Shown: in pieces, positions 1-64,000 of the stretch
Position numbering within the stretch: position 1 is the stretch's first letter
Layout: each line of letters begins with the position of its first letter
Assembly: GCF_000196235.1 (NCBI RefSeq)
Contig: NC_008541.1
Coordinates: 3,286,001-3,350,000 of the forward strand
Direction: 5' to 3'
DNA: 64,000 bases
From: Arthrobacter sp. FB24
Lineage (GTDB): Bacteria > Actinomycetota > Actinomycetes > Actinomycetales > Micrococcaceae
Notes under the pieces: model-generated
Told to the model about the DNA's origin: nothing
Database searches by the model: none
The model's input: the letters and a program-made list of their open reading frames with translations, nothing else
Translations under genes and position numbers: made by a program

Positions 1-311
1 CGGCCTCGGCCAGGCCGGGCTTCTCGGAACACCAGACCGGGTGGGCCTTTGACATCGGCGACGGCGGCGGGGCGTGCAGCTTCCAGCCGTGTTTCGCCGA
101 ACAGCCGGCGGCGGTGTGGGCCAAGGCCAACGCGCACCGCTTTGGTTTTGTGGTGCGGTATCCGTGGATGTTCCACGAGGTCACGGGTTACTACTACGAG
201 TCCTGGCATCTGCGGTTCATCGGCGTGGAGGCGGCAGCGGACATGTCAGCCAAGGGCATTGCGACGCTGGAGGAGTACTTCGGACTGGAAGCGGCCCCGG
301 GGTATCTGTAG
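1..311 (+). CDS. VanY-type D-alanyl-D-alanine carboxypeptidase, 3' end (partial)
   Basis: The reading frame is open from base 3 to the TAG at 309-311; the start lies before the window. It ends a zinc peptidase of family M15B, which trims D-Ala from peptidoglycan stem peptides outside the membrane. Visible hallmarks are SARPGFSEHQTGWAFDIGDG (the S-x-H-x-x-G-x-A-x-D pattern with zinc-ligand His and Asp) and, 50-60 residues later, ESWHLRFIG (catalytic Glu and zinc-ligand His). Substrate and any signal peptide cannot be judged because the N-terminus is missing. It reads towards mscL, with about 90 bases between them and no clear terminator. Confidence 0.85.
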   Translation, partial: ASARPGFSEHQTGWAFDIGDGGGACSFQPCFAEQPAAVWAKANAHRFGFVVRYPWMFHEVTGYYYESWHLRFIGVEAAADMSAKGIATLEEYFGLEAAPGYL

Positions 312-404
312 GGCTGCTTCGCCGTCGGGTTGACCGGCGACACGGCTCTGCGAAATTACCCTGCCGTCACATCGTGTTCACAGAGCCGCGCTAGTCTGGG
401 TCGC

Positions 405-800
405 ATGTTGACCGGATTCAAGAATTTCATCATGAAGGGCAACGTCGTAGACCTTGCCGTGGCCGTGGTCATGGGTGCGGCTTTCAGCGCCGTCGTGACC
501 TCAATCGTTGAAGGTCTGCTGACCCCGCTGATCGGCCGCTTGTTCAATGCCAAGGGCATTGAGGACATGCAGTGGGAGGGGTTCATGTATGGCTCCGTCA
601 TCTCCTCCGTCATTTCGTTCCTGCTCGTCGGCGCTTCCATCTATTTCGTGGTCGTCCTGCCGATGAACCACATGATCGAACGCCGCAACCGCAGGCTCGG
701 AATTGGTACCGAGGTCAAGGAAGAGGCCGCCGAGGACCCACAAATCGCACTCCTCACTGAAATCCGCGACTCACTCCGGAGCGGCAGCACACGGGCCTAG
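405..800 (+). CDS. mscL: Large-conductance mechanosensitive channel MscL
   Basis: 131 residues, the usual MscL length. MscL forms a homopentameric membrane pore that opens under extreme tension and releases solutes on hypo-osmotic shock. The start MLTGFKNFIMKGNVVDLAV matches the family N-terminal helix; TM1 (AVAVVMGAAFSAVVTSIVEG, about 15-40) and TM2 (about 65-90) flank a short periplasmic loop, followed by a charged cytoplasmic helix (EVKEEAAEDPQIALLTEIRDSL). An upstream in-frame start at 330 would add 25 non-conserved residues and was rejected. A bidirectional hairpin follows, shared with the convergent glmM. Confidence 0.96.
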   Translation: MLTGFKNFIMKGNVVDLAVAVVMGAAFSAVVTSIVEGLLTPLIGRLFNAKGIEDMQWEGFMYGSVISSVISFLLVGASIYFVVVLPMNHMIERRNRRLGIGTEVKEEAAEDPQIALLTEIRDSLRSGSTRA

Positions 801-815
801 GTTCCTGAGGACACA

Positions 816-851
816 AAAGTGGTCCGCCTCCGGATGGGGGCGGACCACTTT
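816..851. terminator. Bidirectional terminator between mscL and glmM
   Basis: A perfect 13-bp stem (AAAGTGGTCCGCC at 816-828 with GGCGGACCACTTT at 839-851) lies between convergent mscL and glmM. The A-rich left side and T-rich right side give short U-tracts in both directions. Confidence 0.85.
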
Positions 852-868
852 GCTGTTTGCGGGCGTGG

Positions 869-2227
869 TTAGACCGCCGGCGCGACGGCCAGGCGTTCCT
901 CCACCACGGCGGCAAGGTGCTTGCAGATGCGTTCGGCGGTGGGCATGTCGGCCGCCTCCACCATCACCCGGACCAAAGCCTCGGTTCCGGACGGCCGCAG
1001 CAGCACACGGCCGGTTTCGCCAAGTTCCGCGGAAGCCTCAGCCACAGCGGCCAGGACACCCTCGTCGGTGCCGGCGCGGGCCTTGTCCACCTTCTTGACG
1101 TTGATCATCAGCTGCGGAAGCTTGGTCATCACCGTGGCGAGTTCTTTCAATGACTTGCCCGTGAGCGCCACCTGGGCGGCCAGTTGCAGGCCGGTCAGGA
1201 GTCCGTCGCCGGTGGTGGCGTGGTCTGCGAAGATCACGTGGCCGGACTGTTCGCCGCCGAGGTTGTAGCCGCCGTCGCGCATTTCCTCAAGAACGTAGCG
1301 GTCCCCCACTGCGGTCTCCCGGATGCTGATCCCGGCGTTGCGGAGGGCGATCTTCAGCCCGAGGTTGCTCATGACGGTGGCCACCAGGACGTTGTCCTTG
1401 AGCTTCCCGGATTCCTTCAGCGCCAGGGCGAGGATGGCCATGATCTGGTCACCGTCCACCTCGTTGCCTTCATGGTCGATGGCAAGGCACCGGTCGGCGT
1501 CGCCGTCGTGGGCGATGCCGAGGTCGGCACCGTGTTCCACCACTGCCCGCTGGAGGGCGCCGAGGTGGGTTGAGCCCACGCCGTCGTTGATGTTCAGGCC
1601 GTCGGGCTCAGCGCCGATAACCACGATCTCGGCACCGGCGTCGTTGAAGAGCTGCGGTGAACAGCCGCTGGCCGCACCGTGGGCGCAGTCGAGGACAACC
1701 TTCAGCCCGTCCAGGCGGTGCGGCAGGGTCCCGAGCAGGTGGACGATGTAGCGGTCCTCGGCGTCTGAGAACGTCTGAATACGGCCTACGTCGCTGCCTG
1801 TGGGCCTGACGGGATCCTTGGCCATCTGGGCTTCGATGGCATCCTCCACCTCGTCGGGGAGCTTCTGGCCGCCCTTGGCGAAGAATTTGATGCCGTTGTC
1901 CGGCGCAGGGTTATGGGAGGCGGAGATCATGACGCCGAAGTCGGCGTGGAGGTCGGCCACCAGGTAGGCGGCGGCAGGAGTGGGGAGGACGCCGGCATCG
2001 TAGACGTCGATACCGGAACTGGACAGCCCCGCCGAGACGGCTGCGGAGATGAACTCGCCACTGGCACGCGGATCGCGGGCCACCACGGCGCGCGGCCGGG
2101 CGCCATTGGTGCTGCGTTCGTGGCCGAGGACGACGGCGGCCGCTTGCGCCAACTGCATCGCCAGCTCTGCTGTGAGCAGGCCGTTAGCCAGGCCCCGGAC
2201 ACCATCTGTTCCAAATAATCTAGACAT
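869..2227 (-). CDS. glmM: Phosphoglucosamine mutase GlmM
   Basis: 452 residues. GlmM converts glucosamine-6-phosphate to glucosamine-1-phosphate on the way to UDP-GlcNAc for peptidoglycan. Seen: N-terminal [12 protein letters not shown], the phosphoserine loop MISASHNP with active Ser104, the metal-binding DGDADR loop at 241-246, the sugar-binding GGEQSGH loop, and the C-terminal phosphate-binding [11 protein letters not shown]. The open frame extends 63 codons further upstream, but family alignment places the start at the ATG at 2227. It lies downstream of rplM-rpsI on the same strand, separated by a strong hairpin; the glmM/rpsI/rplM neighbourhood is typical of actinobacteria. Confidence 0.97.
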
Positions 2228-2356
2228 CGGGTCAAGTTTAGACGATGGACCGGCGGGGGCCGTCTTTGGCTCGCGTCCGGGCGATGGCCGCCTCCGCTGC
2301 GCGGGCGGCTTCGCGGCCCCGGCCGCACCGTGTTTTACGGCGGAAGCCCTTAACGG

Positions 2357-2394
2357 CCGAAGCCCGCCCCGCCGAGCGGCGGGGCGGGCTTCGG
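2357..2394 (-). terminator. Strong hairpin downstream of rpsI
   Basis: A perfect 17-bp GC-rich stem (CCGAAGCCCGCCCCGCC with its complement) and a 4-nt loop lie between rpsI and glmM. No U-tract follows on the minus strand, so it may be a U-less terminator or a 3'-end stabiliser. Confidence 0.6.
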
Positions 2395-2422
2395 TAAGCG
2401 CCATAGGCGCCTGCAAGCGGAT

Positions 2423-2929
2423 TTAGCGCTTGGAGTACTGCTGAGCCTTGCGGGCCTTCTTGAGACCGGCCTTCTTGCGCTCGATGACGCGTGCGTCACG
2501 AGTCAGGTAGCCGGCCTTCTTCAGGATGGCGCGGTTGTTCTCGATGTCGATCTCGTTCAGTGAACGGGCGATGCCGAGACGCAGCGCACCGGCCTGGCCG
2601 GAAGGGCCACCGCCGTGGATGCGGGCAATGACGTCGTAGGCGCCGTCAAGATCGAGGATCTTGAAGGGCTCGTTGACGTCCTGCTGGTGCAGCTTGTTCG
2701 GGAAGTAGTTCGCCAGCTCGCGGCCGTTGATGATCCACTTGCCGGAACCCGGCACAACGCGAACGCGTGCAACGGCTTCCTTGCGGCGGCCAACAGCTGC
2801 GCCGGCAACGGTCAGTGCCGGGCGCTCCTTCTTCGGCGCAGCAGCTTCAGCAGCTCCGCTTTCCGAGGTGTAGCTGGTCAGGGTTTCCTCGGCCTCAACG
2901 GCTTCGGTGGTCTCTTCGTTCTGAGCCAC
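2423..2929 (-). CDS. rpsI: 30S ribosomal protein S9
   Basis: 168 residues, starting with GTG at 2929 behind AAGGAG at 5-nt spacing. S9 binds the 16S head, and its basic C-terminal tail reaches the P-site tRNA. Seen: [31 protein letters not shown] and the invariant end [12 protein letters not shown]. Residues 1-38 form an acidic, Ala/Glu-rich N-terminal extension absent from the E. coli protein (130 residues). It is co-transcribed with rplM, which ends 38 nt upstream. Confidence 0.97.
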
Positions 2930-2967
2930 GGTTCTCCTTGTATAGATAAGTTGTTTGGTGGCCAGGA

Positions 2968-3411
2968 CTACTGGGCGACCTGGGAAATTTCGAAAGTCTT
3001 GGGCTGCTGGGCGGCGTGCGGGTGCTCTGCACCGCGGTAAACCTTCAGCTTGCCCAGCTGCTGTGCAGCGAGGGAGTTCTTCGGGAGCATGCCCTTGATG
3101 GCCTTCTCCACGGCGCGGACCGGGTTGGATTCCAGCAGTTCCGCGTAGTTGACGGAGGTCAGGCCGCCCGGGTAGCCGGAGTGGCGGTAAGCGCGCTTCT
3201 GCTCGAGCTTGGCGCCGGTCAGGGCAACCTTCTCAGCGTTGATGATGATGACGAAGTCGCCCATGTCCATGTGGGGAGCAAAGGTGGCCTTATGCTTGCC
3301 GCGCAGCAGGATTGCGGTCTGGCTGGCGAGACGACCAAGGACAACGTCGGTGGCGTCAATGACGTGCCACTGGCGGTTGATATCGCCGGGCTTCGGGGTG
3401 TACGTACGCAC
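2968..3411 (-). CDS. rplM: 50S ribosomal protein L13
   Basis: 147 residues from the GTG at 3411 ([20 protein letters not shown]). L13 is an early 23S-binding assembly protein. Conserved blocks [22 protein letters not shown] and the motif RHSGYPGG are present. A second in-frame GTG at 3456 would add 15 residues ([14 protein letters not shown]) with no homology; a GAGG sits about 10 nt before the chosen start. First gene of the rplM-rpsI operon, with a leader of about 200 nt. Confidence 0.95.
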
Positions 3412-3618
3412 GGTGTTTGCCTCGTTCTTGTTCTGGCGTTCTTGTTTAGGTGTCACTTAAGGGTGTGCACCTACTATCTATGCGCTACCGGAACAGAGGT
3501 GAGGGCTCTATGAATCCAGTGGTCCAGAAGTCTCGAATATGCCCGAGGAGTAGTTATCCTGCAACCGGATTCTCAGCGGGCACGCATCATCGAGAAAGGA
3601 CACGCACAACGACTATCA

Positions 3619-3648
3619 AGAATAGCGGGTACAGAGGCCGCTGGTCAA
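3619..3648 (-). promoter_or_regulatory. Candidate sigma-A promoter for rplM-rpsI
   Basis: On the minus strand, TTGACC (3648-3643) and TATTCT (3624-3619) are separated by 18 nt, about 200 nt before rplM. This is a consensus match only. The rest of 3457-3681 has no credible gene. Confidence 0.4.
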
Positions 3649-3732
3649 AATAGGCTCTAGGTAGCCAGCCTGCGCCGGTCCTTGCCGGGGCTGCGGCGAG
3701 GACCACGAACAACTCCGAGCTTAGGTGCCCCG

Positions 3733-4422
3733 TTGACTGAACTGCCGATTGCTTTGTTGGTTACCGCCTGCGCCCTTTTGGGCCTGGCCGCAGCACCCGC
3801 CGCCCTTGCAGTCACGCGGCGGTTGCTGCCCGGCACCGAGCTGGGGCGCGTGCGCTGGCATGCTGTTGCCGGCTCTGTCGCCACAGCAGCGCTGTTTGGG
3901 GCGATGGCTTGGCGCTTCGGCTCGACCTGGGTGCTGCCGGCCTTCCTATTTCTCTGTGCAGCTGGTCTTGTGCTCTCGCGGATTGACCTCCAACACAAAC
4001 TATTGCCCAACAGGATTATTGTTCCCATGCTCGGAATCGGCCTCCTGCTGCTGCTTTTGGACGCCAGCATGAACCAGCGATGGGGAAATCTGCTCGTGGC
4101 AGCAATCGGATGTGCCGTAACGTTCGTGATCTACCTACTTTTGGCGCTAATTTCTCCCCGCGGAATGGGGATGGGCGACGTAAAGCTCTCAGCACCACTT
4201 GGTTTGTACTTGGGCTACCTCTCCGTGGGGCACTTGATACTGGGTGTTGCTCTTGGCTTTGTTGTGGGCGCTGTGACCAGTGTGCTCCTTGTTACAGGCG
4301 GATTCGCGGGGCGGAAGACCTCAGTGCCGTTCGGGCCGTCGATGTTCGCGGGCTGCGTCCTGACAGTGCTGTGGGGCACCGAGATAGGGCGGGTTCTCTT
4401 ACCGACGGTCTTCCCCCGCTAG
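3733..4422 (+). CDS. Prepilin peptidase (A24 family, TadV/CpaA-like)
   Basis: 229 residues from a TTG at 3733 (AGG 7 nt upstream). A further TTG at 3682 would add 17 residues but lacks a ribosome site. An inner-membrane aspartyl protease that removes the leader from Flp-type prepilins. Seen: several hydrophobic segments, SRIDLQHKLLPN with catalytic Asp85, and the GMGMGDVK loop with Asp149 (GxGD motif). It is the short form, without the N-terminal methyltransferase domain of PilD, as usual for tad systems. It is the only such peptidase in the window, 224 bases before flp1, so it probably serves both tad loci. Confidence 0.88.
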   Translation: MTELPIALLVTACALLGLAAAPAALAVTRRLLPGTELGRVRWHAVAGSVATAALFGAMAWRFGSTWVLPAFLFLCAAGLVLSRIDLQHKLLPNRIIVPMLGIGLLLLLLDASMNQRWGNLLVAAIGCAVTFVIYLLLALISPRGMGMGDVKLSAPLGLYLGYLSVGHLILGVALGFVVGAVTSVLLVTGGFAGRKTSVPFGPSMFAGCVLTVLWGTEIGRVLLPTVFPR

Positions 4423-4428
4423 CCGTTT

Positions 4429-4457
4429 CCGAGTACACCAAGTAGTCGCGTACTCGG
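4429..4457 (+). other. Inverted repeat upstream of flp1
   Basis: CCGAGTAC (4429-4436) and GTACTCGG (4450-4457) could pair just after the prepilin peptidase stop. No U-tract follows. GAGTAC recurs at about 4519, so this may be an operator-type site or a weak terminator. Confidence 0.3.
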
Positions 4458-4646
4458 GGAGCCCCCATTAAGTTGTGTTACAGCAAGTAGACGACTGATT
4501 CTCGTGTCAAAAAGACGAGTACATCCACTCATTGTGGGGCCATTTGTTACTCCTGTATTCCTTAGTGCATCGAACTTCTAGCAACGCCAAGTTGGGGGGA
4601 GCTGGAAATTCGAAACCAATTCAGCACTCACAAAAGGAACACGAAA

Positions 4647-4841
4647 ATGAACTCAGCACTGGTCTCCATGATCGCTTTTGTCGCCGGCGTCAAGAACCGC
4701 CTCACGGGTGAAGAAAAGGGCGCAACGGCCGTTGAATACGGCCTGATGGTTGCACTCATCGTTATCGCCGCGATCCTCGGTATCACGGCTGTAGGTACCA
4801 GCCTTCAGACGCTGTTCAACGATATCTCCCTCAAGCTCTAG
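4647..4841 (+). CDS. flp: Flp-type pilin, locus 1
   Basis: 64 residues, with AAGGAA 9 nt before ATG. Major subunit of a tad/Flp pilus: a short leader is cleaved after the Gly in EEKGATAVEYG (the G-x4-E-Y processing site of Flp prepilins), leaving a hydrophobic helix GLMVALIVIAAILGITAVG and a short polar tail. First structural gene of tad locus 1. A hairpin follows the stop before tadE, which would favour much higher expression of the pilin than of the machinery. Confidence 0.93.
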   Translation: MNSALVSMIAFVAGVKNRLTGEEKGATAVEYGLMVALIVIAAILGITAVGTSLQTLFNDISLKL

Positions 4842-4867
4842 GGTTCGGTTCAATCAAGCGCCCATTG

Positions 4868-4900
4868 ATGGCGGCTTCCAGGCCATCTGGGAGCCGCCAT
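4868..4900 (+). terminator. Hairpin/attenuator between flp1 and tadE1
   Basis: ATGGCGGCT (4868-4876) pairs with AGCCGCCAT (4892-4900), followed by TGGCTTTT. It lies in the flp-tadE gap, the same place as the stronger hairpin of locus 2, and could act as a partial terminator. Confidence 0.6.
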
Positions 4901-4928
4901 TGGCTTTTCGAGACATGAGGATCGAAAA

Positions 4929-5321
4929 ATGCGTAGGAATAACGAAAATGGTGCTGCCGCAGTTGAATTTGCTTTGATATTGCCGGTCTTGCTTCTCATA
5001 TTGATCGGCATTATCGAATTCTCCCTTGCTTTCAACGCGCAGCTATCCCTCAACCAAGCCGCTCGAGAAGGGGCGCGCAGCATGGCGATCCACAACAGCA
5101 CGAGCACTGCTGCGACCGCGGCAGCCAATGCCGCAGGGCGCCTGGCTCCCAGCACGGTTACCACGACTTTCGCTGTCACAGGCGGCGGTACAACCTGTGC
5201 AGCGGGAAAGCAAGTGACCGCAACCACAAGTTACACACTGACCACTGTCACAGGATTCCTGGACGCCTTCACCGGCACCATCGTTCTCACAGGAAAAGGA
5301 ACAATGCAATGCGGCGGCTGA
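4929..5321 (+). CDS. tadE: TadE-like pseudopilin, locus 1
   Basis: 130 residues, start ATG behind GAGGAT. TadE-type minor pseudopilins have a prepilin-like N-terminus and are needed for Flp pilus assembly. Seen: NGAAAVEFALILPVLLLILIG (GxxxVEF processing-type motif plus one TM helix), NQAAREGARSMAI, and a Ser/Thr-rich C-terminal half with two Cys. The last 13 nt overlap tadG1. The coding DNA is markedly AT-rich for this chromosome (23 G/C in the 60 bases from 4921). Confidence 0.88.
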   Translation: MRRNNENGAAAVEFALILPVLLLILIGIIEFSLAFNAQLSLNQAAREGARSMAIHNSTSTAATAAANAAGRLAPSTVTTTFAVTGGGTTCAAGKQVTATTSYTLTTVTGFLDAFTGTIVLTGKGTMQCGG

Positions 5322-6334
5322 TCAAAAAATCGGAGAATGAACGCGGCGCTACCGCCGTAGTCGTGGCTGTGATGATGGTGATGCTGCTTAGCTTTGGTGC
5401 AATCGCTGTTGACGTCGGTGCAATGTACGCCGAGAAATCGGTGACGCAGAACGGTGCTGACGCCGCTGCCCTGGCTGTGGCCCAGAAATGCGCAAAGAAC
5501 ACCGCTGATCCCACTTGCATCACGGGATCCACCCTGTCGGGCACACTGGCCAACGCCAATGCCAAGGACAACCTCACGAATGTGGCCTCGACCATCGTGG
5601 ACAAGACCGCTGGCAAGGTGACGGTCACTACAAATGCCCAAGATTCCACCGGTGTGCATTTTTCCACCTTCTTTGCCCGTATCTTCGGGACTGATACTAC
5701 GACTATTGGAGCAGTCGCCGAAGCAAAATGGGGCGGCGCGCAGTCCGGAAACGTATTCCCCATTGCCTTCTCAGAATGCGAAGTGGACCTCAGCGTTGCG
5801 GGGGACGGCTCGACTCAATTCCTGCTGTCCCACGGCACGGGGGCCGGCAAGAAAGACACCTGCCACAGCACTGCCTCGGGCCTTGAAATTCCTGGAGGCT
5901 TCGGCTGGCTAGTCACTGGCGGCTCTTGCACGACGAAAGTTGACCTTGCCTCCCCATGGGTGGCCAGCAACACAGGAAACAACCCCGAAACCGGTTGCGG
6001 CGGAATCCTCCAAGGCTGGAAGGACAGGCTTATTGCCGGACAAAAAGTCGTGGCGCTGCTTCCCGTATTCGACAGTACCCGAGGCACCGGTTCCGGTGCT
6101 GAATTTCATCTCAAAGCATTCGCTGCCATAGATCTCATGGGCTGGGACTTGGCCAACCAAGATCCTTTCCATTACATGCCTTCAACCGCCCAGGCCTTCA
6201 AGGACGCCGGTGGATGGAAGAGCAGCGATTTGGGCATCGTCGGAAAGTTCGTCCGCTATGTAGCCCTGGACGAAGCATTTGATGTCGGCGGACCCACCAC
6301 CTACGGCGGAACCGTCGTAGAGCTCACCAAATAA
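5309..6334 (+). CDS. TadG-like pilus assembly protein, locus 1
   Basis: 341 residues. It begins inside tadE1, with its ribosome site (AAAGGAA) in the end of that gene, suggesting translational coupling. The N-terminal ERGATAVVVAVMMVMLLSFG has a pilin-like TM helix (TadE/G N-terminal domain), followed by AVDVGAMYAEKSVTQNGADAAALA, typical of TadG-family proteins. A C-terminal extracytoplasmic domain of about 270 residues contains several Cys that may form disulfides. I see no von Willebrand MIDAS motif, so it is a short, actinobacterial-type TadG. Confidence 0.82.
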   Translation: MRRLIKKSENERGATAVVVAVMMVMLLSFGAIAVDVGAMYAEKSVTQNGADAAALAVAQKCAKNTADPTCITGSTLSGTLANANAKDNLTNVASTIVDKTAGKVTVTTNAQDSTGVHFSTFFARIFGTDTTTIGAVAEAKWGGAQSGNVFPIAFSECEVDLSVAGDGSTQFLLSHGTGAGKKDTCHSTASGLEIPGGFGWLVTGGSCTTKVDLASPWVASNTGNNPETGCGGILQGWKDRLIAGQKVVALLPVFDSTRGTGSGAEFHLKAFAAIDLMGWDLANQDPFHYMPSTAQAFKDAGGWKSSDLGIVGKFVRYVALDEAFDVGGPTTYGGTVVELTK

Positions 6335-6352
6335 GAACCAAAGGAGAATCCC

Positions 6353-7123
6353 GTGAAATCCAGGCTGCTGGGGGGCCTAGCAGCATTGCTCTTGGCAATT
6401 GTCGGATCTGTACTGATGTTCAATTACGCACAGGCAGCCGACAGCCGAGCTCAGCAAGGCTTAGAGCCCGTTGAAGTTCTTGTTGTTCAGAAAGCCGTTA
6501 CGGCGGGCACCCCGGTGTCCAAGCTTTCCGAATCCGTTAAGTTAACGTCCATTCCAGGGACTGCTGTTCCTGCCGATGCAGTGAAGTCCCTAAGCGATTT
6601 CTCCGACAAAGTCACCGCAGTTGACCTCCAGCCTGGGGAACAACTCCTGAAAGCCCGTCTCGTTGATCCGAACGCCTTGGCGGCGCCTGGCACTGTTCCT
6701 GTTCCGGCCGGCATGGAGGAGATCTCGGTGCTGCTGGAACCGCAGCGCGTGATTGGTGGCCGCTTGGCTGCAGGGGACACCGTAGGTGTTTACATCTCAT
6801 ACAAGATGGACGACAAAGCTGGCGCGGACGCACCGGTCAGTAATGACATCAAGGGTTTCAAGGAGTTTACCGGGAAGGCTTTCCACAAGGTGCTCGTCAC
6901 CAGCGTTCAGCAGGCTCCCCCGGAGACCACCAAGGATGCAAGCTCCGCTGACGGCCCGGCGTTGCCTTCAGGTTCTGTTTACGTGACGCTTGCCCGTGAA
7001 GACGTTGACGCCGCCGAAATCGTTTTTGGTGCCGAGTTTGGAAAGATCTGGCTCTCCAAGGAGACCAACGAGTCGAAGGATTCCAAGCCTGGCTTGGTGA
7101 CCTTGGGGAAGGTCGCACAATGA
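6353..7123 (+). CDS. cpaB: CpaB/RcpC-like Flp pilus protein (SAF domain), locus 1
   Basis: 256 residues, GTG start behind AAGGAGA. RcpC/CpaB proteins are envelope components associated with pilus secretion. Seen: an N-terminal signal/TM segment (GGLAALLLAIVGSVLMF), then an SAF-type domain (EVLVVQKAVTAGTPVSKL ... LQPGEQLLKARL), and a second domain beginning EEISVLLEPQRVIGGRLAAGDTVGVYIS. The C-terminal 40 residues include AREDVDAAEIVFGAEFGKIWLS, repeated almost identically in the locus 2 copy. The stop overlaps the tadZ1 start by 4 nt. Confidence 0.86.
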   Translation: MKSRLLGGLAALLLAIVGSVLMFNYAQAADSRAQQGLEPVEVLVVQKAVTAGTPVSKLSESVKLTSIPGTAVPADAVKSLSDFSDKVTAVDLQPGEQLLKARLVDPNALAAPGTVPVPAGMEEISVLLEPQRVIGGRLAAGDTVGVYISYKMDDKAGADAPVSNDIKGFKEFTGKAFHKVLVTSVQQAPPETTKDASSADGPALPSGSVYVTLAREDVDAAEIVFGAEFGKIWLSKETNESKDSKPGLVTLGKVAQ

Positions 7124-8319
7124 GCCGCTTCGTGGTCATCACCGCCGCGCAGGATTTTCAGCGCAAGGTACAGTCGGCGGTGCGCGGTGCACTCCACGGC
7201 ACTGTGCAGATTCTTCCACCGTCAGTGATGCTCGGCGGCCCTCAGGAGCTCTTCGGCCGACTCTCCGGCGAACCTCCGGAAGTTCTTGTCTTGGGCCCGG
7301 GACTTCCGGGCGACGAGGCCCTCAAGCTGGCCACGGTGTTCGACCTCCAGTATCCGGAAATCAGCTTGGTGCTCGTGGAGGACATGGCCTCAGAGCAAGT
7401 CATCAATGCAATGCGGGCCGGCATACGGGACATCGTCAGTCCCAGCGCGGAGGTGTCTGAACTGCGCATCTTGCTGGAGCGGGCGTGCCTGGCCTCGGCA
7501 GGGCGCCGACGGGGATTAGTTGCAGCCGCCGGCCCTGAACGGCCGGCGGGTCGGGTCATCGCCGTAATGTCGCCAAAGGGTGGTGTTGGCAAGACTACGG
7601 TGGCCACAAACCTGGCGATTGGGCTGGGCAAGATTGCTCCCATGGGCGTCGTGATCGTTGATCTCGATGTTCAATTCGGCGATGTCGCAACCGGGCTCCA
7701 ACTGGAGCCCGAGCACACTCTCCGTGACGCTGTTGGGGGCGCTGCTTTCCAGGATTCAATGGTTCTCAAGGCTTTCCTCACCGTTCATCCCAGCGGGATC
7801 TATGCCCTATGTGCACCAAATACGCCCGGCGAGGCCGACCATATTAGCGGCGAAGCCGTCAGCCATCTTCTGAACCAGATGGCTGCCGAATTCCAGTATG
7901 TGGTGGTGGATACCACCCCGGGTCTGGGCGAGCACGTGCTCGCAACCCTCGAGCAGGCAACGGACGCAGTGTGGGTCTGCGGTATGGACATTCCCAGCAT
8001 CCGTGGATTGCACACGAGCTTCGAAGTACTACGGGAGCTCCAGCTGCTACCGCAGGGCCGGCACGTTGTACTCAACTTCGCTGACAGGCGGAGTGGTCTT
8101 ACTGTCCAGGATGTTGAGGCGACCATTGGGGTCCCCGTTGACACTGTGGTTCCGCGCTCACGGGCAGTCCCGTTTTCTACCAACAAGGGTGTGCCCTTGC
8201 TGCAGGACTCGTCACATGACGGTGCTGCTCGCGCCTTCGCCAAATTGGTGGAGCGCTTCGACCCCAAGAGGGCCACACAACCACAGAAGAAAGTACACCG
8301 TCGGATGGTGATCTCATGA
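7120..8319 (+). CDS. TadZ/CpaE-like ParA-family ATPase, locus 1
   Basis: 399 residues. Residues 1-125 resemble a degenerate receiver domain; 145-390 form a ParA/MinD-type ATPase with deviant Walker A KGGVGKTT at 153-160, DLDVQFGD at 181-188 and the switch segment VVVDTTPGLGEHV. TadZ/CpaE positions the Tad machine, usually at a pole. The N-terminal domain lacks a clear phosphoacceptor Asp (VLVLGPGLPGDEALKL), so phosphorylation is unlikely. ATGA overlaps at both ends (cpaB and tadA) point to one translationally coupled message. Confidence 0.9.
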   Translation: MSRFVVITAAQDFQRKVQSAVRGALHGTVQILPPSVMLGGPQELFGRLSGEPPEVLVLGPGLPGDEALKLATVFDLQYPEISLVLVEDMASEQVINAMRAGIRDIVSPSAEVSELRILLERACLASAGRRRGLVAAAGPERPAGRVIAVMSPKGGVGKTTVATNLAIGLGKIAPMGVVIVDLDVQFGDVATGLQLEPEHTLRDAVGGAAFQDSMVLKAFLTVHPSGIYALCAPNTPGEADHISGEAVSHLLNQMAAEFQYVVVDTTPGLGEHVLATLEQATDAVWVCGMDIPSIRGLHTSFEVLRELQLLPQGRHVVLNFADRRSGLTVQDVEATIGVPVDTVVPRSRAVPFSTNKGVPLLQDSSHDGAARAFAKLVERFDPKRATQPQKKVHRRMVIS

Positions 8320-9731
8320 GCCTCGCAGATCGACTGGAAGCCGCCCGAGGCGGTATTGCTACTACCAGCACTTCAAGCCCACCTCCATACGAAGCCCAAT
8401 CACCACCGTCCGCTAATGCTGGGAACGGTGGATCAGCCCCGGTCGATGCCCTTGCCGGTCTAAAACAACGCGCTGGGAAAGCCCTTTTTGAGAGGCTTGG
8501 CGCGCGGCTAACCGACTCATCGCTGACTGACGAAGAGTTGCGCAAAATTGCCCGCGATGAGCTCAGCCTGGTCATCGACGAGGAGCAGGTGCCACTCAGT
8601 CCGGAAGAACGGCGTCGCCTCATCCGCGATGTGGGAGACGACGTGCTGGGCTATGGCCCGCTGCAACGGTATCTCGAGGACCCGTCTGTCACAGAAATAA
8701 TGGTGAATCGTCCGGATCAGGTCTATGTGGAACGCGACGGGCGCCTGATCCTAACGGATGGCCGATTCAGTTCTGAGGAGCACCTACGCAAGGTCATCGA
8801 GCGGATCGTCGCAAAGGTGGGACGCCGGATCGACGAATCTTCACCTTTGGTGGACGCCCGCCTAGAGGACGGATCCCGTGTCAACGCGATCATTCCCCCG
8901 CTGGCCGTCAATGGGTCCTCGCTTACGATTCGAAAATTCAGCAAGATCCCACTGACTGTCCAGAACCTGATCGACTTCGGAACGCTGACGCCGGAAATGG
9001 CCGAGCTCCTGGACGCCTGTGTCCGAGCCAAACTCAACATCATCGTGTCCGGCGGAACAGGCACGGGAAAGACGACGCTCCTCAACGTGCTGTCGTCCTT
9101 CATCCCTTCCGATGACCGCATCGTCACAATTGAGGACGCTGTTGAGCTCCAGCTGCAGCAGAGCCATGTGGTGCGGTTGGAAAGCCGCCCGGCCAATATC
9201 GAAGGCAAGGGCGCCGTCACTATTCGGGATTTGGTTCGGAACTCCCTACGCATGCGGCCGGACCGGATTGTTGTAGGTGAGGTTCGAGGTGGTGAGAGTC
9301 TGGACATGCTCCAGGCGATGAACACAGGTCACGACGGCTCGATCTCAACTGTGCACGCCAACTCACCACGCGACGCCGTTGCCCGCTTGGAGACGCTGGT
9401 ACTGATGGCTGGCATGGATCTTCCACTGCGCGCCATCCGAGAGCAAGTATCTTCGGCCGTAAACCTCATCGTTCATCTCTCCAGGTTGCGTGACGGTACT
9501 CGGCGTGTAACGCACATCACTGAGGTGCAAGGCATGGAAGGCGAAATTGTCACGCTTCAGGACGCCTTCGTCTTCGACTATGCTGCCGGAGTCGATGCCA
9601 ATGGCAGGTTTCTCGGCAAGCCTATTTCAACAGGGATTCGGCCCCGCTTTGTTGACCACTTTGCAGATCTGGGAATTGCTATCTCCCCAGCTGTCTTTGG
9701 TGGCCGGCCCATGCCGGTTGGAAGGCGATGA
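8316..9731 (+). CDS. tadA: TadA/CpaF secretion ATPase, locus 1
   Basis: 471 residues. Hexameric GspE/VirB11-type ATPase that drives Flp pilus assembly from the cytoplasm. After a Ser/Pro/Gly-rich N-terminal linker (to about 45) come DDVLGYGPLQRYLEDPSVTEIMVN, Walker A GGTGTGKTT at 246-254, TIEDAVEL (Asp box) at 271-278, RPDRIVVGEVRGGE (Walker B region) and GHDGSISTVHANS (His box). Length is normal for the family. Both ends overlap neighbours by 4 nt. Closely similar over the core to the locus 2 copy. Confidence 0.95.
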   Translation: MSLADRLEAARGGIATTSTSSPPPYEAQSPPSANAGNGGSAPVDALAGLKQRAGKALFERLGARLTDSSLTDEELRKIARDELSLVIDEEQVPLSPEERRRLIRDVGDDVLGYGPLQRYLEDPSVTEIMVNRPDQVYVERDGRLILTDGRFSSEEHLRKVIERIVAKVGRRIDESSPLVDARLEDGSRVNAIIPPLAVNGSSLTIRKFSKIPLTVQNLIDFGTLTPEMAELLDACVRAKLNIIVSGGTGTGKTTLLNVLSSFIPSDDRIVTIEDAVELQLQQSHVVRLESRPANIEGKGAVTIRDLVRNSLRMRPDRIVVGEVRGGESLDMLQAMNTGHDGSISTVHANSPRDAVARLETLVLMAGMDLPLRAIREQVSSAVNLIVHLSRLRDGTRRVTHITEVQGMEGEIVTLQDAFVFDYAAGVDANGRFLGKPISTGIRPRFVDHFADLGIAISPAVFGGRPMPVGRR

Positions 9732-10678
9732 TTGCAATGACACCTGCCATATTCGCTGTCGGCATGGTGCTCCTGGTCGGAGCAGTATTCGTTATTGTAT
9801 TCGTGGTGTTCCGCCCATCACACGGCTATGTTGCGCTCAGCCGCAGACGGCCGTTCGGTGGTGCGGAACGCTCCCCCTTGACAAAATTCACTGACTCAAC
9901 AGTGGGTGCAGTGGAACGGGTCCTCGCCGGGGGCAACAAGTCCCCGGGTGAGCGGGCCACACTGGATCAGGCTGGCCTCAAGATAGCCCGCACAGACTTC
10001 ATCGTGTTGGTGGGTGCCACTGCTGTGGTGGCCGGCTTCGTGGGCCTCATCCTCCAAGGACCCGTGTTCGCAGTGCTCTTCGCCGGCCTTACTCCGATCT
10101 TGGCTGCGATGTATTTGTCATTCCTGACGCAGCGCCGACGCGCCCGCTTTGAGGCGCAACTCGGTGACACCTTGACCATGGTGTCCGGTGGTCTTCGAGC
10201 TGGTCATAGCGTTCTTCGTGCAATCGATGCAGTGGCGCAGGAAGCCAGCGAACCCACGGCCACGGAGTTCTCCCGGGTCGTCAATGAAACCAGGCTGGGC
10301 CGCGACCTACAGGACTCATTGAACGACGTATCACTGCGAATGAAGAGCGAGGACTTCAACTGGATGGCCCAGGCCATCGAAATCAACCGGGAGGTCGGCG
10401 GAGACCTCGCTGAAGTGTTTGACCAGGTCGGCGAAACAATCCGTGAGCGCTCCCAGATCAAGGGAATGGTAAAGGCACTGAGTGCAGAAGGAAAGCTTTC
10501 CGCAATCATCCTCATGGCGCTACCAGTACTTCTGTTCATCCTCATCGGGTTGGCCAATCCCAAATACAGCGGCCAGCTAACCGGGCATCCGATCGGCTGG
10601 ATGATGCTAGGCATTGCCGTGGTGATGATGACCATCGGCGGTCTGTGGATCCGCAAGATCAGCGATCTGAAATTCTAA
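9728..10678 (+). CDS. tadB: TadB-like inner-membrane protein, locus 1
   Basis: 316 residues with two N-terminal hydrophobic regions (about 8-35 and 90-130) and a C-terminal pair. A type II secretion F-type domain lies between them, with QLGDTLTMVSGGLRAGHSVLRAIDAVAQEA and NREVGGDLAEVFDQVGETIRERSQIK. With TadC it forms the membrane platform on which TadA acts. The start overlaps tadA1 by 4 nt; tadC1 follows after 12 nt. Confidence 0.92.
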   Translation: MIAMTPAIFAVGMVLLVGAVFVIVFVVFRPSHGYVALSRRRPFGGAERSPLTKFTDSTVGAVERVLAGGNKSPGERATLDQAGLKIARTDFIVLVGATAVVAGFVGLILQGPVFAVLFAGLTPILAAMYLSFLTQRRRARFEAQLGDTLTMVSGGLRAGHSVLRAIDAVAQEASEPTATEFSRVVNETRLGRDLQDSLNDVSLRMKSEDFNWMAQAIEINREVGGDLAEVFDQVGETIRERSQIKGMVKALSAEGKLSAIILMALPVLLFILIGLANPKYSGQLTGHPIGWMMLGIAVVMMTIGGLWIRKISDLKF

Positions 10679-10690
10679 GGGGATTACAAA

Positions 10691-11569
10691 ATGCAACCTA
10701 TAGCTTGGGGGATCATCGCCCTCACCGTTATACCTGCCTCGTACCTCGCCTGGTCACTGATTGTGGCGGACCGCAAATCCCGACTCGTCATTCAGGGCAA
10801 CCTCAGCAAAGGCCTCGAAGCCAGCGGGGCAGCAACCGCACCCCAAAACATGGATTTGGAGCGGATGGCTCGAAGGCTCACGCCGAGCGGATACGAAGCC
10901 AAGCTCGACAGGCTGCTCGCCCTTGCAGGCCGCCCCTCGTCCATGCCTCTCCCGCGCCTGCTGGTGGCCAAGCCCGCCCTGGCCCTCGTTGTGGCGGTCC
11001 TCATGATGCTAATGCTCAGCCGCAATGGCAGTGCACAAATGATTCTCCTGGCGGTCTTCGCAACTGGACTAGCATATTTCGTTCCCGACCTTCTCATCTA
11101 CAGCCGCGGGCAGGAACGCCAGAAGAAGATCCAGCTAGAACTGCCCAACACTCTGGACCAGATGCTGATCGCAGTTGAGGCCGGCCTCGGCTTCGAGTCC
11201 GCAATGGCCCGGGCGGGCCAGAACGGCAAGGGCCCGCTCGCCGAAGAACTCATCCGGACGCTGCAGGACATGCAAGTTGGCCGCTCGCGCAGGGATTCCT
11301 ATCTCGCCTTGGCCGAGCGCAGCAATGTGCAGGACCTGAGAACCTTCGTCCGGGCAGTGGTTCAGGCGGACACATACGGCATTGCCATCGCCAAGGTCCT
11401 CAAGGCCCAGGCGAAGGAAATGCGGGTAAAACGTCGTCAACGAGCCGAACAGAAGGCCATGAAGCTGCCAGTGCTCGTTCTGTTCCCGCTACTGCTCTTC
11501 ATATTTCCGGTCATCTTCATCGTAATTCTGGGACCAGCGGTCATTAACATCATCGAGGCCTTCTCGTAG
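10691..11569 (+). CDS. tadC: TadC-like inner-membrane protein, locus 1
   Basis: 292 residues, start ATG preceded by AAGGGG. Partner of TadB. Contains hydrophobic segments at about 5-25, 95-140 and 250-290 and the F-domain stretch LPNTLDQMLIAVEAGLGFESAMARAGQNGKGPLAEE, RTLQDMQVGRSR, and KRRQRAEQKAMKLPVLVLFPLLLFIFP. Last gene of tad locus 1; two hairpins follow before flp2. Confidence 0.92.
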   Translation: MQPIAWGIIALTVIPASYLAWSLIVADRKSRLVIQGNLSKGLEASGAATAPQNMDLERMARRLTPSGYEAKLDRLLALAGRPSSMPLPRLLVAKPALALVVAVLMMLMLSRNGSAQMILLAVFATGLAYFVPDLLIYSRGQERQKKIQLELPNTLDQMLIAVEAGLGFESAMARAGQNGKGPLAEELIRTLQDMQVGRSRRDSYLALAERSNVQDLRTFVRAVVQADTYGIAIAKVLKAQAKEMRVKRRQRAEQKAMKLPVLVLFPLLLFIFPVIFIVILGPAVINIIEAFS

Positions 11570-11656
11570 GTGGGTGCGGCTTCGGCCAGAGTTTCAAAAG
11601 CTGGGGTGTTGGCGCCCCAAGCCACCCGACCGAGTCGCGGGATCTCAGGTCGGGAG

Positions 11657-11694
11657 AAGGCCCTGACCGCGTGTGAGTGTGCGTTCAGGGCCTT
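11657..11694 (+). terminator. Hairpin downstream of tadC1
   Basis: AAGGCCCTGA (11657-11666) and TCAGGGCCTT (11685-11694) form a 10-bp stem with an 18-nt loop, about 90 bases after tadC1. No U-tract follows. Confidence 0.5.
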
Positions 11695-11761
11695 CATGGG
11701 GAGAGAGCCATCGTTTCCCAAAATGATAATTCACTCACTTGCCAGCTCTAACCCAAATACC

Positions 11762-11794
11762 GGACCCCCTCGGCACCCAGAACCGAGGGGGTCC
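11762..11794 (+). terminator. Terminator-like hairpin closing tad locus 1
   Basis: GGACCCCCTCGG (11762-11773) pairs perfectly with CCGAGGGGGTCC (11783-11794) across a 9-nt loop, followed by TCTTGCGTGT. A weak U-tract, but a strong stem at the boundary between the two loci. Confidence 0.65.
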
Positions 11795-11987
11795 TCTTGC
11801 GTGTCGGCAGCACGACTAACCGCAGCAAATCCGCATGAAAGACGCAGACGCAGGGCAGCGGACGCGCAGGACGGGCAGGCTTGGCGCAGGATGCTCAAAG
11901 ATCCGTTCGTGAGCTGGAAAGTGGTTGCTATTTTTTTGGCAGAGCTGGTGCAGGACCAGCCACCCAAAAACTCGCTCAGGAGTCCCC

Positions 11988-12230
11988 ATGCTTTCTCTCT
12001 ACACCAACCTCATGATCCGCCTTCGCAGCGACGAAAAGGGAGCGACTGCCGTCGAATACGGCATCATGGTCGCCCTCATCGCCGTCGTTATCATCGTGGC
12101 CGTCGGCCTCCTCGGCGGGACGCTGACCACCATGTTCGAACAAGTTAAGTGCCAGGTTGGTGGCGGCGCATGGGCGGCAGTCGCTCAGACGGATACAACG
12201 TCCGCCGGCGGAACCTGCACCATGCCGTAA
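11988..12230 (+). CDS. flp: Flp-type pilin, locus 2
   Basis: 80 residues from the ATG at 11988, with CAGGAG 5-6 nt upstream; the longer open frame from 11925 lacks a ribosome site and conservation. The processing site DEKGATAVEYG is nearly identical to that of flp1, followed by IMVALIAVVIIVAVGLLGG. The C-terminal tail is 16 residues longer than in flp1 and carries two Cys (KCQVGG and GTCTMP), which could form a disulfide on the mature pilin. A strong hairpin follows before tadE2. Confidence 0.93.
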   Translation: MLSLYTNLMIRLRSDEKGATAVEYGIMVALIAVVIIVAVGLLGGTLTTMFEQVKCQVGGGAWAAVAQTDTTSAGGTCTMP

Positions 12231-12270
12231 CCCCTCCCCTACCTCTGACGTGCCCCGGCACGTCAAACAG

Positions 12271-12305
12271 CAAAGTGGCGGCGGCAACTAGCCGCCGCCA
12301 CTTTG
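12271..12305 (+). terminator. Hairpin/attenuator between flp2 and tadE2
   Basis: CAAAGTGGCGGCGGC (12271-12285) pairs perfectly with GCCGCCGCCACTTTG (12291-12305), loop AACTA. It sits between the pilin stop and tadE2 and lacks a long U-tract, so it fits partial termination or protection of the flp mRNA 3' end. Confidence 0.7.
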
Positions 12306-12346
12306 GCTGTCACCACCCCTATTTGCCTGAACGGAAAGGCACCACC

Positions 12347-12736
12347 ATGTCCAGGGCATCCGAGCGCGGGGCCGTTGCGGTCGAGTTTGCGATCCTGGCA
12401 CCCGTCCTTGTCATGCTGCTCCTGGGCATCATGGAATTCAGCCGGGCCTACAACGCCCAGGCCTCACTCTCCGCCGCCGCCCGCGAAGGCGTACGCGTCA
12501 TGGCCATCTCCAACAAAATTTCCGATGCCAACAAGGCGGCGAGAGATACTGCGGTATCGCTTCAGCCCGGGCTGAAGGACACGAACATCGTCTTCAAAAA
12601 TCTCGATACCGGCACCACCAGCTGCGCACCGGGTAACCGCATGACCATCACCATCAGCTACAACCTCTCCACCATGACCGGCATCGCCGGCCCGTTCCCG
12701 ATGACCGGTAAGGGAGCCATGCTATGCGGCGGCTGA
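12347..12736 (+). CDS. tadE: TadE-like pseudopilin, locus 2
   Basis: 129 residues from the ATG at 12347 (AAAGG 8 nt upstream); the open frame reaches back to 12149 but those codons overlap the flp2 end and the hairpin. Seen: ERGAVAVEFAILAPVLVMLLLGIMEF, then SAAAREGVRVMAI, and an extracytoplasmic part ending MTGKGAMLCGG, closely matching the end of TadE1. The final 13 nt overlap tadG2 exactly as in locus 1. GC is high here (41 G/C in the 60 bases from 12421), unlike tadE1. Confidence 0.9.
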   Translation: MSRASERGAVAVEFAILAPVLVMLLLGIMEFSRAYNAQASLSAAAREGVRVMAISNKISDANKAARDTAVSLQPGLKDTNIVFKNLDTGTTSCAPGNRMTITISYNLSTMTGIAGPFPMTGKGAMLCGG

Positions 12737-13785
12737 CACCCCGGCACCCCCGGAACGGACAACAGAACAACAAGCACGACGGCGAACGCGGCGCCGTGAG
12801 CGTGATCGTGGCCATCATGCTTGTGGTGCTCCTCGGCTTCGGCGCCGTAGCCGTGGACGTCGGGATGCTCTACGCCGAACGAACCCAGCTCAGAAACGGA
12901 GCAGACGCAGCAGCCCTGGCCGTTGCCCAAAAGTGCGCCAAGAGTGCCCCCAGCTCGAGCGATGCAGACTGCTCCAACACTTCCACGCTGGCCGCAAGCC
13001 TTGCCAACTCAAATGCCAACGACGGCCGTAGCAACATCAAGTCCATTATTCTTGATACGACCAATCGCAAGGTCACCGTAACGGCCGGCGCCCAGGAGAA
13101 GGGCAAATCCCCCAACGAAGTTTCGCTCTTCTTCGCCCGTGTGCTGGGCATGAACTCAGCCGAAGTCAATGCCCCTTCAACAGTTGTGTGGGGCAGCCCC
13201 GAAAAGGGGACCTCTCCCTTTCCGATCACCGTGTCAGTCTGCCAGGTTCGCAACAGCACGAACATCATGCAGTTGCTCCAGTTGCACGGAAAAAACGCCA
13301 ACCTCGACTGCAATTACGGGCCGTCGGGTGCATTCGTAGAGGGCGGCTTCGGAGGCCTTAAGCAGGATACCGGCCAGTGCGGCGCCTTCATCGATATCGC
13401 AAAGAGCACCGCCGGCGGAGATACCGGCAACAATGCGCCGCCAAATTGCGAGGCCACGCTCAACGGCTGGGCGGCGGACATGAACGCCGGCAAGGACGTC
13501 ATCGTGCTGCTGCCGATCTTCAATTCAGTGACCGGAACCGGAACCAACGCTATCTACGGACTGACAACATTCGCCGCGTTCAAGGTGGCCGGGTGGAAAG
13601 TTGGTAGCTCGGGGCTTCCCTACACTTTCCGGAACCGGACTCCGGACGTCCCGGCCAGCCTTGAGTGCAAGGAACCATGCCGCGGAATCATCGGAACCTT
13701 CGTCAAGTACGTTTCCTTGGCCAGCGGCTACACGCTAGGCCCAATTAACCCCGACGGCGCGACCGTCGTTGCGCTCAGCAACTAG
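12724..13785 (+). CDS. TadG-like pilus assembly protein, locus 2
   Basis: 353 residues. It starts within tadE2, with GGGAG as ribosome site. The N-terminus has one TM helix (GAVSVIVAIMLVVLLGFGAVAV) followed by VGMLYAERTQLRNGADAAALAVAQKCAKSA, collinear with TadG1. The extracytoplasmic domain keeps the same Cys pattern (for example CQVRN, DCNYGPSG, QCGAFIDIAKS, NCEATLNGW) and the C-terminal GTFVKYVSL block, so the pair are paralogues. No enzymatic motif is visible. Confidence 0.84.
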   Translation: MRRLTPRHPRNGQQNNKHDGERGAVSVIVAIMLVVLLGFGAVAVDVGMLYAERTQLRNGADAAALAVAQKCAKSAPSSSDADCSNTSTLAASLANSNANDGRSNIKSIILDTTNRKVTVTAGAQEKGKSPNEVSLFFARVLGMNSAEVNAPSTVVWGSPEKGTSPFPITVSVCQVRNSTNIMQLLQLHGKNANLDCNYGPSGAFVEGGFGGLKQDTGQCGAFIDIAKSTAGGDTGNNAPPNCEATLNGWAADMNAGKDVIVLLPIFNSVTGTGTNAIYGLTTFAAFKVAGWKVGSSGLPYTFRNRTPDVPASLECKEPCRGIIGTFVKYVSLASGYTLGPINPDGATVVALSN

Positions 13786-13826
13786 CTCATGAACCCCCAC
13801 AATTCCCGCAAGCACAGGAGCAGTCA

Positions 13827-14606
13827 GTGAAGTCACGTTTGTTGGCAGGAGTGGTGGCAGTCCTGCTGGCCATCGTCGGGGCGGTCCTCGTCGTCACGTA
13901 CGCCCAGGGCGCCGACCAGCGGGCAGTCAAGGACCTGGACCCGGTGGGCGTACTCGTCGTCACGAAGGCAATACCGGCCGGCGCAACAGTGGACACCGTG
14001 AAAGCTTCGGTGGCCCTGGAACAGGTGCCGGGCACCGCCGTCGCTAAATCCGCGCTGGACACCCTCGACGAATCCGCCGGCAAAGTAGCCGCCGCCAACC
14101 TCGTCCCGGGCGAACAGCTGCTGGCGGAGAAGCTCGTCGCGCCGGAAGATCTCCAGACCTCCGGTTCAATGAAAGTGCCGGCCGGCCTCCAGGAAGTATC
14201 CTTCCAGCTGGAGCCGCAGCGTGTGGTGGGCGGGCGCCTCCAGCCCGGCGACCACGTGGGCATCTTCATCACCATGCGGTCCGGCGGCATCGAGCCGAAG
14301 CCCGAGAAGGAAACCACCCAGCTCTCCATCCACAAGGTCCTGGTCACCGCAGTCCAGCGCGCACCCGAAGGAGCCGCCGCCAAGCCGGCACCTTCTGCGA
14401 GCGCGGGGACAGAACCCAACCCCCGCGACGTGAACCTTCCCACTGGATCCCTGATGATCACCGTGGCTGTCAACGACATCAACGCGGCAAAGATCGTTTT
14501 CGCCTCGGAGATGACCGACTTCTCGTCTATCTGGCTCAGCCGGGAGCCCCTCGACGCCGAGGACAACGGACCGCGCATCATGATTCGGCCGGACGTCTAC
14601 AAATGA
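13827..14606 (+). CDS. cpaB: CpaB/RcpC-like Flp pilus protein (SAF domain), locus 2
   Basis: 259 residues, GTG start with AGGAG upstream. N-terminal anchor MKSRLLAGVVAVLLAIVGAV matches the locus 1 paralogue, then an SAF-type region (GVLVVTKAIPAGATVDTVKA ... LVPGEQLLAEKLV) and VSFQLEPQRVVGGRLQPGDHVGIFI. A Pro/Ala/Ser-rich linker at about 190-205 precedes NDINAAKIVFASEMTDFSSIWLS. Ends with a 4-nt overlap onto tadZ2, as in locus 1. Confidence 0.88.
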   Translation: MKSRLLAGVVAVLLAIVGAVLVVTYAQGADQRAVKDLDPVGVLVVTKAIPAGATVDTVKASVALEQVPGTAVAKSALDTLDESAGKVAAANLVPGEQLLAEKLVAPEDLQTSGSMKVPAGLQEVSFQLEPQRVVGGRLQPGDHVGIFITMRSGGIEPKPEKETTQLSIHKVLVTAVQRAPEGAAAKPAPSASAGTEPNPRDVNLPTGSLMITVAVNDINAAKIVFASEMTDFSSIWLSREPLDAEDNGPRIMIRPDVYK

Positions 14607-15799
14607 GCCGCTTCGTCCTGATCACGCCCGACGTCAGCTTCGACGGTCGCCTCCGCCAGGCCGTCGCTGGCGGCCTCCAAGGTGGCGTACAGACCTTCTT
14701 CACCAGCCTGCTCCCCGCTGACCCCAACGACCTGTTCGCCCACCTTGACCAGGAACGTCCCGAAGTACTCATCCTGGGACCGGACGTTCCCGTGGAGGAA
14801 GCGCTGCGGCTCGCCACCGTCATGAATGTCCGGTTCCCGGAGCTGAGCGTCATCCTCGCCAGCGAACCGGACCCGGACTTCATCCTGCAGGCCATGCGTG
14901 CGGGCATCCGGGACATCCTCTCCCCCGACTCCGACGCGGCGCAGATCCGGGTCCTCCTGGAACGGGCCAGCCAACAATTCGCCGGCAGGTACCGGGTTCA
15001 GGCAGCCGCGCCAATGACGGACACCAACAAAGGCCTGGTGATCGGAGTCTTCTCCCCCAAAGGAGGAGTGGGCAAAACCACCATCGCCACCAACATCGCC
15101 GTCGGACTGGGCAAGATCGCGCCGATGAGCGTGGTGATCGTGGACTTGGACCTGCAGTTCGGCGACGTCGCTTCCGCCCTCTACCTGGACCCCCAGCACA
15201 CCGTCACGGACGCGGTGTCCCCCGCGGCTAGCCAGGATTCGCTGGTCCTGAAGGCCTTCCTCACGGTCCATCCGGCCAGCATCTACGCCGTGTGCGCTCC
15301 GCCAACGCCCGTTGACGCGGACGAGATCACCCCGGAACAGGTCAGCCGGTTGCTGGAACAGCTGTCCGAACAGTTCCAGTACGTGGTGGTGGACACCGCT
15401 CCGGGCCTTCCGGAAATAGGGCTGGCGGCCATGGAGCAGTGCACGGATGTGGTTTGGGTCAGCGGCATGGACATCCCCAGCGTCCGTGGCCTGCGCTCCG
15501 GCCTGGACGTGCTGCGCCAGCTGGACATCCTCCCGGAGACCCGCCACGTGGTGCTGAACATGGCCGATTCCAAGCTGGGGCTCACCGTCCAGGACCTGGA
15601 ATCGACCATTGGGGCACCCGTGGACGTCAGCATTCCGCGGTCCCGGGCCGTGGCCCTGTCCACCAACCGCGGCATCCCCGTCCTCCAGGAGTCCGCCAAG
15701 GACCCGGCAACCAAGGGCCTGAACCAGCTCGTCAACCGGTTCAACCCCGCCTGGCGGGCCACATCGCAACGCAAACTGCACCGAAGGGTAGTGGTCTAG
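14603..15799 (+). CDS. TadZ/CpaE-like ParA-family ATPase, locus 2
   Basis: 398 residues, collinear with TadZ1 with motifs at the same positions: KGGVGKTT at 153-160, DLDLQFGD, VVVDTAPGLPE. The N-terminal receiver-like domain (residues 1-125) again lacks an obvious phosphoacceptor. Expected to localise the Tad machine. The stop TAG is followed directly by the tadA2 ATG with no spacer, where locus 1 has a 4-nt overlap. Confidence 0.9.
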   Translation: MSRFVLITPDVSFDGRLRQAVAGGLQGGVQTFFTSLLPADPNDLFAHLDQERPEVLILGPDVPVEEALRLATVMNVRFPELSVILASEPDPDFILQAMRAGIRDILSPDSDAAQIRVLLERASQQFAGRYRVQAAAPMTDTNKGLVIGVFSPKGGVGKTTIATNIAVGLGKIAPMSVVIVDLDLQFGDVASALYLDPQHTVTDAVSPAASQDSLVLKAFLTVHPASIYAVCAPPTPVDADEITPEQVSRLLEQLSEQFQYVVVDTAPGLPEIGLAAMEQCTDVVWVSGMDIPSVRGLRSGLDVLRQLDILPETRHVVLNMADSKLGLTVQDLESTIGAPVDVSIPRSRAVALSTNRGIPVLQESAKDPATKGLNQLVNRFNPAWRATSQRKLHRRVVV

Positions 15800-17395
15800 A
15801 TGAAACTTTCAGAGCGCATCAGCGCAGCCCAGGCCAAGTCGCCCTCACGCACCCAAACCATTGCCCCGTCGTCGCCGGCTTCCCGCACAGCCACCGCAAC
15901 CCTCGAGATGGACCGCCCGGAACTGCCCACCCGGCAGCCGGAACCGTGGACACCGCCAGCACCGTCAAAGCGGACGACGACGGCGGCACCGGCTGCCGCC
16001 GTCGTCGTTCCTCCAGCGGTCACAGACCACGCGGATGAGGTGAAACCGAAAGTCCAGCAGCCCGTGGACGCGTTCGCCGCGTTGAAGGGAAGGGCGGCCA
16101 CGGCGCTGTTCGAACGCATGGGTTCGCGTTTCAACGACTCTGCCATCACCGAACTGGAGCTCCGGACGTCCGCCCGGGAAGAGCTCACCCGCATCATCGA
16201 TGCCGAGCAGGTGCCGCTCTCCTCGGAGGAACGCACGCGCCTGGTGCAGGACGTTGCCGACGACGTGCTGGGCTACGGCCCCCTGCAGCGGCTGCTGGAC
16301 GACCCCGCCGTCACCGAAATCATGGTCAACCGGATGGACCAGATCTACGTGGAGCGCAAGGGCCACCTCACCCTGGCCGACTCCCGCTTCAGCTCGGAAG
16401 AACACCTGCGGAAGGTCATCGAGCGCATCGTGTCCAAGGTGGGCCGCCGTATTGACGAGTCCTCTCCCCTGGTGGATGCCCGGCTGGAGGACGGCTCCCG
16501 CGTCAACGCAGTGATCCCGCCACTGGCCGTGGGCGGATCGTCACTGACCATCCGGAAGTTCAGCAAGGTTCCCCTCACCGTCCGGAACCTGATCGACTTC
16601 GGAACGCTGACTCCGGAAATGGCGGAGCTCCTGAACGCGTGCGTCAAAGCCAAGCTCAACATCATCGTCTCGGGCGGAACGGGAACCGGTAAAACCACCC
16701 TGCTCAACGTGCTTTCGTCCTTCCTGCCCTCGGACGAACGGATCGTCACCATCGAGGACGCCGTGGAACTGCAGATCCAGCAGGCGCACGTGGTCCGGCT
16801 GGAGAGCCGTCCGCCCAACACCGAGGGCAAGGGCGAGGTGACCATCCGTGAACTGCTGCGCAACTCGCTGCGTATGCGCCCCGACCGCATCGTGGTGGGC
16901 GAGGTCCGCGGCGGCGAGTCACTGGACATGCTCCAGGCGATGAACACCGGCCACGACGGTTCTCTCTCCACGGTGCACTCCAATTCCCCGCGTGACGCCG
17001 TGGCGCGCCTTGAAACCCTGGTGCTCATGGCCGGGATGGACCTGCCGCTGCGGGCCATCCGGGAACAGATAGCCTCGGCGGTGAACCTGATCGTCCAGAT
17101 TTCACGGCTGCGGGACGGCAGCCGCCGCATCACCCACGTGACCGAGGTGCAGGGCATGGAAGGCGACATCGTCACCCTGCAGGACGCCTTCGTTTTCGAC
17201 TACTCGGCAGGCGTCGACGCCCACGGCCGCTTCCTCGGACGGCCGGTTGCCACCGGGATCCGCCCGCGTTTCATCGACCGCTTCGAGGACCTCGGAATCC
17301 ACGTTTCCCCTGCCGTTTTCGCCACGCCCGGCAGCCCGGCCGGTCCTGCGGGCCACTCCGGCCAGGCGGGCCACTCCGGCCAGGGAATCGCGTAG
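15800..17395 (+). CDS. tadA: TadA/CpaF secretion ATPase, locus 2
   Basis: 531 residues, 60 longer than TadA1. The extra length is a Pro/Ala/Thr-rich N-terminal linker (about 20-90) and a C-terminal Gly/His/Ser repeat (GHSGQAGHSGQG) encoded by a short tandem duplication. The core has DDVLGYGPLQRLLDDPAVTEIMVN, Walker A GGTGTGKTT at 292-300, TIEDAVEL, RPDRIVVGEVRGGE and GHDGSLSTVHSNS. Function as for the locus 1 ATPase. The extended ends are unlikely to be catalytic. Confidence 0.95.
   Translation: MKLSERISAAQAKSPSRTQTIAPSSPASRTATATLEMDRPELPTRQPEPWTPPAPSKRTTTAAPAAAVVVPPAVTDHADEVKPKVQQPVDAFAALKGRAATALFERMGSRFNDSAITELELRTSAREELTRIIDAEQVPLSSEERTRLVQDVADDVLGYGPLQRLLDDPAVTEIMVNRMDQIYVERKGHLTLADSRFSSEEHLRKVIERIVSKVGRRIDESSPLVDARLEDGSRVNAVIPPLAVGGSSLTIRKFSKVPLTVRNLIDFGTLTPEMAELLNACVKAKLNIIVSGGTGTGKTTLLNVLSSFLPSDERIVTIEDAVELQIQQAHVVRLESRPPNTEGKGEVTIRELLRNSLRMRPDRIVVGEVRGGESLDMLQAMNTGHDGSLSTVHSNSPRDAVARLETLVLMAGMDLPLRAIREQIASAVNLIVQISRLRDGSRRITHVTEVQGMEGDIVTLQDAFVFDYSAGVDAHGRFLGRPVATGIRPRFIDRFEDLGIHVSPAVFATPGSPAGPAGHSGQAGHSGQGIA
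17350..17384 (+). repeat. 18-bp tandem duplication in the 3' end of tadA2
   Basis: GGGCCACTCCGGCCAGGC at 17350-17367 is repeated at 17368-17384 (17 of 18 bases). It encodes the GHSGQ repeats at the TadA2 C-terminus and probably arose by slippage. Confidence 0.8.
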
Positions 17396-17405
17396 GGACG
17401 CCGCC

Positions 17406-18338
17406 GTGCTCATCACCGTAGGAGCCGCGCTCCTCTTCCTCGCACCACTGCTCCTGGGCGTGGCGCTGCTGATCCCCGGTGCTCCGGAGATCGCCCTCAG
17501 CCGCCGCCGTCCCTATGACTCTGACCCGCCGTCACGGCTGACGCGCCTGGCAAACATCACGGTCGGAACCCTGGACCGCTTCCTGGCAGCCAGGAACCTG
17601 CGCCTCTACAACCGGGAGACCTTGGAAACTGCCGGCGTCCGGCTCAGCCAGGCCGAGTTCATCGTCCTGGTGATGGCCGGTGCCATCGTGGGCGCCCTGG
17701 TGGGCCTGGTTATCGGCGTGCCCGTGGTCTCCATCCTGCTTGTCATCCTCGCGCCGTTCGTGGGGCACCTGGTTTTGGGCTTCCTCGCCGGGAAGAGGCG
17801 GGCCAGGTTCGACCAGCAGCTCGGCGACACCCTCCAGCTCCTCGCCGGAGGGCTGCGGGCAGGCCACAGCATCCTGCGCGCCATCGACGCCGCCGCCGCC
17901 GAGTCACAAAGCCCCACCTCGGAAGAGATGCGCCGGGTCATCACCGAAACAAGCCTGGGCCGCGACCTGCTGGCCTCCCTGACGGACACCTCGGAACGCA
18001 TGAAGAACGAGGACTTCGTCTGGATCGCGCAGGCTATCCAGATCAACCGCGAGGTGGGCGGCAACCTGGCTGAGGTCCTGGACCAGGTCAATGAGACGAT
18101 CCGCGAGCGGTCCGAAATCAAGGGACACATCAAGGCACTTGCGGCCGAGGGGAAGTTCTCCGCCTACATCCTGATCGCCATGCCCATCGGCATTGTGCTG
18201 ATGCTCATGGCAGTGAACCCCGGCTACATGGATGCGATGTTCACCCATCCGCTGGGTTGGGCCATGATCGCAGCGTCCGTGGTCTTTATGACCATCGGCA
18301 GCCTGTGGATGCGCAAAATCATCGATCTGAAGTTCTGA
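17406..18338 (+). CDS. tadB: TadB-like inner-membrane protein, locus 2
   Basis: 310 residues from the GTG at 17406 with AGGGA 8 nt upstream; the frame is open further back inside tadA2 but the sequence there is not TadB-like. Hydrophobic N-terminus (ITVGAALLFLAPLLLGVALLI), QLGDTLQLLAGGLRAGHSILRAIDAAAAES, NREVGGNLAEVLDQVNETIRERSEIK and a C-terminal TM pair ending WMRKIIDLKF, matching WIRKISDLKF of TadB1. It makes the assembly platform with TadC2. Confidence 0.92.
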   Translation: MLITVGAALLFLAPLLLGVALLIPGAPEIALSRRRPYDSDPPSRLTRLANITVGTLDRFLAARNLRLYNRETLETAGVRLSQAEFIVLVMAGAIVGALVGLVIGVPVVSILLVILAPFVGHLVLGFLAGKRRARFDQQLGDTLQLLAGGLRAGHSILRAIDAAAAESQSPTSEEMRRVITETSLGRDLLASLTDTSERMKNEDFVWIAQAIQINREVGGNLAEVLDQVNETIRERSEIKGHIKALAAEGKFSAYILIAMPIGIVLMLMAVNPGYMDAMFTHPLGWAMIAASVVFMTIGSLWMRKIIDLKF

Positions 18339-18345
18339 GGCGACC

Positions 18346-19230
18346 ATGAATCCCGTGGTGCTGTCCTCACTCCTCCTGGTCGGCCTCCCGATCGGCTACC
18401 TGGCCTGGTCCGTCCTGTCCGTGGACCGCAAGGCCCGAAGCGCAACGGTGGCTATCCTGACGCGTGGCAGGAGGGCAGTAGAGGTCCCCGACAAAGCACG
18501 GAGCGGCCTCCTCGACAGGATCGGTTACGGCCTGGCCCCCGCGGCCTACGTCCGGAAACTCGACCGGTTACTCTCCCTGGCCGGCCGGCCTGCTGCGTGG
18601 CCCCTGGGGCGCATCCTCGCGGCAAAGCCCGCCCTCGGCCTGGTGGGAGCGTCCCTTTTCATCCTTATCAGCATGAGCAGCCCCAAACCCATCATCAAGC
18701 TTGCCGGCCTGTTCCTGCTCTTCCTGGGCTACTTCATCCCTGACCTGCTCCTCTACAGCAAGGGCATGGAGCGCCAAAAGGCCATGCAGCTGGAACTCGC
18801 CAATACCCTGGACCAGATGCTCATCTCAGTGGAAGCGGGCTTGGGCTTCGAGGGTGCCATGGCCCGTGCAGGGGAAAACGGCAAAGGGCCGCTGGCCGAA
18901 GAAATCATCCGCACCCTGCAGGACATGCAGGTGGGACGCAGCCGCCGGGAGTCGTACCTCGCGCTTGCCGAACGAACGAACATCCCGGAGCTGCGCAGCT
19001 TCGTCCAGGCCATCGTCCAGGCTGACACCTACGGTATTGCCATCAGCCGGGTCCTCCGGATCCAGGCCAAAGTGATGCGGGTGAAGCGACGGCAACGTGC
19101 GGAGGAAAAAGCCATGAAGCTGCCGGTGATGATCCTGTTCCCGCTCCTGTTCTTCATTTTTCCGGTCCTGTTCATCGCAATTCTCGGTCCCGCCGTCATC
19201 AACACCGTTGTCACATTCAGCGGGCAGTAA
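18346..19230 (+). CDS. tadC: TadC-like inner-membrane protein, locus 2
   Basis: 294 residues, ATG behind GAGG at 5-nt spacing, 7 nt after tadB2. Shares LANTLDQMLISVEAGLGFEGAMARAGENGKGPLAEE, RTLQDMQVGRSR and RRQRAEEKAMKLPVMILFPLLFFIFP with TadC1. Last core gene of tad locus 2; an HPt-like gene follows 108 nt later on the same strand. Confidence 0.92.
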   Translation: MNPVVLSSLLLVGLPIGYLAWSVLSVDRKARSATVAILTRGRRAVEVPDKARSGLLDRIGYGLAPAAYVRKLDRLLSLAGRPAAWPLGRILAAKPALGLVGASLFILISMSSPKPIIKLAGLFLLFLGYFIPDLLLYSKGMERQKAMQLELANTLDQMLISVEAGLGFEGAMARAGENGKGPLAEEIIRTLQDMQVGRSRRESYLALAERTNIPELRSFVQAIVQADTYGIAISRVLRIQAKVMRVKRRQRAEEKAMKLPVMILFPLLFFIFPVLFIAILGPAVINTVVTFSGQ

Positions 19231-19338
19231 GGTGCCCAAGTGACAGCCGTCACCCCCTGATAACCCAAGAGACTCAAGGTTTCCACAAGATCTGCCGAAG
19301 TCGAGTGAATTGACAGATTCAGGAAGTAGCGTTGTCAT

Positions 19339-19797
19339 ATGTCCATTTCAGGCAGTTCCACCGAAGGCGAGGGCACACATCAAATCCCCGCCCTGTGCCC
19401 GGCCGCAGCTGCCGCGGGCACTGAAGCAGGCGTGGCTTTTGAGGAAATTCCCCTGGTGGACCTCCTGGTGCTGCAGGACCTCGAGACCCAGCTGGCCCAG
19501 CCGGCCGTCGCGAAGAAGTTCGCCCTGGACTACATCGAGATCTGGGAACAGCGCTATCTCAACCTGACGAACGCGATCTCCGGCCAGGACCTCACCACTG
19601 CATTGGACGCCGCCATCAGCCTGAAGATCGGCTCGGCGATGGTAGGGGGCCTCCGCCTTGCCCGCCTGGCGGAAGACATCGAGAGCGTGATCCGTTCGGG
19701 GAGCTGGGACAAAGGCCAGTTAATGCTCGCCTGCGTCTCCGACCTCGGCCACGAAACGGTTGCCCGGCTCCGCCAAAGCTACCTGCCGGCCGGCTAG
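19339..19797 (+). CDS. HPt-like protein with phosphoacceptor His replaced
   Basis: 152 residues. Residues 40-148 look like a four-helix histidine phosphotransfer (HPt) fold: L-L-V-L-x-D-L at the start and the central helix TALDAAISLKIGSAMVGGLRLARLAEDIESV. In active HPt proteins that helix reads A-H-x-L-K-G-S; here the His position is Ile93 (ATC codon) while Leu95, Lys96 and the following Gly-Ser pair are kept. It therefore probably cannot carry a phosphate and may bind a response regulator or kinase. It lies between tad locus 2 and a convergent response regulator. The fold assignment is from pattern only. Confidence 0.6.
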   Translation: MSISGSSTEGEGTHQIPALCPAAAAAGTEAGVAFEEIPLVDLLVLQDLETQLAQPAVAKKFALDYIEIWEQRYLNLTNAISGQDLTTALDAAISLKIGSAMVGGLRLARLAEDIESVIRSGSWDKGQLMLACVSDLGHETVARLRQSYLPAG

Positions 19798-19843
19798 GCC
19801 AGGGGCAAGCCGGCCGGCAGGCCGGGTAGGCTGCCGCCAGCCG

Positions 19844-20611
19844 CTAGAGTTTGCCCGCTCCGAGCCGGTATCCGACTCCGCGGACCGTCTGCAGCAGTTG
19901 CGGCGAATGGGTGTCTTCGTGCAGTTTCTTTCGAAGGTTCCCGATGTGGACTTCCACGGCCCGCTCGTCAGCCTCGCTAATATAGGTGTTGTCCTGGTAG
20001 TAATCCCCCCGAACCACCTTCACCAGGTCCGCCCGGGTGCATACTGCCCCGCCAGCCCGCAGGAGTTCCTCCAGCAGGACAAACTCGCTGCGGGTGAGCT
20101 CCAGTTCCTTGCCCGCCAGTTCAGCGGACCTGGTCCGGGGGCTGAGCCGCAGGTCCCTGTGCTCCAGTACGTCCTTTGATCCTGCTCCCGTTGCTGCAAG
20201 CGGTATCGGCGCATCCGGCGTCGGTCTCTGGGCGTGGCCGTTCCGCGGCCGCCGCATCATGGCCGCCACCCTTGCCCGGAGCTCCAGCGGACGGAACGGC
20301 TTAGTGATGTAATCGTCCGCGCCCGAGTGCAGCGCGGTCAGCATGTCCGGCTCCTCAGTCCGTCCGGTCAGCATCACCACGTAGGCGTCACTGAACTGCC
20401 TGATGCGCCGCAGCACCTCGTATCCGTCGATATCCGGCAGGCCAACATCCAAAGTGACAACATTCGCGTGCTGATGTCGGACCAATTCCACGCCTTCGCG
20501 GCCGTCCGAGGCGGTATGCACCTCAAAACCCGCTTGAAGGAAGACCGATTCCAACAAGTTACGTATGTCCTTGTCATCCTCGACAACCACAGCTACTCCC
20601 AGATCGCTCAT
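19844..20611 (-). CDS. OmpR/PhoB-family response regulator
   Basis: 255 residues from the ATG at 20611. Receiver domain: acidic pocket EDD at 11-13, phosphoacceptor Asp55 (VVTLDVGLPDIDG), Thr82 and Lys104. Then a linker and a C-terminal winged-helix DNA-binding domain (LELTRSEFVLLEELLRAGG ... VHIGNLRKKL ... QTVRGVGYRL). No histidine kinase is adjacent. It converges on the HPt-like gene after tad locus 2, which makes pilus or surface-behaviour control a reasonable but unproven guess. The 210-base upstream region has an imperfect palindrome (GCGTGACTTTCACGT, about 20754-20768) that could be an autoregulatory site. Confidence 0.92.
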   Translation of the reverse strand: MSDLGVAVVVEDDKDIRNLLESVFLQAGFEVHTASDGREGVELVRHQHANVVTLDVGLPDIDGYEVLRRIRQFSDAYVVMLTGRTEEPDMLTALHSGADDYITKPFRPLELRARVAAMMRRPRNGHAQRPTPDAPIPLAATGAGSKDVLEHRDLRLSPRTRSAELAGKELELTRSEFVLLEELLRAGGAVCTRADLVKVVRGDYYQDNTYISEADERAVEVHIGNLRKKLHEDTHSPQLLQTVRGVGYRLGAGKL

Positions 20612-20821
20612 GGCCAAACCCCATACATCCCCAGAGACCCCATGCAGGCACCTGCCCATCGCAAATGCCTGTTACACCCCCCGAGGGACTAGGCTACAAG
20701 AAATCTCGCCTTTAGTCGGCTGTTTTTGCGCAGCAAATTCTAAAATGTCAATTAGCGTGACTTTCACGTTAACTTTGTCCCCAGGAAAGGCCGGGCGCTT
20801 TATGCGCTGCCGCATCGGTAT

Positions 20822-21712
20822 CTATTTCCGCAGCGCCCTGGTCAGTTCGGCACGGGCCAGCAGCTCGCTGTCCGAGGGATAGGCTACTTCCTCAAGCACC
20901 AGGGGATGCGGCGCGGACAGCACGGATTTGGCGTCGCGCTTCTGCTCCAGCAACCGCTCGTAGAGCCACCCCGGTTTCTCGGCCCCGGACCCGACGTACA
21001 GGGCCGAACCCACCAGCGCCCGCACCATGTTGTGGCAGAACGCGTCAGCCTGCACTGTGGCCACGATGACACCGTCGGTCCCCCGCGCGAATTCAAACCG
21101 CTGAAGCTCCCGGATGGTGGTGGAGCCTTCCCGGGGCTTGCAGTAGGAGCGGAAGTTCTGCAACCCCAGGAGCTTGGATGCCCCCTCATTCAATAGCGAC
21201 ACATCGAGTTGCTCCTTGTGCCACAACGTGGAATACCTGCCCAACGGATCCCACAGCGCCGGACCGTCCGCGATGCGGTAGCTGTACCGGCGCCACAGGG
21301 CCGAGAACCGCGCGTCGAAACCTTCAGGCGCCACAGTAACGCTGTGCACTTCAATCGCGCCGGTCAGGTCGCCCAGTCCCCGGCTCAGTGCCCCGCGCAG
21401 GCGCCGCAGCAGGGCGACGGCGGGATCCAGTTCGACGCCGCGGTTCAGTCCCTGCCACTCCTCCTCGGTGAGGTCCAGGTGAACCACCTGCCCCCGCGCA
21501 TGCACGCCGGCGTCGGTGCGGCCGGCGACGGTGACCCGAACCTTGCGCCTGATCAGGAGCGCCAGCGCGCTCTCCAGGACGCCCTGGACTGTCCGCAGGC
21601 CGGGCTGCACAGCCCACCCGCTAAAGGGGCCGCCGTCGTACGCCAAATCCAAACGGATACGCAAAAACCCGCCGCCCCCCAAAACGGGGGCAGCGGGTTT
21701 CTGGTGGTTCAT
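20822..21712 (-). CDS. truA: tRNA pseudouridine(38-40) synthase TruA
   Basis: 296 residues from the ATG at 21712. It isomerises uridines 38-40 in the tRNA anticodon arm. Seen: LRIRLDLAYDGGPFSGWAVQPG, catalytic Asp in VAGRTDAGVHARGQVVHLD, RYSYRI and FCHNMVRALVGSALYVG. The first 15 codons coincide with an intrinsic terminator; a TTG just after the U-tract (at LRIRLDL) is a plausible alternative start that would remove the low-complexity KPAAPVLGGGGF segment. It follows rplQ by 31 nt, the standard actinobacterial order. Confidence 0.93.
   Translation of the reverse strand: MNHQKPAAPVLGGGGFLRIRLDLAYDGGPFSGWAVQPGLRTVQGVLESALALLIRRKVRVTVAGRTDAGVHARGQVVHLDLTEEEWQGLNRGVELDPAVALLRRLRGALSRGLGDLTGAIEVHSVTVAPEGFDARFSALWRRYSYRIADGPALWDPLGRYSTLWHKEQLDVSLLNEGASKLLGLQNFRSYCKPREGSTTIRELQRFEFARGTDGVIVATVQADAFCHNMVRALVGSALYVGSGAEKPGWLYERLLEQKRDAKSVLSAPHPLVLEEVAYPSDSELLARAELTRALRK
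21665..21700 (-). terminator. Intrinsic terminator overlapping the 5' end of truA
   Basis: On the minus strand AAACCCGCTGCCCCC pairs with GGGGGCGGCGGGTTT (15 bp, one G-U) around a 6-nt loop, running into TTTTT. This is a textbook Rho-independent terminator for the rplQ transcript, yet it lies about 10-50 nt inside truA as annotated. Confidence 0.85.
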
Positions 21713-21743
21713 AGACTTAAGTCTAAGCCAAGGATTCAGCGAA

Positions 21744-22334
21744 TTACTTCGCGTCCTTTTCCTCAGCAGCCGGCTTCTCAGCAGCTTCCTCAGCGGCCGG
21801 GGCCTCTTCGGTTTCAGCAGCCTCAGCCTTGGGGGCTTCCGCAGCTTCGGCTTCCGGAGCAGCTTCGGTCTCAGCGACCTCAGTCTCGGCGGCCGGAGCA
21901 GCAGCAGCTTCCTTCTTGTCGGCATCGCGCTTCGCAGCGGACGTAGCCTCAGCTACGACGGCCTGCTTGGCGGAAACCGGCTCAAGGACGAGCTCGATGA
22001 CAGCCATGGGAGCGTTGTCGCCCTTGCGGTTGCCGATCTTGGTGATGCGGGTGTAGCCGCCATCGCGGTTCTCCACTGCCTGTGCAATGTCGGTGAACAG
22101 CTCGTGGACAACGCCCTTGTTGCTGATCAGGCCGAGTACACGACGGCGGGAAGCGAGGTCGCCGCGCTTGGCGAAGGTCACCAGACGCTCTGCGTACGGC
22201 TTCAGGCGCTTGGCCTTGGTCACCGTGGTGGTGATCCGCTTGTGCTCGAACAGTGCTGCTGCCAGGTTCGCGAGCATAAGACGCTCGTGAGCCGGGCCGC
22301 CTCCGAGGCGCGGACCCTTAGTGGGGGTAGGCAT
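21744..22334 (-). CDS. rplQ: 50S ribosomal protein L17
   Basis: 196 residues. The core (1-117: [21 protein letters not shown], then [26 protein letters not shown], and [23 protein letters not shown]) is standard L17, which lies near the peptide exit tunnel. Residues about 118-196 are an Ala/Glu-rich low-complexity tail (repeats like [20 protein letters not shown]) that nearly doubles the E. coli length. Last gene of the alpha operon here. Confidence 0.96.
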
Positions 22335-22411
22335 AATTGTTTCTCCTCATATGGAAGCCGGTGGGCTGCGCACACCATGGTGCATCCAGCCAGCCGGCCA
22401 AGATCTGCTTG

Positions 22412-23422
22412 TTAGAGCTCGTCGTCGCTGAACGCGGCGTCGTCCTCTTCGATGGCTGCGGCGCGTGCTGCCAGGTCGAAACCGGGAGGCGAGTCCTTGA
22501 GGGACAGGCCCAGTTCAACCAGCTTGGCCTTGACCTCGTCGATGGACTTCGCACCGAAGTTACGGATGTCCATCAGGTCGGCCTCGGAGCGGGCAACGAG
22601 TTCACCCACGGTGTGGATGCCCTCACGCTTGAGGCAGTTGTAGGAACGGACGGTGAGGTCCAGATCCTCGATCGGCAGGGCCATGTCAGCTGCCAGGGCA
22701 GCGTCAGTCGGCGACGGGCCAATCTCGATACCTTCAGCTGCGGTGTTCAGCTCGCGGGCCAGACCGAACAGCTCCACCAGGGTGGTGCCTGCCGAAGCGA
22801 CGGCATCGCGCGGGGCGATTGCCTGCTTGGTCTCGACGTCGACAATCAGCTTGTCGAAGTCAGTGCGCTGCTCAACACGGGTGGCTTCCACGCGGAAAGT
22901 AACCTTCAGCACCGGCGAGTAGATCGAGTCGACCGGAATGCGGCCGATCTCGGAGTCGCCGGACTTGTTCTGAGCTGCCGAAACGTAGCCGCGGCCGCGC
23001 TCGATGGTCAGTTCGAGTTCGAACTTGCCCTTCGAGTTCAGCGTGGCAATGTGCAGATCCGGGTTGTGGAATTCGACGCCGGCCGGCGGAGCGATGTCCG
23101 CGGCGGTGACGACTCCCGGGCCCTGCTTGCGCAGGTAAGCAACAACCGGCTCGTCGTGCTCGGAGGAAACCGACAGGTTCTTGATGTTCAGGATGATCTC
23201 AGTGACATCTTCCTTGACACCCGGAACCGTGGTGAACTCGTGCAGCACGCCATCGATCCGGATGCTGGTAACAGCAGCGCCCGGGATGGAGGAGAGCAGG
23301 GTACGGCGGAGGGAGTTTCCGAGAGTGTATCCAAAGCCCGGCTCCAGCGGTTCAATGATGAAACGGGAGCGGTTTTCGGAGACGACCTCTTCAGAGAGGG
23401 TGGGGCGCTGTGCAATGAGCAC
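22412..23422 (-). CDS. rpoA: RNA polymerase alpha subunit
   Basis: 336 residues, GTG start with AAAGGA upstream. The N-terminal domain ([38 protein letters not shown]) dimerises and nucleates RNA polymerase assembly; the C-terminal domain (about 245-310, [45 protein letters not shown]) binds UP elements and activators. Length and domain order are normal. It lies between rpsK and rplQ. Confidence 0.98.
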
Positions 23423-23506
23423 TTAGGTTTCCTTTCGGCGAGCATCCGCTATATGACGCAACACAGGTGGTGGAAATTCGGTCTGAAGACTTAACGCGGC
23501 TGGGCC

Positions 23507-23532
23507 TGCCCGGACCCGTGAAGGTCCGGGCA
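23507..23532 (-). other. Hairpin in the rpsK-rpoA gap
   Basis: TGCCCGGACC and GGTCCGGGCA form a perfect 10-bp stem with a 6-nt loop in the 132-base gap. No U-tract follows, so RNA processing or attenuation is as likely as termination. Confidence 0.5.
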
Positions 23533-23554
23533 AGCTCCAGCTGCTGGAAACGTC

Positions 23555-23956
23555 TTAGACGCGGCGGCGCTTCGGCGGGCGGCAGCCGTTGTGCGCGGCG
23601 GGGGTGACGTCCTGGATGGAGCCAACCTCCAGGCCGGCGGCCTGCAGCGAGCGGATTGCGGTTTCGCGGCCCGAACCCGGTCCCTTGACGAACACGTCGA
23701 CCTTCTTCAGGCCGTGCTCCTGGGCGCGCTTTGCAGCAGCTTCGGCAGCCATCTGGGCAGCGAACGGGGTGGACTTACGTGAGCCCTTGAAGCCAACCTC
23801 ACCGGCAGAAGCCCAGGAGATGACAGCACCGTTCGGATCCGTGATGGAAACGATGGTGTTGTTAAAGGTGCTCTTGATGTGCGCCTGGCCAAGCGCGATA
23901 TTCTTCTTGTCCTTCTTACGCGGCTTGCGAACCGCGCCACGAGTCTTCGGGGGCAT
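23555..23956 (-). CDS. rpsK: 30S ribosomal protein S11
   Basis: 133 residues. S11 forms the 30S platform near the E site and mRNA exit. Conserved segments: [65 protein letters not shown], and C-terminal [18 protein letters not shown]. The N-terminal lysine/arginine-rich stretch ([14 protein letters not shown]) is typical of actinobacteria. It follows rpsM by 45 nt. Confidence 0.98.
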
Positions 23957-24001
23957 TATTTCTCCTACAGAAAGTTATCGGGGGAAAGTCAGCGGCTATT
24001 T

Positions 24002-24379
24002 CTAGCGGCCGGCTTTCTTCTTGCCGGCGACGGTGCGCTTCGGACCCTTGCGGGTACGAGCGTTGGTCTTCGTACGCTGACCGCGTACGGGCAGGCCCTT
24101 GCGGTGACGCAGGCCTTCGTAGCTGCCGATTTCAACCTTGCGGCGGATATCAGCGGCCACTTCGCGGCGAAGGTCACCCTCAACCTTGTAGTTGCCTTCA
24201 ATGTAGTCACGCAGCTCAACCAGCTGTGCGTCGGTCAGGTCCTTGACCCGAACGTCAGCGCTGATGCCGGTAGCAGCCAGGGTTTCGTGTGCACGGGTCT
24301 TGCCCACGCCGTAGATGTAAGTAAGCGCAATTTCCAACCGCTTTTCGCGGGGAATGTCTACGCCAGCGAGACGAGCCAT
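24002..24379 (-). CDS. rpsM: 30S ribosomal protein S13
   Basis: 125 residues from the ATG at 24379; 17 extra upstream codons in the open frame are not conserved. S13 sits in the 30S head and contacts P-site tRNA through its basic tail. Seen: [82 protein letters not shown]. The 181-base gap before it contains a small hairpin (CCGCACT/AGTGCGG at 24425-24441), perhaps a leader element. Confidence 0.98.
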
Positions 24380-24560
24380 AGTGGCGGTACTCCTTGTATA
24401 AACCGGAGGTCGTAGGCAGTACACCCGCACTTTCAGTGCGGCCCCAGCCTCCGACCGGGGGTTAGCTGTCCGGGCTCTGTCGAGCGAATGTCCCAGTTCA
24501 GCTTGTGCTGCCTTTATTTACTTGCGTGGGTTAGCAACCCAGGGTTTCCCGTGAAGGAAA

Positions 24561-24674
24561 TTAGCCCTGGCGCTGCTTGTGGCGCGGGTTCTCGCAGATC
24601 ACCATGACCCGGCCATTACGGCGGATCACTTTGCACTTTTCGCAGATCTGCTTGACGCTCGGCTTGACCTTCAT
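24561..24674 (-). CDS. rpmJ: 50S ribosomal protein L36
   Basis: 37 residues ([21 protein letters not shown] then [16 protein letters not shown]). It carries the complete zinc-ribbon set Cys11, Cys14, Cys27 and His32, so it is the zinc-binding (C+) paralogue of L36. L36 binds domain VI of 23S rRNA late in assembly. Start at 24674 behind AAAGGA. It lies between infA and rpsM in the classical order. Confidence 0.97.
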
Positions 24675-24743
24675 GGCGTTCCTTTGCGTGTTGCAGTTGG
24701 TCAGCTGGACCGGCCTTCGGCTAAAGCTCTGGCCGCCCAGTGT

Positions 24744-24965
24744 TTACTTGTAGCGGTAGACGATACGACCACGTGTAAGGTCGTACGGGCTCAGCTCCAC
24801 CACTACCCGGTCCTCAGGGAGAATCCTGATGTAGTGCTGGCGCATTTTTCCAGAGATGTGCGCCAGAACGATGTGCTTGTTGGTGAGCTCAACGCGAAAC
24901 ATCGCATTAGGCAGCGCCTCAGTCACAACGCCCTCGATCTCAATGACCCCGTCCTTCTTGGCCAT
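24744..24965 (-). CDS. infA: Translation initiation factor IF-1
   Basis: 73 residues from the ATG at 24965, with GGAGGG just upstream; the longer open frame to 25097 is not conserved. IF-1 is an OB-fold protein that occupies the A site during initiation. Seen: [67 protein letters not shown]. It begins the infA-rpmJ-rpsM-rpsK-rpoA-rplQ unit; its own promoter should lie in the 153 bases before it. Confidence 0.98.
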
Positions 24966-25118
24966 ACCCTCCGCTAACTGTTGTTGTCGCAGCCTTCCGA
25001 TTGGCACCGGACATGACTGCGAACGTTTTTGATTGATTGGCTTCTGCCTTATGACCGCAAAAGGGCACAAACAGGGCAGACAACCAACAGACAACACTAC
25101 GCCATCTCGGCGGGAATG

Positions 25119-26120
25119 TTAAATCGGACCATGGTAGCGCACCACCGGGCCATACGCAGCAAATACCCCCGCCGGCGTTGAGATGCCCTCGGCCCGGGAG
25201 ACGCCATCCAGGATGGCTTCCGTCACGACGTCCGCTGCCGCGCTCTGCAGCGTGATGAGGTTGAACTGCCGGGCAGCGTCAGAGCTGCGGTCAAGTTCGA
25301 CGGCGCCCGTCGCCAGGGCGAACACGGTGTCGCCGTCCGCCAGGGTGTGGGACGGATTCAGCGCCCGGGCCAGCCCGGCATGGCACGCAGAGGCGGTGCG
25401 CTTGCACTCCACCTTGTTCAGGGCAGCGTTGGTAGCGACGACGACGAGGGTTGTGTTGAGGGGCGGCGGCTGGGCCTTCCGGCCGGGCCCGGCTTCCACC
25501 CGCTCCGGCGATGTGCCAAAGGGCAGTCCCACTGCATTCACGACCGCAAGGGCTCCAATCACGACTCCGTTGTCTAAAGTAATCGAGGCCGTGCCGACTC
25601 CGCCCTTATACGTCCCTCTTCCGAGGACGGCTCCGGTGCCGGCGCCCACGTTGCCGCGTTCGACGTCGTGCCCTTCCGTTTGGGCGGCAGCGGCGGCAGT
25701 TGCCGCGTAACCCATCTCCTCGTCGGGACGGGCGGAGAAGTCACCGCCGCGGCCCAGGTCGAAGATGGCGGCGGCCGGGACGATCGGCACCAGTCCCCCG
25801 GGCACGGCGAATCCCCGGCCGTTTTCCTCGCACCAGCGCTTGGCACCGTGCGCGGCAACGAGCCCGAAAGCGCTCCCGCCGGTAAGCACCACGGCATCCA
25901 CGCGCTGGGAAAGCGTGGCGGGATCCAGGGAATCCGTTTCGTGAGTGGCCGGGCCTCCGCCGCGGACGTCAACTGAGCCGACGGTGCCGGGCGGCGGGAG
26001 CACCACGGTCACCCCGGTGAGCCAGCCGCTGTCGGACTCCGCGCCGTCGGACTCCCGTCCAAACCCGGCTCTTTGCACATGGCCCACCCGGATTCCGGTG
26101 ACGTCGGTGATCGCTCCCAT
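25119..26120 (-). CDS. P1/DmpA-family (S58) peptidase
   Basis: 333 residues from the ATG at 26120. Family members are self-processing N-terminal-nucleophile amidohydrolases (DmpA aminopeptidase, NylC-type hydrolases). Seen: ITDVTGIRVGHVQ at the start, TGVTVVLPPPGTVGSVDVRGGGPATHETD, LTGGSAFGLVAAHG, NVGAGTGAVLGRG, TYKGGVGTASITLDNG and ALAVVNAVG. I cannot fix the autocleavage site by eye. The ATG gives direct homology from residue 2; 35 upstream codons were rejected. Minus strand, divergent from the sugar transporter and upstream of infA. Substrate unknown. Confidence 0.85.
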   Translation of the reverse strand: MGAITDVTGIRVGHVQRAGFGRESDGAESDSGWLTGVTVVLPPPGTVGSVDVRGGGPATHETDSLDPATLSQRVDAVVLTGGSAFGLVAAHGAKRWCEENGRGFAVPGGLVPIVPAAAIFDLGRGGDFSARPDEEMGYAATAAAAAQTEGHDVERGNVGAGTGAVLGRGTYKGGVGTASITLDNGVVIGALAVVNAVGLPFGTSPERVEAGPGRKAQPPPLNTTLVVVATNAALNKVECKRTASACHAGLARALNPSHTLADGDTVFALATGAVELDRSSDAARQFNLITLQSAAADVVTEAILDGVSRAEGISTPAGVFAAYGPVVRYHGPI

Positions 26121-26378
26121 GGCTCCATTGTGCGCCCTGCGCAAAACTGAGGGTACGCTCCCGGGCATTCCGCGACCCGCGGGGCCAACTCCGTCAGGCA
26201 AAACAAACGTTATGTAATACTGCAAGCAACACGGCGTTAACGGGCAAGGAAGCCTTGACTAACAATCCTCGGACGAGGGCTTGTGCGGGGTTCTGCCCAC
26301 CAACCATGTGGTGAAGTGAAGCTAAATCCCCACGCCCACTGGCCTGCAGTACGCAGGCCCGGATCCGTTAGAGACCGA

Positions 26379-27329
26379 ATGACAAGACAACTGACCGACA
26401 GGCCACCCGCCGTCGCGGAAGCCGGTCCGGCCCTCCGGCGCCGGCCCAAATGGTCCGGCCGGACCCGCCGGGACTTCTTCGTGTTCCTGGCCCTCGCACT
26501 GCCCAACCTGGTGCTGATCGGGGTTTTCACGTACCTCCCGCTCATCAACAACATTTACTACTCCACCCTGGACTGGACGCTGGGATCGGCGTCCGCCACC
26601 GTGGTGGGGCTGGACAACTACGTCACGTTCTTCACCAGCTCCGATGCCGCCAAGGTGCTCGGCACCACAGCTGTCTTCACCGTCGTCACCGTCGGCGGTT
26701 CCATGGTGCTGGGCCTGTTGATCGCACTTGCGCTGAATTCCAAGGTCCGCGGCACCACATTTGCCCGTTCCGCGGTTTTCGCCCCCTACGTGCTCAGCGG
26801 CGTGGGCGTGGGCCTGGTCTGGCTGTTCATCTTTGATCCCGGCTACGGCGTCCTGGCCTGGGTCCTCCGCGGGCTGGGCCAGCAGAGTCCGCAATGGATC
26901 AATGATCCGCAGCTCTCGCTGGTCATGGTGATCATCGTGTACATCTGGAAGAACCTGGGCTACTGCGCGGTGGTGTACCTCGCGGGGCTCCAGTCGCTCC
27001 CGCAGGACGTCATGGAGGCAGCATCCCTGGACGGCGCCAACGGCTTCCGGCGCTTCCTGAGCATGTCCGTCCCGCTGCTCTCCCCCACCACCTTCTTCCT
27101 GCTGATCACCACCATGCTCAGCTCGTTGCAGGCGTTCGACCTGATCAGGATCATGACACCCCTGGGCAACGGCACCAGCACACTGATCTACGAGGCCTAC
27201 CTCCAGGCATTCGGTGCCTTCAACAGGGCCGGATATTCGGCATCCATCTCGGTGGTGCTCTTCGCCATCCTGCTCATCATCACCGTGCTGCAGCTGCGGT
27301 TCGTCGAACGGAAGGTGCACTACTCATGA
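26379..27329 (+). CDS. CUT1 sugar ABC transporter permease (UgpA/MalF-like)
   Basis: 316 residues from the ATG at 26379. Six hydrophobic segments starting at about 38 (FFVFLALALPNLVLIGVF), with the cytoplasmic EAA coupling loop EAASLDGANGFRRFLSMSVPLLSP that docks the ATPase. Forms a heterodimer with the following permease, which starts 4 nt before its stop. The 258-base divergent region upstream carries CGTTAACG at 26235-26242, a possible operator, but I see no regulator gene nearby. Confidence 0.92.
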   Translation: MTRQLTDRPPAVAEAGPALRRRPKWSGRTRRDFFVFLALALPNLVLIGVFTYLPLINNIYYSTLDWTLGSASATVVGLDNYVTFFTSSDAAKVLGTTAVFTVVTVGGSMVLGLLIALALNSKVRGTTFARSAVFAPYVLSGVGVGLVWLFIFDPGYGVLAWVLRGLGQQSPQWINDPQLSLVMVIIVYIWKNLGYCAVVYLAGLQSLPQDVMEAASLDGANGFRRFLSMSVPLLSPTTFFLLITTMLSSLQAFDLIRIMTPLGNGTSTLIYEAYLQAFGAFNRAGYSASISVVLFAILLIITVLQLRFVERKVHYS

Positions 27330-28180
27330 GCACGCACCGGCCACTGTCCCGCGCCAACATTGTCCAGACCATTGCCGGCGGCTACGTCCCGCTGATCCTG
27401 GCTACCCTGGTGGTCTTCCTGCCGCTGCTCTGGATGATCCTGAGCTCGTTCAAGCAGCCCGGCGAGATCATCACCATGGACCTGAAAATCCTCCCGGAGA
27501 GCGTGAACCTGGAGAACTACAACATCGCCATGACCACGGTGCCCTTCGCGCAGTTCTTCCTTAACAGCACCATCGTCACGCTGGTGGGCGCCACCGTCAA
27601 AGTGCTGCTGGCCATCCTCACCGCCTACGCCCTGGTATTTGTGCGTTTCCCGTTCAAGAACGCCATCTTCGTGCTGATCCTTGTCGCCCTGATGGTGCCG
27701 CCGCAGGTGTCCATCCTGCCCAACTACATCCTCATCGCCGGGATGGGCGGCAAGAACACCCTCTGGGGCATCATCCTGCCCGGACTGGGCACCGCCTTCG
27801 GCACCTTCCTGCTGCGGCAGCACTTCATGACGCTGCCGGCCTCCATCCTGGAATCCGCGGAGATCGACGGCGCAGGCCACTGGCGCAGGCTCTGGCGGAT
27901 CGTGGTCCCGGTGTCCGTCCCTTCGATAGCCACCGTTGCCCTGGTCACCGTGGTCAGCGAGTGGAACGACTACATCTGGCCGCTCATCATCACGGACCGC
28001 CCCGAAACCATGACCCTTCCCGTGGGCCTGACGCTGCTGCAGAACTCCGAAGGGAACGGGTCCGGCTGGGGCATCCTCATGGCCGGTGCCGTGCTGGTGA
28101 TCGTCCCCATCCTGGTGGTGTTCGCAGCACTCCAGCGCTACATCGTGGCCGGCCTCACCCAAGGCAGCGTCACCGGCTAG
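27326..28180 (+). CDS. CUT1 sugar ABC transporter permease (UgpE/MalG-like)
   Basis: 284 residues, overlapping the first permease by ATGA. Six TM segments; the EAA loop reads ESAEIDGAGHWRRLWRIVVPVSVPS. The C-terminal TM pair ends VVFAALQRYIVAGLTQGSVTG, typical of MalG/UgpE proteins that import di- or oligosaccharides or glycerol-3-phosphate. No ABC ATPase is encoded in the operon, so it probably borrows a shared MsiK-type ATPase encoded elsewhere, as in many actinobacteria. Confidence 0.93.
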   Translation: MSTHRPLSRANIVQTIAGGYVPLILATLVVFLPLLWMILSSFKQPGEIITMDLKILPESVNLENYNIAMTTVPFAQFFLNSTIVTLVGATVKVLLAILTAYALVFVRFPFKNAIFVLILVALMVPPQVSILPNYILIAGMGGKNTLWGIILPGLGTAFGTFLLRQHFMTLPASILESAEIDGAGHWRRLWRIVVPVSVPSIATVALVTVVSEWNDYIWPLIITDRPETMTLPVGLTLLQNSEGNGSGWGILMAGAVLVIVPILVVFAALQRYIVAGLTQGSVTG

Positions 28181-28282
28181 GACCGTGTTCCCTGTCCGGT
28201 GCACCACAGTTGCCCCGGCGCCACCCGTCACCCAACCCGTACAACGAGTCAGCACAAGCAATCACCTTTGAGAGGATCCACA

Positions 28283-29629
28283 ATGGGTATGAATCTTGAC
28301 CGCAGGCATTTCCTAGGGCTTGCCGGCGCAGGAGCCGGTGCCGCTGCGCTGGCAGCGTGCGGCGGCCCGTCCACCGGCGGAACAACGCCTGCAAGCGAAG
28401 CCGCCGAGATCGACTTCAGCGGCGTCAAGCCTGCCGCCTCCATCGACTTCTGGACGAGCCACCCGGGCAAGTCCCAGGACGTCGAAAAATCCATCATCGC
28501 CAAGTTCCACGCCAAGTTCCCGGACATCAAGGTGAACCTGGTCACCGCCGGTGCCAACTATGAGGAGATTGCACAGAAGTTCCAGACCTCGCAGGCCGCC
28601 AAGGAGGCACTGCCGGGCCTTGTGGTGCTCTCCGATGTGTGGTGGTTCCGCTACTTCACGAACGGCAACATCATTCCGCTGGACGGACTGGTGAAACAGC
28701 TGGATATCAAGGTGGACGACTTCCAGAAGTCCCTCGTGGCCGACTACCAGTACGACGACAAGCAGTGGGCCCTCCCCTACGGCCGTTCGACGCCGCTCTT
28801 CTACTACAACAAGGACCACTTCAAGGCGGCCGGCCTCCCGGACCGGGCACCGAAAACCTGGCAGGAATTCGCCGAGTGGGCGCCCAAGCTGAAGGCAAGC
28901 TCCGGCGCGCAGTACGCCTACATCTACCCGGCGCTGGCCGGCTATGCGGGCTGGACCCTGCAGAACAACCTCTGGGGATGGGGCGGCAGCTGGTCCAACG
29001 AGTGGACCATCAACTGCGACTCGGCGGAATCGGTGGAGGCCCTGCAGTGGGCCCAGGATTCCATCTACAAGGACGGCTGGGCGGGTGTTTCCTCGAAGGA
29101 GGCCGCTGACGACTTCGCCGCGGGCATCACATCCTCCACCATCTCGTCCACAGGGTCCCTGCTCGGTGTGCTGAAGTCCGCCAAGTTCAACGTGGGCGTG
29201 GGCTTCCTGCCGGGCGGCCCCAAGGTGGAAAGCGGCGTGTGCCCCACCGGTGGTGCCGGCCTGGGCATTCCCAGCGGTGTGAGCAAGGAAGTGCAGCTGG
29301 CTGCGGGCACCTTCCTGAAGTTCATGACCGAGCCGGAAAGCACCGCGGAATTCTCTGCGGCAACGGGCTACATGCCTACGCGTGTTTCGGCCGACATGAC
29401 GTCGGTACTGGCCAAGACGCCGCAGATCAAGACGGCCATGGACCAGCTCGCGGTCACCCGGGTCCAGGACAACGCCCGCGTGTTCCTGCCCGGCGCAGAC
29501 CAGGAAATGGCCAAGGCCGCAGCGAAGATCCTCACCCAGCAGGGCGACGTGAAGGCCACCATGACCGCGTTGAAGTCCACGCTGGAGGGCATCTACACGA
29601 AGGACGTCAAGCCCAAGCTCAAGAGCTGA
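28283..29629 (+). CDS. Extracellular sugar-binding lipoprotein (Tat-type signal)
   Basis: 448 residues, ATG at 28283 with GAGGAT 6 nt upstream. The signal has a twin-arginine motif (DRRHFLGLAG) and a lipobox LAAC with Cys26, so the folded protein is likely exported by Tat and lipid-anchored. The rest fits a family 1 solute-binding protein (IDFWTSHPGKSQDVEKSIIAKF, YGRSTPLFYYNKDHFKAAGL, KTWQEFAEWAPKLK). It feeds the two upstream permeases. Unusually, the binding protein is last in the operon. Ligand unknown. Confidence 0.92.
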   Translation: MGMNLDRRHFLGLAGAGAGAAALAACGGPSTGGTTPASEAAEIDFSGVKPAASIDFWTSHPGKSQDVEKSIIAKFHAKFPDIKVNLVTAGANYEEIAQKFQTSQAAKEALPGLVVLSDVWWFRYFTNGNIIPLDGLVKQLDIKVDDFQKSLVADYQYDDKQWALPYGRSTPLFYYNKDHFKAAGLPDRAPKTWQEFAEWAPKLKASSGAQYAYIYPALAGYAGWTLQNNLWGWGGSWSNEWTINCDSAESVEALQWAQDSIYKDGWAGVSSKEAADDFAAGITSSTISSTGSLLGVLKSAKFNVGVGFLPGGPKVESGVCPTGGAGLGIPSGVSKEVQLAAGTFLKFMTEPESTAEFSAATGYMPTRVSADMTSVLAKTPQIKTAMDQLAVTRVQDNARVFLPGADQEMAKAAAKILTQQGDVKATMTALKSTLEGIYTKDVKPKLKS

Positions 29630-29655
29630 CGCATCCTTTCCTGACCCGCGGACTC

Positions 29656-29770
29656 GACGCGCAAAAAGTCCCGCGATACGCAAAATCCTTGGCGCACCCG
29701 TTATTTCGGGTGCGCCAAGGATTTTGCGCGTCGGCAGGGATTTTGCGCGTCGGCAGGGATTTTGCGCGTC
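29656..29770. repeat. Short repeat cluster GGATTTTGCGCGTC(GGCAG)
   Basis: A 19-bp unit GGATTTTGCGCGTCGGCAG occurs at 29719-29737 and 29738-29756, with a partial third copy (14 bases) at 29757-29770. Inverted partial copies lie at 29656-29667 (GACGCGCAAAAA) and 29679-29690. The arrangement resembles a REP-type intergenic palindrome with local slippage. Confidence 0.75.
29679..29728. terminator. Long perfect inverted repeat between convergent genes
   Basis: CGCAAAATCCTTGGCGCACCCG (29679-29700) pairs perfectly with 29707-29728 across the loop TTATTT: a 22-bp stem between the sugar-binding protein and the convergent map gene. It can act as a terminator in both directions and overlaps a tandem repeat. 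Confidence 0.75.
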
Positions 29771-29800
29771 GCCGCGGTCGCGTCGCCGTTTGCCAGGGAC

Positions 29801-30628
29801 CTACGGGATCGGGACGGGGACCACGCCCAGCGGCGCAAGGCGCTCCGCACCGCCGTCGGGCGCGGAAAGAACCCAGATGCCCTTTTCATGGACGGCCACT
29901 GAGTGCTCCCACTGGCACGAGCGCTTGCCGTCGGTGGTCACGACGGTCCAGTCGTCCTCGAGCACGGCCGTGTCAATGCTGCCTCGGACCAGCATGGGCT
30001 CAATGGCCAGGCACAGTCCGGGGCGGATCTTGGGCCCGCGGTGGCTGGTCCGGTAGTTCAGCACATCCGGTGCCATGTGCATTTCGGAGCCGATGCCGTG
30101 GCCCACGTAGTCTTCGAGGATGCCCAGCGGCTTGCCCGGGACGGAGGAGACGTAATCGTCCACGGCGCAGCCGATATCCCCGACGAATTTTCCGGTGGCC
30201 AGCGCCGCGATGCCGCGCCACATGGCTTCCTCGGTGACTTCGGACAACCGGACGTCTTCGGGGTCCGGGGTGCCCACAATCACGGTGCGGGCGGAGTCGG
30301 AGTGCCAGCCGTTAACAATCGCGCCGCCGTCGATCGAGATGATGTCGCCGTCGTTCAGTACGCGGGCGCCAGGGATCCCGTGGACCACTTCCTCGTTGAC
30401 CGAGGTGCAGATGGTGGCCGGGAACCCGTGGTAGCCGAGGAAGTTGGACTTGGCGCCCGCCTCGTCCAGGACTGCGCGGAAGACGGCGTCCAGCTGCGCC
30501 GTGGTGGCGCCGGGTACAGCTGCCGCCACCGCAGCGTCCAAGGCGCGGCTCAGGACCAGGCCGGCCTCGTGCATGATGCGCATTTGGGCGTTGGTTTTGT
30601 ATTCGATCCGGGGCTGTCCGAATGCCAT
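29801..30628 (-). CDS. map: Type I methionine aminopeptidase
   Basis: 275 residues, ATG with GAGG 6 nt upstream. Removes the N-terminal Met of nascent proteins. All five metal ligands are visible: Asp100, Asp111, His177 (GHGIG), Glu210 (IEPML) and Glu241 (WEHSVAV). There is no N-terminal zinc-finger or SH3-binding extension. Normally map follows adk directly in secY-adk-map-infA; here the five-gene ole-like operon lies between adk and map, and map starts 37 nt after its last gene, so it may be transcribed with it. Confidence 0.96.
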   Translation of the reverse strand: MAFGQPRIEYKTNAQMRIMHEAGLVLSRALDAAVAAAVPGATTAQLDAVFRAVLDEAGAKSNFLGYHGFPATICTSVNEEVVHGIPGARVLNDGDIISIDGGAIVNGWHSDSARTVIVGTPDPEDVRLSEVTEEAMWRGIAALATGKFVGDIGCAVDDYVSSVPGKPLGILEDYVGHGIGSEMHMAPDVLNYRTSHRGPKIRPGLCLAIEPMLVRGSIDTAVLEDDWTVVTTDGKRSCQWEHSVAVHEKGIWVLSAPDGGAERLAPLGVVPVPIP

Positions 30629-30665
30629 TTATACCTCAGTGCTTCGTCTCGCTGGCGGGATGCTT

Positions 30666-31577
30666 TCATCCCAGGTCTCTGATCCATTCTCCCGCACCTG
30701 CGAAGCTGCTCGGGACAGGGACAACACCCAGCTCCTCCCGCAGGCGGCTCGTGGAGTAGGTGCGCTCGAAGCCGAGCTGGCTCACGGCGTACCGTGTGAG
30801 CCGCGGCGGCTTGCGCGTCACGCCTGCCACCGCCTCGAGGGATGCCGCCAGCGTCATCGCCGCGCGCATCGGGATGAAGGCGAGTTCGACGCCGGAACGG
30901 CCGGTGTTGTCCAGTACCTCCCGCAGGACCTGGCCGAGTGCCACGGGCCGGTGGTCGGCGACGTTGACGGGGCCGGCCGCCTCCGAGGTACAGGCGGCGA
31001 GCGCCGCCCGGGCCAGGTTCCCGATGGACGTCAGCTGGTGCCGGACGTCCGGTCCGCCGACGCTCAGCAGCCGGTTATGGTTCACGTTGCTGATGAGGCG
31101 GGGCAGAAGCGTCCGGTCCCCCGGACCGTACACCCCGTGGGGCCGGAGGATCAGCGCATTGCCGTGGCGCGCTGCCGCGGCCTCCGCCATGGCTTTCGAA
31201 CCGGAGTAGGCGTTCAGGTACCGTCCGGCGACCGGATCTTCCGCCCGGTCCACGCAAGGCTGCCACCACGGGTAGATGCTGGAGCTTGAAATGTGGACCA
31301 GCCGCGCCCCCGGGAAGGTCGCGGCCACGGCCTCGGTCCCGAGGACGTTGACGCGGTGGAAGAGCTGGGGCGGACCCCAGTCAGCCACGTGCGCGCCGGC
31401 ATGCACGACGGCGTCGACTTCCGGCGGGTTGGACAGTGGCCCGCCGCTAAGGTCCCAGACGCTGAGTCCGGGGAGAAGGCGGCGGCCGTACCGGATCACT
31501 TCCCAGCCGCGGTCCTCCGCAGCTTGGGCAACAGCTCCGCCGACGAAGCCGCTGGCCCCGGTCACGGCGATCCTCAT
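30666..31577 (-). CDS. NAD(P)-dependent epimerase/dehydratase, OleD-like
   Basis: 303 residues of the extended short-chain dehydrogenase family: dinucleotide site TGASGFVGG at 6-14, SSSS at 97-100 and catalytic Tyr124-x3-Lys128 (YSGSK). In head-to-head hydrocarbon and beta-lactone pathways OleD reduces the OleA beta-keto acid to a beta-hydroxy acid; a nucleotide-sugar epimerase role is the alternative. The operon context (ATGA overlap with the OleC-like ligase and an OleA-like thiolase four genes up) favours OleD. The match to OleD itself needs an alignment. Confidence 0.6.
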   Translation of the reverse strand: MRIAVTGASGFVGGAVAQAAEDRGWEVIRYGRRLLPGLSVWDLSGGPLSNPPEVDAVVHAGAHVADWGPPQLFHRVNVLGTEAVAATFPGARLVHISSSSIYPWWQPCVDRAEDPVAGRYLNAYSGSKAMAEAAAARHGNALILRPHGVYGPGDRTLLPRLISNVNHNRLLSVGGPDVRHQLTSIGNLARAALAACTSEAAGPVNVADHRPVALGQVLREVLDNTGRSGVELAFIPMRAAMTLAASLEAVAGVTRKPPRLTRYAVSQLGFERTYSTSRLREELGVVPVPSSFAGAGEWIRDLG

Positions 31578-33301
31578 GATGTGCCCTCCGGCGGCCTGCC
31601 TCGTGACCGCAGGTCGTCGAAAAGAGCCCGCAGGGCAATCCGGTCCGGTTTGCGGTGCCGGCCGGCAACCGGCAGCCGGGGCATGACTTCTATTCGGTCA
31701 GGGAGCGCTGATTCGTCGATGAGTTTCGGCAGCTGCCGGCGCAGCGTCTGCTGGATCGCGTCCGGGCTCCGTCCGTGTTGCGGTTCGACGGCGAGCCACA
31801 CCGTTTCGTCGCCGATGCCGTCCGGGACGCCGACCATCACGGCCTGGCCGACACCGTCGATGGCGGCAATAACGGGCTCATACAGGCCGGGGTAGATGTT
31901 GGTCTTGCCGCGGATGATCATGTCCTTTTTGCGCCCCAGCATTACCAGCCGGCCGCGGTCCACCCTCACGAGGTCGCCGGTGGCGTGCTCATCCATGGCG
32001 TCCTCGCCAAGGTAGCCCAGGCACATGTTCGGCCCGGAGACCATAAGTTCGTGGTCGGCCGCCACCCGGATTCGCACACCAGGCAGCGGTTCGCCGAGGT
32101 AGTCGCCCGCGCCGGAGCCGTCCGGGGTCCGGAACTCCGCGGTGCGTCCGGAAGCGAAGTCCAGTTTCTCGCGCCCGTCAGCAACTGCGATGGGCAGCAC
32201 TTCCGTCATCCCATAGATGCAGTGGAAGCGCACGCCGGGCAGTAACCCCGCAGCCCGCTCCAGGAACGGTGCCAGCACCGGGGCGGCGCCCAGCATCACC
32301 GTTTTCAGTGCGTCCGGCCACACCAGCTGTCCTGATTGCACGGCGTCGAGGATCGGCGCCAGCTGCGAGGGCACCAGGAACACATGCGTTGCCGCCTGCT
32401 GGCCGGGTGAGGATCCCAGTTCGGCCGCGAACCGCAGCGGATCGATCGCAGCGGACAACCCGTACGCCGGCATTGTCCAGTGGGCGCCGGCGATCAGGGC
32501 CGGCAGCCCCATCATCAGCTGTTCCGAGTGGATGCGGTCGCCGGCCGCGAACGTGCAGCGTGTGCTCAATTGGCCGAATCCTGCCGCCAGGGTTCCGCGG
32601 CTGTGCACCACCCCCTTGGGATTTCCGGTGGTGCCCGACGTGAAGATGATGACCGCTTCCTGCCCCGGCGCGGACGGTACCTCCTGCACCGCCGGCGTCC
32701 CGTCCGGCCAGTCGCCGTCTGCGTACTGAGTGCCGGCGTCGTGAGTGCCGCCGTCGTCCTTACCGCCGCGGTGAGCAGCACTGCGGGCGAGGGTACGGAT
32801 GTTGGTGGACTTCAGCGGGACACCCGGAAGCCACGGACCGGAGTGGAAGTGCCGGACCTCCAAGGCCCCGTAGTCCGGAAGCAGCAGTCCGCGCCGCCTG
32901 GCCAGGGGCCGCAGCGGGCCGCGCGCGCTGAGCGCATAGAGCAGCGACTCGGAAGCCGCCCACCGCGGGGACGCCAGAGCCGTCCTGTTCCGGAACAGTT
33001 CGGGGCCGACCCCGGGATCGATGAACACAATGGCCCCGCCGGCCCGGACGGCAGCCAGCGCGAGCGTGAATGCGGCCGGACCCGGCCGCACCGAAAACAA
33101 CAGCCGTTCGCCCGGACCGAAGCCCTCACGCCGCAGGCCTGCGGCGGTGGATTCGATCCCGGCGGCAAGGTCCCGGTAGCTGATGGTCTTTCCCGGCCTG
33201 CCGCTGCGCCTGCCGGGTGCCGTGATGGCCGGATGGTCCGGGTACTTCGAGGCGGCCTCATACACGGCGGCAATGAGGTCGTCCGGCAGGTCAGTTTGCA
33301 C
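31574..33301 (-). CDS. Adenylate-forming ligase, OleC-like or acyl-AMP ligase
   Basis: 575 residues, GTG start overlapping the P450 stop by 11 nt. ANL-superfamily motifs: TSGTTGNPKG at 221-230, YGMTEVLP, GDLVRVDRGRLVMLGRKKDMI and a C-terminal LPVAGRHRKPDR. The N-terminal VRPGPAAFTLALAAVRAGGAIVFIDPG and YGMTEVLPIAV resemble OleC, the ligase that closes beta-hydroxy acids to beta-lactones; GRKKDMIIRGKTNIYP is instead typical of acyl-CoA synthetases. There is no fused alpha/beta-hydrolase (OleB) domain. The ANL call is firm; the OleC assignment is inference. Confidence 0.65.
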   Translation of the reverse strand: MQTDLPDDLIAAVYEAASKYPDHPAITAPGRRSGRPGKTISYRDLAAGIESTAAGLRREGFGPGERLLFSVRPGPAAFTLALAAVRAGGAIVFIDPGVGPELFRNRTALASPRWAASESLLYALSARGPLRPLARRRGLLLPDYGALEVRHFHSGPWLPGVPLKSTNIRTLARSAAHRGGKDDGGTHDAGTQYADGDWPDGTPAVQEVPSAPGQEAVIIFTSGTTGNPKGVVHSRGTLAAGFGQLSTRCTFAAGDRIHSEQLMMGLPALIAGAHWTMPAYGLSAAIDPLRFAAELGSSPGQQAATHVFLVPSQLAPILDAVQSGQLVWPDALKTVMLGAAPVLAPFLERAAGLLPGVRFHCIYGMTEVLPIAVADGREKLDFASGRTAEFRTPDGSGAGDYLGEPLPGVRIRVAADHELMVSGPNMCLGYLGEDAMDEHATGDLVRVDRGRLVMLGRKKDMIIRGKTNIYPGLYEPVIAAIDGVGQAVMVGVPDGIGDETVWLAVEPQHGRSPDAIQQTLRRQLPKLIDESALPDRIEVMPRLPVAGRHRKPDRIALRALFDDLRSRGRPPEGTS

Positions 33302-34493
33302 GGGCCAGCTCCAACGTTTTGTAGTGCGGGATGAGCACGTTCCGGCTGACGCTTCGGGAGCGGACGCGCCACGGATCGCGGCGGTACTCGTCCAGGAGGA
33401 CGGCCATGGCGGAGTTGATTTCGGCCATGGCTAGCGGCATACCGATGCAGAAGTGGGCTCCCGCCCCGAACCACAGCTGGCGGGCCGCGGGCGGGATGGG
33501 CCTCCGCGGGTCAAAACCGCCCAGGCTTTTGACGGCGTGCACGGTGGATAGCAGGATCCGGTCCCCTGGCCTGATCCGGACGCCGCCCAGCTGCCCGTCC
33601 GTCGTCGCCTCACGGAGCATCATCGGCGACGGCGCGGTGTACCGAAGGCCCTCATTGACGGCGTCCGGGAGGCCGCTGCGGTCAGCTGCCAGCCCGGGCA
33701 GCCTGCCGTCGTCGAACAGCATCGCTGCGAGCCGCGGGACGTAGGAGACCAAGGTTTCAGTCCCGGCGATCACAAAGGCGCTGACGATCCCCACCGCTTC
33801 GTCCTCGCTGAGCCCCAGGACCCGGAGCCGGCCCGGAAAGCTGGACGGGTCGTCGCTGCGGTAGGCGCTGCGCACGGGTCCGGCCAGTATTTCGACGGCG
33901 GCCTTCGCCCTGGTGACCTGCGGCGGCGTCAGCCGGGGCCGGCCCAGCCGCACCAGCGAGGTGATGGAGGTGCCCAGGTTGAAGAGTTCGGTGTCCGGGA
34001 GGCGGCCGGGCGCGTCGTCCCGGACACCCAGCAGCCGGCTGATCACTCCGCCGGACAATTCTTTCACCAGTCCTACGAACTCCACCGAGCCGCCGTTCTC
34101 CAGCCCAGTAGCCAGTCGGCTGCGGAGCCGTTCCCCCGCCGGGGCCACGATGGCTTGAACGGCGCGGGGGGTGAACAGGCCATTGAGGCGGCGCCGCAGC
34201 TCCAAGTGCTCCTCGCCATGCATGTTCAGCAGGACGCGGGGTCCCACCACGGGGGTCCACAGCGCGCCGGAAGCCCTGGCTCCGGACTTCGAATAGCTGG
34301 CATCCATCAGGACCTCCCTGACCAGCGAGGCTTCACTGACCAGTACCCCCAGGCCCGGCAGCCGAACAACGTGCCGGAGCTTCCCCAGCCCGCGGATCAG
34401 CGGGTAGGCCACCGGATGGGCCGCAGTGTGCAGCCGCCGCTCCCACATAGCCGCACCGCCCGTGGCGGTGTCCCGCGCCGCCGCGGCGCTCAC
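33291..34493 (-). CDS. Cytochrome P450
   Basis: 400 residues, soluble class I type. Seen: I-helix AGTET at 243-247, K-helix ExxR as EGLR at 281-284, and the heme loop FGAGAHFCIG at 342-351 with proximal Cys349. The GTG start overlaps the glycosyltransferase stop by 4 nt; an ATG at 34448 is an alternative. No ferredoxin or reductase gene is near. Its place between a condensing enzyme and an acyl ligase suggests it hydroxylates the lipid product or precursor; substrate unknown. Confidence 0.93.
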   Translation of the reverse strand: MSAAAARDTATGGAAMWERRLHTAAHPVAYPLIRGLGKLRHVVRLPGLGVLVSEASLVREVLMDASYSKSGARASGALWTPVVGPRVLLNMHGEEHLELRRRLNGLFTPRAVQAIVAPAGERLRSRLATGLENGGSVEFVGLVKELSGGVISRLLGVRDDAPGRLPDTELFNLGTSITSLVRLGRPRLTPPQVTRAKAAVEILAGPVRSAYRSDDPSSFPGRLRVLGLSEDEAVGIVSAFVIAGTETLVSYVPRLAAMLFDDGRLPGLAADRSGLPDAVNEGLRYTAPSPMMLREATTDGQLGGVRIRPGDRILLSTVHAVKSLGGFDPRRPIPPAARQLWFGAGAHFCIGMPLAMAEINSAMAVLLDEYRRDPWRVRSRSVSRNVLIPHYKTLELARAN

Positions 34494-35296
34494 CGGATGT
34501 CCACGTGGTCCGGGCGGAACCGGTGATCCGCGTACCAGGCCAGCGTGTTGGGCAGGCCCCAGGCCCGGACCCGCCGGGAGGATCCAAACACCACCACGTT
34601 GCGCCGGAGCGCATAGGCACGCGTGAGCTTGCGGACGCGGTTGGAGAGTGCCCGGTCCTCGTGCAAGTCCTCGATGCTGGTGCGGGGAAAACCGCCTGCC
34701 CGAAGGTACAGCTCCGCGGTGATGGCCATGTTGCAGCCGGGCAGCATCTGGTACGGGCCCAGATACCCCTCCCCCTTGTTGCCCGGCCGGATGCGGCCAA
34801 AAAACGAAGCGACCTCCACGGCCAGCAACATGAGCCAGCGGCTGCCCCGGCCCAGCCCTTCGTCCAGCCGCGGGTTGAGCTGCCCGGCAATCATTTCCAG
34901 GCCGTCATCAAACGCTTCCATGATGCGCCGGGTCCAGTCAGCGGCAGGGAGGCAGTCCGCGTCGGTGCGGGCCAACCACCGGGCACCGTTCAGGGCGCCG
35001 AAACGCATGCCGGTATCGGCAGCTGCGCCCGTTCCCTTTTGCGCCTCGTGAACCAGCCGGATGTCCATTGCCGGGTGCAGCCGGGCAAAACCCGCCACGA
35101 TTGCCAAGGTAGCGTCCGTGGACCCGTTGTCCACCACCACGAGCGTGAAATCCTTGTGCACCTGAACGGCCAGCGCCTGCAATGACTGCAGGATCAGCTT
35201 CTCCTCATTCAGGGCCGGCATCGCGACGCACAGCGCCCGCACCGGCGGCTCGCTGCCGGGCACCGGCGGCTCGCTGCCGGGGACAGGCGGCGTCAC
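34490..35296 (-). CDS. Family 2 glycosyltransferase
   Basis: 268 residues from a GTG at 35296 that overlaps the thiolase stop (GTGA). GT-A fold: VAMPALNEEKLILQSLQALA, VVVDNGSTDATLAIVAGFA, the metal-binding LARTDADCLPAADWTRR, and EDLHEDRALSNRVRK as the probable acceptor-side ED motif. One weakly hydrophobic segment (WLMLLAVEVASFFG) may contact the membrane. The N-terminal PPVPGSE duplication comes from a 21-bp tandem repeat. In this operon it probably glycosylates the thiolase/P450 product, but no sugar or acceptor can be named. Confidence 0.85.
   Translation of the reverse strand: MTPPVPGSEPPVPGSEPPVRALCVAMPALNEEKLILQSLQALAVQVHKDFTLVVVDNGSTDATLAIVAGFARLHPAMDIRLVHEAQKGTGAAADTGMRFGALNGARWLARTDADCLPAADWTRRIMEAFDDGLEMIAGQLNPRLDEGLGRGSRWLMLLAVEVASFFGRIRPGNKGEGYLGPYQMLPGCNMAITAELYLRAGGFPRTSIEDLHEDRALSNRVRKLTRAYALRRNVVVFGSSRRVRAWGLPNTLAWYADHRFRPDHVDIR
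35240..35281 (-). repeat. 21-bp tandem repeat at the 5' end of the GT2 gene
   Basis: CACCGGCGGCTCGCTGCCGGG at 35240-35260 is repeated exactly at 35261-35281, with a degraded third copy beyond. In frame, it encodes PPVPGSE twice before the catalytic domain. Confidence 0.85.
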
Positions 35297-36327
35297 AGTC
35301 GCACCACGGCGATGCCCAGGCTGACGCCGCCGGCGAGCCCCACCAGCGCCACCAGGTCCCCGGGGCCGCACCGGCCCAGGTCCTGTGCCACCTTCAGCTG
35401 CAGGGGCAGGCTTACCGAGGCCATGTTGCCGTATTCCTCGACCGTCCTGACGAGCTTGTCCGGAGGCACACCGGCCCCGCGGGCAAAGATGTCCCGGTAG
35501 GGCGCACTGACCTGGTGGACGCAGACGACGGCGAAGTCCGCCCACGACAGGCCCAGCCGTTCCAGGGTCTCGTCCAGAATTCCCCGCCCCAGGTCCAGGA
35601 ACGCGTCCTTGAGTTTTTCGCCGTCCATGTTGAAGTACGTCGCTTCGGGGTCCCGGGGAGCAACGGAACCGCCGGTGGGAAGTGTTCCCACTGCCCAGTG
35701 GCTGCTCTTCGCGGTGAAACCCGTCCCCAGGACCCGGGGCCCGGCGTCGTCGTCGGGATCCGCCGGTTCCAGCAGGACGGCACAGCCGGCGTCGCTCATG
35801 GTGTAGCCCGGAAAGGCAGCGGCGAAAGTCTCCTGGTCCGGAACGGACCAGCGCACGGCCCGGGACGGCGATTCTCCGCTGACCAGGAGCACGCGCCGGT
35901 AGCGGCCGGCGCCGATCAGCGCATCGGCCACTTCCAGGCCGTTAAGAATGCTGTTGCAGGCGTTCTTGATATCCATCACCGGGCAGCCCACGCCCAGTTT
36001 TGCGGCCACCATGTGGCCGGTGGCCGGCTCCACCATGTCCTGGCTCGCCGAAGCAAAGAGTAGGAGGTCGACGTCGGCGGGCTGGAGTCCGCGGTGGGCC
36101 AGCAGCTTCGCGGCTGCCACAGCCGCAAGGTCGGACGCCTGCTCGGTCCCGGCCATCACGGACCGTGTCCGGATCCCTGTCAGTCTGCCGATCAGGCCCT
36201 TTGGGACACGGAAGCCGGGGCTGGCGGCAGCGAGCTGCTCCTCCAACTGCCCGGTACCCATCCGGCCCGGCGGCACATAGACTTCGAGGCCGGCGATCCT
36301 CGCCGCCCCCGGAAGGGTCTGGTTCAT
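35293..36327 (-). CDS. OleA-like thiolase / 3-oxoacyl-ACP synthase III family
   Basis: 344 residues from the ATG at 36327, GGGGAG 8 nt upstream. FabH-type fold with the complete Cys124 (KNACNSILNG), His271 (VHQVSAPY), Asn301 (EYGNMASVSLP) triad. Glu100 in the motif MVEPATG matches the position of the OleA-specific glutamate that acts across the dimer in head-to-head condensation; ordinary FabH has no Glu there. This favours non-decarboxylative Claisen condensation of two acyl-CoAs to a beta-keto acid. First gene of the ole-like operon, 123 bases downstream of the adk terminator. Confidence 0.75.
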   Translation of the reverse strand: MNQTLPGAARIAGLEVYVPPGRMGTGQLEEQLAAASPGFRVPKGLIGRLTGIRTRSVMAGTEQASDLAAVAAAKLLAHRGLQPADVDLLLFASASQDMVEPATGHMVAAKLGVGCPVMDIKNACNSILNGLEVADALIGAGRYRRVLLVSGESPSRAVRWSVPDQETFAAAFPGYTMSDAGCAVLLEPADPDDDAGPRVLGTGFTAKSSHWAVGTLPTGGSVAPRDPEATYFNMDGEKLKDAFLDLGRGILDETLERLGLSWADFAVVCVHQVSAPYRDIFARGAGVPPDKLVRTVEEYGNMASVSLPLQLKVAQDLGRCGPGDLVALVGLAGGVSLGIAVVRL

Positions 36328-36449
36328 GCAGTATCTCCCCACAGACAATGCGTCCGGTCATCTTCCGGCTCCGGTACTGATCGTTTGCCGGCATCCGCCG
36401 GCGGCGCCACCGAACGAGACACCTGGGCAACGGCACCCCGCACAAAAAA

Positions 36450-36485
36450 GGGCGCGTCCCGTACACGATGGTACGGGACGCGCCC
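36450..36485 (-). terminator. Intrinsic terminator of secY-adk
   Basis: GGGCGCGTCCCGTAC (36450-36464) pairs perfectly with 36471-36485, and on the minus strand the stem runs into TTTTTT. It lies directly after adk and separates that transcript from the ole-like operon. Confidence 0.93.
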
Positions 36486-36542
36486 TTGCTGGCACTGGAG
36501 GCAAGCCGGGTTCGGCGGCCTCGGTGCACGGCTAATCCTGGA

Positions 36543-37121
36543 TCAGGCCGCCTGTGCTGCCTTGATGGCCTGCATCACGCGGTCGGTGACCTCGTCGATG
36601 CCGCCTATGCCGTCAACCTGGGTCAGGATGCCGCGCTCGGCGTACTTGGCCACAACAGCCTCGGTCTGCTCGTGGTAGAGATCCAGCCGGTGGCGGATGA
36701 CGGCTTCATTGTCGTCGCTGCGGCCGGTTTCCTTGGCACGGCCCAGGAGGCGGTGCACTAGTTCCTCGTCATCGGCGGTCAGCTGCAGGACCACGTCCAG
36801 CTTCTGCTCACCGTTGGCAAGGATCTCATCGAGATAGTCCACCTGCGCCGTGGTGCGCGGGTAACCGTCGAGGAGGAAGCCGTTCTCGACGTCGTCCTCG
36901 CTCAGGCGGTCGCGCACCATCTTGTTGGTGACGCTGTCCGGCACGAAATCGCCGGCATCCATGTACTTCTTGGCCTCGACGCCCAGCGGCGTCTCACCCT
37001 TGACGTTGGCGCGGAAGATATCGCCGGTGGAGATCGCAACGACGCCGAGGCGCTCGGAGATCCGATCCGCCTGCGTTCCCTTGCCGGACCCGGGAGGTCC
37101 GATAATCAACATTCTCGTCAT
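36543..37121 (-). CDS. adk: Adenylate kinase
   Basis: 192 residues, the short-lid form common in actinobacteria (no zinc finger in the LID). Balances AMP, ADP and ATP. Seen: P-loop GPPGSGKGTQ at 8-17, STGDIFR, NGFLLDGYPRT, RAKETGRSDDNEAVIRHRL. The start overlaps the secY stop by 4 nt (ATGA), and a strong terminator follows the stop. Confidence 0.97.
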   Translation of the reverse strand: MTRMLIIGPPGSGKGTQADRISERLGVVAISTGDIFRANVKGETPLGVEAKKYMDAGDFVPDSVTNKMVRDRLSEDDVENGFLLDGYPRTTAQVDYLDEILANGEQKLDVVLQLTADDEELVHRLLGRAKETGRSDDNEAVIRHRLDLYHEQTEAVVAKYAERGILTQVDGIGGIDEVTDRVMQAIKAAQAA

Positions 37122-38428
37122 CGCAAAAGCCCTTCGTAGTGACGTTGTTGTAGCTGCGCGTCAATCTGCTTGACCGTTTCCAGGCCCACGCCCACCATGA
37201 TCAGGATCGAGGTGCCGCCGAACGGGAAGTTCTGGTTGGCATTGATCAGGACCAGGGCGACCAGCGGGATCAATGCCACGAAGCCCAGGTAGAGGGCGCC
37301 GGGCAGGGTGATCCTGGAAAGGACGTACTGCAGATAGTCCGCCGTCGGCTTGCCGGCCCGGATGCCCGGGATGAAGCCGCCGTACTTCTTCATGTTGTCG
37401 GAAACCTCTTCAGGATTGAAAGTGATTGCGACATAGAAGTAGGTAAAGAAGACGATCATGGCGAAATAAAGCGCCATGTAGATAGGGTGGTCACCCTTCG
37501 TGAGGTTGTTGTTGATCCACTCAACCCAGGGCTGCATCTGTTCGCCCTGCTTGGGCTGGTTGAACTGCGAGATCAGGCCCGGCAGGTACAGCATCGAGGA
37601 CGCGAAGATGACGGGCACGACGCCGGCCATGTTCACCTTGATGGGAATGTACGTGCTGGTGCCTCCCACGGTCCGCCGCCCGATCATGCGCTTGGCGTAC
37701 TGCACGGGAATCCTGCGCTGGGATTGCTCCACGAAGACCACGAGCGCGACGGTGAGCAGTCCGATGACCAGCACCATGAAGAAGGTGCCAGGCCCCTGGG
37801 CCTTCCAGATGGCACCCAGGGAGGTCGGGAAGCCGGCTGCGATGGAGGTGAAGATGAGCAGCGACATGCCGTTGCCCACGCCCTTCTCCGTCACGAGCTC
37901 GCCCATCCACATGATCAGGCCGGTACCGGCCGTCAGGGTGATGATGATGAGGATCGTGGTGATGACGCTTGCGTCGGGGATGATGTCCAGCTGGCAGTTG
38001 GGCAGCAACTGGCCGGAACGCGCCAGCGACACCAGCGTCGTGGCGTTTAGCAGGCCCAGGGCAATTGTCAGGTAACGCGTGTACTGGGTCAGCTTGGACT
38101 GCCCCGATGCGCCTTCTTCATAGAGCTGCTGGAACCGGGGAATGACCACCCGGAGCAGCTGCACAATAATGCTGGCCGTGATGTACGGCATGATGCCCAA
38201 CGCGAAGATGGACACCTGCAGCAATGCACCGCCACTGAACAGGTTGACGAGCTGGTAGATCCCGCCCGAGGTCTGACCGTTCTGCAAGCATTGCTGGACA
38301 TTCTGGTAGCTCACACCAGGCGAGGGGATGAAGGCACCCAAGCGGAAGATTGTGATGATTCCCAGCGTGAACAACAACTTGCGTCGCAGATCAGGCGTGC
38401 GAAAGGCCCGGCCAAATGCGCTAAGCAA
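37118..38428 (-). CDS. secY: Protein translocase subunit SecY
   Basis: 436 residues with ten TM segments; forms the SecYEG channel for protein export and membrane insertion. Start is TTG at 38428 behind a strong AGGAGG. Seen: RKLLFTLGIITIFRLGAFIPSPGV, FALGIMPYITASIIVQLL (plug/TM2), FRKGIRAG-like PGIRAGKPTADYLQYVLSRIT and C-terminal GVGLETVKQIDAQL. Separated from rplO by 185 bases containing a terminator, so it has its own promoter. Confidence 0.97.
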   Translation of the reverse strand: MLSAFGRAFRTPDLRRKLLFTLGIITIFRLGAFIPSPGVSYQNVQQCLQNGQTSGGIYQLVNLFSGGALLQVSIFALGIMPYITASIIVQLLRVVIPRFQQLYEEGASGQSKLTQYTRYLTIALGLLNATTLVSLARSGQLLPNCQLDIIPDASVITTILIIITLTAGTGLIMWMGELVTEKGVGNGMSLLIFTSIAAGFPTSLGAIWKAQGPGTFFMVLVIGLLTVALVVFVEQSQRRIPVQYAKRMIGRRTVGGTSTYIPIKVNMAGVVPVIFASSMLYLPGLISQFNQPKQGEQMQPWVEWINNNLTKGDHPIYMALYFAMIVFFTYFYVAITFNPEEVSDNMKKYGGFIPGIRAGKPTADYLQYVLSRITLPGALYLGFVALIPLVALVLINANQNFPFGGTSILIMVGVGLETVKQIDAQLQQRHYEGLLR

Positions 38429-38541
38429 GCGTCCTCCTGTTGTGTTAATAAAGTCGTGTGAGATAGGTCAATAAAACCCAACAACCGAGTCTAACGGGTT
38501 GATGCGCCCCGCGAACAATCGGTGAGGTCCCAAATGAGAAA

Positions 38542-38583
38542 AACTCCCGGTACGCAGGGCCTGGGCCCCGCGTACCGGGAGTT
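38542..38583 (-). terminator. Terminator between rplO and secY
   Basis: AACTCCCGGTACGC (38542-38555) pairs with GCGTACCGGGAGTT (38570-38583); on the minus strand the stem runs into TTTTT. It ends the spc ribosomal transcript before secY. Confidence 0.9.
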
Positions 38584-38613
38584 CACAACGGGCGTCTGCC
38601 CCGCCGTCCTCTA

Positions 38614-39108
38614 TTAGAGGGCGGTGGTGCTGCCGCCTGCTGCTGCAATCTTTTCTGCGGCGCTGGCCGAGAATGCGTGGACCGTGACGTCAACCTTGAC
38701 GGTGATGTCTCCGGTGCCCAGCACCTTGACGGGCTGGTTCTTGCGAACGGCACCCTTTTCGACCAGGTTCTCCACGGTGACTGCGCCACCTTCCGGGAAC
38801 AGCTCGTTGAGCTTGTCCAGGTTTACAACCTGGTACTCAACCCGGAACGGGTTCTTGAAGCCGCGCAGCTTCGGCAGGCGCATGTGCAGCGGCAGCTGGC
38901 CGCCGGCAAAGCCAGCCTTGATCTGGTAGCGGGCCTTCGTACCCTTGGTACCGCGACCGGCGGTCTTACCCTTGGAACCTTCACCACGACCAACACGGGT
39001 CTTGGCGGTCTTGGCACCCGGGGCGGGACGCAGGTGGTGAACCTTCAGTGCGTTCTGCTTCTCAGCAGCGGCGCCCTGTGCCTTTTCGGCGGTGTTCTTC
39101 TCTGCCAT
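38614..39108 (-). CDS. rplO: 50S ribosomal protein L15
   Basis: 164 residues. L15 is a late assembly protein of the large subunit. Seen: [57 protein letters not shown], and the C-terminal [17 protein letters not shown]. The first 18 residues are an Ala/Lys/Glu extension beyond the usual start. Ends the spc operon; a terminator follows. Confidence 0.97.
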
Positions 39109-39315
39109 TTACTTCGCCTCCTCTACCTTTACCAGGTGCGGAACCGTGTTGAGCATACCCACGGTCACGGCGTCAGCGGTGCGGACAACGGTGTGTCCGA
39201 TCCGCTTGAGGCCGAGGGACCGCAGAGTGTCGCGCTGGTTCTGCTTGCCGCCAATGGCGGACTTGATCTGAGTGATCTCCAACTGAACGTCAGAGGGAAT
39301 CAGGTTCTTAGCCAT
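39109..39315 (-). CDS. rpmD: 50S ribosomal protein L30
   Basis: 68 residues: [55 protein letters not shown], the full ferredoxin-like L30 fold. Present in most actinobacteria between rpsE and rplO, as here. It abuts rplO with no spacer. Confidence 0.97.
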
Positions 39316-39318
39316 GAC

Positions 39319-40029
39319 TCAGACACCTGCCTTCTGGTTCATGAGCGCCTTCACCATTGCGGCCGGAGCGATCTCGTCGAGCGGGAGGCCGCGGCGTGCT
39401 GCCACTGCTGCCGGCTCTTCGAGGCGCTTCAGTGCATCAACGGTCGCGTGAACGATGTTGATGGCGTTGGAGGAACCGAGCGACTTGGAGAGGATGTCAT
39501 GGATGCCCACGCACTCCAGTACTGCACGGACCGGACCGCCGGCGATAACACCGGTACCGGCGGAAGCCGGACGCAGCATTACGACGCCTGCAGCGGCCTC
39601 ACCCTGAACACGGTGCGGGATGGTGCTGCCGATGCGGGGAACGCGGAAGAAGGACTTCTTGGCCTCTTCGACGCCCTTTGCGATTGCGGCAGGAACTTCC
39701 TTAGCCTTGCCGTAGCCAACGCCGACCATACCGTTGCCGTCACCGACGACGACGAGGGCGGTGAAGCTGAAGCGACGACCACCCTTGACGACCTTGGAAA
39801 CGCGGTTGATGGTTACAACGCGCTCTACGAACTGGCTCTTTTCGGCTTCGCGGCCGCCATCGCGGCCACCACGGCCACCACGGTCGCCACGGCCCTGGCC
39901 GCGGTCGCCACGCTCGCCACGACGAGCGCCACCACGGCGGTCGTCAGTGGTAGCAGGCGCAGCGGTCTCAGTTGCCGGAGCAGCTACAGCTTCAGTCACC
40001 TGAATGTCCTTTTCGTTATTTTCGGTCAC
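39319..40029 (-). CDS. rpsE: 30S ribosomal protein S5
   Basis: 236 residues, GTG start overlapping the rplR stop by 4 nt. S5 supports decoding fidelity and mRNA unwinding at the entry channel. The core starts at about 70 ([35 protein letters not shown]) and includes [36 protein letters not shown]. Residues 1-66 form an unusual extension: an acidic/Ala stretch, then RGG-type repeats ([19 protein letters not shown]). E. coli S5 is 167 residues. Confidence 0.96.
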
Positions 40030-40409
40030 AGTGACAGCCCACCTTCACGTGCGCCGTCAGCGACGGCGGCGATCCGGCCGTGGTACTTGTTACCACCGCG
40101 GTCGAAGACAACAGCTTCGATACCGGCAGCCTTGGCACGCTCGGCGACCAGTTCGCCAACGCGCTTGGCCTTGGCGGTCTTGTCACCGTCGAATGCACGA
40201 AGGTCGGCTTCCAGTGTGGACGCGCTCGCTACGGTCAGGCCCTTGGTGTCATCGACAACCTGGACGAATACGTGGCGTGCGGAGCGGTTGACGACCAGAC
40301 GAGGGCGTACAGCCGTTCCGGAGATGCGCTTGCGGATACGAAGCTGGCGACGGCTGCGTGAAGCAGACTTGCTCTTGTTCGTACGCTTCTTGTTAATTGC
40401 AATGGCCAT
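40026..40409 (-). CDS. rplR: 50S ribosomal protein L18
   Basis: 127 residues. L18 binds 5S rRNA with L5 and L25/CTC. Seen: the basic N-terminus ([25 protein letters not shown]), [20 protein letters not shown] and [23 protein letters not shown]. It lies 2 nt after rplF and overlaps rpsE. Confidence 0.97.
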
Positions 40410-40411
40410 GG

Positions 40412-40948
40412 TTACTTACCAGCCTTTCCGACCTTGCGGCGGATGACTTCGCCGGCGTAGCGGATGCCCTTGCCCTTATAGGGGTCCGGCTTCCGCAGCT
40501 TGCGAATGTTGGCAGCAACCTCGCCGACCTGCTGCTTGGAGATACCTGAAACAGAGAGCTTGGTCGGGGTCTCTACTGCAAAGGTGATACCGTTCGGTGC
40601 CGAGACGTTGACCGGGTGGCTGTAGCCCAGAGCGAACTCCAGGTCAGAACCCTTGGCCTGGACGCGGTAACCGGTACCGACAATCTCAAGCTTCTTCTCG
40701 TAGCCTGCGGTGACGCCCTGGATCATGTTGGCGATCAGGGTGCGGGTCAGGCCGTGCAGCGAACGTGAGGCGCGCTCGTCGTTCGGGCGGGCGACAGTCA
40801 GGGTGCCATCTTCCAGGGAGACCTCGATCGGGCTGGCCACAGTGTGGCTCAGCTCGCCTTTGGAACCCTTGACGCTGACGACAGAGCCGTCAACCTTGAC
40901 CTCAACGCCGGCAGGAACGGTGATGGGGAGACGTCCAATACGTGACAT
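40412..40948 (-). CDS. rplF: 50S ribosomal protein L6
   Basis: 178 residues in two similar domains; L6 lies near the sarcin-ricin loop and factor-binding site. Seen: [55 protein letters not shown] and the signature [26 protein letters not shown]. Lies between rpsH and rplR in the standard spc order. Confidence 0.98.
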
Positions 40949-40966
40949 TATTCTCTTCCTTTCCCG

Positions 40967-41365
40967 TTACCAGACGTAAGCGAGGACTTCGCCGCCCACG
41001 CCCTTCTTGCCGGCCTGCTTGTCAGTCAAGAGGCCGGAAGAGGTGGACAGGATTGCGACACCCAGGCCACCGAGCACGTGCGGCAGGTTGGTGGACTTCG
41101 CGTAAACGCGGAGTCCCGGCTTGGAAATACGACGAACGCCAGCGATTGAACGCTCGCGGTTCGGACCGAACTTGAGCTCGAGGGTCAGCTTCTTGCCAAC
41201 CTCAGCGTCTTCTTCTTTCCAGGAGGCGATGTAACCTTCAGCCTTCAGGATGTCGGCAACGCGTGCCTTGAGCTTGCTGTACGGCATAGTCACGGTGTCG
41301 TGGTATGCCGAGTTTGCGTTGCGCAGACGCGTAAGCATGTCTGCGACGGGATCTGTCATGGTCAT
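40967..41365 (-). CDS. rpsH: 30S ribosomal protein S8
   Basis: 132 residues. A primary 16S-binding protein and, in E. coli, the repressor of the spc operon. Seen: [82 protein letters not shown]. The start at 41365 gives MTMTDPVA; the second ATG six bases later is equally possible. There is no rpsN between rplE and rpsH: S14 is encoded elsewhere or missing from this operon. Confidence 0.97.
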
Positions 41366-41451
41366 GTTGGGCTCTTGCCCTTCCTCATAACGGTTTCCGC
41401 CCTGCCATCCCCGGGGGGAAGCGGCAAGGCCGGACCTTCTATGTAGCTAGA

Positions 41452-42033
41452 TTAAGCTTCGGTCTTGAACGGGAAACCAAGCGCCTTGAGCAGCGCGCGG
41501 CCTTCGTCGTCGGTCTTGGCAGTGGTCACGACGGTGATGTCCATACCGCGAACGCGGTCGATGGAATCCTGGTCGATCTCGTGGAACATAACCTGCTCGG
41601 TCAGACCGAAGGTGTAGTTGCCGTTGCCGTCAAACTGCTTGCCACTGAGGCCCCGGAAGTCACGGATACGCGGCAGAGCCAGCGTGACCAGACGGTCCAG
41701 GAATTCCCACATGCGGTCTCCACGCAGAGTTGCGTGTGCACCGATGGGCATGCCTTCGCGCAGCTTGAACTGTGCGATCGACTTGCGGGCCTTGGTTACC
41801 TGCGGCTTCTGACCGGTGATCAGGGTCAGATCGCGGACAGCGCCGTCGATCAGCTTGGAGTCCTTAGCGGCATCTCCAACACCCATGTTCACAACGACCT
41901 TGACCAGACGGGGAACCTGGTTGACGTTTTCGTACTTGAATTCCTCGATGAGCGTGCTCTTGATGGAATCCGCGTACTTGGTCTTCAGACGAGGAACGAT
42001 CTTGCTTGCCGGAGTCTCGAGAGTCTCAGTCAT
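41452..42033 (-). CDS. rplE: 50S ribosomal protein L5
   Basis: 193 residues. L5 binds 5S rRNA and contacts P-site tRNA across the subunit bridge. Seen: [65 protein letters not shown] and [27 protein letters not shown]. Starts on the last base of the rplX stop (TAATG). 86 bases without a gene separate it from rpsH, where rpsN sits in many bacteria. Confidence 0.98.
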
Positions 42034-42392
42034 TAGATGTCCTTCCCGGAGCTCTTGGCCACGCGTACGCGCACTTCACGCTTCTTGCCGTTACGCTCAA
42101 CGGTCTCGGTACGGAAACCGACGCGAGTGGGCTTCTTGGTGGAGGGGTCAACCAGGGCCACGTTGGAGATGTGGATGGAAGCCTCGACGACCTCGATGCC
42201 ACCGGTCTTGGTGCCGCGCTGCGACTGACCGACCTTGGTGTGCTTGGTTACGCGGTTAATGCCTTCAACCAACACGCGGTTGGTATCCGGGAATACGCGC
42301 AGAACCTTGCCCTGCTTGCCACGGTCGCCGCCGCGCTCAGCCTTGGCGCCAGTGATGACCTGAACGAGGTCACCCTTTTTGATCTTAGCCAT
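42033..42392 (-). CDS. rplX: 50S ribosomal protein L24
   Basis: 119 residues. KOW-motif protein that initiates large-subunit assembly: [43 protein letters not shown], then [31 protein letters not shown] and a basic C-terminus. Lies 3 nt after rplN and overlaps rplE by one base. Confidence 0.97.
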
Positions 42393-42395
42393 GGA

Positions 42396-42764
42396 CTAGA
42401 GCACCTCCGGAGCCAGAGAAACGATCTTCATGAACTTCTTGTCACGGAGTTCACGACCAACCGGTCCGAAGATACGGGTACCGCGGGGGTCACCGTCGTT
42501 CTTCAGGATCACAGCTGCGTTCTCGTCAAACTTGATGTAGGAACCATCCGCACGGCGGCGTTCCTTCTTGGTACGGACGATGACAGCCTTGACGACATCG
42601 CCCTTCTTTACGTTGCCGCCCGGAATTGCGTCCTTGACGGTAGCGACGATGACGTCGCCAATGCCTGCGTAGCGACGGCCAGATCCACCGAGAACGCGAA
42701 TGGTAAGGATTTCCTTAGCACCCGTGTTGTCGGCGACCTTGAGTCGCGACTCCTGCTGAATCAC
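42396..42764 (-). CDS. rplN: 50S ribosomal protein L14
   Basis: 122 residues, GTG start with AAGGAG at 8-nt spacing. L14 is a highly conserved interface protein. Seen: [101 protein letters not shown]. First gene of the spc unit here; a 404-base gap with a terminator separates it from rpsQ. Confidence 0.98.
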
Positions 42765-43010
42765 TATTTACTCCTTGCGTCGCGCTGGTTCTCAGACCGA
42801 AAATCTTCCTACGGAATGAGCCTTGCGGAACGGTTGATCGGGGTGTCTCTTGACCTGCCTGGATTTTGCCAGACCAGGCCTAAACTCCCGTGCCAAAAAC
42901 ATTTGCTTCCCAGGCGATTCCGACGGATCGGGGCGCAAGGGGGCACTATGCCGTGGCACGATTGTTTACGAGGTTGATGACGGCGCACGAACGGCGCCAT
43001 ACAAACTCAA

Positions 43011-43020
43011 AATCTTAGCA
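43011..43020 (-). promoter_or_regulatory. Candidate extended -10 promoter of the spc unit
   Basis: On the minus strand TGCTAAGATT (43020-43011) matches TGnTAnnnT, just after the rpsQ terminator. No good -35 at 17 nt. Confidence 0.35.
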
Positions 43021-43116
43021 CGTTTTGGGCCAATTCCCATATCACAGCTTTGGTGCCGGGGCAGGGCACGGCAGTGGCCCGGAAGCGCTCCCCCGGTGTG
43101 CGCCGCGGACACGGAA

Positions 43117-43149
43117 AAGCCCCCGCTCCCGCAAGGGGAACGAGGGCTT
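43117..43149 (-). terminator. Terminator of the S10 operon after rpsQ
   Basis: On the minus strand AAGCCCTCGTTCCC pairs with GGGAGCGGGGGCTT (14 bp including G-U pairs, 5-nt loop), followed by TT, 20 bases beyond the rpsQ stop. Confidence 0.75.
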
Positions 43150-43168
43150 CTCGGCATTTCTGCAGGTG

Positions 43169-43477
43169 TTACTTAGCCTTCTCGAGGATCTCCACCAGAC
43201 GCCACCGCTTGGTAGCGGAGAGCGGGCGGGTCTCGGCGAGGAGAACGAGGTCGCCGATGCCGGCGGTGTTCTCTTCGTCGTGAGCCTTGATCTTCGTGTT
43301 GCGGCGGATGACCTTGCCGTAGAGGGCGTGCTTCACGCGGTCTTCAACCTGGACAACGATGGTCTTTTCCATCTTGTCCGAGACGACGTAGCCGCGCTTC
43401 GTCTTACGGTAACCGCGCTCGTCAGCCTTGGCTGCGCCGGAAACAGTTTCCGTCACGTTCTCGTCCTTTTCACTCAC
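43169..43477 (-). CDS. rpsQ: 30S ribosomal protein S17
   Basis: 102 residues, GTG start overlapping rpmC by 4 nt. OB-fold primary 16S binder: [50 protein letters not shown], then [28 protein letters not shown] 20-residue acidic N-terminal extension precedes the fold. Last gene of the S10 unit; a terminator follows. Confidence 0.97.
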
Positions 43478-43803
43478 TTGGCATCCTCCTCGGTCTCAAC
43501 CGTTTCAGCCTTGTCGGCCTTCTTGGTTGCAGCCTTCTTGGATTTCTTTTCTTCCTTGGCTTCCACAACCGGTGCGGCAACCTCGGCACGAATGCCCAGC
43601 TCGCGCTCACGAAGAACGGTGTAGATGCGGGCGATGTCCTTCTTTACCGCGCGCAGACGACCGTGGTTCTCCAGCTGACCGGTGGCGGACTGGAAACGCA
43701 GGTTGAACAGCTCTTCCTTGGCCTTGCGGAGTTCTTCAACGAGACGCTCGTTGTCGAAACCGTCCAGCTGTGCGGATGCAAGTTCCTTGGATCCTACTGC
43801 CAT
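43474..43803 (-). CDS. rpmC: 50S ribosomal protein L29
   Basis: 109 residues. The core (1-70: [56 protein letters not shown]) is standard two-helix L29 near the tunnel exit and SRP docking site. Residues about 75-109 are a charged Ala/Glu/Lys tail ([17 protein letters not shown]). E. coli L29 has 63 residues. Confidence 0.96.
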
Positions 43804-43805
43804 TT

Positions 43806-44222
43806 CTACTCACCACCTTCGCGACGCACAATGCGTGCCTTCAACGGCAGCTTGTGGATTGCCAGGCGCAGTGCCTCGCGAGCTACCTCTTCACTGACAC
43901 CGGAGAGTTCGAAGAGAACCCGGCCCGGCTTGACGTTTGAGACCCACCATTCCGGAGAACCCTTACCGGAACCCATACGGGTTTCAGCAGGCTTCTTCGT
44001 CAGCGGACGGTCCGGGTAAATGTTGATCCAGACCTTGCCGCCACGCTTGATGTGGCGGGTCATCGCGATACGGGCGGATTCGATCTGACGGTTCGTGACG
44101 TATGCCGGGCTCAGAGCCTGGATGCCCCACTCACCGAAGGAGACCTTGGTGCCGCCCGTAGCAGCGCCGGAACGACCCGGGTGGTGCTGCTTACGGTGCT
44201 TGACTCGACGTGGGATAAGCAT
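43806..44222 (-). CDS. rplP: 50S ribosomal protein L16
   Basis: 138 residues. L16 shapes the A site of the large subunit. Seen: [97 protein letters not shown]. Starts immediately before the rpsC stop and ends 2 nt before rpmC. Confidence 0.98.
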
Positions 44223-45056
44223 TTAAGCCTGTCCTCCTTCTACTGCCGGTGCAGCTGCCTCAACCGCAGGAGCTTCAGCAGCAGGTGCTGCTTCGGCTGC
44301 CGGGCGGTCGGTACGACGACGGCGGTCACCACGGTCAGCGCCACCCGGGCGGCCCGGACGATCGCTGGCACCACGGCCGCGGGACGGAGCAGCAGCTGCC
44401 TGCTGAGCCAGTTCCTTGGAGGTGACGTCACCCTTGTAGATCCAGACCTTCACGCCGATGCGGCCAAAGGTGGTCTTGGCTTCGTAGAAGCCGTAGTCGA
44501 TGTTCGCACGGAGGGTGTGCAGGGGCACACGGCCTTCGCGGTAGAACTCCGAGCGGGACATTTCAGCGCCACCCAGTCGACCGGAGCAAGCGATACGGAT
44601 GCCCTTGGCACCTGCACGCTGTGCGGACTGCATTGCCTTCTTCATTGCACGGCGGAATGCCACGCGGGAAGTCAGCTGCTCCGCAACGCCCTGGGCAACA
44701 AGCTGTGCTTCCATCTCGGGGTTCTTGACCTCGAGAATGTTCAGCTGAACCTGCTTGCCGGTGAGCTTTTCGAGCTCGCCGCGGATGCGGTCTGCTTCAG
44801 CACCGCGGCGGCCGATAACGATGCCCGGACGTGCCGTGTGGATATCCACACGGACACGGTCGCGGGTGCGCTCGATTTCAACCTTGGCGATACCGGCGCG
44901 CTCCATGCCCGTGGACATGAGCTGGCGGATACGGATGTCTTCGCGAACGAAGTCCTTGTACCGCTGGCCGGCCTTGGTGCTGTCAGCAAACCAGTGCGAT
45001 ACGTGATCGGTGGTGATGCCGAGTCGGAACCCGTGCGGGTTAACTTTCTGTCCCAC
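44223..45056 (-). CDS. rpsC: 30S ribosomal protein S3
   Basis: 277 residues, GTG start abutting the rplV stop. S3 lines the mRNA entry channel. Seen: [24 protein letters not shown]-domain [59 protein letters not shown] and VWIYKGDV. From about 215 a low-complexity tail begins with Arg/Gly repeats ([15 protein letters not shown]) and ends Ala/Glu/Pro-rich ([17 protein letters not shown]). Confidence 0.97.
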
Positions 45057-45422
45057 TTAGCGAGCCTCCTCTTTCTCCGGGGTAGCGACTACCACGGTGA
45101 TGTGGCTCGTGCGCTTCTTGATCTGAAATGCACGACCCTGGGCACGCGGCTGGAACCGCTTCATGGTCGGGCCTTCATCAACAAACGCTTCGCTGATGAT
45201 GAGGTCACCTTCGTCAAACGCCACGCCGTCGCGGTCCGCGAGGACCCGGGCGTTGGAGATTGCCGACTGAACTACCTTGAATACCGGCTCAGAAGCTGCC
45301 TGGGGGGCAAACTTCAGAATTGCCAGAGCCTCGTTCGCTTGCTTACCACGAACAAGGTTGACGACGCGCCGGGCCTTCATAGGCGTTACGCGGATGTGAC
45401 GCGCAATTGCCTTGGCTTCCAT
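45057..45422 (-). CDS. rplV: 50S ribosomal protein L22
   Basis: 121 residues. L22 lines the nascent-peptide tunnel with L4. Seen: [60 protein letters not shown] and the tunnel hairpin [30 protein letters not shown]. The hairpin is intact, with no sign of macrolide-resistance deletions. Confidence 0.98.
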
Positions 45423-45460
45423 TGCTTTCCTTCTCTCGTCTTTGACGTAAGTGCAGGCGC

Positions 45461-45742
45461 CTAGCGGCGCTTGCCCTTACGGTCGTCCTTGACATGGCCG
45501 CGGAATGTCCGCGTGGGAGCGAATTCGCCGAGCTTGTGCCCGACCATCGACTCGGTGACAAACACCGGAATGTGCTTGCGTCCGTCGTGCACGGCGATCG
45601 TGTGCCCGAGCATGTCGGGGATGATCATCGAGCGGCGGGACCAGGTCTTGATGACGTTCTTGGTGCCCTTTTCGTTTTCCCTGTCCACCTTTACAAAGAG
45701 GTGCTGGTCAACGAAAGGACCTTTTTTCAGGCTGCGTGGCAT
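45461..45742 (-). CDS. rpsS: 30S ribosomal protein S19
   Basis: 93 residues: [76 protein letters not shown], the full S19 signature in the 30S head near the A site. Lies between rplB (12 nt) and rplV (38 nt). Confidence 0.98.
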
Positions 45743-45754
45743 GTGTCCAGGCTC

Positions 45755-46594
45755 CTATCGCTTGTTCTTGCCAGTACGACGGCGACGAACAATAAGCTTG
45801 TCGCTCTCTTTGTTGGGACGGCGGGTGCGACCTTCGCGCTTACCGTTGGGGTTGACGGGGTGACGTCCACCGGACGTCTTACCCTCGCCACCACCGTGCG
45901 GGTGGTCGACCGGGTTCATCGCGACACCACGGACGGTCGGGCGAACGCCCTTCCAGCGCATGCGGCCGGCCTTGCCCCAGTTGATGTTCGACTGCTCGGC
46001 GTTGCCGACCTCGCCGACCGTTGCGCGGCAGCGCACGTCAACGTTGCGGATTTCGCCGGAAGGCAGACGCAGCTGGGCGAAGCGGCCTTCCTTGGCAACG
46101 AGCTGGATCGACGCGCCGGCGGAGCGGCCCATCTTGGCGCCGCCACCCGGACGCAGTTCAACTGCGTGGATGACGGTACCCACCGGGATGTTGCGCAGGG
46201 GCAGGTTGTTGCCAGGCTTGATATCAGCGTTGGCACCTGCCTCTACGAAGTCACCCTGGGACAGCTTGTTCGGGGCGATGATGTAACGCTTGGTGCCATC
46301 AACGTAGTGCAGGAGGGCGATGCGAGCCGTACGGTTCGGATCGTACTCAATTTCGGCAACGCGGGCGTCAACGCCGTCTTTGTCGTGGCGACGGAAGTCG
46401 ATCAGACGGTACTGGCGCTTGTGGCCACCACCCTTGTGACGGGTCGTGATCTTACCGGTGTTGTTACGGCCACCCTTTTTGGGCAGCGGACGTACCAACG
46501 ACTTTTCCGGCGTCGACCGCGTGATTTCAGTGAAGTCCGCTACGCTCGAGCCGCGACGGCCCGGGGTAGTCGGCTTATATTTACGGATTCCCAT
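45755..46594 (-). CDS. rplB: 50S ribosomal protein L2
   Basis: 279 residues. L2 is needed for peptidyl-transferase activity and subunit association. Seen: [79 protein letters not shown] and the catalytic-centre loop [30 protein letters not shown] with His in the conserved HPHGGGEG. Confidence 0.98.
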
Positions 46595-46623
46595 AATTCA
46601 TTTCCTCGTTAAAGTGGTCTCCG

Positions 46624-46929
46624 CTACGCGAGCGGACCGCCGAAGATGTCGATCGTGCCTTCTTTGAGGGTCACAATCGCACGCTTGGTGTTCTTGCGGG
46701 TTCCCCAGCCGAATTTGGTGCGCTTACGCTTACCGGCACGGTTGATGGTGTTGATCGATTCGACCTTGACGGAGAAAATCTTCTCCACGGCCAGCTTGAT
46801 CTCGGTCTTGTTCGAGCGGGGGTCCACCAGGAAGGTGTACTTTCCCTCATCGATCAGGCCGTAGCTCTTTTCCGATACGACGGGTGCAAGCACGACGTCG
46901 CGCGGGTCCTTGATGGTGGCTGCGCTCAC
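46624..46929 (-). CDS. rplW: 50S ribosomal protein L23
   Basis: 101 residues, GTG start overlapping the rplD stop by 4 nt. L23 sits at the tunnel exit and docks trigger factor and SRP. Seen: [54 protein letters not shown], then [22 protein letters not shown]. Confidence 0.98.
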
Positions 46930-47543
46930 TTGGCATCCTCCTCGTTCTTTGCCTTGGCGGCAACGAATGCCTCGTAGGCAGCCTTGGTGAAGACTACGTC
47001 GTCAGAGACGAGCACGTCGTAGGTGTTCAGCTGGTCTGCGTACAGAACGTGAACATCTGCGAGGTTGCGCACGGACAGTGCGGCAACATCGTTGGCGCGC
47101 TCGATGACAACGAGCAGGTTCTTGCGCTCGGAAACTCCGCGCAGCGTTGCCAGTGCTTCCTTGGCGGACGGCTTGGTGCCGGCTACCAGTTCAGCGACAA
47201 CGTGGATGCGGCCGTTGCGGGCGCGGTCAGACAGTGCGCCGCGAAGTGCAGCAGCAATCATCTTCTTGGGGGTCCGCTGGCTGTAGTCGCGCGGGGTCGG
47301 GCCGTGGACAACGCCACCACCGGTCATGTGAGGAGCACGGATTGAACCCTGACGGGCGCGGCCGGTGCCCTTCTGCTTGAACGGCTTGCGGCCTGCACCG
47401 GAAACTTCAGCGCGGGTCTTGGTCTTGTGGGTACCCTGGCGAGCAGCAGCGAGCTGTGCAACGACGACCTGGTGCAGCAGCGGCACGTTGGTCTGTACGT
47501 CGAAGATCTCTGCAGGCAGGTCAACCTTGACAGTGCTAGTCAT
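46926..47543 (-). CDS. rplD: 50S ribosomal protein L4
   Basis: 205 residues. L4 lines the exit tunnel and in some bacteria represses the S10 operon. Seen: [53 protein letters not shown], then [18 protein letters not shown] and [22 protein letters not shown]. The tunnel loop [12 protein letters not shown] is intact. Confidence 0.98.
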
Positions 47544-47547
47544 TGAA

Positions 47548-48198
47548 CTAGGCTCCCTTCACGGCGGTGCGTACGAGGACGACCTGGCCGCGGGCACCGG
47601 GAACGGCGCCCTTGATGAGGAGCAGCGACTTCTCGACGTCAACTGCGTGAACCGTGAGGTTCAGCGTGGTGTGACGAACGGCGCCCATGCGGCCGGCCAT
47701 TTTCATGCCCTTGAAGACGCGGCTCGGGGTGGATGCGCCACCGATTGAACCGGGCTTACGGTGGTTCTTGTGTGCACCGTGGGAAGCACCAACGCCGTGG
47801 AAGCCGTGACGCTTCATAACACCGGCGAAGCCCTTACCCTTGGTGGTGCCAACGACGTCGATCTTCTGGCCGGCTTCGAAGACCTCAACAGAGAGCTCCT
47901 GGCCCAGCTCGTACTCGGCAGCATCTGCGGTACGGAGTTCGACAACGTGGCGGCGAGGCGTGACGCCTGCCTTTTCAAAGTGACCAGCCAGCGGCTTGGT
48001 GACCTTGCGGGGATCGATCTGGCCGTAGCCGATCTGAACGGCGACGTAGCCATCAACGTCTGCATTGCGCAGCTGGGTGATGACGTTTGAGTCAGCCTGG
48101 ACAACAGTGACGGGGATGAGCTTGTTGTTCTCGTCCCAGACCTGGGTCATGCCGAGCTTCGTGCCCAGCAGGCCCTTTACGTTACGGGTTGCGGTCAT
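47548..48198 (-). CDS. rplC: 50S ribosomal protein L3
   Basis: 216 residues. L3 is an early assembly protein reaching the peptidyl-transferase centre. Seen: [102 protein letters not shown]. Lies 17 nt after rpsJ. Confidence 0.98.
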
Positions 48199-48215
48199 AG
48201 TCTCTCAGCACCTCC

Positions 48216-48524
48216 CTACAGCTTGATTTCGATGTTCACGTCAGCCGGCAGGTCGAGACGCATAAGCGAGTCAACTGCCTTCGGCGTGGGGTCGATGATG
48301 TCGATCAGACGCTTGTGCGTGCGCATTTCAAAGTGCTCGCGGCTGTCCTTGTACTTGTGCGGAGAGCGGATAACGCAGTACACGTTCTTCTCCGTCGGCA
48401 GCGGCACGGGGCCGACTACCGTTGCGCCTGCGCGCGTGACCGTCTCAACGATCTTCCGTGCTGAAACGTCAATGACCTCGTGGTCGTATGACTTCAGCCG
48501 GATGCGGATTTTTTGTCCCGCCAT
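48216..48524 (-). CDS. rpsJ: 30S ribosomal protein S10 (NusE)
   Basis: 102 residues: [73 protein letters not shown] 30S head protein that also acts as NusE in antitermination. First gene of the S10 operon, reading away from the GH1 gene. Confidence 0.98.
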
Positions 48525-48935
48525 GTCGCCTGACTCTCTTTCAGTCTGTGCTTCCCCTGTTTGGGGCTGCCCTGTTTACTTACGCGTTGTGCGGCTGCCG
48601 AAGCATTTGAAGTCGTAACTACCACCCGCCGCACAAGCTGAATCCGGAAGAATCCGGGTTCCTCAACCTGCCGGCGTAACCGACCCCCGCGGTCGGGCGT
48701 GTCGCGCTGTGCACGCGTACTCGTCCGCAATTCCATGGGGAGGGGTTATGTTTGGTCTCCTACCTGGACCCTGACACCCGGCATTATCCGGATCGGGACG
48801 CGAAGGAGCGCTTGAACAACTCATCTAGTATGCCGGATTTTGCAGGCAGAAGCGAATCAGGATGTGCCGGGGCCCGTCAGTACCCGGAGATGCGGGGTCA
48901 TTGCCTTCAGCAACCGTCGAATGGATGATAGGGGC
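48525..48935. other. 411-base divergent region between rpsJ and the GH1 gene
   Basis: No credible gene on either strand. It must hold the S10 operon promoter and leader (minus) and the GH1 promoter (plus). A GATAAT-like -10 (minus strand, about 48787) is present but lacks a good -35, so no promoter is called. Confidence 0.55.
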
Positions 48936-50363
48936 ATGACTGTGCAGAACTCTGCGGCGTTGCAGAGCCTGGCCGAGCGGCTGGACCCCGAGTTCGTCCT
49001 GGGTGTGGCCGCCGCCGCGTTCCAGATCGAAGGATCCCTCAAGGCTGACGGGCGTGGCCCGTCCGGCTGGGACGCCTTCGCCGAGAAACCCGGCAGCATT
49101 ATGGACGGCCACTCCCCTGCCATCGCCTGCGACCATTACAACCGTTCCGGCGAAGATGTGGCCCTGATGCGCGAACTGGGCATCAACTCCTACCGGTTCT
49201 CCATTTCCTGGCCCCGCATCCAGCCCGACGGCCGCGGCTCCTTCAACAGTCAGGGCCTGGATTTCTACGACCGGCTGATCGACCAGTTGCTCGACGCCGG
49301 CATCTCACCGATGGCCACGCTGTATCACTGGGACACTCCCCTGCCGCTCGAGCACGGCGGCGGCTGGCTGAACCGATCCACTGCGGAGCGCTTCGCCGAA
49401 TACAGCGCAGCAGCCGGAGAACGGTTCGGGGACCGCGTGGCGCAATGGGTCACACTGAACGAGCCAGTGTCGGTGACACTGAACGGGTATGCACTGGGCG
49501 TCCATGCCCCGGGGCACAATCTCCTCTTCAACGCCTTGCCCTCAATTCACCATCAACTACTAGGGCACGGACTCGCCGTCCAGGCCCTCCGGGCCGCGGG
49601 CGTCACCGGGGCCGTCGGCGTCACCAACCTGCACTCCCCTGTCCGGCCGGCAACCCGCAAGCCCGGCGACAGGATGGTGGCGCGAATCTTCGATATTTTG
49701 ATGAACCGCATCTACGCGGACCCCGTTCTGCTGGGCCGCTACCCGAAACTGCCGCTGGTGGTCCGTCCGTGGTTCCGCTCCATGGGCAAGATCTCCGACG
49801 CCGACCTCCGGACCATCCACCAGCCCCTGGACTTCTACGGGCTCAATTACTACTACCCCGTTAAAGTTGCCATGGGCCGGGGGCCCGTCAGCGTACCGGC
49901 AAACAATTCCGGAGCGCTGGCCCAGTTGCCATTCCACGAAGTGGGCTATCCGGAGTACGAGACAACCGGCTTCGGCTGGCCTGTGGCACCTAAACACATC
50001 GGCATCCTGCTCCGCGAAATGAAGGACCGCTACGGGGATGCTTTGCCGCCGCTGTACATCACCGAGAGCGGAGCGAGCTTCCCGGAACCGGAGCATGTGA
50101 CCGGTCCGATTGCCGACTCCAACAGAATCGAATACCTGGCCAGCCACCTCGGCCATGCGCTGGCGGCCACGTCACCCGGCGGCCTGGCCGAGGACGTGAA
50201 ACTCCTGGGCTACTACGTATGGACGCTGCTGGACAACTTCGAGTGGGCCGCTGGGTACTCGCAGCGTTTCGGCCTGATCCACGTGGACTTTGACACGCTG
50301 GAGCGGACACCCAAGGAGTCCTTCTATTGGCTCCAGGCGCTGAGCCGGGCACGGAAAGCCTGA
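48936..50363 (+). CDS. GH1 family beta-glucosidase
   Basis: 475 residues from the ATG at 48936. Retaining glycosidase of family 1, likely cytoplasmic (no signal peptide), hydrolysing beta-glucosides such as cellobiose. Acid/base Glu176 (TLNEP), nucleophile Glu377 (ITESG, with Ser replacing the usual Asn), substrate-binding CDHYNR and YRFSISWPRI, and C-terminal SQRFGLIHVDFDTLERTPKESFYW are all present. Alternative in-frame ATG at 48921. It is isolated: no sugar transporter is adjacent, though a CUT1 operon lies 20 kb away. Confidence 0.93.
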   Translation: MTVQNSAALQSLAERLDPEFVLGVAAAAFQIEGSLKADGRGPSGWDAFAEKPGSIMDGHSPAIACDHYNRSGEDVALMRELGINSYRFSISWPRIQPDGRGSFNSQGLDFYDRLIDQLLDAGISPMATLYHWDTPLPLEHGGGWLNRSTAERFAEYSAAAGERFGDRVAQWVTLNEPVSVTLNGYALGVHAPGHNLLFNALPSIHHQLLGHGLAVQALRAAGVTGAVGVTNLHSPVRPATRKPGDRMVARIFDILMNRIYADPVLLGRYPKLPLVVRPWFRSMGKISDADLRTIHQPLDFYGLNYYYPVKVAMGRGPVSVPANNSGALAQLPFHEVGYPEYETTGFGWPVAPKHIGILLREMKDRYGDALPPLYITESGASFPEPEHVTGPIADSNRIEYLASHLGHALAATSPGGLAEDVKLLGYYVWTLLDNFEWAAGYSQRFGLIHVDFDTLERTPKESFYWLQALSRARKA

Positions 50364-50371
50364 GCGCGGCC

Positions 50372-50497
50372 CTACTGGTTCTTGTTGGCGCGGTTGATGC
50401 GCTTGGCGCGGTCGATCTCCTGGCGGAAGTGCTTCTTCGCCCAGAAGACGCCGACGACGACCGCAGCGGCGACCAAGAGGAAAACTAACCATTCCAT
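50372..50497 (-). CDS. 41-residue single-pass membrane microprotein
   Basis: 41 residues: MEWLVFLLVAAAVVVGVFWA (one TM helix) followed by a strongly basic tail KKHFRQEIDRAKRINRANKNQ. ATG at 50497 has GAAAGGA at 7-nt spacing. The helix-plus-positive-tail layout predicts N-out, C-in topology. It lies between the convergent GH1 gene and the giant membrane protein, ending 8 nt after the GH1 stop. I do not recognise a family. Confidence 0.7.
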   Translation of the reverse strand: MEWLVFLLVAAAVVVGVFWAKKHFRQEIDRAKRINRANKNQ

Positions 50498-50535
50498 GTT
50501 GCTGTCCTTTCGTTGTCAGCAACCTTACCAAGGCA

Positions 50536-53500
50536 TCAGGAAGAACGATCCTGCCGTCCGTCCGGTGTTGGCTGCGGTTCGGGCAAGGGCGCCGCATCAG
50601 CCGGAGCCACGGGCTTGGCACGCGACAGCTTCCACAGGGCAAAGACAATGAGCCCGACGGCGATCAGCGCCAGCAGGGCGAACGTGTAGGACCGAAGGGC
50701 CCACATCAGGCACAACGAAACCCCGGCCGCACCCCACCAGACGAACATCCGCTCACCGATGAGCAGCCCGGACAACAGGAGCACCGCATGCAGTGCGAGG
50801 ATCCACAGCTGCTGGCCGCCGGATCCGCCAAAGAGTATCCCCACGCCGCTCAGCCCGAGCACAGCTGCGCCGGAGGCCAGCCGGATGCGCCCTGCCCTCC
50901 CGGATCCGGCTGCATAGCGGGCCGCGGCCGTCGCCGCGGCGAGCAGCACGTACCACTGCGCGGCCCAGAACGGCGACTGGAGGTGGCCCTCCGTGACAAG
51001 AAGCGCACGCTGCACGGCAACCGTCACCACGAATGTACCGATTTCGGCGGCCAGCCACCGCCTCCCGACCGGAACTTCCCGAACGATCACGGCCACTGTT
51101 GCCGCCGCCAGCAGGGACGCCGTCAGGGAGGTGGCGTCGCGCACCAATCCGGCCAGGGCGGGGACGGCCAGACCAAGCGCTCCTGCGCACACCAGCGTCC
51201 GCCGTCGCAATCCGTCCTGCGCACTGAACGCGAAGCTGACCCCGTAAAGGACCGCTGCGGCCAGCCCGCAGCCGGCCAGCCATGGCAGATAGGCTCCCCA
51301 CACGCCCGGAGTGCCGCGGAACAGGGTTTCGGTAATTTGTGTCGCCCCGGTCAGGACGAGTGCTGCGGACGGCGGGTACAACAGCGGCAGGCCTTCCACG
51401 TGCGAGGCTGTGAACCCGGTGGCAGCCAGGACCAGAAGTGAGGCACCGGTGATCCAGCCCGCTGCCTGGGTAGCGGTGAGGACGGCAACGACTGCAGGAA
51501 CAGCCGCCCCGGTCAGCCAGAACCAGCGGTCCGCCGCGGGCACATGCTGCCCCTCCCGGCGCCGACGACGTACAAGCCCGAAAGCGTTGAAGGCAAGTGA
51601 CAGAGCAAGCAATGCCAGCGGAACGCCTGTCCGGCTGAGAAGTGGCGCTTCGAGGAAGGTTCCGGCCCCGAAGTGCAGCGCCGGTCCCGCCGCGACAACA
51701 CCGAACAGGGCTGCATACACGGTCAGGTAAAGCGCACCGCGTGCCGCGAACAGCCGATGGGCCGCGACCGCACTGAGCAGCAGCAGAAACATCTCGGCCA
51801 GGACGACGCCGCGCCCGCCCTCGGCAGCGTACACGGCGGACGCACCGCCGCCCTGGATGACATACAGGGCCGGCAGGAGCGCCTGCGCCGCCAAGGTCAC
51901 CCACACTGCGGCATCCTGGAACGGCACCTGCTCCAGTCGGTGCCGCATGAACCAGCGGAGCACGTGCTGGAAAGCCAGCACTCCTGCGAGGGTCAGCGAC
52001 ACTGCCGTGGCGGACGCCGTGACATCGTAACTGAAGACGATTGCCAGCGCGGCAGTGAGTATGCGCGCCGAAGCAAAGTAGGCGCCCTTGGCCTGCCGCG
52101 GTTCCGCCGCAACAACCATGACCGCGCTGTAAACAGCGAAGATTCCCAGCAGGAGCTCGACGTCGGGCAAAATCGCCGCGCTGCAGACCAGCAGGACGGC
52201 CAGCATGGACGGCGCGAAGGCTGCGGCCGCGGTCAGGTCCCGGAATACGTAGCCGGACGCGGCGGCGCTGAGTGCCATGATGGTGATGGTCACGGTTCTC
52301 TGCCAGTCCGCCCCGCCGCCGACGGCCGCGTCGGGCAGGATCACAGCCAGCGCCAGCGTGGCGGTTTGCAGCACCAGGACCAGTGCGACGTCGGCTACCA
52401 CGGCATCCGGGGCGCGGTCGCGGACTGCGGTCACGAGCGGGAACACGAGCTGGACTCCCAGTGCAACGATCAGGATCGTGGGCAGCGAGATGTCCTCTCC
52501 GGCCACGACCAACGGCCCGGACTGCTCCTGAAGGTCTCCGTAGGCCATCGCCAGGAGCAGGGTTGCAGCTCCCCGCGCCATCCACCAGTAAGCCCAACGC
52601 TGGCTGATCGCAGCAGAGCGAAGCGCCGACATACCCAGGTAAAGAACCACCAGCACAAGAAGGCCATTGGCGAGGCCTGGCGAGACCCCGGAATAGGCCG
52701 TCATGACGGCGGTCAGCGCTATTGCCAGCGGCAGCCACTCGACTATCGCAGGCTGCCAGGTTGCGCCGGCAGCGGACCCCGGAAAGAGGAGGGCACCGGC
52801 CGCCAGTGAGGCCAGCAACTGGACCACAAGGGCCACCGCCGAAAGCAGGTTGCCGGGCGTGGAGTCCGTGATGGGCAAGGCCATAAGGCAAAGGGCGCCC
52901 GCGGCGGTAAACCCGGCGAGGGTGGGCACAGGCAGGAGTGCGGCGGCCCCCGCCCGTTCCGCCACGGCCGATGCCAACTGCTGGACCACAAGGCTGAGCG
53001 AGAGTGCGAAGGCAGCCGCAGCAAGGGCATCACTGCTTCCCTCCATCACCGCCGTCACGAAAGCAGGAACGGCGAAAGTTGCGGCTACGCGCGCCGCAAC
53101 GATGAAGTGGCGGCGCAGCCCCGGGCGGGATGCCATCGAGCGAACCGCCCAGAAGAGTGTTGCTGCCGCAAGCAGATTGAAGGCCAGCCAAGGGCCGAGC
53201 TGGAAAGTGGCGACGAGGCCGGTTGCCAGAGCTGCCGGAGGCGCCCATTCAGCGGCTCCCCCGGCTCTAACCGCGGTGTACATGCCAGTTGCGGTGCCGG
53301 CAAGAACCGCCCAGAGCAGCAGGTCCTCCGTGCTACCGGAAACCCGCATGACCATGATGATGACCAGCACCAGCTGCCCGCCAAGCGTAACGAACGAGTC
53401 GGCGGTCCAGTACCGCCTGCCTGCCCGGGCCGGACTCCATCGCTGGAGGGGCGCTGCCGCGGCGGTTATGGCCACCGACTGAAGGGCCAACAGGGATGCC

Positions 53501-54708
53501 CCCGTGAAAAGGGCCCAGACGAAACTGCCGGAGAGATGCCAGGCCCAGGCCGACGCCGCGACCGTCAGCGCCAGGCGCGCGCCGTAGATCTTGACGAGTC
53601 GGTGCCCGGCGGCGGGCATCACGGCCGTCACGGCGAAATAGGCTCCGCAGAGCGCCATGATCAGCGCAAACTCACCGCGCCCCAGACGCAACGGAAGAAA
53701 CAGCGCCGCGAGGCCGACGGCAGGAACAACGAAGGGGTCGAGAAGCAGGAGGGGCCGCAGGAACAGAGGAGTAGCCCAGCCGGGCTTCACCAATGTCACC
53801 GCAGTGGCTGCCACGGCAAAGCCGATCATGGCCGCGAAGTACCAGACGAGCGGAGCCCCGAGCACGGAGACCCCGGACCAGGCGGTGGAGACCATGAAAG
53901 TGAGGGACAGGTACGCGAGGACCCTGCTGTCGAGCCTGACGGCGGCAACCACGTACGCCGCCGTGCCAACGAGCGAGGTTATGAGCCATGCCAGCGGTGC
54001 GTCCTGCACGGCAAAGTTGTACATCGCCAGGCCTGAGACGGGCACCAGCGCCAGCCCTGTCCCTGCGAACGCTACGGCGGCCGGCCGTAGCCTCGGAGCC
54101 GTGGCATGGAGTGTTAGTCCGGCGCCATAGAAGAGCGCCGTGATGAGGCAAACTCCTGCGAAACGGAGCACGGCCGGGAGGCTGGTGCCCACAAAGAGGG
54201 CACCGGCTGCCACAAGCAACAGGCTCGCTACATAAAGGGTGACGTTGATGTTCTGACGTTCGCGCCTCTCCTTGCGTGCCTGCTTTTCCTCCGCGGACTC
54301 CGTGACGAGTGGCTCATCGGTCGCCGGCCCTGCAGCCGCCGACGCGGCGGCAACCTCGGTCGGGGAATATGCGGCGTCGTATGGCTGGCGGGGGGACGGC
54401 TCGACGGGCTGAACGAAGGGCGACGCCGAGAGATCAACGGAGGCATCATCAGGCGCGTCCGCGGCCGAGGGGCGGCGGGCCCAGGTTGTCCCGCGGACGT
54501 CGGCAGCAGCGGCGGGGAGCCCCACACTGGGTGCGCGCTGAACAGAGGCCGCGGTAGCGCAGTCCTTCCACCCCTGGACGTGCCCGGCCATGAAGCCGCT
54601 CCGGTAGGCCGCGGCGTTGGTGTCTTTCAGCTCTCGGATGGAGCGCCGGGAGGAGACCAACAGGACGGAGGCAGTGATGAACAGAAACGTCATGAGGGCA
54701 GACCACAT
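50536..54708 (-). CDS. Giant polytopic membrane protein of unknown function
   Basis: 1390 residues from the ATG at 54708 (AAAGGA 8 nt upstream); a TTG at 54783 would add 25 residues without a ribosome site. One N-terminal TM helix, a Pro/Ala/Asp-rich cytoplasmic linker (about 60-150) with a basic end (KQARKERRERQ), then more than 30 closely spaced hydrophobic segments to a C-terminal tail DAAPLPEPQPTPDGRQ. No transporter or enzyme motif is visible. Recurrent short blocks such as LLLVAAGALFVG and LAFAGTGLALVPVSG recall uncharacterised multi-TM families. Not assigned. Confidence 0.75.
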   Translation of the reverse strand: MWSALMTFLFITASVLLVSSRRSIRELKDTNAAAYRSGFMAGHVQGWKDCATAASVQRAPSVGLPAAAADVRGTTWARRPSAADAPDDASVDLSASPFVQPVEPSPRQPYDAAYSPTEVAAASAAAGPATDEPLVTESAEEKQARKERRERQNINVTLYVASLLLVAAGALFVGTSLPAVLRFAGVCLITALFYGAGLTLHATAPRLRPAAVAFAGTGLALVPVSGLAMYNFAVQDAPLAWLITSLVGTAAYVVAAVRLDSRVLAYLSLTFMVSTAWSGVSVLGAPLVWYFAAMIGFAVAATAVTLVKPGWATPLFLRPLLLLDPFVVPAVGLAALFLPLRLGRGEFALIMALCGAYFAVTAVMPAAGHRLVKIYGARLALTVAASAWAWHLSGSFVWALFTGASLLALQSVAITAAAAPLQRWSPARAGRRYWTADSFVTLGGQLVLVIIMVMRVSGSTEDLLLWAVLAGTATGMYTAVRAGGAAEWAPPAALATGLVATFQLGPWLAFNLLAAATLFWAVRSMASRPGLRRHFIVAARVAATFAVPAFVTAVMEGSSDALAAAAFALSLSLVVQQLASAVAERAGAAALLPVPTLAGFTAAGALCLMALPITDSTPGNLLSAVALVVQLLASLAAGALLFPGSAAGATWQPAIVEWLPLAIALTAVMTAYSGVSPGLANGLLVLVVLYLGMSALRSAAISQRWAYWWMARGAATLLLAMAYGDLQEQSGPLVVAGEDISLPTILIVALGVQLVFPLVTAVRDRAPDAVVADVALVLVLQTATLALAVILPDAAVGGGADWQRTVTITIMALSAAASGYVFRDLTAAAAFAPSMLAVLLVCSAAILPDVELLLGIFAVYSAVMVVAAEPRQAKGAYFASARILTAALAIVFSYDVTASATAVSLTLAGVLAFQHVLRWFMRHRLEQVPFQDAAVWVTLAAQALLPALYVIQGGGASAVYAAEGGRGVVLAEMFLLLLSAVAAHRLFAARGALYLTVYAALFGVVAAGPALHFGAGTFLEAPLLSRTGVPLALLALSLAFNAFGLVRRRRREGQHVPAADRWFWLTGAAVPAVVAVLTATQAAGWITGASLLVLAATGFTASHVEGLPLLYPPSAALVLTGATQITETLFRGTPGVWGAYLPWLAGCGLAAAVLYGVSFAFSAQDGLRRRTLVCAGALGLAVPALAGLVRDATSLTASLLAAATVAVIVREVPVGRRWLAAEIGTFVVTVAVQRALLVTEGHLQSPFWAAQWYVLLAAATAAARYAAGSGRAGRIRLASGAAVLGLSGVGILFGGSGGQQLWILALHAVLLLSGLLIGERMFVWWGAAGVSLCLMWALRSYTFALLALIAVGLIVFALWKLSRAKPVAPADAAPLPEPQPTPDGRQDRSS

Positions 54709-54785
54709 CAAGGTATTCCTTTCGGTGTCATCGCCGCCAAGTGGGCGCAATATTTTATCCAGCGACTGGATTAACTTTAGCAAAA

Positions 54786-54821
54786 AACAGCCCCGCCGCG
54801 TCGAAACGCAGCGGGGCTGTT
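54786..54821 (-). terminator. Intrinsic terminator of tuf
   Basis: On the minus strand AACAGCCCCGC pairs with GCGGGGCTGTT, with an inner GCGT/ACGC stem, and runs into TTTTTT. Lies 52 bases past the tuf stop and just before the giant membrane gene. Confidence 0.93.
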
Positions 54822-54873
54822 GATAAGTATCAGATGGCCGTTAGACGGCTTCCTGATCCTTGATCGTCAAGTA

Positions 54874-56064
<1,191 letters not shown>

Positions 56065-56205
56065 AGGTTCCTCCTAGAACGTTTTCAAATGACTTACCCT
56101 TCGGCTGCGCTTGTCGCGGCCGAAACTTCAGTAAGTCTACTTGGGGGGCTTGGATTGGTGAAATTGCAGATTCAGGAACTAATACTAGTCCCTCGAGCCT
56201 GTTCG

Positions 56206-56265
56206 TGCAGATGGCCGGAGCCCGGCTTGACCGGACTGCATCTAACCGGGAACCGGCCATCTGCA
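56206..56265 (-). other. Long inverted repeat between fusA and tuf
   Basis: TGCAGATGGCCGG (56206-56218) is perfectly complementary to CCGGCCATCTGCA (56253-56265), enclosing 34 bases that can pair further. No U-tract follows, so it may be a processing site or a U-less terminator before a tuf promoter. Confidence 0.6.
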
Positions 56266-56325
56266 CCGGGCTTATTTCCGGAACCGGAAACGCACCCGAG
56301 TTTGTCGCGGTGAAAGTCCGGTGGA

Positions 56326-58440
56326 CTACTCGCCGCGGTTCTTCTGGATGATCTCGTCGGCAAATGCCTTCGGGACCTCGGCGTAGCTGTGGAACGTCAT
56401 GGAGTACACAGCGCGGCCCTGGGTCTTTGAACGCAGGTCGCCGATGTAACCGAACATGCCGGACAGCGGGACGTGTGCGCGGATAACCTTGACGCCCTGG
56501 GCATCTTCCATAGACTGCATCTGGCCACGACGTGAGTTGAGGTCACCGATAACTTCACCCATGTATTCCTCAGGGGTGCGGACCTCAACATCCATCAGCG
56601 GTTCGAGCAGGATGGGGTTCGCCTTGCGTGCGGCTTCCTTGAAAGCCATACGGCCGGCAATCTTGAACGCCATTTCCGAGGAGTCAACATCGTGGTACGC
56701 GCCGTCAATCAGCGTGGCCTTGATGCCAACCACCGGGTAGCCGGCCAGGACGCCATCGTTCAGTGCATCCTGGATACCTGCATCAACAGACGGAATGTAC
56801 TCGCGCGGGATACGGCCACCAGTGACCTTGTTCTCGAACTCGTACAGCTCGCCGTCGGACGTGTCCAACGGCGCGATGGCGATCTGGATCTTTGCGAACT
56901 GACCCGAGCCACCGGTCTGCTTCTTGTGCGTGTAGTCATGACGCTCTACAGCACGCTTGATGGTTTCGCGGTAAGCAACCTGGGGCTTGCCAACGTTTGC
57001 CTCGACCTTGAATTCGCGGCGCATGCGGTCCACCAGGATGTCCAGGTGGAGCTCGCCCATGCCGGCGATGATGGTCTGACCGGTGTCTTCGTTGAGGGAG
57101 ACCTGGAAGGTCGGGTCCTCAGCGGAGAGCTTCTGGATGGCCGTGGAGAGCTTCTCCTGGTCACCCTTGGTGTTCGGCTCGATGGCAACCGAGATCACGG
57201 GCTCCGGGAAGCTCATGGACTCGAGAACGATCTGGTTGGCCGAATCGCACAGGGTGTCACCCGTGGTGGTGTCCTTCAGACCGATGGCTGCATAGATGTG
57301 GCCGGCGGTAGCGCCCTCAACAGGCATTTCCTTGTTGGCGTGCATCTGGAACAGCTTGCCGATGCGCTCCTTCTTGCCCTTGGTGGAGTTAACCACCTGG
57401 GCGCCTGCTTCCACGTGACCGGAGTACACGCGGATGAAGGTCAGCTGGCCGAAGAAGGGGTGCGCAGCGATCTTGAAGGCCAGCGCGGAGAACGGCTCTT
57501 CGGAAGACGGCTTACGAGTCAGTTCCTTCTCTTCGTCGCGAGGATCGTGACCGATCATCGGGGGGACGTCGAGCGGGTTCGGCAGGTAATCGACAACAGC
57601 ATCCAGCATCGGCTGAACGCCACGGTTCTTGAACGCGGAACCGCAGAAGACCGGGTAGATCTCGGAGTTGATCGTCATCTTGCGGATGCCGGCCTTGAGC
57701 TCGTCGACGGAGATTTCTTCGCCTTCGAGGTACTTCTCCATGAGCTCTTCGGAGGCCTCGGCAACGGTCTCAATGAGCGTTGCGCGGTACTCCTCGGCCT
57801 TTTCCTTGAGGTCAGCCGGGATCTCCTGGATCTCGTACTTGGCACCCATGGTGACGTCACCCTTGGAGTCGCCGGGCCAGACCAGTGCACGCATGTACAG
57901 GAGGTCGACGACGCCGATGAAGTCGTTCTCGGCGCCGATCGGCAGCTGCATGACGAGCGGCTTGGCACCGAGGCGGCTAATGATGGTGTCGACGGTGAAG
58001 TAGAAGTCAGCGCCGAGCTTGTCCATCTTGTTGACGAAGCAGATACGCGGGACGTTGTACTTGTCAGCCTGGCGCCACACAGTCTCAGACTGCGGCTCCA
58101 CGCCTTCCTTGCCGTCGAACACGGCAACTGCACCGTCGAGGACGCGCAGGGAGCGCTCAACCTCAACCGTGAAGTCCACGTGCCCGGGGGTATCGATGAT
58201 GTTGATCTGGTTGTTTTCCCAGAAGCAGGTCACGGCGGCAGACGTGATGGTGATGCCGCGTTCCTTTTCCTGTTCCATCCAGTCAGTCGTCGAAGCGCCG
58301 TCGTGCGTTTCGCCGATCTTGTGGTTCACACCCGTGTAGAACAGGATGCGCTCGGTAGTAGTGGTCTTGCCGGCATCGATGTGGGCCATGATGCCGATGT
58401 TGCGGACCTTGCTAAGGTCGGTAAGCACGTCCTGTGCCAC
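56326..58440 (-). CDS. fusA: Elongation factor G
   Basis: 704 residues from the GTG at 58440 (AAGGGAG 6 nt upstream); nine further codons upstream are not conserved. Translocation GTPase. Seen: [58 protein letters not shown], domain [20 protein letters not shown] and domain [23 protein letters not shown]. Lies between rpsG and tuf. Confidence 0.98.
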
Positions 58441-58509
58441 GGTGTCTCCCTTTCGGATGGACTGCACGTTCGCCGCCGGCTCTGTCGAGCCGGCGGCGTC
58501 CGGGAAGTA

Positions 58510-58980
58510 TTACCAGCGGTAGTGTGCGAAGGCCTTGTTGGACTCGGCCATCTTGTGGGTGTCTTCGCGACGCTTCACAGCGGCACCGAGACCGTTGGAG
58601 GCATCCAGGATTTCGTTCTGGAGGCGCTCGGTCATGGTCTTCTCGCGGCGGGCCTTGGAGTAGCCGACCAGCCAGCGAAGGGCCAGCGCTGTGGAGCGGC
58701 CCGGCTTGACTTCGACCGGAACCTGGTAGGTTGCGCCACCGACGCGGCGGGAGCGGACCTCAAGGGAAGGCTTGACGTTCTCCATGGCCTTCTTGAGGGC
58801 AGCAACGGGGTCGCCGCCGGACTTGGCGCGTGCGCCTTCGAGTGCACCGTAAACGATGCGCTCAGCGGTGGACTTCTTGCCGTCTACGAGCACCTTGTTG
58901 ATCAGCTGCGTGACCAGCGGGGAGCCGTATACGGGATCTAGAACTAGCGGCCGCTTGGGGGCCGGACCCTTGCGAGGCAT
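58510..58980 (-). CDS. rpsG: 30S ribosomal protein S7
   Basis: 156 residues. Primary 16S head binder; in E. coli also represses the str operon. Seen: [96 protein letters not shown] and C-terminal [20 protein letters not shown]. One base separates it from rpsL. Confidence 0.98.
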
Positions 58981-58981
58981 A

Positions 58982-59356
58982 TTACTTCTTCTCCATCTTT
59001 GCGCCGTAGCGGCTGCGGGCCTGCTTACGGTTCTTCACACCCTGGGTATCGAGGGCGCCACGGACGATCTTGTAGCGGACACCCGGAAGGTCCTTCACAC
59101 GACCGCCACGGACGAGCACAATGGAGTGCTCCTGGAGGTTGTGGCCCACACCGGGGATGTAGGCAGTGACTTCAACGCCACCGTTAAGGCGCACACGTGC
59201 AACCTTACGCAGAGCCGAGTTCGGCTTCTTCGGGGTGGTGGTGTAGACGCGGGTGCAAACACCGCGGCGCATCGGGCTGCCGTTAAGCGCGGGAGCCTTG
59301 GTCTTTTTGACCTTAGGCGTGCGGCCCTTACGGACCAGCTGGTTAATCGTAGGCAC
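58982..59356 (-). CDS. rpsL: 30S ribosomal protein S12
   Basis: 124 residues, GTG start. S12 controls decoding accuracy. The loops [19 protein letters not shown] and [13 protein letters not shown] carry lysines at the classic streptomycin-resistance positions (E. coli Lys42 and Lys87), so the gene looks wild type. The N-terminus [22 protein letters not shown] is standard. First gene of the str unit, with a leader of about 280 bases. Confidence 0.98.
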
Positions 59357-59634
59357 TCTCGTGTTCTCCGTTTTATCCGGAGCGGCCGCTGACAGCCGCT
59401 CTCCTTTTGCTTTGCCCCGCCGCCCGAGCTTTGAAGAATCTCCAGAGCAGCTGAGGCGAAGCCTTAATAGTCGGATCGCAGACCGGGACCGGACTCGCGT
59501 CGCGATTGGTCCCTAGGCATGCAAAAATGTGGCATACGTTGCACAAGAACCCTGCAAACCGGAAACGTCGCTCTGGCTTTGCCTTTCAGCTCAGCCGGCG
59601 CTCTCATCCACTGCCACAATAACAATTGGTATCC

Positions 59635-59643
59635 AGTCTAACA
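59635..59643 (-). promoter_or_regulatory. Candidate extended -10 promoter of the rpsL unit
   Basis: On the minus strand TGTTAGACT (59643-59635) matches TGnTAnnnT right after the rpoC terminator. No convincing -35 hexamer. Same position and type as the candidate before rplN. Confidence 0.35.
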
Positions 59644-59679
59644 TGGACAGCCGCCAGGCCTTAATCGGGCCAACGGAAA

Positions 59680-59725
59680 GGCCCCGCCACCGCTCCGTTG
59701 TTCAAAACAGAGAGGTGACGGGGCC
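59680..59725 (-). terminator. Terminator of rpoBC
   Basis: On the minus strand GGCCCCGTCACC pairs with GGTGGCGGGGCC (12 bp, one G-U), 22-nt loop, followed by TTTCCGTT, 22 bases past the rpoC stop. Confidence 0.75.
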
Positions 59726-59746
59726 CGACGCCGAACTAACTAACGG

Positions 59747-63646
<3,900 letters not shown>

Positions 63647-63708
63647 ATGGTCCCTGTTCTCTCTTGTTCTCTAAATTCTGAAGTCTTGGGTTACGGGAAG
63701 AGGGAGCC

Positions 63709-63749
63709 CCGGAGCAAGGCAGCGCGGCGGGCCGGCTGCCTTGCTCCGG
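63709..63749 (-). other. Strong hairpin between rpoB and rpoC
   Basis: CCGGAGCAAGGCAGC (63709-63723) and GCTGCCTTGCTCCGG (63735-63749) form a perfect 15-bp stem with an 11-nt GC-rich loop. No U-tract follows in the direction of transcription, so a processing or stability role is more likely than full termination. Confidence 0.75.
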
Positions 63750-63755
63750 AGGACT

Positions 63756-64000
<245 letters not shown>

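Follow-up and report, generated by a model that had tools for sequence, protein, structure and literature searches.

Between adk and map, within the ribosomal operon, the genome of the soil bacterium Arthrobacter sp. FB24 carries an operon of five intact minus-strand genes in the order OleA-GT2-P450-OleC-OleD (positions 30666-36327, ORF coordinates; Table 1), and our best reading is that it makes a head-to-head lipid bearing a hydroxyl group and a sugar, which may be a beta-lactone. Positions refer to the window, i.e., the whole 64,000-nt stretch of DNA that was analyzed. The narrower view, that this is an Ole-derived pathway lacking the decarboxylase step and leading to a glycosylated, hydroxylated beta-lactone lipid, has in our judgement slightly less than an even chance. 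The preliminary description knew of no described pathway with this gene set, which was mistaken: the set has been known since Smith et al. (2020; PMC7064751), who reported OleA, a glycosyltransferase, OleC, a P450 and OleD, but no OleB, from Actinoplanes atraurantiacus and drew the same inference, proposing a hydroxylated, glycosylated beta-lactone for a product that was not known. New in the present analysis are the wide conservation, the GT2-P450 fusion, the GT2-less loci with an ATP-grasp/GNAT-like pair, the rare co-occurrence with canonical ole in the genus and the empty adk-map sites.

Organization of the Operon

The genes stand in the order that the preliminary description had reported, with its overlaps of 4-11 nt resolving into 4 nt (OleA/GT2), 4 nt (GT2/P450), 11 nt (P450/ligase) and 4 nt (ligase/SDR), and the SDR stop lies 37 nt from the map start. 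Pfam and NCBIfam assigned the five products to the KASIII/thiolase, GT2, P450, AMP-binding and NAD-epimerase families. The hairpin region in the gap to adk gave a z of -5.45 over a 101-nt stretch, and the region holds three terminator-like sites against 2.5 expected, a count that is not itself unusual. The adk-map gaps of empty sites in relatives also contain hairpins, as judged by eye. A promoter scan of the region returned 0 candidates.

Table 1. Features of the operon and its boundaries (window positions).
Feature	Position	Strand	Remarks
OleA-type thiolase gene	35293..36327	-	344 aa from ATG 36327; TTG 36348 is an alternative start
GT2 glycosyltransferase gene	34490..35296	-	268 aa; GTG start 35296
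Cytochrome P450 gene	33291..34493	-	400 aa; GTG start 34493
OleC-type adenylate-forming ligase gene	31574..33301	-	575 aa; GTG start 33301; without OleB fusion
OleD-type SDR gene	30666..31577	-	303 aa; ATG start 31577
adk (adenylate kinase)	36543..37121	-	Upstream boundary of the operon
map (methionine aminopeptidase, Peptidase_M24)	29801..30628	-	Downstream boundary of the operon
Intrinsic-terminator-like hairpin	36448..36487	-	adk/operon gap; 17 pairs and a T run

Assignment of the Ole-Type Enzymes

Thiolase, ligase and SDR had been placed with OleA, OleC and OleD in the preliminary description. The trees bore this out for the ligase and the SDR, while the thiolase placement was supported by its Glu-Pro pair, its tree having a single FabH on a very long branch and no PpyS. 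The thiolase residues (ATG numbering) are Glu100-Pro101, Cys124, His271 and Asn301, of which Glu100-Pro101 aligns with Glu117 of X. campestris OleA and the Pro next to it. This pair, described as near-universal in OleA in parts of PMC7064751, is present in 84/84 cassette thiolases (Arthrobacter sp. FB24 included) and 7/7 canonical OleA proteins, and the catalytic triad is likewise kept (C124 in 84/84, H271 in 83/84, N301 in 83/84). The 84 members are the Arthrobacter sp. FB24 locus, 77 of the 80 named loci, L018 and L115-L119; L080, L085 and L093, where no OleA gene was called, are left out. The putative OleA identity rests on Glu-Pro and Cys conserved in all 84 cassette members, and Claisen condensation of two acyl-CoAs is the predicted activity. 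The NCBIfam scores were all below cut-off (NF006720 best at 169.5 bits, NF006829 151.0, fabH 121.5); among solved structures the FabH-type 4ryb came first (113.1 bits) and X. campestris OleA slightly lower (106.8). Searching the own genome with the thiolase gave one further match, FabH-like (25%). The chemistry of this OleA branch is unproven: as described in parts of PMC7064751, the recoverable Actinoplanes OleA, of which little protein was left, did not condense the C8-C16 acyl-CoAs tested.

In trees with few outside references and without LstC and NltC, the ligase forms a clade with canonical OleC (support 100/98), and the SDR forms one with canonical OleD (support 99/96) that is separate from seven other own-genome epimerase-like SDRs. 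The ligase tree comprised 22 of the 75 cassette ligases, 8 canonical OleC and 14 other own-genome ligases; nine of the 23 own-genome AMP-ligase matches were excluded, namely the cassette ligase itself (L146), L137-L139 (NRPS), L147 and L150 (partial or weak), and L135, L148 and L149 (ORF of the wrong strand). Arg548 and Lys551 are common to 72/75 cassette ligases (the other 3 gapped) and 8/8 OleC. Among cassette SDRs, Tyr124 and Lys128 are found in 76/76 and Ser97 in 75/76 (1 gapped). Both enzymes missed the NCBIfam equivalog cut-offs: the ligase scored 105.6 bits with the OleC model (cut-off 900), which the two canonical Micrococcaceae OleBC proteins scanned also failed to reach (296.5 and 298.4 bits), and the SDR scored 104.7 bits with the OleD model (cut-off 580), a value passed by 0 of 197 family genomes. 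Two fatty-acyl-CoA-ligase models outscored the OleC model on the cassette ligase (155.3 and 130.8 bits); on the two canonical OleBC proteins scanned the OleC model beat the model giving the cassette ligase 130.8 bits. Cassette and canonical ligases share 24.9-27.4% identity (four canonical loci listed), and the cassette ligase ranks fourth among own-genome matches of the OleBC query. Its beta-lactone synthetase activity is only predicted. Housekeeping FabH, FadD and sugar-epimerase identities were rejected through residues and trees; database scores alone do not discriminate.

An F390-synthetase-like enzyme replaces the OleC-type ligase in three loci of genus g26 and two Herbiconiux loci, and whole-genome search of these carriers found no cassette-type ligase. 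The g26 enzyme matches the F390-synthetase model TIGR02304 at 353.7 bits (cut-off 251.9), and the Herbiconiux enzyme was so assigned at 47% identity. A minimal, ligase-free OleA-P450-OleD pathway (L101, L094) was considered and dropped, both genomes having a cassette-type ligase elsewhere.

No OleB is present in the cluster or fused to the ligase, in agreement with the preliminary description, and a search of the own genome with an OleBC fusion left residues 1-306 (the OleB part) unmatched at E <= 1e-3, all 18 matches at this threshold lying inside residues 307-861 (the OleC part). Within the own genome, the canonical OleD model scored highest on the cassette SDR (103 bits, the next 64), whereas the canonical OleDs listed from relatives reach about 262-314 bits. 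The smc-mutM site, where ole lies in a relative, is occupied by other genes. The canonical olefin pathway was therefore rejected for Arthrobacter sp. FB24, neither OleB nor canonical OleD having been found in its genome.

GT2 and P450

The GT2 is confidently predicted to have a GT-A fold (pLDDT 88.8), with a conserved DxD (Asp112, Asp114) and an N-terminal PVPGSEP repeat preceding the conserved part; fold comparison, through which its acceptor class was sought, returned the general GT-A fold and nothing more specific. The P450 has the haem Cys349, ExxR and a Gly-Thr-Glu-Thr acid-alcohol motif, and conservation among 80 aligned sequences is nearly complete (C349 80/80, E281 79/80, R284 80/80, T245 79/80, E246 80/80). 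The reading of the P450 as a glycosyltransferase activator without activity of its own (TIGR04515, 39.3 bits, cut-off 343) was ruled out because the haem Cys is kept in 80/80. In two genomes GT2 and P450 are fused into one 661-aa protein, which fits successive action of the two enzymes.

Distribution and Relation to Canonical ole

All five genes lie on one strand within 9.5 kb of OleA in 66 of the 80 named actinomycete loci, so the arrangement is not due to chance; of the other 14, 7 are interrupted by a contig end. GT2 is absent from 7 of 84 loci; an ATP-grasp and GNAT-like pair occurs in five of the genomes concerned. Across 198 genomes of the genus, 33 carry the cassette, 112 canonical OleD, 5 both and 58 neither, a co-occurrence below expectation (P-value = 1.4e-7, Fisher test, shared ancestry ignored). 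Genomes with the cassette thus tend to be ones that lack the usual route to hydrocarbons. Phylum-wide it was found in 3 of 396 genomes, Arthrobacter sp. FB24 counted in, and in cassette-free relatives the adk-map site is empty.

Comparison with Known Systems

As described in parts of PMC7064751, the Actinoplanes atraurantiacus cluster resembles the FB24 operon in its five functions, the absence of oleB and the proposed chemistry, but is listed in the order OleA-GT-OleC-P450-OleD, whereas P450 precedes OleC in FB24. No Actinoplanes name occurs among the at least 120 cassette matches listed, and the likeness is one of described functions. The order OleA-GT-OleC-P450-OleD is annotated in Streptomyces viridifaciens. 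The absence of oleB is also common to the lipstatin and nocardiolactone pathways, whose oleACD clusters lack it (parts of PMC7064751). Canonical oleABCD of Micrococcaceae (oleA - oleBC - oleD) shares OleA, OleC and OleD homologues with the FB24 operon at 25-32% identity (four canonical loci listed); the latter lacks OleB, has P450 and GT2 in addition, and lies between adk and map rather than beside smc. Lipstatin-type pathways have a second, partner thiolase and NRPS/formyltransferase, whereas the FB24 operon has one thiolase, with P450 and GT2 in place of NRPS/formyltransferase; a second partner thiolase of this type was not found in Arthrobacter sp. FB24.

Proposed Pathway and Alternatives

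OleA would condense a pair of activated acyl chains in head-to-head fashion, giving a 2-alkyl-3-keto acid that OleD would reduce to a 2-alkyl-3-hydroxy acid. A chain carbon would be hydroxylated by the P450, GT2 would place a sugar on the hydroxyl so made, and the OleC-type ligase would adenylate the carboxylate and most likely close it onto the beta-hydroxyl. The predicted glycosylated, hydroxylated beta-lactone lipid would keep its lactone because there is no OleB to convert it to an olefin. In this scheme we infer all substrates, the hydroxylation site, the sugar, the order of P450, GT2 and ligase, and the lactone.

Alternatively, the head-to-head skeleton could be the same but the ligase make no beta-lactone: it would supply OleA with an activated fatty acid, or activate the 2-alkyl-3-hydroxy acid so that it can be transferred as an ester or amide, and the product would be a glycosylated hydroxy-acid lipid without the four-membered ring. 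We consider this possible, if on balance doubtful: the substitution by an F390-synthetase-related enzyme in g26 and Herbiconiux, the higher scores of acyl-CoA-ligase models, and the failure of the Actinoplanes OleA to react with plain acyl-CoAs, for which an enzyme dedicated to activation could account, are set against the clustering of the ligase with OleC, apart from 14 other own-genome ligases, and the Arg548 and Lys551 that it shares with OleC. That the product is a structural membrane lipid replacing the C27-C29 olefins of Micrococcaceae, and not a secreted natural product, seems unlikely, but is compatible with the beta-lactone pathway and so no true alternative in chemistry. The few genomes with both systems, the filling of the canonical ole site by other genes and the location inside a housekeeping operon agree with it; however, the Fisher test ignores shared ancestry, both systems or neither occur in 5 and 58 genomes, respectively, and the cassette is rare across the phylum.

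According to parts of PMC4578411, in which no OleC or OleD partners are mentioned, the photopyrone synthase PpyS is a KASIII-type enzyme that, like the FB24 thiolase, has the head-to-head catalytic Glu at the corresponding position. PpyS couples two acyl groups as well, but makes pyrones, unlike the route proposed here. A PpyS-type thiolase whose pyrone is decorated by SDR, ligase, P450 and GT2 is nevertheless very improbable, since the operon includes OleD and OleC homologues, neither of which a pyrone needs. Accidental adjacency of ordinary FabH, FadD and epimerase genes would agree with the sub-threshold NCBIfam matches and the FabH-type top structure, yet the Glu-Pro signature and the OleC and OleD clades speak against it and the conserved five-gene block contradicts it, leaving it a negligible chance.

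Implications

Beyond the beta-lactone pathway itself, it is conceivable, although we think it quite unlikely, that a large, unrecognized actinomycete family of oxidized head-to-head lipids is built around OleA, OleD and this P450, in which the adenylating enzyme and the head-group modules are exchangeable (a GT2 sugar in most; in others the ATP-grasp and GNAT-like pair, which might add an amino-acid or amide cap). In Arthrobacter/Paenarthrobacter, the sugar form, from a Pseudonocardiaceae-like donor, would have entered the adk-map gap and tended to supplant the C27-C29 olefins. Being compact, widespread and present in Arthrobacter, the operon offers an accessible case for a prediction open since 2020. 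The module swap supplies matched natural variants usable for enzyme work, and, because the operon and oleABCD rarely co-occur, the role of the long-chain olefins of Micrococcaceae can be approached directly.

Operon structure and genomic setting

Analysis of ORF calls and of Pfam and NCBIfam families bore out the five consecutive, overlapping genes of the preliminary description, revealing an intact and collinear cassette for an OleA-type thiolase, a GT2 glycosyltransferase, a P450, an OleC-type ligase and an OleD-type SDR. The cassette sits between adk and map, and GC content is 0.68-0.70 in the 30-36 kb blocks, above that on either side (0.62-0.64 for 22-30 kb, 0.59-0.63 for 36-44 kb).

Features of the cassette and its surroundings (window coordinates)
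Feature	Position	Strand	Remark
map	29801-30628		cassette flank
Five-gene cassette	30666-36327	-
Hairpin then T run	36448-36487		adk-cassette gap
adk	36543-37121		cassette flank
19-bp tandem repeat	29719-29771		perfect, 2.8 copies; between map stop and a convergent gene resembling a sugar-transporter binding protein
21-bp tandem repeat	35239-35291		93% matches; codes for repeated PVPGSEP at the N-terminal end of GT2, preceding the conserved part of the protein
GH1-like beta-glucosidase ORF (by eye)	48840-50363	+	between rplC and tuf
1415-aa multi-membrane-span ORF (by eye)	50536-54783	-	between rplC and tuf; AT skew +0.22 to +0.32 at 50-54 kb

Assignment of the thiolase, ligase and SDR

The best NCBIfam model for the thiolase was NF006720 (169.5 bits), followed by NF006829 (151.0) and fabH (121.5), all under their cut-offs, and the top-scoring solved structure was the FabH-type 4ryb (113.1 bits), with Xanthomonas campestris OleA (3fk5) a close second (106.8 bits). 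When aligned to 3fk5, the thiolase has Glu-Pro at the Glu-Pro position of OleA, where 4ryb has Phe-Pro; we take this Glu to be OleA Glu117, counting from the active-site Cys143. Among the 84 cassette OleAs, the window's included, Glu-Pro and Cys were found in all 84, and His and Asn in 83 each. Glu117 followed by Pro is reported for all but two OleA proteins in the alignment of Smith et al. (PMC7064751). The pyrone synthase PpyS is reported to use such a Glu likewise (PMC4578411), and therefore this residue by itself cannot tell OleA from PpyS.

The proposed grouping with OleC and OleD held in phylogenetic trees. A 44-protein ligase tree placed 22 cassette ligases together with 8 canonical OleC domains on one side of a branch (support 100/98), opposite 14 other AMP-forming ligases of the FB24 genome. 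As a counterpoint, however, two fatty-acyl-CoA-ligase models (155.3 and 130.8 bits) outscored the OleC model (105.6 bits) on the window ligase. The SDR tree likewise united 19 cassette sequences with 7 canonical OleDs (99/96), opposite 7 FB24 SDRs, and the two Herbiconiux SDRs were closer to canonical OleD within that side (80/76). Cassette ligase and SDR scored under curated equivalog cut-offs, as did the tested canonical Micrococcaceae proteins, and the canonical proteins of four loci (L120, L122, L123 and L126) share 25-32% identity with their cassette counterparts.

Other OleA-like thiolases (40-43% identity) were detected in different gene settings at four loci (L019-L022) on large replicons of Nonomuraea, Streptomyces and Embleya, one of them (L021) next to an ORF of 2456 aa that, judged by eye, resembles a polyketide synthase. 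In one genome of the genus the cassette OleA is split over two adjoining matches, possibly by a frameshift (G770:C9:52986-54013).

Absence of OleB and the canonical olefin operon

The claimed absence of OleB extends to the whole genome: an OleBC query obtained 18 matches in FB24, all inside residues 307-861. No canonical OleD was found in this genome either. In relatives, the canonical arrangement is oleA, an oleBC fusion and oleD (L120, L122, L123, L126); genes identified by eye as smc and mutM lie nearby in all of these loci except L122. In FB24 the smc-mutM interval, the site of ole in a relative, holds three other called genes (L168 1601-8895), one a 1589-aa ORF (secreted by eye).

The cassette was present in 33 of 198 sampled genus genomes and canonical OleD in 112; 5 genomes had the two together and 58 lacked both (p = 1.4e-7, Fisher test, relatedness uncorrected; both counts hinge on E <= 1e-40). 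At family level, seven of eight cassette genomes lacked canonical OleD, compared with its presence in 160 of 197 genomes; two of the seven (G129, G144) do not appear in the list of 20 negatives and were scored negative by absence from the positives. PMC7158056 reports ole clusters for nearly every Micrococcaceae species whose genome is complete, an average olefin length of 27-29 carbons in Micrococcales, and no more than trace olefins in its own Arthrobacter strains.

Distribution and gene-set variants

The cassette was found in 8 of 197 sampled family genomes (E <= 1e-30), 33 of 198 genus genomes and 3 of 396 phylum genomes (both E <= 1e-40), FB24 counted each time. Among the best 80 of 116 loci from one scan, 66 carry the complete set, the five genes sharing a strand and lying no more than 9.5 kb from OleA. 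The other 14 comprise seven truncated at contig ends (L054, L065, L073, L076, L080, L085, L091), one with the ligase on the opposite strand (L057), two without an SDR match (L066, L067) and four with neither GT2 nor ligase at the locus (L052, L069, L094, L101). An annotated KASIII-GT2-ligase-P450-oxidoreductase set is present on Streptomyces viridifaciens pKVP2. Of the 77 loci with a called OleA, 24 have a second, divergent P450 close to the cassette (for example L037 15265-16443); it shares 32-37% identity with the window P450 and in every case is encoded on the other strand from the cassette P450.

GT2 and P450 form a single 661-aa protein in two genomes (G040, G064), and GT2 is missing from 7 of 84 cassette loci. 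Ahead of OleA-P450-SDR, the three loci of genus g26 have an F390-synthetase-related enzyme plus an ATP-grasp/GNAT-like gene, which is a fusion in L115 and L116 and lies in pieces in L117; L115 matched ATP-grasp_3 (36.8 bits) and Acetyltransf_6 (23.2 bits, just above the 22-bit cut-off). Both L101 (Nonomuraea sediminis) and L094 (Fodinicola) come from genomes that encode a cassette-type ligase elsewhere, adjoining homologues of this ATP-grasp and GNAT-like pair. At two Herbiconiux loci (21 kb each), the F390-like enzyme was matched and the pair was not, and no pair was found in the examined stretches of GT2-bearing loci. GT2-less L101, L115 and L052 occupy two separate places in the OleA+P450+SDR tree (26 rows).

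Prior description, genomic site and possible origin

The preliminary description knew of no pathway with this gene set, which had in fact been described in Actinoplanes atraurantiacus (Smith et al., 2020; PMC7064751). The chemistry suggested for the cassette derives from established Ole enzymology and the gene set, and section 11 of that paper draws the same inference. Open-licence PMC literature, mostly titles and beginnings of abstracts, yielded no characterised product of the gene set, and no earlier account of the survey, GT2-P450 fusion, possible swap of GT2 for the ATP-grasp/GNAT-like module, site or exclusion pattern was found there.

Within the set of the best 80 of 116 loci, each of the 16 from Arthrobacter or Paenarthrobacter has the order secY-adk-cassette-map, and map follows adk in 8/8 cassette-free genus genomes (gap 77-192 bp, measured from the end of the adk alignment). 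In the OleA+P450+SDR tree, Arthrobacter cassettes group with Pseudonocardiaceae (83/98), separate from other Micrococcales, other Micrococcaceae included. This moderately supported grouping suggests that the Arthrobacter cassette may have been acquired by transfer from a Pseudonocardiaceae-like donor.
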